Below are positions 1 through 64,000 of a stretch of 64,000 nt of DNA, in pieces; position 1 is the stretch's first letter; each line of letters opens with the position of its first letter. The notes under the pieces are model-generated. The model was given only the letters and a program-made list of their open reading frames with translations. It had not been told where the DNA came from and did no database searches. Made by a program: the position numbers and the translations under genes. This stretch comes from Acorus gramineus (lineage: Eukaryota > Streptophyta > Magnoliopsida > Acorales > Acoraceae), in NCBI GenBank assembly GCA_030737835.1, contig CM060847.1, forward strand, positions 21,664,433-21,728,432. Direction: 5' to 3'.

Positions 1-520
1 ACCCAGTGATCTTTGGGTTTCTACCCATGTTTTCCCTTGAAGAAGGGAACTGATTATTTATTTACCTGTAGATGGTGATTGGTTTCCAGCCACTCACTGA
101 GCTTGTAGCTCACCCCTCGCATACTGTTTCTTTTCAGGGGCAGTGTTGGGCGTGGAGCTGGAGCTTCCTGTGGCGTGGTCTCATGGGCGATGGAGCGTTC
201 TTCCAGTGGATGGCGAGTGCGAGGCTGTCAGCAGTCCTAGAGTCAGTGGTTATATTGTAAATCGTGCATGTGGCACAGGTTGTATTTTCTTTGGACTAGA
301 CTTGGCTTCCACAGGACATTGATTGTGTATTCGGGTCTGTAATAATATTTTTGAATTACAGACATTGTTTATATATTATGCTTCCGCTTTTCAGTCAGTT
401 ATCATTATCTTGCTTTGCAGCCTTGTGTATTGTTGTTGGTGTCTTTATTGACCTCAGGTATTGATAGCTGATATTATTTATTTATTATTGCCACGTCTCG
501 GGGACGCCTGGGGCGTGACA
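1..520 (+). mobile_element. 3' end of an LTR retrotransposon LTR (probably Ty3/gypsy), cut by window edge
   Basis: The stretch ends in GGGGCGTGACA at 520 and is recognisably the reverse complement of the left part of the long LTR at 33707 onward: both share the blocks CTCACCCCTCGCATA and GGGACGC...GGGGCGTGACA in the same order. It therefore is the terminal part of an LTR of the same family. The LTR abuts OPR-derived sequence directly at 521, so the element inserted into the last exon of an OPR gene. The internal region and the other LTR, if present, lie left of the window. Superfamily is inferred from LTR size, not from coding sequence. Confidence 0.7.
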
Positions 521-780
521 ACAAATTACCCATTTCTTGATTCCAACAATTTATAAACATTTATATGTGTTGGACAAAAAAAAAACAAGAGGAATTTGTG
601 AAGATAATTTGGTGTTTTTTTTTTTTTTGGGGGGGGGGGTGTTGGAATTGAATAGCCCAGGCCATTGTCAAGTTGTGTGAAACCAAATAAGCTGGCCTGT
701 ATAATGTGTGCATTGACTTGCAAACATGAACATTTGGATTGTTTATATTTGAATCACAAATAATACAGAACTTGAAAGGG
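521..780 (+). pseudogene. OPR copy 0: 3' remnant of a 12-oxophytodienoate reductase gene
   Basis: From 521 the sequence matches the last codons of the intact OPR copy A (compare 8685-8720): it encodes the tail YPFLDSNNL and stops at 554-556. The 3' UTR follows with the same landmarks as copy A, including the block around GTGTGAAACCAAATAAGCTGG and ATAATG near 700. Everything upstream of the tail has been replaced by the LTR ending at 520, so this is a dead fragment unless the rest of the gene continues beyond the element outside the window. The 3' UTR has gained a T-run followed by a G-run at about 616-640. Confidence 0.75.
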
Positions 781-1270
781 TGAAGTTTTTGTAATATGTA
801 AAGTAAAACTACAACAAATATGACCTTTTAGACTCAATAGATGAATACCCAAAAGGATACCATCTGCAAGCCTCTAGACAGTGGGAGGGTACAGAGATCA
901 AACCCAGTCGTGTGTAGGGTGAAAAAAAAATGGGATTCAATCCTATGAGAGCTGATTTATAAGCCCATTAGGGGTTAGTTAATAGGCTTAAAAGCCTGTT
1001 TGTTTGTTCAATGTCTTCTAGACCCAAGTCTCATCCCTACTCATAATAAGAAACTATATAGTCTGTCTGACTTGAGCCAGATGATGAGGAATTGCTTTAG
1101 ATACCGTCTTCCTATATATGATAATATGGAGGCCCATGCAACCTGTGTGGATCGCGTATAGACGGTCCGATCGTGTAAATTACAAGATTGGACGGTTCAT
1201 TTTTTAGGATACTCTTACCAGTAAGAAAATATGACTATTCACAATCAGACGGTCCATACGTGATGCCACA
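781..1270. other. intergenic, no gene seen
   Basis: AT-rich sequence between the 3' remnant of copy 0 and the repeats upstream of copy A. I see no open frame with recognisable similarity. Around 1150-1260 there are short inverted pieces built on GACGGTCC (1158, 1248) that suggest a degraded small transposon. Confidence 0.4.
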
Positions 1271-1408
1271 CAATGCTCCTTTGTCCACAGGATGCACCCC
1301 AATCCGTACCTAATTACTTCTCTACACACACACACACAATGCTCCCTTGTCCGCAGGGTGCACCCCAATCCATACCTAATTACTTCTTTACACACACACA
1401 CACACAGA
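1271..1408. repeat. tandem duplication, two units of about 66 bp with (CA)n linker
   Basis: Two direct copies beginning CAATGCTCC (1271 and 1337) run through GTCC.CAGG.TGCACCCCAATCC and TACCTAATTACTTCT and end in CA-dinucleotide runs. The copies differ at only a few positions. Confidence 0.85.
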
Positions 1409-1589
1409 GACACTCACCCACCCCGCTGCCCATGTCAAAAGAACGATAGTACACATATTAGTCAATAGTCATTCTTGCGGTCTCGGCCAAATAAAATCTT
1501 TAATAGAGTAGATACTTTATAATGTGAATATATATATACCATATTAAAAAATAACTCATTTTTTTACGGTCTTAAATGTAATCATAAAT

Positions 1590-1900
1590 ACCTCATTAGA
1601 CATTCCCGCTCATTATATTGAGATATATATATTTTATTGAAAATCTTTTATTTTTTTTTATGAATGATATCATTCAATTTATTGAATTATAATTTTATAT
1701 TTTATAAAAATAAGTAGACAAGATACATAAATTTTTTTTTTAAAATAAAAAAACTTGTGCGATGGCTTTTTAAACGGTAAAATAAATTACGCGGAACATT
1801 TTTTATTAAAAAATAAAAAATATGCATTCAAGTTTTTTTTTTTTTTTTAGTTATTTATTTCACTAATATTAAAAAAATTAAAAAAAAGCAACTTATTGTG
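1590..1900. mobile_element. AT-rich MITE-like element upstream of copy A
   Basis: Contains the recurring blocks GAGATATATATATTTTATTG, AATGATATCATTCAATTTATTG and TATTTTATAAAAATAAGT. Versions recur at about 21840-22220, 29690-29940, 44510-44735, 49010-49260, 56450-56665 and 60225-60500. This is one dispersed non-coding family of the window. Exact ends and target duplications could not be fixed by eye. Confidence 0.5.
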
Positions 1901-2004
1901 AATTTGACTGCAATTGTCCAGATGCAAAATTGAATGTGGACCAGAAATGAATTACTGCCCTGTTTGGCCACGTCATTGGTCCAGCCCACCAACCCACCCA
2001 AACT

Positions 2005-2024
2005 TGACGCATCGTCTGTCGTCA
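2005..2024. promoter_or_regulatory. paired TGACG motifs (as-1-like) upstream of OPR copy A
   Basis: TGACG at 2005-2009 and its complement CGTCA at 2020-2024 lie about 160 bp above the TATA box. TGACG pairs are the known binding sites of TGA-type bZIP factors, which mediate xenobiotic, oxylipin and salicylate responses of group I OPR genes in other plants. Use in this plant is inference. Confidence 0.4.
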
Positions 2025-2183
2025 CTTATTTCCGGTTTACCCCGTGAGAAGCGAATTATTTACAATCACATATGATGGTATTCCATGTAATAAATCACAA
2101 ATCCGATTCTCTTTTCCACCGGTATCTTCGGTTTCTGCTTCCCTTCACATCTTTCATGTGTTCCCTCTGTTGTCTTCTTTCCT

Positions 2184-2190
2184 TATATAA
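2184..2190 (+). promoter_or_regulatory. TATA box of OPR copy A
   Basis: TATATAA lies 47 bp before the start codon, in the context CCTTATATAAGCACC. The equivalent position is conserved in copies C and D (TGTATAAGCACC) and as TATATAAGG in copy E, and it is deleted in copy B. Confidence 0.7.
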
Positions 2191-2236
2191 GCACCCCAAA
2201 ATAGCACTGGTTTCATGAGAAGAAGAAGAGGTGAAA

Positions 2237-8720
<6,484 letters not shown>

Positions 8721-9692
8721 ACATTTATTTGTGTTGGACAAAAAAAAAAAAAAGAATGGGGAGCAATTTGTGAAGATGATTTGGTGTTTTGGGGGTTGGA
8801 ATTGAATAGGCCAGGCCACTGTCAAGGTGTGTGAAACCAAATAAGCTGGCATGTATAATGTTTATTTTGATTTTCAAACATAGAACATTCGGATTGTTGT
8901 ATCTGAAACACAAATAATACAGAATTTGAAAAAATAATGTTTTCTGTTTCTCTGTTTTTGGTATTAGGATCTTTTGATACTTTACATGTGCAGGCACAGA
9001 TTATATTGAGTTGAGTGGATGTTACACTTCATACCATAATGGTGTCCAGTTGAATTACACTTCATTAGTCTAGAACCATGTACATTTAACATGTGAATAA
9101 AACTAGTGTAAATATTTATATTAATGTTAATCAATATTGAAAAAATTAATAAGAGTGATGCACTCATTCTGTTTTGCAGTCTCATACACTATGATAATAT
9201 AATATATAATGTGTTATCATTATGTATCACTGTATGAGATTCTATAATAAAGTATGCATAAAAAATTTTGTTATTTTTTTAACGGGACAAAAAATACTTT
9301 AATGTAACTTAATATATAATTTATTTCGTATAACTGCATATATTTCAATAAAAGTACATGATTTTTTTTTAAAACAAGACGGTATGGACTCCTATTAGAG
9401 TTGTACAGTAGACCAGACATGGTCACGGATAAGAAACTGCATGTGAAATGCATTGAAAGTAAGGACTACAATTGTCCAGATTCAAAATTGATCTGAATGA
9501 CGGCCCATGTTTGACCACGTCATTGGTCCAGCCCATTCTCAAACTTTGACACGTCACTTCTTTTACGATTTCAACCCTCCAGAAGCCAATTATCTGCAGT
9601 CACATATGATGGCATTCCATGTAATAAATCACAAATCCATTTCCCTTTTCCACAGGTATCTGCGGGTTCATCTTTATTCAATGTGTTGTATT
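8721..9692. other. 3' flank of copy A and promoter remnant of copy B
   Basis: 8721-8960 is 3' UTR and flank alike in copies 0, A and B. About 9175-9270 holds a short palindromic AT-rich MITE-like piece around CACTATGATAATATAATATA. From about 9460 the sequence matches the promoter of copy A (GTCCAGATTCAAAATTGA, CACGTCATTGGTCCAGCCCA, ATAAATCACAAATCC). The TATA box and leader are missing, so no working promoter is visible. Confidence 0.6.
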
Positions 9693-9911
9693 GTTTGATC
9701 TCTCTCACCGGGCAGTTCACCACCATATACCCAATAGAGATGAATTATTTAATTTAATTTTTTCAGAATATTGATATTTTTGAACAGTTTTAATTGCATT
9801 ATCTTTTATAATTTTTTTTTTGGATTTTTAATGAATTTTTATGGGTTTTTGCATTTATGCCCCCAATAAAATATTATTTTGTCATATTCTTAAGTCCGTG
9901 TATCCTTGCAG

Positions 9912-10559
9912 ATAGTGATAGCAACAAGGTGGGTTGGGACGAGTTTTGAGTCCACTCACAAAAACCCATCCCAAACCCATAATGGGTTTAGTTTTTTCAT
10001 TCCAAACTCATCTTAACAAGCATGTAAAAAAAAAAAACTCTAACCTGTCTTGACCTGTGCCATTTAGGTCCGGTTGGTCCGGTCAGGTTAGGCCAAGACA
10101 AGTTTAAGAATAAAATGTTAAAACATATTTATATGTAATATTTAATCTAAATTGAAATTTTAAATAAAAATAAATATTTATTAGAATAAACCCTACAAAA
10201 TAAGAAATGTCAAATTTCAATCTCCACAACAAATGAGAAATATAATGTTTCAATTTTTTTTTAATACCAAAAGCCAACCCGTGTATATTTATATGATTTC
10301 AAATTGCGTTTGAGTTTATTCATTCTTATTTTATTTCTTTTTTGAAATACCAAATGACAAATATAAATTATATAATTATTATAATAAATATTTAATCTTA
10401 ATATTAATTACAAGGGGGGGTTTGCTAAGTAAATCCATTTCATGTCCTAAGCCTACCAGATTTCATTTTATATGTCTCAAACCCATCTCAATCTGAACCC
10501 GACTTGATCCAACCGGGTTGAGGCGGGTACCCTATTGAGATAGTCCACCGCTATCCCTA
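9912..10559. mobile_element. non-autonomous hAT-like MITE in intron 1 of OPR copy B
   Basis: The ends are inverted: the left end reads TAGTGATAGCAA and the right end, reversed, reads TAGGGATAGCGG. Both flanks carry CTTGCAG (9905-9911 and 10560-10566), a 7-bp target duplication, or 8 bp with one mismatch. The uninterrupted target is present at 50214 (CTTGCAGTCAACTTTGG), in the homologous intron of copy D. No coding sequence. The interior carries GGGTT/AACCC-rich ends typical of one plant hAT MITE class. Confidence 0.75.
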
Positions 10560-11466
10560 CTTGCAGTCAACTTTGGTTGTGGTAATTAAGGGGCTCTGTT
10601 TTTTCATTTTTTGCACCATTATTTGAATGCAAAATGTTACATAGATCCCTATCAAGAAAATGAGGCAAGGGGAGGGCTTAGCACATATTGATTTAGGCTC
10701 TCTTTGAAAAGGAATTTAACAGTTAATTTTCTCCAAAAGCTGAGCTTAAAATTGAATTTGTAAGAAGCTATCTATCAATAGATTATGAAAAAGCTAACTT
10801 TCGAGCATTTTTTTTTTTTACAAAAAAGTGTATGCAGCTTTTAATTAACTGTAACATTTTTTCTATTTGGAAACGGGAAATGAGTTTGTGGAACTTAGGT
10901 TTTGGAAACCGAAAAGCACCCTAAACCAGTTTCCAAACAAGGCCTTAGTTGAGGGTATTTTATACTTTTCACAATATGTGATTACCCCATGTTTCCAAGG
11001 TTGAGCCAGGGTTATGAAAAACATGTGACGGAGGGGCACGGTTGAATTGATGTTGGGTTATTTTTGAACTTAGGTTTTTTAACTGTGGTATTTTGACAAA
11101 TTTGGAATTATTAGGGTAAATATGTAAAAATTCATTGTTATAATGTATATATATTTAATGAAGTATGCACTTTCATTGTGTCATTTGCATTCTTTTTTGT
11201 GTATGTGCTTTGAATTTTATTTAAATTTATGCATTACATTTAATTAGATATGTAACTTTTCAAGAAATATATTACATAATTGAATGTACTATTTTTTTAA
11301 AACATCGTTATCCAATTGGACGACATTAACCATTGTCTCAATTATTTTATGTTCTCTTATGAGACTTTTTCACATATATCCATCCAAAAACTCAATTTTG
11401 TTAAATTATCTTTGTTAAAACCATTTTTATATAAAGACCCCTCAAACAGTTTAAGTGAGTGCATCT

Positions 11467-12017
11467 AAGGGTCATCAAAAAGCCCGAGGGCCCATTTTCA
11501 AGGCGGGCCAGGCTTGGGCCGCCCTTCTGGGGCCCGGTCTAGCCCACAAGCCCGCCCAAAGTGGGCCCGTTTGGGCTGGCCCATAGGCCCGCTCGCGGGC
11601 CTGACCCGTAGGTCCATGGGAGGCAATCTAATAAATGAATAACATGTAATTTTTATTTGAATTGTGGTTGAATTATACAAATTATTGACATTTATGTAGG
11701 TGTCAACCTAGTTAGGTACATGTAGTTATTTTTTTTAATAGTTAATTCATTTAATATTTTTATTTTGAAAATTCAATAGATATAAATATTTTTTTTAATA
11801 TTATATTTTAAATTTTGTGTTATTTTAACATTATATACAAATGAAAAACTTAAAATTAAAAAAATCAAAAGAAATAAGATGTTTAGAATTTGGGCACGTA
11901 GGCCCGCCCGTGGACCGGAACCCATGCCCGACAAGTGAGGCCTATTTAGGCCCGGGCCCGTGGGCAGGGCACGGGCCCTATTTCAATGGGCCGAGCCGGC
12001 TTGTTGCCGACCCCTAA
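11467..12017. mobile_element. hAT-like MITE with GGGCCC-rich ends
   Basis: Flanked by perfect 8-bp duplications GTGCATCT (11459-11466 and 12018-12025). The left end AAGGGTCATC is roughly inverted at the right end (GACCCCTAA). Both ends are rich in GGCCCG/CGGGCC, with an AT-rich middle. A second member lies in inverse orientation at about 49292-49750 with the same middle. An ATCT tetranucleotide run (12021-12046) follows directly. Confidence 0.75.
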
Positions 12018-12149
12018 GTGCATCTATCTATCTATCTATCTATCTAACTAAAAGTGTTTTCAATTGTGTAACACGATTTTATATATTTATCATGAATAGC
12101 TTTTTTAAAGTCTATTATTATTCAAAACTAATATTTAGTTTCTTTAAAA

Positions 12150-12775
12150 ATGAATTACCTAGCTAGTTGGATGTATTACCTAGCTAGTTGGATGTGGAGG
12201 AAATCCGAAGGGAAGGCACGAGCTCGGCCTCGTCGAGAGATGGAGACGGAGACGGAGATGGAGATGCCTGTCCGCGAAGGTGGTGGAGGTCCGGCGATCA
12301 GGGGTGGCCAGAACAGAGAGGATCCGTGGTCTTCACGTCGCGGCGTCTTGAAAGGGGTTTAGGATCTTCGATTAGGGTTAGCATTTTGGGCTTATTTGGC
12401 GCTAAAGAGAGGGATGAACTCACCCCATTCGGTCTAGGGTTTGGGAGAGCCGGGTTTTTCGATTTGTCTTTGAAGGAGTCGACGAAGAGAAATGGGTGTG
12501 GAGAGAGAGAGATGTTTGGTTTCCTCCTTTTATACCACATGTAATTTGGGTTAAGTTCCAGGGATACAAAGGTCATTTCACCTCGGTTTAAAAATGACGA
12601 AAGGCGAGTGCGGATTATTAAGTGGACGGGATTCAGCTGAAAAAATTCGAGGTTATTTATCTGATAGAGGAAAGATAAGCTCTTATCTTGTGCTATCAAC
12701 CAAACACATTTTATACTCAATAAGCTCTGATTATCCGGTTTCAACTGAATAAGCTCTTATAATTGGATGTACCAA
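12150..12775 (-). other. captured 5' end of an unrelated plant gene, with promoter (fragment)
   Basis: Read on the - strand, this GC-richer block shows a TATA box (GTATAAAAGG, about 12526-12535), a CT-rich leader (CATCTCTCTCTCTCC), then an open frame that includes PNRPNGVSSSLSLAP-type sequence and ends near 12298. The remaining GC-rich part to about 12180 continues with CT-triplets. This is the composition of a host promoter plus first exon, not of the surrounding intron. The right border has the common MITE-like end GGGGCTGTTTGGTACATCC (reverse of about 12765-12783). The gene of origin is not recognised. It may be cargo of a Pack-type element. Confidence 0.4.
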
Positions 12776-13544
12776 ACAGCCCCTTAATCTTATCTTAGGA
12801 TTTTGAAGATATATTAAATGAATGGTGTTGATTGTGCTATGTCATTGCTATTATTATTTTTTATTAAATTTAGATTGAGATAATCATATAATATAGATAA
12901 CAAAGATGTAATTTTTAATTAAATATGAGTTTTAAATCTCACTTTTCATCTTCAAATAATCATTTTCGGGAAATATTTGTTTCATAGTCATAAGTATATA
13001 TCGAAAATCTTTTTCCAACGAGCTATAGATCACTAAAATCTGAGTTATACTTGAAGGGCTCGTTTGGGAAGGGGATAAGTGGTGGCCTGGTGAGATAAAG
13101 AGTAATTATGGTGACAAATGAGTGGGTGAACAGCTTAACCTTGTTTGGTATAAAAAATAATCGAGATAAACTGCGAATAGTTGTCCCAATTTTTGAAATG
13201 AAAATGGGGATATTTAGTTTCACCTAAAGGTGGGATAGCATTTGTCCTAATTTTGAAAAATGTAAATATGAACAAATTTGATGAATTTTTTATCCTTTAA
13301 AATTAGGATAATTTATCCCCAAAACCTTAACCCATTGCCAAACTAGCCCAAAAAGTTATGAATTTTAAAAAAATATTAGGAATAATTTAATTCTTAGTTT
13401 TTTTGTATCTACACATAAAATTGGATAATATCATCAATATCCACCAAATAATAATTTTTTTTGTATATACACCTCTAAAAAATCACATTTAAGCCAAATA
13501 TCAATGATGATTTCGTATTTTTAATAATACCATTTTAAATAGTG

Positions 13545-15870
13545 GTGCAACTCTAGCGGATTGGGTCAGATTGGAACTCAAGCTGAACTCAACTCGAGGT
13601 TAGAGAAAATCAACCCGAGGGTGGGGTTCGGGTTGAGTTTGGGTTTGATTTTGGTTAGGTTGGGTTCAGCTTTGACTAAAGAAATGCATTATTTTAAACA
13701 ATTAAAACTTCATAAAAAATAATTATATGCATGACAAAAATAAGATGAAGATGAAAAACATTTTGTCATACACACAGAAGTAAAAGATTCTATATAAAAA
13801 TAAATATATGAAAACTACAAAAGTGAAAGATTCTACATAAAAAAATTATGCAATTCAAATTTTATCATAAACACTAAAAAATTATAATTTTAGTTAGAAC
13901 ATTTTACATAGATATGAAAACTTCAGGTTAAGGTTCATTCAGGTTATTGGGTCCTCAACTTAAATCTAACTCAAATTAAGTTCGGGTTACTTGGGTTAGG
14001 GATCGGGTTGAACCTGAACACTTACACCCCAACCCCAACCCGTCCAAAAAAATTTTGATTGGGTCGGGTTCAACCTGCTCAAGTTGCACCCTTAATTCTA
14101 AATAATTTAAATTATATATAAATGTTATATTTTTTAATCCATTTGAGTGATATTTTTTTTAACCTGGCCCAACCCAACCTGAGGTTGGAGAATCCAACCC
14201 GTCGGGTTTTGTTTGGGTTGGATTTGGGTTCGATTCGGGTTAGGTTGGGTTTGAGTTTGACTTAAAAAATGTATTATTTTAAATAATTAAAAATTTGTAA
14301 GAGTTAATTCTCTGCATCACAAAGAAAAGATGAAAATAAACATTTTATCATACACATAGAAGTGAAAGATTGTATATAAAAATAAATATATAAAAATATA
14401 GAAATGAAATATTCTACATAAAAAATTATTGTACAATTCAAATTTTATCATACACATTAAAAAATTATAATTTTAGTTAGAACATTTTACTTAGATATGA
14501 AAACTTCGGGTTCAGGTTGATTCGGGTTACCAGACCCTCAACTTAAATCTAACTTAAATTAGGTTCGGGTTACTTGGGTTCGGGATCGAGTTGAACTTGA
14601 ATGCTAACACTCCAAACCCAACCCGCCCAAAACAATTTCGGTTGGGTTGGGTTCAACCCGTTTAAGTTGCACCCTTAATTCTAAATAATTAAAATTATAC
14701 ATAAATGGCACATATTTTTATCCATTTGAGTGATATTTTTTTTCACCTAACCCAACCCAACCCGAGGTTGGAGAATCCAACCCATTGGGTTTTGTTCGGG
14801 TTTGATTCAGGTTGGGTTGGGTTCAGATTTAACTTAAAAATGTATTATTTTAAACAATTAAAACTTTATAAGATTTAATTATCCGCATGACAAAAAAAAA
14901 TGAAGATCATGAACATTTTATCATACACATAGAAGTAAAAGAATTTATGCAAAAATAAATATATGAAAACTATAGAAATGAAATATTCTACATAAACAAA
15001 TATTGTACAATTCAAATTTTATCATACACATTAAAAAATTATAATTTTACTTAGAACATATCAGTTAGATATGAAAACTTCGGGTTCAGGTTGATTAGGG
15101 TTACGTGACCCTCAACTTAAATCTAACTCAAATTATGTTCAGGTTACTTGGGTTCAGGATTGGGTTAAACCCAAACGCTAACACCCCAACCCGCCCAAAA
15201 AATTTTAGTTGGGTCGGGTTTAACCTGTTCAAGTTGCACCCTTAATTCTAAATAATTTAAATTATATATAAATGTCACATTTTTTTAATCCATTTGAGTG
15301 ATATTTTGTTTTTTACCTGACCCAACCCAACCCAAGGTTGGACAATCCAGCCCGTCGGGTTTTGTTCGGGTTGGATTCGGGTTTGATTCAGGTTGATTTG
15401 GGTTTGGGTTTAACTTAAAAAATGTATTATTTTAAACAATTAAAACTTTATAAGAGTTAATTATCCGCATGACAAAAAACATGAAGATGAAGAACATTTT
15501 ATCATACATAGAGAAGTAAAAGATTGTATATAAAAATAAATATATAAAAACTATAAAAATGAAATATTCTACATAAACAAATATTATACAATTCAAATTT
15601 TATTATACATATTAAAAAAATATAATTTTACTTAGAACATTTAATTTAGATATGAAAATTTCAGGTTCAAGTTGATTCGGGTTACCTGACCCTCAACTTA
15701 AATCTAACTCAAATTAGGTTCGGGTTACTCGGGTTCGGGATAGGGTTGAACCTGAATGCTAACACCCCAACCCAAACCAACCCAAATTTTTTTTGGTTGG
15801 GTCGGGTTCAACCCGTTCAAGTTGCACTTTTTATGTAAATGTCATTTTTTTTTATCCATTTGAGCGATAT
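13545..15870. repeat. tandem array, four units of about 575 bp, in intron 1 of OPR copy B
   Basis: Four direct copies start near 13560, 14165, 14751 and 15318. Each has an AACCCAACCC...GGGTTCGGGTT head, an AT-rich middle (TTTTATCATACACATAGAAGT, GAAATATTCTACATAAA), a TTCGGGTTACTTGGGTT tail, then GGTTCAACCCGTTCAAGTTGCACCCTT and a short linker ending CCATTTGAGTGATATTTTTTT. The first unit is the most diverged. The outer ends look inverted (GGTGCAACTCTAGCGG left; reverse of CCGTTCAAGTTGCAC right), so this is probably a MITE amplified in place. Confidence 0.8.
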
Positions 15871-16080
15871 TGTTGGTTTTAGAGTTTCGAATGGGGTAGT
15901 TTTATAATATAGGGTTGATGAAGGGGTATGTATGTTAAATATTCATTTTTAATTATAACATATCTCTTTTATATTTCATTTTAAATTTTACAAATGATTT
16001 ATTTAACCATTATTAAAAATTTCATTATATTATTTATGTATATATAATATGATATATTATATTACATATAAATGGATTTA

Positions 16081-17613
<1,533 letters not shown>

Positions 17614-17736
17614 TAGAGGACCACTAGTGGAGGCCTTCTAATTGTCGAGGCCACCGAAATCTCTGACACTGCTCAAGGGTAACGATTCAATGATCTCTCA
17701 ACCGCGTTTTTGTAGATAATTATCCTCATGTATTAA

Positions 17737-17922
<186 letters not shown>

Positions 17923-19214
17923 TGAATTTATACTGTTTAACTGATTTTTTCGGTGATTGAAGTGTGATTACGTCTTATTTATCTTTATACATTCTCAATA
18001 GAGTCTGGATCCTCTGTCAAAGAATCCCTATATGGGTTGGCAAGAAAATATCACATACGTTGTAAAACCTATTCTTAAGGGAAATTTCTTCACTCTGATT
18101 GATTTTTATATGAAAAAACACACATTCTCACCTAAAACAGCTTTATCTCATCTACATAGTGCATCTTCATTGGTTCACATAGGACATTTTTGTGCCTTTA
18201 ACACAATAGATCCTATCACCTGCCAATGGCTCAGAATTCAGTTATTGTTTAATTTTTTGCTTAATTTTTTTACTGTGCAAGTGTGTTACAATTCTAGTTT
18301 TACACATTCATCAATTTTTTGACATTGATGATTTTTGCATGTTATATCAAATTGTAAATTTTGTCCTCCACTCTGAACTGATGTCAAGGAGCTTATCTTC
18401 ACTATACCACAACCTTATCTTTTTCTTTAAAGAGAACCAAATGGTCCTTTCACAGCTTAATTCTATGTATCATCAGTTTAATTTGACAATACGTTTGAAC
18501 CTATCCTTGGTTTCAAAATAAAAGACCACAGCTGTTCTGTATGTACTCAGAATGTACGGTTGTTTTGAAGAATCAGCAAACACACAACATTATTTTATGA
18601 ATATTTTAGTTTAGATAATGTAACATATGCATTGGTGTGATCTTTGAAGGTAAAATTAACAGTAAATTTTCATCAGAAAAATGATGGTAGAAGAAGTTGT
18701 TCTTGGACAAATAAAATAACCCTAGTATGACTTGGAAGAGTATCTCACAATAGTTCTTGTCAATCTTGTCTGTCTGTGAATATATGTTGATGATTGGATA
18801 TGGTTTTTTAAGTCCATTGATATGAGAATAAACCACATGCAAATGTCACTTTTACTGCTGAACTAACCCTTCCAATGTCATATGAAAAAAAATTCTTTAT
18901 TGAAATTTTTTATAGTTCTCAATTGTATCTCATCTGATGTTTATGTAATTACTTATCCGAAAAAATGTTTGTGTAATTAGATTTTCAACCAAATGGTCAA
19001 GCTCCAATTTTGTCAACGGATAAGCCTGTAAAAACCTCAGCCCAGTGCCCATGGCAACGATACCTCCCTGGCGGCGGCTACAAACAGATGAAATCCCTTG
19101 GATTGCCAATGATTTCAGGCTCGCTGGTAAGAATGCCATTGAAGCTGGTAAGAATATGAATTCTCATGCTATTATAACCTAACATAAGTTTTTTTTATAA
19201 TTCGTCCTTTTAAA

Positions 19215-19680
19215 CTCTAAGCCCTTATTTGAATACAGAATATAATTTATTCTTGGGTATATAGTTATTCAGGCATAAGTGAATATAAATAAAGATAAAG
19301 TGGTTTTGTGTTTTGTTGTGTTTTGAATTATTCTTATTGAAAACGTAATAATAATTTTTTTTTTGTTTGGGTAAAATATAAATAAAGTATGGATAACGAT
19401 TTATAAAATATGAAAAATAATAATAGTTTATTTGACAGGTGATTTATTAGAGGTAATGACAATTGATTTGACAATGGGCCCACATATTCTTTGGGTAGAA
19501 TAACCTGAAATAACTTTAATTCCAAGGGGTTGATTGGAATTCATATACCACTTTATACCAATTTATTCCAACATAGTTTATCCCTAAGTATTCCCTGCAT
19601 CCAAACAACCAAAAAAAGTTATTATGTTTTATTTTCATTTATTTCTAGGACTACTCCATATCCAAACGGGGGCTAAAGGC
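19215..19680 (+). mobile_element. MITE-like element in intron 4 of OPR copy B
   Basis: Begins near TTTGAATACAGAATATAA and runs through GGCATAAGTGAATATAAATA and GTTGTGTTTTGAATTATTCT. A close copy in the same orientation starts at 63496. Copy A has no such block in its intron 4, so it is an insertion. Confidence 0.6.
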
Positions 19681-20006
19681 ATGTGTGGAACCATTGTTTT
19701 AAAAGTGATTTTTGTCAAACTGGATTAACAAAATCAGAGTTCGATTAAAAAAAAAATGTCATAATCTTTGAAGTTCATGCATAAAAAGTAGTATTGCCTA
19801 AATGATACCCGAATTGAAAACCCTCTCAATCTCTCATAGAGTTCTACATCATGTCATACCTTGCCATAGAATTTCTTGCTTATGGAGATCTATTATAAAT
19901 ATTAATTAAGCAAAAATCTTACTTCTCTCAATTCGATGCCCATTCCAATATGGCTTCATTATGTAATTAGTACTAGTAGTTAAATGGGCTGCATTCAGAG
20001 ATGTGA

Positions 20007-20627
<621 letters not shown>

Positions 20628-20630
20628 TAA

Positions 20631-22099
20631 ATATTGGAATGGAATAGGCCAGGCCACTGTCAAGGTGTGTGAAACCAGATAAGCTGGTCTGTATAATGTG
20701 TGTATTGACTTGCAAACATGAATATTTGGAATGTTGTATTTGAAACACAAATAATATAGAATTTGATATAATAGTGTTTTCTGTTTTCTTTGTTTCTAGT
20801 ATTAGGATCTTTTGATACTTCATATGTGCATACACAGATTAAATTGAGTTGAGTGGCTGTTTCAATAGTAAGGACTGAAAGTGAGTTCACAAAAGCTCTT
20901 GTGTGTGTGTGAACAAACACATCTTTCTTTGAATTTTTAGATTGTATAGATCATCATAATTCTAAGCTTTGTGGATATATTAGGAGGCAGTTCTGTAACC
21001 CATTTTACATGGAGATGTTCTTTTAGGGGGTTGAGATCAATTAGACAAAGTCTTGTGAGATGTCTTGCATTGTAATTGCAATTGGTCTATTCTTAAATGG
21101 CGCAAGTTAAAGGCCAGATCAGGGTGCCGTTAACCTAAATTTCTTTGATAGTTTAATCTTTTGTACCCTTTTATATTCAGTCTCTTGTTTACTAATAGAA
21201 ATTTGTTTTTTTGAGATGACACTTGTGAGAAAATGGAACAGTGAAAATGGAACAGTGTTGAAAAGAAGGATAAGTTATTGAACCACATAAAATATGTGTT
21301 CTATTGGGCAATTTATTTCTTTTCATTTCCATCATTTTTTTGGTTGATTAGAAAGAATGGAAATAATGATGGACCATATTTTGAGATTAGAAGGGACAAA
21401 AATCAACAGTGATCTATGTAATTGCCACTTAATTTCTTTGTTACACACAAAGAGAATCTTTGACTTGCCAAATGGTGTTTCTTGTATGATGAGTTCATCT
21501 TAAATACATTCACTAATCACTACTATCAAGAATTAAAGAAGCCAATCATGAAAGGTTCCACCAATGTGTGTGAAACCATTTTTTTTCAGGCATTGATACA
21601 AACAAGCACAAGAAGTTATAATACTTTTGGTGGCAACAAAGACTTGTATTAATATCAATACATAGCCACCTATGATTTATCTTTCTAAAAATCATACACA
21701 CATATAACTTTTATAAAAAGTAAAACATATACTGTAATAAATAGAATTATATTATTTATAGAAATATGAAATATTTCAACAAGGTGTTTATCTGAGTTGA
21801 AGGGGCTAATGAGGTGTGAGACTATATTTTGGACTATAAAAAATAACTGAATGTATAGTACTATTACACTCATTTTTTTTACAGTTCAAAATACATTCTC
21901 ATATATCTCAATAGCTCTTTCCATTCACTGTAACGAGGTATATATATTTTAAAAAAAAATTTATATATTTTAATAAATGATATCATTTAATTAATTGAAG
22001 TATATACTTCACATTTTATAAAAATATTTATCTCTTCTGCTCATCTAATTCATATTATATCTCGAATTTGATCTCCCGATAGCATATCTATCTTTCTTT

Positions 22100-22134
<35 letters not shown>

Positions 22135-22398
22135 AATCATTAGCTAAGGTAGATAATTTTTAAAAAATAAAAACTCGTGCAATCTATGTATATTGGACTA
22201 TAAAATGGATTGCATACTCAATTCTTTTATTTGGAACTGTAAAAAAATATAAGTGTAATAGAGCTAACATTTTTCATACCATAATGGTGTCCATATGAAT
22301 TAAGGCTCATGTATGACCCACTTCATTAGTCCAGAACCATGTACTTGACATGTGTATAAAACTAGTGTATGTATTAATATTAAAACTAGTGTACATAG
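20631..22398. other. 3' UTR and flank of OPR copy B, duplicated downstream of copy C
   Basis: 20640-20720 is the conserved OPR 3' UTR. From about 20850 to 22100 the sequence is a close duplicate of 48240-49250 (GGACTGAAAG.GAGT.CACAAAA, GGGGGTTGAGATC, GAATTTCTTTGATAGTTTAATC). Part of it (21410-21640) also recurs at 59310-59515 downstream of copy E. About 21840-22220 is the AT-rich MITE family, with a (TA)n run at 22101-22131. No gene is seen. Confidence 0.65.
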
Positions 22399-22524
22399 TG
22401 TTAAATGTATATATATGCTAGGGTTAAGGGTAGATTAGTCTTTTCCTTGTTTCCCTTTTTGTACTATAAATATTGGATACAAACCCTAATAATATGATTG
22501 ATTCATTCTTTTCATATTCTAACA
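22399..22524 (+). repeat. 5' LTR of the copia element
   Basis: 126 bp, TGTTAAATG...TTCTAACA. Contains a TATA-like TACTATAAATATTGG before the presumed transcription start. Nearly identical to the 3' LTR at 26919-27044. Confidence 0.93.
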
Positions 22525-22536
22525 TGGTATCAGAGC
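22525..22536 (+). promoter_or_regulatory. primer-binding site of the copia element (initiator tRNA-Met type)
   Basis: TGGTATCAGAGC begins directly at the end of the 5' LTR. This is the standard plant copia primer-binding site complementary to the 3' end of initiator methionine tRNA. Confidence 0.9.
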
Positions 22537-22555
22537 TTGAATCCAATTTTTTTCC

Positions 22556-23338
22556 TTGATTTTTTGTTGGCGATACTCTCTGTTCGGAGATCGTCCACGC
22601 TCCGCTGTCCGTCGTTCTGTTCGTGTCACCCGCGCGCAGCCCCGCGCAGCCCCGCCGCTGCCCCGCGCAGATCCGCTGCCCCCGCCGCTGCCCCGCGCAG
22701 ATCTGCTGCCCCCGCCTCAGCCCCGCCGCTGCCCCGCGCAGATCCGCTGCCCCTACCGCAGTAGCAGCCCCTGCCACCCTGCTGCGCCGTCCAGCGCCGC
22801 CCTGCCCCGCCCAGTCCCCCACGCGCGCACAGTCTGCGCCCTGCCCGCGCCCCTTTTGCGCCCTGCCCGTCCGCGCGCTGTGCCTGCGCCCCGTCTGCGC
22901 ACCGTCCGCGTCTGCCTGCGCGTCGTCTCGGAATTGCGTGATCAACGCGGATCCGCGCCGACCAGCCCGGATTTTCCAGGATCCTGTCCCGGATTCGGTC
23001 CCGGACAGCATCCCGGATCTCCCGGGAATTTATCCTGAGATCCTGTGCTTCGCGCCCGCGCGCGCCCGGCCCAGCTGCCCGACCTGGCTCCAGCGCCCGA
23101 CCCGGTTCCAGCGCCAGCTGCCCGACCCGGTTCCGCGACCCGACCCGGTTCCAGCGCCCGACCCGGATCCACGGCCCGACCCGTTTGTCGCTCCGTCATC
23201 GATCTTTCGGTATTTTCTTTATCCGGCCGCTACGGGCTCATTCGGACTCCAAATATAGTCATATTGGTACTCATTTTGATCAGCTTTTCGTGATCTACGC
23301 ATCTGTGACTGTTTTGGATCTATCAGATACTGTTTATT
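22556..23338 (+). other. GC-rich untranslated or vestigial leader of the copia element
   Basis: About 600 bp of C-rich sequence built of near-repeats such as GCCCCGCGCAGATCCGCTG, then GACCCGGTTCCAGCGCC units. It lies where a copia element should encode the capsid part of gag. Several frames stay open by composition alone and give Pro/Ala/Arg-rich peptides with no recognisable domain. It may be an acquired fragment or an expanded leader; no function is assigned. Confidence 0.5.
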
Positions 23339-26300
23339 TTGATCTATTGCTGTGCAAGTACTATGGATTGCAGATATTGTCACTCCTTTGGTCATGTGAC
23401 CCTCGATTGCCGCAAGTTGGCTAGAAAACGTGCTCGAGATGCCGCTTTCTCTTTATCAATCCAGTCGTCTACTCAATCTTCTCTTTGTCAGGATCAGATA
23501 TGTACATCAATTGCACCTCGCGTTGCTTCTGCTCAGTCACAGTTTACCACAGCTCACCTTATTGCACATTTAAAGGGGCTACAAGATCAATATCAACAGC
23601 TTTATGTTATGTTACGATCATTGACTGGTATAGATCTTTCTGGTTCTGTTCAGTCTGCTTCTACTCCCGTACCAGGTATACCGATTACCTCATGGGTTCT
23701 TGATTCTGGGGCTTCCCATCACATGACATCGGATGCATCGATTCTTGTTAATTGTACACCACTCCGTTCTCCTTCACTTATTCGCACTGCTGATGGTTCT
23801 CCTATGTCTGTCTCGAGCTCTGGCATTCTTTCTGATCATTCTCATCGATTTAATGTGCCAAATGTTTTGCATGTTCCTAAACTTTCCATGAGTTTGTTTT
23901 CTGTCAGTCAACTTGCTGACCTTGGTTATACGATCACATTTGATTCATCATCTTGTTCTGTTCAGGATCGACTTACTGGGAGACGGATTGGGACTGGGCG
24001 ACGACAAGGTGGACTCTATTACATGGATCAGCTTCATGTTCCTCTGCCTTCCGCTGCTTCTGTGCAGTTAGATACAAATTCCCCTTCCCCTTTCGATCTT
24101 TGGCATCGTCGTCTTGGTCATTTGTCTCAGCCTAGACTCCGATATCTTGTTAGCACCGGTGCATTAGGATCATTTTCTCGCACGGATCTTCAACCATGCG
24201 TGGGCTGTAAATTGGGTAAGACAGTGGCTCTTCCTTTCCCTTCCAGTTCGCATATTTCAGATTCTCCCTTTGATTTAGTTCATTCTGATATTTGGGGTCC
24301 GTCTCCTATTTTTTCAAAAGGGGGAAATCGATATTATGTCATTTTTATCGACGACTATTCTCGTTTCACTTGGATTTACCTTCTCTCTAGTCGTTCAGAT
24401 TTATTGCGTATTTATACTTCTTTTGCTACCATGGTTGAGACTCAATTTTCTCGTCGTATTAAGGTGTTACGCTCTGATTGTGGTGGTGAATATTGTTCTA
24501 AGGCTTTTAGTGAATATTTGACATCCCAAGGCACCCTTCCTCAGTTTTCCACTCCTTATGCTCATCAACAAAATGGCGTTGCTGAGCGTAAACACCGTCA
24601 CATCCTTGAGATGACTCGATCTTTACTTCTTTCTGCATCCGTCCCTGTTGAGTTTTGGGGTGAGGCAGTTCTCACAAGTGTGTATCTCATCAATCGCACT
24701 CCGTCATCTATTACTGGTGGTATCTCACCATCTGAGCGGCTTCACAATCAGCCACCTGATTATTCTCGTCTTCGTGTTTTTGGTTGCACATGTTTTGTTC
24801 TTCTTCCTCCCACTGAACGTACCAAGCTTTCTCCTCGTTCTGCTATGTGTGTTTTTCTTGGATACAGTATTCAACATAAGGGTTACAAGTGTTATGATCC
24901 TATTGCACGACGTCTTCGCATTTCTTGTCATGTCACATTTTGGGAGCATCATCCTTATTATGCTCTTCGCTCACCTCCGGCTCCACTTCCTCCGTCTACT
25001 GTTGATGACCTTATTTTTCTGGATTTCTCTACTCCTGAGTCATCCCCATCGTCTATCCCACCGGCTTCTATTCCTTCATCTGTCCCATCTACGACCTTGC
25101 CATCCCCTTCTTCGGATGATTCATGTGAGCCGAGTCCCCCTGTTGTTGCTCCTGCGCCTGATGTTGTTCAACCAGTAGTCGACCATGCCCCGGCAGTCGA
25201 CCCCGCATCAGCAGTCGACCATACACCAGCAGTCGACCCCGCACCGGTAGTCGATCCCGCACCAGTTGCTCCTCGTCGCAATCCGCCTCGCGCTCGTCGA
25301 CCTCCTCAACGACTCAGCTTGGTTGCCTCTGATTCTTTTTCTCCTAGTTTTCAGTGTTTTCTTTCAGCTGTTTCCACTCATTGGGAGCCCCAATCATATC
25401 GTGAGGCTGTCGGCATTCCAGAATGGGAAGGTGCTATGGCAGAGGAGCTTAGTGCATTACAACGCACTCATACGTGGAAAATTGTACCACTTCCTCCAGG
25501 GAAGACTCCTATCAGCTGTAAGTGGGTTTATAAGATCAAGACCAACTCTGATGGTTCGATTGAGCGTCACAAGGCTCGGTTGGTTGCCCGTGGTTTCACT
25601 CAGCAGCATGGTATTGATTATGATGAGACATTTGCTCCTGTAGCAAAGATGACAACTGTTCGTACTTTGATTTCTGTTGCTTCTGTTCGTCAATGGCCCA
25701 TTTATCAGCTTGATGTCAAGAACGCTTTTCTTCATGGTGATTTATCAGAGGAGGTTTACATGACTCCTCCTCCGGGTCTTCCTCATTCATCTGGTCATGT
25801 ATGCCATCTTCACCGCGCTCTCTATGGTCTCAAGCAGGCTCCTCGTGCTTGGTTCGCTCGATTCACTGATGCTATCTGTGCTGCTGGGTTTCTTCGAGTT
25901 CCTCTGACCCAGCTTTATTTGTTCACACCTCTGGTCCTCATCGTACTATCCTGCTGCTTTATGTTGATGACATGATCATCACCGGCGATGATTCGTCTCA
26001 TATACAGTCGGTCAAGCAACATCTTCAGCGTCAATTTGAGATGAAAGATCTTGGCAAACTTCGCTATTTTCTAGGCTTGGAAGTTGCTTCTGCTCCGCGT
26101 GGTTATCTTCTCTCCCAACGCAAGTATACTGCTGACTTGATCGACCGTGCCTGTCTAACTGATGATCGCATTTCTCCCACTCCTATTGAGCTTCATGCTA
26201 AGCTCCGGCCTGACGATGGAGAACCACTCTGATGTTACTCGTTATAGACAGCTTGTTGGAAGCCTCGTCTATCTCACTGTCACTCGTCCTGACATTGCCT

Positions 26301-26905
26301 ATGCTGTGCATATTGTCAGTCAGTTTGTCGCTGCCCCTCGTACTGTTCATTATGCAGCAGTTCTTCGGATTATACGCTATCTACGTGGCACTATATCTCG
26401 TGCTCTGCTGTTACCGTCTTCTTCTACTCTTGAACTTCGCGCTTATACTGATGCTGATTGGGCAGGAGATGTCACAGATCGAAAATCCACAACTGGTATA
26501 TGTGTCTTTCTTGGGGACTCTCTTATATCTTGGAAGGCCAAGAAACAAGACATTGTTTCTCGTTCGAGTGCTGAGGCCGAATATCGTGCTATGGCATCTG
26601 CTACTGCTGAGGTTGTTTGGCTTTGACGCCTTCTCTCTGACATGGGCGTCATTCTATCTGCGTCTACTCCTCTATATTGTGACAACAAGAGCGCCATTCA
26701 GATTGCTAGCAATCCAGTATTTCATGAACGTACGAAGCACATCGAGATCGATTGTCACTTCGTCCGTCATCATTTTATTGCGGGCACTATATCACTCCCA
26801 TATATTTCCTCTTCTCTTCAGTTATCAGATTTTTTCACAAAGTCTCATACACTTCAGCGGCATGGTTTCTTGTTGAGCAAACTCTCGGTGTATGATCCAC
26901 CATGA
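23339..26905 (+). pseudogene. copia gag(NC)-pol, with two frameshifts and one internal stop
   Basis: The first open stretch (23339-25975, 878 codons) starts with a CCHC zinc knuckle (C11, C14, H19, C24 of the frame), then protease DSGAS (about residue 122), the integrase zinc-finger start LWHRRLGH (about 255), the integrase D, D, E positions (about 316, 378, 415; GVAERKHR around the E), and reverse transcriptase (KWVYKIK about 728, YQLDVKNAF about 790). A frameshift near 25890-25930 puts the active-site YVDD (about 25957) in another frame. A second shift near 26215 returns to the first frame for RNase H (DADWAGD, SRSSAEAEYRA). A TGA at 26624-26626 interrupts it, and the natural end is at 26905. 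The capsid domain of gag is missing. No functional polyprotein can be made from this copy. Confidence 0.9.
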
Positions 26906-26918
26906 GTTTGAGGGGGGG
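26905..26918 (+). other. polypurine tract of the copia element
   Basis: GAGTTTGAGGGGGGG directly abuts the 3' LTR at 26919. It is the expected plus-strand priming site. Confidence 0.85.
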
Positions 26919-27044
26919 TGTTAAATGTATATATATGCTAGGGTTAAGGGTAGATTAGTCTTTTCCTTGTTTCCCTTTTTGTACTATAAATATTGGCTAC
27001 AAACCCTAATAATAGATTCGATTCATTCTTTTCATATTCTAACA
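26919..27044 (+). repeat. 3' LTR of the copia element
   Basis: 126 bp, same TG...CA ends as the 5' LTR. Differences are GGCTAC for GGATAC and a small shift around AATAGATTCG. Confidence 0.93.
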
Positions 27045-27049
27045 CATAG

Positions 27050-27324
27050 AACTAGTGGCTCCCATGTCTCGGCTTATAGTGTGTGGGAGAACGCAAAGGG
27101 ATTCGTTGTCTCCTGGGGATGCTTCTGCGGGTCCAAAGAGACTCCATTTTGATCGGTTTGTAAGAGCTCTTTGCCTCGCCGGGAGACTAATTTAAGTCTC
27201 TTAGTCTATCTTCATGCTTGTAGGCTTTTGTATCTGTCTTTTCCTTTCCTGGTGTGTACTACTTTTGAATTAATCAAAGAAGTAGCAGGTCTACCAGTTT
27301 CATTTTAAAAAAAAAAAAAAAAAA
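27050..27324 (+). mobile_element. 3' end of a LINE or processed retrocopy with poly(A)
   Basis: A GC-richer non-repeat block (GTGTGGGAGAACGC, CTCCTGGGGATGCTTCTGC) ends in a pyrimidine-rich 3' UTR-like stretch, TTTTGAATTAATCAAAG, and an A-run at 27307-27324. It interrupts a flank that is continuous near copy A (AAAACTAGTGTA...TATTAATGTTGAAAAAATTAA, 9100-9150). This suggests target-primed insertion of a truncated LINE. No reverse transcriptase motif is left. Confidence 0.45.
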
Positions 27325-27864
27325 TTCTCCTAATATTAATGTTGAAAAAAATTAAGAAACCAAGCTAACTGAATGTGAATGCATTGAAAGGGATGACCGC
27401 AATTGTCCAGATTCAAAATGGAAAATAAAAAAAGATCCAGCCCCCATTATTTTCAGTCACATGTGATGGTATTCAATGTAATAAATCACAAATTCGGTTC
27501 CCTTTTCCACAGGTATCTGAGATTCTGCATCCCTTTCACATATATATTCCCTGTATTGTCTTCTTTCCTTGTATAAGCACCACCTGAAAACTTAAAAATA
27601 GCATTGGTTTTTGAGAAGAGCAGAGGAGGTGAAACTGTCGAAAATACCACTCATGAACCCATATAAGATGGGCAAGTTTGATATCTTACAGGTCAGTTCA
27701 CCTCCATATACCACAATAGAGATTAATTGTTTAATTTATTTTCTCACAATATTTGATATTTTTGAACAGTTTTAATTGAATTATCTTCTGTAGGATTTTT
27801 AGGGATTTTTGCATTTTTACCCCCAATTAAATATTATTTTGTCATTCCATGAGTCAGTGCATCC

Positions 27865-28290
27865 TTTTTTTTTTTTTTTATAAAAGATAAGCATTCAGTC
27901 TTAATTATATTAAGAAAGGGAATGCCCAAAGTTTTAAAAACATACAAATTGCATACCATAAAGAAGCTACAGTATGACCCCATTGCAGGTGAGCTCGTAG
28001 AAGAGATATCTACAGCTCCTTGCGATACATACAACTCAAAATATTACACCTACTCCTCAACATGTAGAAAGCCCATAGGAAAGAAAATCGAACTTGCTCC
28101 GACGCAAACTGTACCCCAATCTTTTATGTGGTGTTTCACCATCTCCCTTACATTCTCCTACTTTGGTACCTCTGAATAGGAAGTGGTTACGCAAGATCCA
28201 CAAAGCCCAAAGAACAGCCAGTATAATAATTTGCGACACCTTGTTTTTTGCGCTCTTGTCCCCCCGGGTGTGAATATGCTTACAAGCTCT
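27865..28290 (-). mobile_element. 5'-truncated LINE fragment in intron 1 of OPR copy C
   Basis: The T-run at 27865-27879 is the poly(A) tail on the - strand. Upstream on that strand an open stretch (28239-28057) contains WALWILRNHFLFRG, which resembles the W..W..RN..F signature near the C terminus of plant LINE reverse transcriptases. Copy D (50190-50240) has the same intron without the insert, which delimits it. Confidence 0.6.
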
Positions 28291-28722
28291 CCCTTGGTTG
28301 CCGTGGTTAATTTTTAAATTAACATTTAAATTTATTTCTTTACAAATTGATCATATATTTGTTTCATTAATTTTTTTAAAAAAATTCTTTATTTCAAAAA
28401 CATGCATCCGACATGAAAGTTAGTTTTGTTCTCTTTATGTTTCATCACTTTAGTATTAGTTTTAAAACAAACTTATACATTTCTTTATTCTGATTTCCCT
28501 TCATATTTAATTAATATATATTTATTTTGTTTCTATTTTATAGGATATTTTTTTGTTAAAATGAATCCCAAGATTTAAAGAATTTATGTTGTTTACTTAT
28601 GCTTTTAAAACAAAAAAAATTGATATCATATTATCTTTTTTTTTTTTTTTTTGAACTATTGGGTTATAAAAAGGGATTGCATGCTCAGTTCTTTAATTTG
28701 GAACTGTAAAAAAAAAAAAAAG

Positions 28723-29030
28723 GAAAATGATACGTCCAGCCCCCATTGCAGCCTCAATTGCAATTTACACCGTATTTCTTTTTTTTTAATTTATACACTT
28801 TCCCTTTGGAGTGTATACTGTTATTTGAAATGAAGTATATATTGAAATACAATAGCATAATTTTTTCACTTTTAAAAAATAAAAATAAAAATTTTGTCCA
28901 TACACAGTGATAGAACCCCATGTACTATGATAGCGTATTATATGCTATACTAGTGAGTGTATCAACACTCCAAAAAAATTAGTGTAACATAGCAACATTT
29001 TTCATACCATAATGGTGTCCAGGTATATAA
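28723..29030. mobile_element. MITE-like element with Mutator-like end motif
   Basis: Starts GGAAAATGATACGTCCAGCC followed by CATTGCAGCC. This closely resembles the left end of the large Mutator-like element (GGAAAATGATATACTCAGCC at 29958). The interior has TACTATGATAGCGTATTATATGC. Related starts occur at about 46265, 50645 and 51041. Confidence 0.45.
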
Positions 29031-29098
29031 ATTTTTAAAACGTGTGCAATTTGCATTTTAAATTATAAAATGGATTGTGTGCTCACTTCTTTTATTTG

Positions 29099-29690
29099 CA
29101 GCGGCGGAGCCAGAATTTAAAACAAGGGGAGGCTAGGGGCAAAGAAACTTAGAATAAAAAATGAAAAGTATTTATAAAAAAAATATAAATATATAAAAAA
29201 ATGATAATTTGAAATAAAAATGACAGGAGAATGACAAAATCTTTGAGTCCAAAATTTTGATTTTTCAATACCTCAAAACTAGAGATAAAAAAAATTCTCG
29301 AAAAACAAAGCTTTTCACAAAATTTGAAAAAAAAAAAGTAAAACACAAATACACGACTCCAAATCTTAAAAATTTCAATTGATATTGATACACTAGGTCC
29401 ATTTTTTTAGCCCTATTTGAAATTGTCATGACTAACATATTATACAAAATTGATTAACATATACATACTTCTCTATCTATGTATACACTATCATTAAAAG
29501 AATATAAATATATGCATTCTATTCATATAAGTATGCATCTTATTTTTCATAAATGAATACTTCATTATTTAGGTAAATACTTTACAAAAATTCAAAATAT
29601 GTGCGAACTGTAAAAGAAATGAAACACTACATTTTTAAATTTCAATACTAACTTCATTACAATACGGACTAAGTAGTGTATCAATTGTCT
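29099..29690. mobile_element. hAT-like fragment (left end)
   Basis: CAGCGGCGGAGCCAG at 29099 is a very common terminus of plant hAT elements. It interrupts a sequence (CTTCTTTTATTTG) that is continuous in copy D at 50983. No coding sequence is left and the right end was not found, so the end coordinate is only where the next MITE begins. Confidence 0.4.
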
Positions 29691-29940
29691 TATTTCACAC
29701 AATTTTTTTTTAGCCCCAATTTCAGTCTCATATGCGTCAATAGAAAATAACTGAAAAATATACTCACATTAATGAGATATATGTTTTGATAAAAAAAATT
29801 TTCACATTTTCTATAAAAAAAATTTGAGCATATGCTTCATTTATTGTAAAATCGTATACCTTATTAAATGAGATATACTATTTTTAAAAAATTTAAAATA
29901 TTTATAGACGGGATTTGGGACTAAAAAAATGACTATACAT
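29690..29940. mobile_element. AT-rich MITE-family copy next to the Mutator-like element
   Basis: Carries CATTAATGAGATATATGTTTTG and CCTTATTAAATGAGATATAC blocks of the dispersed family also seen at 44510, 49010, 56450 and 60225. Confidence 0.45.
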
Positions 29941-30111
29941 AACGGTATCCTTTTTTTAATGGAAAATGATATACTCAGCCCCGAATGCAGCCCGGCTCAC
30001 AGTCTCCACCTCAGCAATCTGACGTGGCAGGATCTGACGTGGCTTTTCTCTGCTTTCTTTATTTTCGGGGGGATAAATTTTGAATTTCAAAACTCTCTGA
30101 CACATCAATTA

Positions 30112-30112
30112 A

Positions 30113-30190
<78 letters not shown>
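30112..30190. repeat. (AT)n microsatellite, about 79 bp
   Basis: Uninterrupted TA/AT dinucleotides followed by CT and CA runs to about 30228, near the left end of the Mutator-like element. Confidence 0.95.
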
Positions 30191-30193
<3 letters not shown>

Positions 30194-30229
30194 CCTCTCT
30201 CTCTCTCACTCACTCACACACACACACGA

Positions 30230-31577
30230 ACTCACCAAATCACACTTCTTTCCTCTCTCCTATTTCTTCTTCTTCTCCGAATGGATATGTTTCTTCTTGT
30301 TCTCTCTTCATTTCGCTTCATTGTATGTATGTTGTTCTTTTCTTTATATATGTTGGTCTTTTTTTATTTTTTTGTATTACATGCAGTGTTTTTTGATATT
30401 CCGAGAAAACATCAGCTCTCAATTTATGATGCATATTTGTGTTAAGTGTGGTAAGTAGTTGTGGTGTTATGAAATTTTTTTTTCCTATTGGATGCAACAT
30501 ATGCAGCATGTATATATGTTCTTGTAAGAAGAACGTTTTCCCCTATTTGATGCGTTGTTTTATGGTTTCCTTTAAGATTTTTTTGGGATACAAACTATAT
30601 ATACAAATTTTTCCTTTTCTATTTGATTGTAGTATATTTTAGAGTTTCTTTTGTTTTTAGAGTTTGTCTTACGTTTTTTTTTATTCTTTTTAACATCCAA
30701 TTGATACACTATTTGAAAATATATTAGTTATATAGACTATTTGAAATTATGTTAGTAATAGCATAGTGTATACATTTCTATGATTGCATATACTTTATTC
30801 ATTTAGATTCAGTGTATTTATAGAAGAGTACGTTGGTTTAATCTAACATAGCACATGCTGTGCTAATGTAGCGTATACACTGTTATATAAATATAAGTGG
30901 TTAATATTATTTTAATATTATTTTGGATTCTCTAAAAAGCTGTGAGATTTGATTTGATGGCTAATAAATGGAGTGCACCGGGTGGGCTTCCACGTGTACG
31001 GCGCGACTCGTCAACCGATGGGATAATAAATGCCGACGTCATATCAACATTCCGTGGTAGTGAAGTATATGCGAGGCTATCGCAGTACATACTTCATTGG
31101 TTTTCAAAAATATTATTTTATATAAAAATTCGGATTTTGAAAAATTAAGAGTAATCATTGCCTTTGATTTGAAAACTGAGACTTGAAAAGGCGTCACTTT
31201 GGTAACACTTGTACACCCACTAAGTTTGGAAATTACTCTATTGTCCTTCCTAACATAGTATATGCAATGTTAAGGTAGTATGTGCTAAGGGCAATTTTGT
31301 CATTTGAATTTTTATTACGTATAAAACGCTATTCTTAGCGCATACTGCTTCTTACCTCGCTCGATTGCTCTTCTTAATCGTCTCTTTCTCTTAAATCCTT
31401 TGAATTTACACTGCGACTTTCAATTCCACATCACCCACAAAAAATCACTCTAATGGCTGGAAAGGAGAAGATGACAATGGAGGGGGAGATAAGGACATGT
31501 TGCTAATGTCGTATACTATGTTTTTTAATATGGTTTTGGTTTTTTCCTGAAAATATGTTGCTTATTTTGTTTGACAG
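30230..31577 (+). other. left non-coding part of the Mutator-like element, possible leader of the ULP1-like gene
   Basis: Mostly AT-rich and non-coding. Pairs of the 20-bp repeat occur near 30847-30886 and 31250-31290. A short GC-richer block at 30957-31075 (GGTGGGCTTCCACGTGTACGG) is not recognised. A plausible first exon begins at an ATG at 31453 (MAGKEKMTMEGE). An intron acceptor at 31575-31577 precedes the recognisable coding exon. Confidence 0.4.
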
Positions 31578-32300
31578 TGCAAACTAAAATGGGTTAAAGC
31601 TTCAGGCAAGCCCATCCAGTCGCGTTGTACCACCTCTCGTCTGATTGATCTCATGCGAGACATGGGACTACAGAATTCTCCATTCCATCTAGAATCCATC
31701 CGAGCCACCCCGTTCGGACATTTCATTCATATCCCTGCCGTTGTGCAGGAGAACTGTCTCCTTGAGACAATTCTAAGTTTCTATGACTCGAATCACGATG
31801 TTTTCGTGGTTAGAGGAAAGGAACTTCGCTTTTTACCGGAGCATGTTTCCGCAATCCCCGGCTTGTCTAGCCGAGAGGCGCCAAAGAGCACCAGTAAAAA
31901 GTCCCCCAGCTCTCCCTTTTATAGGGAGTATTTCACTTTTCATGGTCAAAAGTACCTTGTCCGACCATTGATTGAGAAACACATGCGGGAGCTTATCCGC
32001 AACACAGACGAGAAGTCCGTGAGGGACTTCACGAAACTATTTATTCTCCATATTTTCTCTAGTATCCTGTTCATCAGGGCGAACTATTCATGTCCACTAG
32101 AGTACGCCGACATCGTTAATGATCTTGATCACCTCGGCGACTATGCGTGGGCCAAAACAGTCCATGCGGATGTGGTTTCTGCTATCATGAAATGCGCGAA
32201 GGTGGTCCAGCGCCCTGAAGGTTGGAATGGGAAGGGCTATTTCTGTGCATGTGCCGTAGTCCTCAACGTAAGTGTATTTATTTTAAGTTTTTGGTGTGTG

Positions 32301-32400
32301 CATAGCGTATACAATTATAATATAGCGTATACTAATCTAACATAGTATATACTATTCTAACATAGCATATACTATTCTAACATAGCGTGTACTGTTCTAA
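32301..32400 (+). repeat. 20-bp phased array 1 (intron of ULP1-like gene)
   Basis: Five units with the consensus CATAGCGTATACTRTTCTAA, each exactly 20 bp from the next, fill the small intron 32268-32409. Confidence 0.85.
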
Positions 32401-33120
32401 CATTTTTAGGCCTGGTTCTATGAGCATGTGCGCATCGCTCAACCTCAGCTGGGGTGGCCCAAGATCCACCGGTGGGCTACGAAGGGGTTTGCCAGGACCC
32501 ATATGTACTCCGCACTCATTAACAGTCTACGGGACTCAGACATTTTGGAAAAAATGGTGTTCGAAGCCAATGAGCTCTCATATCTCGAGGATGAAGCTAT
32601 CTCGACTGCCACTAGGGGAGGACTACAATCCCTGCCCCAACCCCCGCCTCAACCACCGGCAACAGATGAGATGGAGGCGTTGAGAAGAAAGTTGGAGGAG
32701 CTCACTGCCACCATCAACTTATTGATGGCCGAACGACGTGCAAGCTCTCCGTAGAAAAACCAAGAACAACAGCTTGTGCCCCTCAAAAAGAACCATCCTC
32801 AGGCCAAGCAGCCGTGACGTTCCCCAAAGAAGGGTCACAAAAGGAAGGAGCCAGAGCACAATATTGAGGTAGCCGATAAGCAAAAAAAAAGAAACCAACA
32901 CAAAAGGTACGTGTTACCAATTAGATCAGAAAATGTAGTATAAACTTATTTAACGACTGTTGTATTTTTAACTGAAATGTAATTTACTTATTACAGCCAG
33001 AACAGAATACCGATGAATATTTCATGCAGAACATGTGAGGGGATGTGCAAGTAGATCATCCCTCGAATTCTGTTTCCGGTAGGACGACCTCAATCGGAGC
33101 TTCAATATCTGTGACGTCTC

Positions 33121-33413
33121 CAACAGCAGCACCAACAACAATACCAATAGCACCAGCATCAGCAGCAGCAACAACAATAGCAGCACCAGCAAGAGTAGAA
33201 GCAGAAGCACCAGCCCCAACAACAACAACAGTAACACTAGCAACAACACCAGCAGCAGTAGAAGCACCAGAAGCAGCAACAGAAGCACCAGCACTAGCAA
33301 CAACAAGAGTAGTAGAAGCACCAGAAACAGCATCAACAGCAGCAGCACCAGCAACAACAACAGAAGTAGAAGCACCATCACCAACAGAAGCAGAAGTAGC
33401 AGCAACAAAAGCA
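33121..33413 (+). repeat. imperfect AGC/AAC/ACC trinucleotide repeat
   Basis: Triplet repeat that reads as Ala/Thr/Pro-rich in one frame and as poly-Leu on the opposite strand. It lies in the expected linker between the two domains of the ULP1-like gene. A length-variable low-complexity linker is the simplest reading. Confidence 0.8.
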
Positions 33414-33429
33414 GGTTATACATTTATAG

Positions 33430-33540
33430 ATAGCGTTCTAACAAAGCGTATACTGTTCTTGCATAGCGTATACAGTACTAACATAGCATATAATGTTCTA
33501 ACTTAGCGTATACTATTCTAATATAGTGTATGTCTCATTA
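33430..33540 (+). repeat. 20-bp phased array 2
   Basis: Five units such as CATAGCGTATACAGTACTAA and CTTAGCGTATACTATTCTAA at exact 20-bp spacing, following a possible donor (GCAGGTTATA) at the end of the trinucleotide repeat. Confidence 0.85.
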
Positions 33541-34736
33541 TATAAGTATATGCTTCATATAAATTAAATATTGGACAGCCCGTCTGATATTAGAGCCGAG
33601 CGAGAAAACGATCCCCAAAAAAACAAGAACTGGGAGGGGCAATACAATCAACGGGGAGACCGCAAAGTCTGTAAAGGGGGTCATTGTACAAGGATGAAGG
33701 ACTAGATGTCACGCCCCAGGGCGGCCAACCCCGGGACGCGGCAAGTGTATATATAATATCAGAATCTACACAGGAGGTCAATAATATATCATACACAGAC
33801 AACTAGAATGACACACATGCAACAAAAGGGGCTGACATGATATATACACCAAATGCGGAAGCAAAAGACTGAATCTGTGAATAAACATTCTACAGACTCG
33901 ATACTCAATCATCTGTCCTGTGAGAGCCAATATACACAAATACAACTGAACATATACAAACACGTGCCAAGCACGGAAATCAAATACATACAGTCAAGAA
34001 GGGATGCTGATAACCTCTGGCACTCGCGGAACGTGGCGCTGCTCCGCTACTGAAGGAATCCCTCGGAAAGCTCCAACTGCTGCTCCGGCTCTAGCTCAGG
34101 CTCAGTGACCACTGGGGAAAAACATATGCGAGGGGTGAGCCACACGCTCAGTGAACAGCACAACCCATGCATCACAGACAATATTTACCACAATTCCATT
34201 ATTTATCCAGCCTCTAAGACATAACAACATGATCCAGTGATTCGTACTTCGCCGAACCACCACACCCTCACCCTCACCCATCAATGGGTGACATAGGCTA
34301 TTGGGACTGATAATCATCCATTCACAAATCCAGTAGGTCGCTCATCGCCAACCCACTACACCCTCACCCTCACCCTACCACGGGTGACATAGGATTTTGG
34401 GACTGACTAGGCTGTTGGTCACCCTTGGTCCACCGATAGTCTCTCCTCCACTCCGTAGGCCGCCTGGTCTACTCCCACATTCAGCACAGTCCGAAACCAA
34501 ATCAGGAGGTGCCTACTGATGGGAGCCCTCTGTCAGGAAAGCCTGTCTAATGCTGGGGTAGTCTCTACCGGATCCAACGAAGGGGACAGAACAGCCTATC
34601 CATACGCATATGATCCACTCGGATCCGCAAACAACACATCTCTACAACTCTAATGTCATGAACTCTTCAGAGTTCCTCCAGGGCGCATAACCCAGATGCG
34701 GGGAAATAAGTACAATAAAAGCAAAGTTGTAATATC

Positions 34737-35047
34737 ATTGGGGGAAAGAACTCGGGAGGGCGGCATGAGTTCCCGATATAGGATACCCCGACAACCAAAC
34801 AAGGAACACGGAGTACCCTAACCCGGGTCTCACCGCTGTCCTCGCAAGGCCCCTCCCCTATAATATTCACTAACATGCTAATAATCATACTAATCATACA
34901 ACATTACTTATAATATTATTGGGACTAGAAACCTTGGGAGGGCAGCCTGAGGTCCCGATACAGGACATCCCGACAACCAAACAAGGAACACGGAGTACCC
35001 TAACACGGGTCTCAATGTTGACCTCGCAAGGCTCCTCCCTATAATAT
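34737..35047. repeat. direct duplication inside the solo LTR
   Basis: Two copies of about 130 bp (34737-34870 and 34917-35047) share CCCGATA.AGGA..CCCGACAA and CAAACAAGGAACACGGAGTA. A second short duplication surrounds CACCCTCACCCTCACCC (34260 and 34360). Confidence 0.85.
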
Positions 35048-36534
35048 TATCTAAGGCATGCGATTTAACATACACTAGCATTTAATTTAATAAATAAACT
35101 AGTAGGACGCATGCATAGGCCGAGGTTTCCTAGCATGAAACAGGAGGCATGGTGCATGGCTCTTACACCTATCCTATGGGTGCAAGTCCCTAACATAAAA
35201 GCCTAGGGTAGCATGCATTCTACATTTTACATCATGCTCACATGCAATACATATTATTACAGGTTAATATAATCCACGGTGCCCCAGGAGAGGTCGGTAT
35301 ACGCCCAAGTGCGTATAACACCTCTCTACTGGGTTGGATTGTCCCACTCATCGCGCGACCGTCCGTCTAGATCTGCAAGACAGACATTCAATATGGTGAG
35401 TTAAAATCCATAAATACCACAAAATACACAAGAACATACATAAACCCACAACTAAACTCCCAACACCCCCGGCAACCACCCACACGGCCGGCAACCCCCC
35501 CCCCCCCGCACGGCCGCCCGACCGCCCGGGTGCACCGCCGCGCCTCAGCCCACGCACCCCGCACGCCTCGCGCCGGCCCGCGAGCACCCCGCGCGCCCCC
35601 GCCGCGCCTCGCGCGCACCACCGCCGCCTCACCGCGCCCCGCGCGCACCACCACGGCCTCGCCGCGCCCTCCGCGCGCACCCTGCACTCGGCCACCACCT
35701 CGTGCACGCACCACCCCTGCTCGCACGCCTAGCACCCGCGTGACCAGCTCCTCGCGCACCAGCCCGCCCAGCACGACCAGCACCTCGCGCACCAGCCCAC
35801 CCAGCACCAGCCGCCCAGCACGACCAGCACCTCGCGCACCAGCCCGCCCAGCACCAGCCGCCCAGCACGACCAGCACCTCGCGCACCAGCTCGCCCAGCA
35901 CCAGCCGCCCAGCACGACCAGCACGCGCCCCGCAAGCCCGCGCGCACGCCCACGCGCACGCACGCGCGCACGCCCGCGCGCGCCCAGCCCGCTGCGCTGC
36001 TGTGCTGCTGCCGGTGCTGCCTGCTGCCCGAGACAGAACCCCCTGCTGCCCGAGACCATCCCCCACCATTCCCGAGCACCCAAACCACCACCCACCGACC
36101 TCCGACCACCTCCACCGCCCTCCGACGGCCACCCACAGCCGCCGACCTCCACCCAACCCCAAAATCCACCTCCTAACATCCATCTAGACAAGAAAAGAGG
36201 GGAAATAGGGCTTACCAAGGGGAGGAAGGGAAGTCCGGACGCTCTCCGCGCGCCGAAACCTTTCCCCAAGGGCTTCCACCGCCCGGATCTCACTTGGCCT
36301 CCGAAATGGCTCCGATCAGAGGCGAAAAGAGGGTGGATGGGGAGGCTAGGATCGCCGGAATCGGGATTTGAAAGCACCGGGGTGTAGATCGGGACCCGAT
36401 CTACACTTCTTGTGCTTTAGGTTTTTAGGTTTGAGGGGTCTAAGGGCCTCTAATGGAAGAAAAAGAGAGAGGGAGGAGAGAGAGGGATTTGGTAGGGATG
36501 ATGAACAGTAACTCGGAAAAATTAGATCCCACTC

Positions 36535-36541
36535 TTATATA
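36535..36541 (-). promoter_or_regulatory. TATA box of the solo LTR
   Basis: TATATAA on the - strand in the context CACTATATAAGAGTGGG. A CT-rich stretch follows about 50 bp downstream on that strand. It fixes the sense direction of the LTR. Confidence 0.6.
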
Positions 36542-37230
36542 GTGTGCGACTTAAAAACCCGGATACGCCCCGGAACTGCGAAATTTCAGAAACGTTACCG
36601 GAATGCGATGAAATTTTCGTGAGAGGCTTAAAATGGTACCAGGACACCAAATATGCAGTTAGATTTTCAATCGGAGTCCTCTAGCTCAGGACGATAGCTA
36701 ACAGTCCAAAAATTTGCGGTTCCGATCGAAAACCGATAAAAACTGAAAAACTGCCAGAACGCTCTAACGGTTACCAGCAGGTTAAGAGTGACACAAATAT
36801 AACACTAGAGCTAACCCTTCTGCAATCCCAAAAGTTCAATTGAAAAAACCAAATAAAACAAAGATAGTCTAAGATCCAGATGAAGACGACACAAAACTCC
36901 AGAAGGTCATAGAGTTGTCGAAGAAGGAAGCGGAAGAATAGAAACCCGTGTATAAGGAAGTAACACCGTCACTGATCGATGTACGTAACATATCGATACC
37001 TTCAGTGCTGTGATACCTCTGTTCATTTAACTTAGACTAAACATTTTTCAATTACTTTTGTAGAATTTTTCAGGCAAATCGGCGATTTCAAATGAAGAAC
37101 GACGGATCATTTTGGAATTCTTGTAGCTTGAAATGAACAAGTCAATTTGATATATTCTCCTGTTTAATGCTATTTTTCAATAGTAGTCTTACCATTCTTT
37201 GACATTTTCCTAAAATCGCTTACATAATGG

Positions 37231-37390
37231 TAACATAGAGTATACTAATCTAATATAGCATATACTGTTCTAATATAGCGTATACTGATCTAAGATAGTG
37301 TATACTGTTCTAACATAACGTATACTAATCTATTATAGCGTATACTCTTCTAACATACCGTATACTAATCTAATATAGCATATACTTTCT
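37231..37390 (+). repeat. 20-bp phased array 3
   Basis: Eight consecutive units of exactly 20 bp with the consensus TATACTRWTCTAATATAGCR. Units alternate between AATC and GTTC/CTTC at the variable position, hinting at a 40-bp higher-order unit. Lies in the intron upstream of the protease exons. Confidence 0.93.
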
Positions 37391-37429
37391 TATTTACAAT
37401 TTTTAAACTTCTTACCTTGTAATGTTGTG

Positions 37430-38210
37430 GTTTGGAAATTAGGAGATGTTGACGTGAGAAGGCTGGACCTGATTTCGATGATTGGAAATGATTGGCTCGG
37501 TGAATAGGTCATCGATGGCCTAGGGTTGATGTTCACCCATAGAGAGCGTATGCATGACCTTGTGGACAAGACGAAGTTTGTAAAGTCCACTTTAAACGTG
37601 TGTATATCATTTTTTTTCCTTTCGTGGTTTGTCCTTCTGGTGGTATATACTAGATGATTTTCTAACGTAGATATGTTTGAAACACAGCATATGATTAAAC
37701 TTGGGGCAGACCAGGCCCTAAAATTTCTAGAGGAGCAGTGCTTCAAGCCTGATGAACTTGGAGGGGTGGGGAAGATTGTGTTTCCTCTATGGCACGACTA
37801 TCACTGGTTGCTGCTGGTCCTAGACAGAGTGAAGAACACATACGATGTATTCAACTCCACCCGCAACCCCAGGCACTACACGTACGCCAAACAAGTGGTA
37901 CATGCTGCACTTAACTTTCAAATTCTCCAATATTAATACATAATGTTGCCTGAATTCCATATTCCATGTTATCCGGATGCGCAGGTGGGCTTGCTAAAGA
38001 GTTACCTGAAGGATACATCAGCATTCAAGGTGAACGAGAATCTCTAGTGTCCAACCCAAAAAGGTGGGCAAGATTGTGGCGTCTTCGTGTTACATTGGAT
38101 GGACTATGTGTTCCAGCGATGCGAATTCTATTTTTCGAGTGAGTAAGACATGGACTTCCTGCAAGCTAAAATCACTGCTTCTTTTTTATTTGGCAAACCT
38201 GTTTGATATG
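37430..38210 (+). pseudogene. C-terminal ULP1 (C48 SUMO/NEDD8-type cysteine protease) domain of the MULE cargo gene
   Basis: 37480-37600 encodes the NDWLGE...VIDGLGLMFTHRER segment with an in-frame TAG in the middle. After an intron, 37673-37936 gives IVFPLWHDYHWLLLVLD (catalytic His) and YDVFNSTRNP, where the family usually has Asp-Ser and here Asn-Ser is read. After another intron, 37985-38150 gives LLKSYLKDT, a TAG, then PTQKGGQDCGVFVLHWMDYV (catalytic Gln and Cys) ending near SEYL-type sequence. ULP1 proteases cleave SUMO-like modifiers. The order His, (Asp), Gln, Cys is right, but two stops and the Asp to Asn change indicate a dead copy. It lies convergent to the transposase gene. Confidence 0.75.
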
Positions 38211-38370
38211 GTTATTTTTATTGTATAAAAGTGTGTGCTGGGTTGGTGATGTGTATAAACAATTATGATACAGTTTTGAAGTTTTATAATACGAAGGTGG
38301 TTTTTGAGGTTTTTGTCATTCTTACATTGTGGTGGTAATATATATAGTTATGCTAGATAAGAATACACTA

Positions 38371-38550
38371 TGTTAATCAAGTACACTATGTTAAATGAGT
38401 ATACGCTATGGTAAGATGGTATATGCTTTGTTGTGTTAGTATATGCTACAATTAACTAGTACACACTATGGTAAGATCGTATATGCTTTGTTATCTTAAT
38501 ATATGCTACAATTAATGAGTACACACTATGTTAAATGCGTACACGCTAAC
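38371..38550 (-). repeat. 20-bp phased array 4, opposite orientation
   Basis: About nine units such as GTATACGCTATGGTAAGATG and GTATATGCTACAATTAACTA, nearly all at 20-bp spacing (one at 18). Orientation is the reverse complement of arrays 1-3. Lies between the 3' ends of the two convergent MULE genes. Confidence 0.88.
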
Positions 38551-38699
38551 TTTTTCATATATTTGTGTATTATATGATGATATAGTCTATATCCATGGGA
38601 TAACTCACTTGTTTTGACAAAACCAACAATCATTTTGTATTCTGATGTGACTTGTATATTAATTTAATAAAGTACACATATTTTACATTTTACTACAAT

Positions 38700-41358
38700 G
38701 GTTCACTGAGGAACTTGGGATTCAAACCAACGATCAAACTCGCCATCAACATATGCATCGACGGTGGACCACATTGATGGTGCACATTGATTCATGCTCT
38801 CCTGAGTTGACTATACATTGACCTGCATTGGCGTAGAGCCTTGCGTTGATGGTACACGTTTATCATTCTTCTTTGTTTGCTGCACAACAGTGGGGGGAAT
38901 GATCAACAACGCAATTATGTGCCACCTAAGAAAGTATGTGCTACACAAAGTGTCCGAACAGATAATATACTTACAGTTGTTTTCTTCTTCTTGTTGCATG
39001 CAACTTCAGTCCTGGATTTCAACCTCGTCTTGCGAGGACGACCCTTGGATTGTACAACTTCAGGGGGTTGGATTTTATCAATATTCGTGGGTGTGCTACC
39101 AATTGACGAAGGTTGAAGATACTTTCCAGTCACGTGGGTGGCCATCTTTGCCTTCAGTTCACTAAACAATGATGCAACATACTCCGAATCATCTTTAGAT
39201 GAATTTACCATTTCCACGACCTCTTGCACGGTACGTATCCCCAAATTGTACAGTAAATTGAACAAATCCATTGCTCTATTGGGATGATTGAGTGTGCCAC
39301 AAGCGGATGAAGAATGAATCCGCTTGAAATCCTTCCTCTACTGAGGGAGAATATACCTCTCAGGTATAGTTGTCATGAATTCATTTCGAAGAACGCATAG
39401 ACAATGTCGACAAAGTATCCCTCTAAATTCATATGAACGATAAATGCATTGTATCTCTTCGGTACCTCGGTAGAAAACAACCTCAAACTTCAAATGCCTG
39501 TTCAGCCACTTCACCATCTCAATCATCTCGTATTTGATGATGTTGTCATTCCCTGTTGATACACACTGGGCATTCAATTGGATCAATTGTTTCAGTTCTT
39601 GAAACTTCCAGAATATATTAATTGTGTATATTTTCGCCATCTACTCTTCCATTTCCATTGATGACACAAGTTGAGGGGTACTATGGAAGCACGCAAAGTC
39701 TCTAAGGCCTCCTTTTCATGCTTATTCTTTAAAGCATTTTCATATTGTTGAACAAATTGACTTAAACTTGTTTTTGAAGTGACATAGTCATCAAAGTTGC
39801 ATTCATGCTCTCATTACGTTGGGTGGTGGACATTCCCTCCCAAAAGGTGTCTTTAACATAAACTGGTACCCATCGTTCCCGATCCTCATATAAATAAGAC
39901 AACCATGTATTTTCCTAAAGACCATATGCATCCATCACTTTATCCCATCTCTCTTCGAATTTATTCACGGTGAGACAATCATAAACTACATTCATAAGTT
40001 AATCTTTGAAAGACTTGTAATCATTCACCTAGATTTAAAAATTGAACTTCTTATAGTATATACTATGATAAAACGGTATACACTAATAAAATCAAGTATG
40101 TACTATTTTAAAAGAGCATGTGCTATAATAGAAACGTATGTGCTCCTTCATAAACGTATACACTATATTAAAGCAGTGTACGCGTTATGATGGTTATACT
40201 CAAAGTGAAACATGTGGATGCTGCATGATGAATAATTTATAAAAGTTCTAGAAGTATTATAAGTCGATGAATTGATGATAATAATATATGTACCATGCCC
40301 AATTTTTCAGGAACTTTCTTCAAGATATGCCAGAGACAAAGACGGTGTCTTGCCGAAGGAAACACTTTTTCAACGACTCCCCCGATGGATCTGCATTGGT
40401 CAGTGATTATCGCTTGAGGGGGGCGGTTCCCCATGCACGCCAACCAAGCCTTAAAAAGTCATATGTACGTGTCTATCATCTCATTGGCTAGCAAGCCGCA
40501 ACCTAACAGAATGGAATGTCCATGGTGGTTCATGCCAACAAATGGGGCAAACGGCATTGCATATTTGTTTGTCAAATATGTCGTGTTGAATGAGATCACA
40601 TCACCAAAATACTGATATGCATCCCTACATCGTGCATCTGCCCAAAAAACACACTTCAAACGACCATCGCTATCCAAATCAATCCTATGAAAAAAGTTGG
40701 AATTTATTTCTTGTTGTCTGCTAAAATATTGAAGGAGTGCTTCTGCATTGCCTTCCCCAAGCTTGATACGTTTTACTTTACTAAGGAAATTCCGACAATC
40801 CCTTTCTATGAATGGAAGTTGATAATATCTCGCTCCTTCGATAGCTAAGGCATCAAATGTCTTGCATGGCGGAACCCCAGCAGCATCATTTATTGTCAGT
40901 TGTTTCATGGCATATGCAGTTAATGTCCGATGACATTTGTGAAATTGTGAGAGCTTTGGGTCCACCTCGTGATTATGTTCAAGAACGAGTATGTCCAGCA
41001 CCCACATGCCATCTCCATACGTCTTAATTTGCATTCTCGCCTTGCAGTTTGTCTTACAAACTAGTTTATGACAATGCACATATTTCACAGGGCCGCTCTT
41101 GGTTGCCTTCTTCCTCTACTTACCTTCCTTGGAACATGCAAATATCGCTTTACTTAAATCTCCTTCGACGGTGTATTTCCTTCCCGTTTTAAAGATGCCG
41201 AACCCACAATGGAAAGCATATTTTTTATAGGATTCAAAGGCTTCATTGATTGACTTGAATTCCATTCCAACCTTCAGATCGGTGTCTACATTTCTCTCGT
41301 CTTCCACAATGACATGTGCCTTTGTTGTATGTATTTCGTCGCCCCCGCACAAATCCAT
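38700..41358 (-). pseudogene. MULE transposase with FAR1-type DNA-binding domain, broken
   Basis: Starts at 41358 (MDLCGGDEIH). The FAR1/WRKY-GCM1-type domain follows (GMEFKSINEAFESYKKYAF, later LVLEHNHEVD), then the MULE transposase core (VISFNTTYLTNKYAMPFAPF, IITDQCRSIGG, HRLCLWHILKKVPEKL), an exon with [21 protein letters not shown] (about 39860-39800), and a SWIM-type zinc finger (EFRGILCRHCLCVL, about 39430) with the first C-x-C degraded. The tail has KGRPRKTRLKSRTEV (about 39030). It has in-frame stops at 41116-41118 and 40459-40461 (the latter where Trp is expected), further stops in 39700-40020, and Asn instead of the expected first catalytic Asp in FDTTY. It is a relative of the transposase family from which FHY3/FAR1 factors derive. 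Not functional as written. Confidence 0.85.
40056..40195 (-). repeat. 20-bp phased array 5 (intron of the transposase gene)
   Basis: Seven units at exactly 20 bp: GTATATACTATGATAAAACG, GTATACACTAATAAAATCAA and so on to GTGTACGCGTTATGATGG. They lie in the transposase intron between about 40295 and 40020. Confidence 0.9.
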
Positions 41359-41384
41359 GTACTGAAAAATACACGATCCACTTA

Positions 41385-41512
41385 GTATGTACTTATTTAT
41401 AACAGTATATGCTTTATTAAAAAGGTATATACAACATTAACTTAGTATATGATGTGTTAAAGATGTATACGCTATGTGAAATGTGTACACACTGATATAA
41501 CATAGTATATAC
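41385..41512 (-). repeat. 20-bp phased array 6 (upstream of the transposase start)
   Basis: Six to seven units at exactly 20 bp (GTATATGCTTTATTAAAAAG, GTATATACAACATTAACTTA, GTATACGCTATGTGAAATGT) just above the transposase ATG at 41358. Confidence 0.9.
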
Positions 41513-42140
41513 CTACATATTTTAGTAGATGCTTTCTGAAGATTATTTTGCCACTCTTTCGTCCTATTCAACGTGCGTGTCATTGTACACACTGGATAAA
41601 TCTCATCCACGAAATACCAATTTAAAAACAAAATAATGTTTAAATTTTTTCTACAACGAACCTTGTCGTACAAATATCAAAAGTAAAAAATGTCACACAC
41701 ACATTTCTTCACACAAAAGAAAATGTCAAGATTTGTATATATTAAAAGCTATGCTCACTCGGATCATGTGAAAAATGTTACACAAACAAACAAATACTTA
41801 CTTTCCGTTTTGAACTGAATATATTAATGTCAATGCTTAAAATGTTGAGCAAAAATGTAGCACAAACAAAGAAAACTCACTTTTCAGAAGATGCAACACA
41901 AAAATAGGAGTGATGTCCCACTGAAGCAAAAGCCAAAAGTGAAATAAATGAAAAAATGAAATCTATTTTATTTCTTTTCACCAAAAGTAGTTTAGGAGGG
42001 AAACTAAAATTTTATTTTGAGGGGAAAACAAAAAAAGAATAGCTGATGTGGCTGGCGCTGACGTGGAGGAGAGAGGGCTGCATTTCCTTCAGTCTGACGT
42101 GGAGACTGCGCGATGGGCTGCAAAAGGGACTTCTTGTATC
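41513..42140. other. right terminal region of the Mutator-like element
   Basis: AT-rich, with GAAAATG/ACACAAA repeats at 41700-41890. It ends in a GC-richer 90-bp terminus (CTGACGTGGAG...GATGGGCTGC) that mirrors the left terminus. No gene is seen. Confidence 0.55.
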
Positions 42141-43478
42141 AATTGACTGTACTATTTTTTAAAAAAAAAATTATATATTTTACTAAATCTGCAATAAAAA
42201 GGATTGCGAATAGCAATTCCATTTCATTGCATGTAATATTGAAAACTGTCTCAATTAAAAACTCAATTTTGTCAAATTACTTTTGTTAAAATCATGTCAA
42301 CATAAATACCCTTAAATTGTTTAAGTGAGTGCATGGGTACCCATACAGTAGTAGTTGGGTTATGTATTAGTTGAAGATAGTTATTTTTTTACCATTAGAT
42401 ACTTGTGTAATAGGTGATTTGCCTCTAACAAAATCCTATGTTTCTCCCTTCTCTAACAACCTCTCCACATCCATCTATCCTCCACATTTTCCATTCCTCT
42501 GGTTGAAAAAAAGGTTCGCGAATATTTATGTGATTCAACGGAAGATTGAGGGAAAAGAGAAATTTTAGTCTTTTTGGATTCCAAACTTTGTGTTGTGGGG
42601 TTATAAATTTGACTATCCACTTCAAAACCCAATAATTGCCTTTCAATGGCATGAGAAACTCTAACTCACAAAAAAGTACACACACACACATATATATATA
42701 TACACACACACATTACCACGATGCCCCTATACATAATATATGAATGACAATGCTTTCATGAATATTCATGAATATTTTTTTTTAATATAAACATTTTTTC
42801 AGGATAGTTTTGACACCATTACAACTGTGAGATCTTATGACAATGTTCCCCAATCCCATGCAATCCTCTACTACTCACAAAAGACCACCAGTGGGGGGCC
42901 TTTTGATCGCCAAGGCCATCGGAGTATTTGACACCGCTCAAAGGTAATGATTTAATAATCTCTCTCAATCCTGTTTCTTATTGATAATTGTAATTTTTTA
43001 AAACTCAACCATTCATTGAACCAAAAAATGAATAGTTAAGGGTCACTAGGTCAATTGTTTGGTCAACCGAATTTAAATCGTGGCACCATCATGATAATAA
43101 ATATATTAATTATTATACTAAATAAATGAATTTATATAAATATGAAGTATTTTAGAAAATCTTTACATAATTATCAAGTCTTAATTTTAATACTTTTTGA
43201 GTTTTAATTTAACATCATAACATAATTTATTATATAAAATATAAACTTCTTATTATATTTCATATTTTAATAAGTATTTAATCACAATTTTTATAAATAA
43301 ACAACCGATCGGTTTAATCAACCTACAGACAGTTCTAAAAAATTGTCACAATTTTTTATATCATTGGGTTTCGAGGGTAAATCAAACCGAAATTCAAAAT
43401 GAGTGAAGATTTTTCTTGTTTAATCGGCTAGATTGGGTCGGGTATTAAAGCACTAGATAATTGTCCTTCCTGTAATAA

Positions 43479-43784
<306 letters not shown>

Positions 43785-44509
43785 TAGTTTTGTGTGTGCC
43801 ATCCAAAACTACCTGGCACATACTCAAAATGGTTTCACATTGTAAAAAATATGTCTACAACACAACAGATCCTATCACCTGTCATCATCAGGTCAAAATT
43901 CAGTTACTGTTTAATTCTTGTTTTTTTCATGTTACGAGTTAGGCATTGTTGTTGATTGAATTTATGATATGAATCACCACAAAATGAGAGAAGAAAAATG
44001 TTTGACTTTGTGTGTGCAATATCAAACATTCCAGTGCTCAACTCTGTTTTTTCAATCCACAAAAATAAAAACTAAAATAAAATAGAATACCACACACACA
44101 CACACAAAAGAAACACTGTGTTTTGTAATCCTATATGAAATTGTGTTACAGCTCAAATTTTACAGATTCATTTAATGTTGTGGTCTATGAGCACAAATGA
44201 TGTGCCATCAACAGTAAATGAAAAGTACTTGCAGTATATCACTCTTTGAAGAACATTAAGTTAGATTGATTATGAAGAACATTAAACAGACAACATTACT
44301 TTTTGAACATTTCAGTTTAGATAATGAAACATATACATTGGTGTGCTGCTTCTTCTTTTTTCCATTTGAAGGTCAAAAGTAACTGTAATTGTTTTTCATC
44401 TCAGATTGATTTTCCCATATACATTGATGTTGCAAGTTATTCTTTAGTTCTCAATTGTATCTCATCTAATGATTTTATAGCGAGCTATGTTACACTCAAT
44501 CTTTTCTAT

Positions 44510-44735
44510 AGTCTCAAATACAGTCTTATTTACCTCGTTAGCCCCCTCCATCACTGTATCGAAGTATATACTTCATTAAATTTTTATTTTTATAAATGAT
44601 AACTATTAAATTCATTGGTGCATATATATTTCATATCTTATAAAAGTGCATACCTCATTATATGAGATATAAATGATTTTTAAAAGAAATAAAAAATAGT
44701 TTGTATTTTAAACTATAAAATTGACTGATGTAACA
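44510..44735. mobile_element. AT-rich MITE-family copy in intron 3 of OPR copy C
   Basis: TCACTGTATCGAAGTATATAC, TTCATATCTTATAAAAGTGC and GATATAAATGATTTTTAAAAG blocks. The same insertion is present in intron 3 of copy E (56450-56665), so it predates the C/E duplication. Confidence 0.55.
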
Positions 44736-45597
44736 TTTTCTTTATGTAATTAGGTTGTCAACCAAGCTCCAATTTCATCAATGGACAAGATTTTGAAACC
44801 AAATAGCGACGACCCTACTCAATGCTCGCCTCCCCGGCAGTTAAGAACAGATGAAATCCCTCAGATTGTCGATGATTTCAGGCTTGCTGCGAAGAATGCC
44901 ATTGAAGCTGATAAGAATATTGAATTGAATTGTCATGCCATTATAAAACCTAGTAGAAATTCTCTTAATTCACCACTTCAAAGGCGTGTTTTTTTGAAAC
45001 TTAAGTTTAACGTTTCAAAAAGTAAACTTTGTTGAACTCGATTAAGAAATTCAGGGTTTGATAATAAATAAAATAAAGGGGTTATGATCTTTTGGTTCCC
45101 GTTTTAATAACGACATAACTTATTCTGTGATAGATAACTATTTCAGTATAGATAAAAAATAAATAATTTTTTTGTTTTATTATGATTTTAGTTATTTTCA
45201 TTTCATTGGGAAAAATAATAATAAATTTTTTGTTGTTTAATTGGTAATGAATAAGTTGTGGATAAAAAATGAATAAAATGTAAATAAGTATATATAAAAA
45301 GTGAGTCCTCTGATTCAATATAGATGGGATAAATGATTTGACATGTGAGTCACTTGTATACCAATGAAATAGATTGGGTGGAATAACATAATTTCATGAG
45401 GAACCTAGAATACCAATATCAGTTTATTTTCACATACTTTTTGCATAGCTATACCTTCTTATTTATTTTGAAACAAACAATTTTATGATCTTATTATCCT
45501 CTATTTCTCTCTTATTCTTCCAAACAGAGGCTAAGATAGCACAGTAAAATATAAACTACGCTATTTCAATTTACGGGATTGTAAGCACAGACTAAGC

Positions 45598-46030
45598 CCC
45601 CGTTTGGTTCGAGAATAGGGCTCGGAATAAGTGAGAATTAGTCTAAATAACCTCAAAATTAGTGTTTTAAAGACTAGAATAAATGAGAATCTGTATGCCA
45701 GAATTAACTGATATAAAGTGGTATATAGATTCCAGCCAACCCCTGGAATTAAATTATTACATGTTATTTAACTCAAAAGAATATGCGAGCCCACTGTCAA
45801 ACCAAATAACATCACCTCTTATAATCAAATCAACTGTCATCATTTTTTTCACATTTTATAAATTATTATCCATACTTTATTCACACTTTATCCAAACAAT
45901 AAAAACTCCATTATTACATTTTTCACCTAGAATAATTTAAAACACAATCAAACAAAAAAAATCATTTTATCCTTATTCATACTAGAATAGTCATAAACCT
46001 CAAAATAACTTAATTCTTTACATGAACAGG
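45598..46030. mobile_element. MITE-like element in intron 4 of OPR copy C
   Basis: Starts CCCCCGTTTGGTTCGAGA and ends GAACAGGGGC, a weakly inverted pair. The same element is in intron 4 of copy E at about 57549-57925, so it was inherited from their common ancestor. No coding sequence. Confidence 0.5.
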
Positions 46031-46038
46031 GGCTCAAG

Positions 46039-47685
46039 CAGGGGTGGACCCAAGGGGGGGCGGGCTGGGGCCCGGGCCCCCCCAAGCAACCCATGATATA
46101 TAATATTAGGCTCATCATCTTCTTGTTCTACAAATAAAAAAAATGTAATCTCATGCTTTGTGATCACATGATAACTTTATAAAATTTTGATATGAACATA
46201 ATTTGTAGTTTAAAATGACAACGTTAGGAGGCTTAGACAGGTTCAGACGGGACATATCATGAATGGAAAATGATATATTCAACCCCAATTCCAACCCTAT
46301 TCGCAGTCCATACCGTTTTTCCTTTTTCTTTTTAAATTATATACTCTCTTGTTGAAGTATATGATGTTACAATAAATGAAATATACACTGATATACAATA
46401 TTGTATTTTTTCATTTTTAAAAATAATTGTTTTGTATCATACACTCTCTCATTGAAGCATATGATGTTACATTAAATGAAATATGCACTGATATACAATA
46501 TTGTATTTTTTTCGTTTTAAAAAATAATTTTTTTGTATCATACACTATGATAAAACATCATACATTGTGATAACGCAATATATATTGTGTTATCATAGTA
46601 TGGGGTGTGACATTAGGTTATTCACTCTCGATAATTATATTGGGATAGATAACAATCCATGCTGAATAAGTAACTTTTTGTTTGGTTGTCTTTTTTGTTA
46701 TTCTCATTGGGAAACGTAAAAATGATTTTTTTGTTGTTTGGTTCACCTTGGATAAAGTGATGATAAATGGTTGATAAGTGATGAATAAGAGTTTATGATT
46801 TCTTAAATGACAATTATACCCCCTGAGAATAGTGTGAGAGATATATGATTGATTTGATAGATGTGACAGTTTTTGGAATCTGTGTGAGTCTGTTAGGTGA
46901 GATAAATTTTTTAAAATGACAGAGAAGTGTATTTTTATCCATCAGCATAGATAAGCCTTGATAAGCAATTCCATCATTTCCTTAGAATAGTTATCAGGCT
47001 TTATCCTAGCTTATTCAGACATAACTATCGGGGTTTATTCTATCAAAACAAACAACTTTTTTTAGCTATTCTCATATATTCTTCATTATTCTTGCCTTAT
47101 GTTACTCGCCATACAGGGGGATAGTGTGTGAGACTATAAGTGAACTATAAAATGGAGTTGATTACGTGAGTGAGATTCAGAAAAATAGACATCTTTTTGT
47201 AAATGAGACTTTTAAACAATAGTTAATTAATATAGTCATGTCCCTCAAATATGATCATTCTCGCAAACAAAAAATATATGTCATACGATGGTTAAATTAG
47301 TCAAAAGAAGAATGAATAGATAATAATAAATTAATTTCAAGTATTTTTTCAGTCCCAGAACTTTTGTAGCAATATGAAAATACCTTCTATTAGCAGTTAC
47401 ATTTTTTTAGGTATTTCCATTTCTTTTTAATTATTTAATCCATTTGATTTCCTTTTGTTTATTATTATGCATTATGTATACAGTGTGTTATTAATTCATT
47501 TATCATGTATTGTAGATTGATATGCATTTATGTATCCTATTAAATTTATACATATATAGTTACTTAACCGGCACACATGGGCATTGGACAATTAAATATT
47601 TTTCTCTATACTTTGAAGTCCTTTGTCTTACCGTCTCCCCTCCCCCCCCCCCCCCTCACATGTTTTAATTCCTGGGTCCGCCCTA
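46039..47685. mobile_element. non-autonomous hAT-like element, 1647 bp, in intron 4 of OPR copy C
   Basis: Flanked by perfect 8-bp duplications GGCTCAAG (46031-46038 and 47686-47693). The ends are inverted: CAGGGGTGGACCCAAGG on the left and, reversed, TAGGGCGGACCCAGG on the right. The empty site is seen in copy E (GGGCTATAACCGTATTTG at 57921). No transposase is present. The interior holds at least one younger MITE (about 46262-46620) and a C-run at 47642-47655. Confidence 0.82.
46262..46620. mobile_element. MITE-like element inside the hAT-like element
   Basis: Starts GGAAAATGATATATTCAACC. Contains two tandem versions of the block CATACACTCTC.TTGAAG.ATATGATG and ends in a palindrome around GATAACGCAATATATATTGTG. 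Confidence 0.45.
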
Positions 47686-47772
47686 GGCTCAAGTGTATTA
47701 TTTTTGCTTTGAAAATTCAGGTTTTGATGGAGTGGAGATCCGCGGCGCGCACGGGTACCTGATCGACCAATT

Positions 47773-49290
47773 TGCTGCAGATGTTGGTTGTGTGAAATCT
47801 GGAAAGGCAATCCCTTCAAATAGATTTGGTTTCATTTGGGTGTCCATCATCACCCCTTTCCTTTCAAATATTTTCAGTGAATGAGTGCAGTGACTAAAGG
47901 AAAACGTCAAGACAGTTCCTACCTTGGGTTACTTTGATCCCAGTACATTTTGGAATATGTATATATTTATCTGTTAAAACATATACTTTAAAAAATAAAA
48001 ATAAAATAAAAATAAATTAGATGCAGATTTTCTTGTATTTTTTCTAATTAAGTATGTTGGGTTTATATCATATATTCTAGTTTCTGGATATGAAAGATGA
48101 AACGCAGCAAAAGAATTGCCTTGAAGATCAAATTATTGTATTGTTTATCACTCACTAGGAATGCTGCGGTGGGGGAAGTAGGGCAACACTCCTCTCTGAG
48201 ATTTTTGAGCCGTCGCAAAAAGTGCTTTTTCTTGTAGTGTGACTGGTTATTTCAATATTAAGGACTGAAAGCGAGTACACAAAAACTTGTGTGTGTGAGC
48301 AAACATATCTTTCTTTGATTTTTTATCATAATTCTAGGCTTTGTGGATATACTGGGAGGAAGTTCTATAAACCATTTTACATAGAGATATTTTTTAAGGG
48401 GGTTGAGATCGATCAGACAAGGTCTTGTGAGATGTCTTGCATTGTAATTGCAATGGGTCTATTCTCAAATGACGCAGGTCAAAGGCCAGATCAGGGTGCC
48501 GTAACCTGAATTTCTTTGATAGTTTAATCTTTTGTACTCTTTCATATTCAGTCTCTTGTTAACTATTAGAAACAATTTTTTTGGCTGACACTTGTAAAAA
48601 AATGGAACAGTGTTGAAAAGAAGGATAAGTTATTGAACCACGTAAAATATGTTGGCAATTTATTTCTTTTTATTTCCATTATTTTTTTGTTTGATAAGAA
48701 AGAATGGAAATAATGCCGCACCATATTTTGAGATTAGAAGGGGAAAAAATCAACAGTGATCCATGTAATTGCCACTTAATTTCTTTGTTACACACACACA
48801 CAGAAGCTTTAACTTGCCAAATGGTCTTTCTTGTATGACTAGTTCATCTTAAATACATTCACTAATCACTATATGACTTTTATAAAAACTAAAATATATA
48901 ATGTCATAAATAGAATTATATTATTTATAGAAATATGAAATATTTCTACAAGGTGTTTATGTGAGTTAAAGGGGCTAATATAAAAAGTAAAATATATACT
49001 GTATTTTAGACTATAAAAAATAACTGAATGTAATAGCGTTATTATACTTTTTTTTTTTACAGTTTAAAATGCATTCTCATATATCTCAATAGCTCTCTCC
49101 ATTCACTGTAACGAGATATATGCATTTTACAAATTTCTTGCATTTTTTAATAAATGATATCATTCAATTCATTAAAATATATACTTCACATTTTATAAAA
49201 GTGTTTATTCCTTCTGCTCATCTAATGCATATTATATCTCGAATTTGATCTCCCAGTAGCATATCTACCTTTCTTTCAATATATATATCA
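47773..49290. other. sequence downstream of the truncated copy C; duplicate of the copy B 3' flank
   Basis: 47773-48240 is unrelated to OPR exon 5 and not recognised; it replaces the rest of that exon. From 48240 to about 49250 it parallels 20850-22080 closely, including the small MITE at 49010-49260. No gene is seen. Confidence 0.6.
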
Positions 49291-49291
49291 A

Positions 49292-49750
49292 TCCCAGCGG
49301 CCAAAAAAGAGGGCCCAGGCCTTACACGCGGACCCGGGCCTACCAGGCCCGGCCTGAGCTTCGGGCCCACGGGCGGGCCTACATGCTCAAGTTTTAAATA
49401 TCTTATTTTTTTATTTTTTAATTTTAAGTTTTTCATTTGTATATAATGTTAAAATAACACAATTTAAAGTATAATGTTGAAAAAGTATTTATATCTATTG
49501 AATTTTCAAAAAAAAAATATATTTAATGAATTAATTATTTAAAAAAATAAATAATTCTATGTACCTAATTAGATTGATACCTACATAAATGTTAATAACT
49601 TGTATAAATCAACCACAATTCAAATAAAAATTACATAAGATTACAAGTGTCTCATTTATTGGATTGCCTCCCATGGGCTTATGGGCCGGGCCTACGGACC
49701 AGCCCGAACGGGCCCAGTTCGGGCGGCCGAGTTTTTTTTTATGATCCCTA
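49292..49750. mobile_element. hAT-like MITE, inverse-orientation sibling of 11467-12017
   Basis: GGGCCC-rich ends (CCCGGGCCTACCAGGCCCGG left; GGCCGGGCCTACGGACCAGC right) enclose an AT-rich middle that is the reverse complement of the one at 11640-11880. Possible duplicated flank is TCAATC on both sides, which is not perfect. Confidence 0.6.
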
Positions 49751-49972
49751 ACATTTGTCAATCACTTCTTTCCGGTTTTACCCCGTGAGAAGCCAATTAT
49801 TTTCAGTCACATGTGATGGTATTCAATGTAATAAATCACAAATCCGATTCCCTTTTCCACGCGTATCTGCGATTCTTCCATGTATTCCCTGTATTGTCTT
49901 CTTGCTTTGTATAAGCACCACCTGAAAACCTAAAAATAGCATTGGTTTTTGAGAAGAGAAGAGGAGGTGAAA

Positions 49973-50029
49973 ATGTCGAAAATACCCCTCATGAACCCAT
50001 ATAAGATGGGCAAGTTTGATGTCTCACAT
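49973..50029 (+). pseudogene. OPR copy D: isolated exon 1
   Basis: Encodes MSKIPLMNPYKMGKFDVSH and is preceded by a promoter remnant like that of copy C (TGTATAAGCACC at about 49908). The donor AG|GT is changed to AT|GT. About 1 kb of intron 1 follows (50030-51000, matching copy C at 27700-29090) and then the promoter of copy E. No exon 2-5 belongs to it, so it is a duplication remnant. Confidence 0.8.
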
Positions 50030-50639
50030 GTCAGTTCACCTCCATATACCCCAATAGAGATTTATTGTTTAATTTGTTTTCTCAGAATATCTGATATTTT
50101 TGAACAGTTTTAATTGGATTATCTTTTGTAATGTATTTTGGATTTTAGGGATTTTTGCATTTTTACCCCCAATTAAATATTATTTTGTCATCCCCTGAGT
50201 CAGTGTATACTTGCAGTCAACTTTGGTTGCCGTGGTTAATTTTTTAAATTTACATTTAAATTTATTTCTTTACAAATTGATCATATCTTTGTTTCATTCA
50301 TTTTCTTTAAAAAATTCTTTATTTCAATAATATGCATCCCACATGAAAGTAATTAGTTTTGTTCTCTTTATGTTTCATCACTTTAGTATTAGTTTTAAAA
50401 CAAACTTATGCATTTCTTTATTTTGATTTCCCTTCATGTTTAATTAATATATATTTATTTTGTTTCTATTTTATAGGATTTTTTTGTTAAAATGAATCCC
50501 AAGATTTAAAGAATTTATGTTGTTTACTTATGCATTTAAAACAAAAAAAATTGATATCATGTTATCTTTTTTCTATTTATTTAGAACTATTGGACTATAA
50601 AAAGGGATTGCATGCTCAGTTCTTTAATTTGGAACTATA

Positions 50640-51460
50640 AAAAAAAAATGATAAACTCGTTGCAACCTTAATTGCAATCTACACCGTATTTTCTTTTGTT
50701 TTTAATTTATACACTCTCCCTTTGGAGTTCATTCTGTTATTTGAAATGAAGTATATATTGAGATATAATAGTATAACTTTTTCAATTTTAAAAAATAAAA
50801 TAAAATTTTTGTCTATACACTATGATAAAACCCCATATACTATGATAACGTATTATATGCTATACTAATAAGTGTGCCAGCACTCCAAAATAAAATTGTG
50901 TAACACAACAACATTTTTCATACCAAAATAAATTTTAGAAACACTTGTGATATCTGTTTTAGACTATAAAATGGATCACATGCTCACTTCTTTTATTTGG
51001 AATGGTAAAAAAATATATTGTGTAGCAGAGCTAACATTTTCAAAAAATAATATTTCAAGCCCTTGAGTAGCACTCCATTTGCAGTCCACATTGTTTTTTT
51101 TAAAAAAAAAAAAATCACGCACTCCCTTATTGAAGTACATATTATTATATGAAATGAAGTGTTCAGATACACCAATGTATTTTTTCTCTTGAAAAAATGA
51201 GAAAAACAATTACGTCATACATTATAATAAAACCTCATACACTATGACAGCGTAATATATATGATAGCGCAGTATATATTATACTATCATAGTATATAGG
51301 ATTGCAAAAGGAGACTATCAACGCTGAACACTTTTCATACTGAGTGCTCGACTTGGTCCGCTTTGCAGCCACATATACTATGATAACATAATATATATTA
51401 CACTATTATAATGTGTGGGCTTCTATCATAATGTATGACGCAAAAAAAATTATTATTTTT
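50640..51460. mobile_element. cluster of MITE-like elements with hairpin motifs
   Basis: Two successive starts (AAAATGATAAACTCGTTGC at 50647; AATAATATTTCAAGCCC at 51045) resemble the MITE at 28723. 51205-51450 repeats CACTATGATA..GTAATATATAT and its complement several times, forming short perfect hairpins. Confidence 0.45.
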
Positions 51461-51671
51461 CAATGGGAAACAAATATACTAATGTATTTCGGTATATATT
51501 TCATTTCATATAATTATATGTATTTTAATTAAAAAATATATGATTAAAAAAAAAAAACTTGTGTGGACTGCAATTGGACTGATATGACCTTTCATAGCAT
51601 AATGGTGTCCAGATGAATTAAGGCCCATGTATGGCCCACGTCATTGGTCCAGCCCACCAACCCAAATTCCA

Positions 51672-51686
51672 CACGTGCCTCACGTG
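51672..51686 (+). promoter_or_regulatory. two G-boxes upstream of OPR copy E
   Basis: CACGTG at 51672-51677 and again at 51681-51686, 22-36 bp above the TATA box. G-boxes bind bHLH (MYC2-type) and bZIP factors; MYC2 drives jasmonate and wound responses. Copy A lacks this pair. The regulatory meaning is inference. Confidence 0.6.
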
Positions 51687-51707
51687 TACCTCTGTGTTCT
51701 TCCTCCC

Positions 51708-51714
51708 TATATAA
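51708..51714 (+). promoter_or_regulatory. TATA box of OPR copy E
   Basis: TATATAA in CCCTATATAAGGGCC, 73 bp before the start codon. Confidence 0.75.
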
Positions 51715-51786
51715 GGGCCATCTGAAACCCTAATTCTTTAGTGTTTTTTTTTTTTTTCCCTTGAAGGAGAAGAAGAGAAGGTGAAA

Positions 51787-58544
<6,758 letters not shown>

Positions 58545-59580
58545 TTCTGGTGATTGGAGAAATTTTGAAAGGGTGGGTTCTGTGAAGATGAGGTTTTGGA
58601 ATTGAATAAGCACAGGCCATTGTCAGGGGGTGTGAAACCAAATAAGGATGGCCTGAATAGTTGTATTGTTGTATTTGAAAATTACAAATACATAATTTGA
58701 TAATAATTTATGCTGGATAAACAAAAAAAAAATCATGTCAGATCTGTATCTGATTTGTTTTGATTATCGGATCCATATGGAGTATCCTGTTTCAAGTCAA
58801 CAACCCAGGTACATGAATGATTAACAATAAAGATAAACTATATAGAAACACCAAAAAGCAGGTATCAGGAGAAACTAGTTTCTCTGGTTGTTCCACCGAA
58901 AACATAGAAATTCAATGACATAATTATAGGAATAAAATGAGAATAAAAAATACATTTGTTTCCTTTTAACCTTGAGGTGATCCACCATTTTAAACACTTA
59001 GAAATAAATGTTTTTATTTTATCATTTAAACTTTAAAATTGGAAACAAGATGGCTGGGCTATGCTTAACCAATGATACTTAAAATTTAATACTTTATTAT
59101 TTTTAATTCACCAATCAGATTGTGTGAAAATGTGTTACCACTGAGTCACTGACATATATATCTATGATGTCAGCATTTGGTAGATCCCAAAAGGTAATCT
59201 GAAACCCACCAAAGATGGGGTTACTGAGCATTTAGAGAGGGGATTTAAAATAAAAAATAAAAAAAGAATGACAGACCATATGGTGTGATTAGACAGACAA
59301 ATATCCAACAGTGTTCCCTGTAATTGCCACTTAATTTCTTTGTTACACACAGAGAGAGAATCTTCAACTTGCCATCTGAAATACTTTCTTGTATAGTGAG
59401 TTCATCCGAAATACAATCACTATTCACCATCATCAGGAATTAAAGGTTCTCCATTTTTTTCAGGCATTAACACAAACAAGCAGAAGAAGTTAGAATACTT
59501 CTGGTGCAACAAAAAAAAAAAAAAAAAAAAGAAGGAAATGTTTTACTAATAATAAAAAAAAAAAAGCAGGCTTGTGTTAC
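58545..59580. other. 3' UTR and downstream flank of OPR copy E
   Basis: 58590-58700 is the conserved OPR 3' UTR (GTGTGAAACCAAATAAGGATGG). 59310-59515 matches the B and C flanks (TGTAATTGCCACTTAATTTCTT, CTTGTATAGTGAGTTCATC). A-runs lie at 59511-59530. No gene is seen. Confidence 0.6.
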
Positions 59581-59934
59581 TAATCAATGTGGTAAGTGAA
59601 AGAAAATGTATGTTAGGGACAGTCAATTCTGTGATCACTTTTACCATTCTTAAAATGTTTTTATCATATATATATTTATCTAGTAAATTACATATTTTAT
59701 AAAAAAAAATGAAATATTAAACACACCTATTCATAGCCCCGTCTGCAATCCTAGTGTTAAACTGACACTTTTGTAAGCGGTTTTTTTCTAGTCTCCCAAT
59801 TTTTTTCCTATCCATTGGTGAGATTTTGAAAGGTATTCTTTTGGCAATTGGATCGAATTCCTAAGAGATTCCTGTGAAACAGTGTGAAAGAGGGGAGGGA
59901 GAAAAGTTCATTTGGTGATATATATGCACATTGC

Positions 59935-60200
59935 CTACTATCCATTTGGTTGTGGAGGTGGCTGAGGACAAGAATCAGTTGTGGAGCAAGGTGGTAGGGG
60001 ACAAATATCAATTGCAGGTGAGCAGGTTTCAAAGGATTCCTCAAGATTCTCCATGATTTGGAAATATATATTAGCATTGTTGGGACTTTGTTTTTTTTTT
60101 TGTTTATTTTGGCATTCTTTTTGGGCATTCTCTTCTCTTTGATTAAAATTGGAGTAAGATACCTACTGTATTTTCAAAAAAAGAAAAAGAAAAAGGAAAA
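59935..60200 (+). mobile_element. possible LINE remnant with A-rich end
   Basis: One frame reads VVEVAEDKNQLWSKVVGDKY, which resembles the W.....LW..VV..KYG segment near the C-terminal part of plant LINE reverse transcriptases. An A-rich tail ends at about 60198. It is short and without other motifs, so the call is tentative. Confidence 0.3.
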
Positions 60201-60224
60201 TGTTAAACATAGTAGTCTTGTATA

Positions 60225-60500
60225 CAACTCCACCTGCACTTTCTACACATTTTTTCTTTTTAAATTATATATATACTTCATATACTGAGGTATATATTTT
60301 ATTTTTTAGGTATATATTTTATAAAAAAAATAAAATATATACTCCAAACAACTTCATAAACCGACTACAAAAACAATTTTTATAGATTTATTTATTAAAA
60401 ATGTAAAAATTTATCACAAAGTATATACCTCGTCTAATGGGGTATATATCTCGTTGAACAATTATCTAGATAGCTATATAAGGCTGCAAGTATGACTATA
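60225..60500. mobile_element. AT-rich MITE-family copy
   Basis: Contains TATACTTCATATACTGAGGTA, GTATATACCTCGTCTAATGG and GGGTATATATCTCG blocks, related to the family at 44510 and 56450. Confidence 0.4.
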
Positions 60501-61830
60501 AATGATCGAGAGAGCGTGCAACAATCCCCAAAAATAAAATATATATTTTAAAGACTTGCTTTTTTTAACATTTTCCTTGCTTATTACACATAATCAAGTA
60601 CATAAGATTTATTAAGGTATGAGCATTGAGTGTATCCATTTTAACCAAACTTTCAATCCTGTCACTTTATTTGAAGGCATACATGTTTATATAATAATTC
60701 TTATATATCTTTCACATAAAGATGGATAATCCAAAAACTAAAAATATTACTTCCGATTGCGTTTTGAAATGAGTTTGGACAATTTTTGAAGACAACTTTT
60801 AATTATAAAAAATCTAACAAAAATATGTTTTTAAAAAGTTATTTTTAAAATTATTTTAAATAAAAAACTGTTTTGCAAACTCGCTACCACTTACCAATGC
60901 TCAAGCACATCTTTATTACTGTTGAAAAGGTGGGACCATGGACATGACAAAACTCAAGACATGACACGTTTAAACATATTTTATCTTTACATAAATCAAA
61001 AAGTGCAAACCCATTTTTACATGAAGTTTTTAAAACTTAAATTTTATTAAATTACTAACGCAGTAAAAAATTAGAACAAAAATCCAACCAGCGTTGAGAT
61101 TCTTCAACAAATCACAATTCTCAAAAGAAAAATAAAACTAAAAAATATATTAATCAAAAGCTAAAAACCCTAAATTAAAAGTCTCTTTTTTATACTAAAA
61201 AATTATTAAAAACAGAAGTTTGTTGTAACTAAATGTAGAGAATCCTAGAAAGTCATCGAAATTGATTGAAATCAAATCTGAGTTGTTATAATAGAGATAT
61301 TTAAAATCTAAAAAGTTACTCAAAATAACAAAATTGCTATTTTGAGGGCCTAAAAATAAGAAAAATGAAAAAATACGCGTGCATTGTGGCATAGCAATAA
61401 CTTTTAAAGATCTTATCGATATCTAACTCTAATAAAAATTTCAGGTGATTTCAAATTCAAATATTTTTATTTTTATTAATTGATACTTTTGTAAATATTT
61501 AAAAATTTAAAAAAAAACCATTTTGGATTCATCGCTTTTAAAACGCATTAACTATCCTTTCTGCATCAATTATTTGTACATGATCACAATTTCAAACTTA
61601 CCCCTTCAGAATCCTTGAATATTGAAGGCATTGAGCTGGCCAGTGGCAGTAACAGTAGTGGTCTACTGGTCCCAAAATATCAATGTACTTGATGTGATGC
61701 ATTCCGGATCAGAGATATTATTATAAAAAAAAAACATGTGCAAGAGTGCAAGTACGGCCAACCAATTTTCTTTTGAGCTCCTCGCCCAGAAAAGGGGAAA
61801 AAAAATCCTCTTTTGAGCTAAATTTAAATT
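60501..61830. other. AT-rich intergenic DNA, no gene seen
   Basis: No open frame of recognisable similarity on either strand. No clear repeat pair was found by eye. Confidence 0.5.
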
Positions 61831-61832
61831 TA

Positions 61833-62350
61833 GGGAAAAACTCATGTAAATCTTTATAAACGGTTAAAAATTTATATAACCCCCGAAAAAAACACACTTA
61901 TGTAAATTTAAATAATTTTTTAAATTAAATTTTATTGACAGACAAAGATTATTCTACGGATATTTTTTTTTATTAACTTTTAATGAAAACATAATATAGT
62001 AAAACCCCTTACAATATGTTAAAAATATGAAAAATCTTCTATAAATGAGGAATTTACCTCTCTAGATAGGGTTTTATAATTTATCTGTAAGGATAAAATC
62101 ATCATGTAAAAAGGGTTTTTTCACATTTTTAAAAAATTGTAGGGGTTTTTGGTATGTTGTGTATTCAGTCAGAGTTAACAAACGAAATATTAATAAAATA
62201 TTCATTATCTTTCAACGAAAGTTTAACTGAGGGGACTATTTGGATTTACATATATGTTTTTAGAGGGTTAGATGGATTTTAGAAAAAAAAAATCAAAGTT
62301 AACATGGATCTTAGACAGTTTACATTGGGTTATTTAATTTTTTTTCTTAA
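61833..62350. mobile_element. degraded inverted-repeat element
   Basis: Left: AAACTCATGTAAATCTTTATAA then TTTATATAACCCCCG. Right: GGGGACTATTTGGATTTACAT then GGGTTAGATGGATTTT. The ends are loosely complementary, and the motif ATATAACCCCC recalls the arms of the foldback at 52134. Confidence 0.35.
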
Positions 62351-62425
62351 ATTTATTTAGGTGCAGTTATTCCGACCACCCCTTTTATTTGACCCACAAA
62401 CATATAGACATCAATATAACTTTGT

Positions 62426-63068
62426 GAGGCTATCTCCAGCCCTTACTCAAATCTATATCCAAAGTTCACTTAAAATTTGAGTAAAAGCTTAATTTGATAT
62501 GATGTGTCTCCAATCATCATTTTGTGTTTTACTCAAATTTTTTTAAAAATTCATATCTTCTTCTAATTATTTCATATAAACATTTTCAAAGTCTTTTCCC
62601 AAACATTTTTACTACTTAATTTTTCTTCCCTTCAAGATATTTAAATTTAAAAATTATAATCATCCAATTTTTTGAAAAAAACAAAATAATTTTTTTTTAT
62701 TAGAGTAAAAATAAAAAAGTTAAAAAACAAATATGAAGACTTAAGAAAGAAGACCATTTTTTTTCTTTCTTTTTTGGTTTTAAAAGATGGTGAAAATTTT
62801 GGAGGATGGGAAAGCATCTAATAAAATTCAACTAAAGGTGGAGTTGAAAGAAAAAAAATATCATATTGGAATAAAATGTGGAGATAGAGGAAAAAAAATG
62901 TTAAAAATTTGGATAAAGATTTGAGTCTCTCTTAATTTGAGTAAAGATTTGAGTAAAAACTTGATTTGGTAGGAATATGGGTAAGTGATTGAAAAGGGTT
63001 TTTTGTGACTTTTATTTAAACTTAAATTTAGATAAAAGCTTGGATATATAATTGGAAAGGCTCTAAAG
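62426..63068. mobile_element. MITE-like element, possibly PIF/Harbinger type
   Basis: The left end AGGCTATCTCCAGCCCTTAC and the reversed right end AGAGCCTTTCCAAT are loosely inverted. Both subterminal regions carry TTTGAGTAAA blocks in opposite arrangement. The GGC.TCTCCA-type terminus is common among plant Tourist-like MITEs. No coding sequence; the target duplication was not resolved. Confidence 0.4.
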
Positions 63069-63495
63069 GGCAAAATTTCTTCATAACAGATTTGGAATAA
63101 GTGCTCCCTGAAGTCTCATTTAAACCCAAGTGGTTTTTTTTTTTTTCAAACTTCTTTTGAAAAATATAGCTTAGCATTAAATTTATATGAACTAACAACT
63201 ATTCATGTCATTCTTATGCTCCGTCCTTCATTCATTCCTTCCAACACTCGACTGGTCATGTCAAGGGGACTTGCAAAAACTTTGCACATCTGATCTTGTT
63301 CCCTTTCTTTTTCATCTTGTAAAAAAAACTAGCATCTCCATGGTTGACTGGAAGGAAGTTTACATACGCGGTTGCAGTAGGGCCAGGGAGGACGAAGGAG
63401 CGAAAATGGCAGGGCGGTGGAGGTAGTTACGGCAGCAGTGTCCAAGGGAGGTCGAAGATATGCTGACATCCTGGTCACTGCGGCGGTTCCTCTCT

Positions 63496-63735
63496 TCCGT
63501 TTGGATACAGAATATGACTTATTCTTGGATATACAATTATTCTGGCATAAGTGAGTATAAATAAAGATAAAGTAATTTTGTGTTTGGTTGTGTTTTGAAT
63601 TATTCTCGTTGGAAAATGTAATAATAAAATTTTTGTTGTTTGGATAAAATATGAATAAAGTGTAGATAATGGTTTATAAAAAATAAAAAACTAATGATAG
63701 TTGATTTGACATGTGATTTATAAGAGATTGTAGAC
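63496..63735 (+). mobile_element. MITE-like element, sibling of 19215-19680
   Basis: CCGTTTGGATACAGAATATGA, GGCATAAGTGAGTATAAATA and GTTGTGTTTTGAATTATTCT match the element in intron 4 of copy B in the same orientation. Confidence 0.6.
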
Positions 63736-63744
63736 AAAAAAAAA

Positions 63745-63905
63745 TGCTAGGGCCAAGACGGGCCTGTTGGGCTCCGCCAGGGCAAGGCCCATGATGCCCT
63801 ATTGAGCCCTGCCAGGGCAGGGCCCAAATTTGGCCCTGCCAAGGCAGGATCCAGAATGGGCCTGCCTAGGCAAGGACCAGTTCCGCCCTGCCAAGGCAGG
63901 GCCAA
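63745..63905. repeat. GC-rich imperfect tandem of palindromic CCCTGCCARGGCAGGG units
   Basis: Repeated CCCTGCC.AGGCAGGG-type palindromes separated by short variable spacers, in otherwise AT-rich DNA. It may be one end of another GGGCCC-ended hAT-like MITE cut by the window edge. Confidence 0.6.
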
Positions 63906-64000
63906 ATTATTTTAAAAAAATAAATAAATAAAAGAAAAGGAATTAGTCAAATTTAATTAAATCAAATCAAATCAAATAAATAAATAAATGAAAAAAAGTA

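Follow-up and report, generated by a model that had tools for sequence, protein, structure and literature searches.

A broken copy of a Mutator-like element (MULE) occupies approximately positions 29961 to 42137 of the window, by which we mean the whole stretch of 64,000 nucleotides of Acorus gramineus DNA analysed here. The element runs from GGAAAATGATATAC on the left to ...GTATCA on the right, and these ends are conserved among other copies in the same genome, the right end of the window copy being without the final bases present in copy C2. By eye, copy C9 is flanked by the 9-bp duplication ATTGTGCAC and has ends of the VANDAL type (terminal inverted repeats absent or short, plus a 9-bp target duplication); the window copy has no clear target duplication at its flanks, and inspection of the element copies by eye revealed no long inverted ends. 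The window copy is broken by a stop codon within the C48 part of its first gene, and a 3.1-kb repeat is nested in it at 33707-36803, a site that is empty in L009.

The first gene (31575..38150, + strand) consists of several exons whose limits are predicted from the sequence alone. Its DUF1985 exon (31575-32268) matched PF09331 with an E value of 4.3e-5 and 23.9 bits, below the curated cut-off of 35.1; the relative L039 passes that cut-off (36.5 bits) and is matched by the window in tblastn with an E value of about 1e-17, which places the exon in the DUF1985 family. On the same strand follow an exon that encodes peptide repeats in tandem (about 33121-33408) and the Ulp1/C48 part (about 37658-38140), which matched PF02902 below its cut-off of 20.7 (E 0.0021, 18.3 bits). 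The second gene, of which several open pieces were found on the - strand (38918..41436), encodes a FAR1/MULE transposase with Pfam matches above cut-off (MULE, 40.5 and 48.7 bits against 27.6; FAR1, 31.2 bits against 28.1), and the two genes are convergent. The initial annotation, of a Mutator-like element carrying one ULP1-like gene and one for a transposase, is thus borne out. No match to DUF287 was obtained among the nine open pieces of the window element that were scanned, the gene model being partial. Compared with the window, the DUF1985 exons of other copies diverge by 8-18% with dN/dS of 0.17-0.48 (12 rows), and the transposase exon gave 0.30-0.62 (3 rows); stop codons occur in 12 of these 15 rows.

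Six phased arrays in non-coding DNA

We directly observed six non-coding arrays with an exact period of 20 bp within the element, comprising 32 scored units in 37 phased slots. Three of them lie on the + strand in introns of the DUF1985/Ulp1 gene, namely array 1 at 32301..32400 (5 units of 20 bp), array 2 at 33442..33541 (4 scored units in 5 slots) and array 3 at 37234..37393 (8 units). The other three are on the - strand: array 4 (38391..38550; 7 scored units in 8 slots) between the two convergent genes, array 5 (40048..40187; 5 in 7) in an intron of the transposase gene, and array 6 (41397..41476; 3 in 4) in its leader. The placement first proposed, in introns, a leader and the inter-gene gap, holds for all six.

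Tandem Repeats Finder reported 20-bp arrays at 32301, 33435, 37231 and 38382, together with a 60-bp array at 38397. A weight matrix trained solely on the three + strand arrays recovered all six as phased chains, at 32301-32400, 33442-33521 and 37234-37393 on the + strand (5, 4 and 8 scored units) and at 38391-38550, 40048-40187 and 41397-41476 on the - strand (7, 5 and 3 scored units). A scan at lag 20, which left out the nested insertion and a coding repeat, found 248 segments of 60 bp with at least 70% identity in the element, 0 elsewhere in the window and 0 in 100 shuffles, the signal at other even lags coming from an (AT)n run. The phased arrays that had been reported are thereby confirmed. 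Over the window and 23 fetched loci, the matrix gave 62 chains at period 20 and none at periods 17, 18, 19, 21, 22 or 23, compared with 3 in a control on the reversed sequence; the 62 chains are not a count of independent arrays, because most of these loci had been selected through the motif and near-duplicates are among them. When at most two mismatches were allowed, the consensus matched the genome 108 times and the backward pattern 0 times.

The change of strand between the genes is real, and we place it at about 38.35 kb, in the gap: to its left, over the DUF1985/Ulp1 gene, the arrays read +, and to its right, in the gap and over the transposase gene, they read -. The right-hand arrays do lie on the - strand, as the initial annotation had it, but they are more degenerate than the left ones, and in the leader (from 41385 on) matches occur on both strands because the units are near-palindromic. 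For the same reason the strand is ambiguous for the pairs near 30847 and 31250, whose units are otherwise present as described: isolated and paired units upstream of the first gene at 30762..30886 are found again in most other copies that were cut out, and a near-palindromic pair at 31250..31289, also upstream, is present in every row cut out.

Multiplied splice branch points had been suggested from the CTAAC/CTAAT word in the left-hand units. That word does mark the left arrays, where CTRAY occurs 17 times in 18 slots, and the end of array 1 adjoins a 3' splice site. However, CTRAY was found only once in the 19 right-hand slots, array 4 lies between the genes, and the TTACAG unit of a second lineage (see below) is without CTAAC, so that branch points appear extremely improbable as an explanation of the arrays.

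A further suggestion was that the arrays bind the transposase. A protein-binding array does seem to be the right class, but the likelier binder would be the DUF1985 (VANC-like) protein, because all six arrays lie at least 661 bp inward from the element ends. Terminal transposase sites are a poor fit for arrays separated from the ends by hundreds of bases or more.

Conservation in other copies and structure of the unit

In other copies from the same genome, array positions and orientation are kept and the number of units varies, as had been asked of them at the outset. The motif served to select the copies cut out for this comparison, and duplicates are among them. Array 1 (intron 1) recurs at its site in 9 of 9 other copies, array 2 (intron 2) in 10 of 10 with 2-4 units (only 2 in L023), and array 3 (intron 3) in 9 of 9 with 4-8 units. 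Array 4 was present in all six copies compared, with 3-8 units on the - strand, three of them having one extra + match; array 5 was present in both copies cut out. Array 6 has its counterpart in all three copies compared, with matches on both strands, those of L023 being out of the 20-bp phase. In a sister locus with 73% relatedness, the two stretches read contain no GTATAC array.

Because motif-chosen copies were to be avoided, an independent sample was drawn with the transposase exon, which gave 40 matches including the window; the flanks of nine were read. At least three phased units were found in the leader of six of these nine copies and in the intron of four. L055 and L063 have fewer in-phase leader units, and the intron matches of L062 are isolated only. 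There are no units in the leader of L057 or in the intron of L046, L048, L056 and L060, where by eye inserted or unrelated DNA is found. C80 and C61 show the same pattern and may be duplicates.

As the matrix itself helps to choose the units, we took the neighbours at +20 and -20 of strong matches regardless of their sequence (n=443, array edges included). At positions 13-17 the commonest base reached 0.49-0.62, at the others 0.55-0.83, with low values at positions 1, 6 and 7 too. Unit positions 18-20 and 1-12 are conserved and 13-17 far less, and from this uneven conservation we prefer to describe the unit as a motif of 15 bp, TAAYATAGCRTATAC, followed by a spacer of 5 bp whose length is fixed and whose sequence is loose. 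The initial observation that the spacing is kept while the sequence varies finds its place here. Of 250 units, 125 read CG at core positions 6-7, 59 CA, 28 TG and 27 TA; these units show no clear signature of CpG decay, and TA is not depleted.

When the spacer was left free between 0 and 25 bases, a search of the genome yielded 277 matches, and 7 with the backward pattern. Among the 100 matches listed, the spacer was 5 bases in 59, 25 in 8, 7 in 24 and of other length in 9. The matches with a 7-base spacer were considered as MULE arrays and rejected: in L044 and L045, the two loci examined, such matches belong to a dispersed short repeat of about 300 bp, in which they form inverted pairs.

The variation by whole units, together with private spacer variants shared by adjacent units, supports growth of the arrays by local duplication of units, and to that extent the small satellite that had been put forward is upheld. 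Both features would also be expected if the arrays were nothing else than an intronic satellite spreading by slippage and unequal exchange, with no bound protein. Conservation is, however, uneven along the unit, since neighbouring units differ at spacer positions 13-17 in 38-58% of steps and at positions 8 and 10 in 4%. Irregular spacings are also rare, 12 versus 860 neighbour mismatches over 159 regular steps once three near-duplicate loci were dropped; nearby non-coding DNA has 0.047-0.105 gaps per substitution, a ratio measured differently, so that this comparison is indicative. The constant length is in itself not decisive against a satellite, because duplication unit by unit alone could keep it. 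As a second lineage moreover keeps a similar spacing with another word, we regard a satellite free of protein as quite unlikely.

A second DUF1985 lineage with TTACAG arrays

The PF09331 profile, applied with the motif unused, found 29 DUF1985 places, and the loci of 10 were read. TTACAG is repeated at 21-22 or 42 bp in four of the ten (L034, L036, L039 and L040), and four others (L032, L033, L037 and L038) have neither array type in their 3.3 kb, with TTACAG at most twice. The TTACAG count exceeded that of all 100 shuffles in L036, L039, L040 and L041, and not in L034 or L035. Over the eight loci L034-L041, distances between TTACA(G/T/A) words peaked at 21 (29), 42 (17) and 63 (10). In a stretch of 8.3 kb, one TTACAG locus repeats the gene layout of the window element, its MULE transposase lying on the strand opposite to DUF1985 and C48, and the distances between its TTACA words are mostly 21-22, 42-43 or 63-64. 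These words are mostly antisense to the DUF1985 gene, with a + cluster in the gap and a + pair inside the C48 region, and the direction rule is therefore less clean there. The PF02902 match of L042 was below cut-off (E 0.0089).

A DUF1985 tree, to which 18 loci were offered and in which L032, L033, L037 and L038 gave no row, separated the few rows obtained (14) into a GTATAC group (8) and a TTACAG group (5) by a 100/100 branch, with L035 unlabelled; L041 was assigned to the TTACAG group by its many words and not by a detected array. The motif thus differs between related families, a GTATAC core at 20 bp in one and TTACAG at 21-22 bp in the other. The occurrence of a second lineage with unrelated arrays is what the VANC model predicts.

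As an alternative, the arrays could serve to regulate both genes by binding the transposase of the element itself or a host transcription factor. A conserved and phased motif near both genes, with a spacer fixed in length and loose in sequence, would suit such sites, and the transposases of the two lineages differ as well, so that a transposase might still be the partner. Against this stand the position of the arrays, well inside the element and mostly intronic, and the different motif of the other DUF1985 lineage, which points to a partner changing with the lineage; we hold such sites to be unlikely.

Comparison with the VANC system

We consider it probable that the arrays act in cis as targets of a VANC-like anti-silencing protein with DUF1985, encoded by the first gene of the element. 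The binding and the anti-silencing effect are attributed to this protein by analogy with Arabidopsis VANDAL work, and the anatomy matches the VANC scheme in gene content, array placement and a lineage-specific motif. The dN/dS of the DUF1985 exon also speaks in favour of this reading; the sub-threshold DUF1985 and C48 matches of the window, the lack of DUF287 among the nine pieces, the four DUF1985 loci with neither array type, the sister locus and the small number of rows in the tree weigh against it. The DUF1985 protein would bind the 15-bp motif, whose recurrence at 20 bp would place the bound molecules along one face of the helix, and motif density together with phase would allow it to pick out the DNA of its own family. 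Bound in the introns, the gap and the leader, it may strip the element of host DNA methylation or prevent it there, and the genes of the element could then be expressed. We propose that the element works like the VANC system; we do not file it as a VANDAL. Array direction may itself be functional, since the motif follows the transcription of both genes, flips in the gap and has its spacer held at 5 bp, but this we offer as a doubtful possibility. If true, the protein would assemble as a directional, helix-phased row, and the polarity of that row relative to transcription would matter for keeping a gene unsilenced.

The observation itself holds, and arrays of this kind are already described for MULEs, though with a motif and a host other than those found here. 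Our search of the accessible literature found no such arrays outside Arabidopsis; Sasaki 2022, with eudicots in its title, may well describe them, and its abstract reportedly singles out the sequence and density of the motif and its helical periodicity as determinants. Acorus thus adds a second plant genome in which DUF1985-Ulp1 genes are accompanied by array codes specific to their lineage, at least two in number (GTATAC core at 20 bp, TTACAG at 21-22 bp), and it provides a testable rule, namely a 15-bp site and a 5-bp spacer making two helix turns, in a direction linked to that of the gene. Provided that the link holds, it becomes possible to test outside Arabidopsis how an anti-silencing protein and its DNA target are coupled.

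In Arabidopsis VANDALs, VANC proteins bind short motifs that form same-orientation tandem repeats in non-coding DNA (Hosaka 2017). VANC21 binds YAGTATTAY, which lies in one orientation and often in tandem in the non-coding DNA of VANDAL21 (Hiun), and causes methylation to be lost; VANC6 likewise causes methylation loss via another motif, and AT9TSD1, a repeat unrelated to VANDAL, has VANC6 motif sites (PMC5735166). Host RNA-directed methylation and VANC compete over the same non-coding regions (PMC10398659). The initial claim that no such arrays were known in MULEs therefore falls, same-orientation arrays in VANDAL21 and other-motif arrays in VANDAL6 having been published (PMC5735166).

Our element resembles VANDAL21 as a MULE with a DUF1985 gene, in the one-orientation tandem arrays of a short motif, which there lie in introns, intergenic and terminal non-coding DNA, in the gain and loss of units between copies, and in a variable protein region with tandem peptide motifs (PMC5735166). 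Unlike VANDAL21, it has another motif and another host, carries a Ulp1/C48 part and shows no DUF287 in the pieces scanned, whereas the Arabidopsis VANCs presented there carry it in the same protein (PMC5735166); two genes were found here versus three (VANA, VANB and VANC) there. An exact 20-bp period is not stated for the VANDAL21 arrays in the text available, and the VANDAL6/VANC6 motifs, AGTTGTCC and AGTTGTAC, are unlike our arrays in sequence, their spacing not being given in it (PMC5735166). The Ulp1-like part in the DUF1985-side gene recalls, by description only, Kaonashi (KIU), the name for Ulp1-carrying VANC genes of non-TIR MULEs; according to a review, some VANDALs have such genes, which recognise motifs of their own kind, and they also occur in MULEs of melon, grapevine and rice (PMC13317346). 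The pairing of a related protein with a different tandem motif, as in Arabidopsis VANC6, has its parallel in the GTATAC and TTACAG lineages described here.

Duplicated segments

Two copies of the element (C1:26240000-26259900 and C1:26299500-26319300) carry mirrored matches to the motif, separated by about 45-60 kb, and together they look like a large inverted duplication. In the window, the right flank of the element (42138-43200) has a second copy 12 kb downstream, at 54260-55265, with 87-95% identity.

The nested 3.1-kb repeat

A high-copy repeat of 3.1 kb, starting with TGTCACGCCCCAGG, is nested inside the element (window 33707-36803) and has the bases ACTAGA repeated on its flanks. The same repeat was found in further copies of the element, for example in the leader of the C32 copy (locus L057), and related pieces lie inside or adjoining many of the copies fetched.

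Dispersed repeat and peptide-repeat exon

An AT-rich repeat of about 300 bp is dispersed in the window (9169-9348, 28709-28948, 46266-46599, 50670-50863, and 51112-51556) and in two loci of the same genome, L044 and L045, whose copies contain an inverted motif pair (GTATACGCTATG...CATAGTATATAC). By analogy, this repeat might be a passenger having the target motif in common with the element, a role resembling that of AT9TSD1, which shares the target motif of VANC6 (PMC5735166). Gene 1 (exon at window 33121-33408) and a sister gene at locus L064 both have a tandem-peptide-repeat exon, the repeat units of which differ between the two genes; these exons resemble the published variable regions of VANC proteins.
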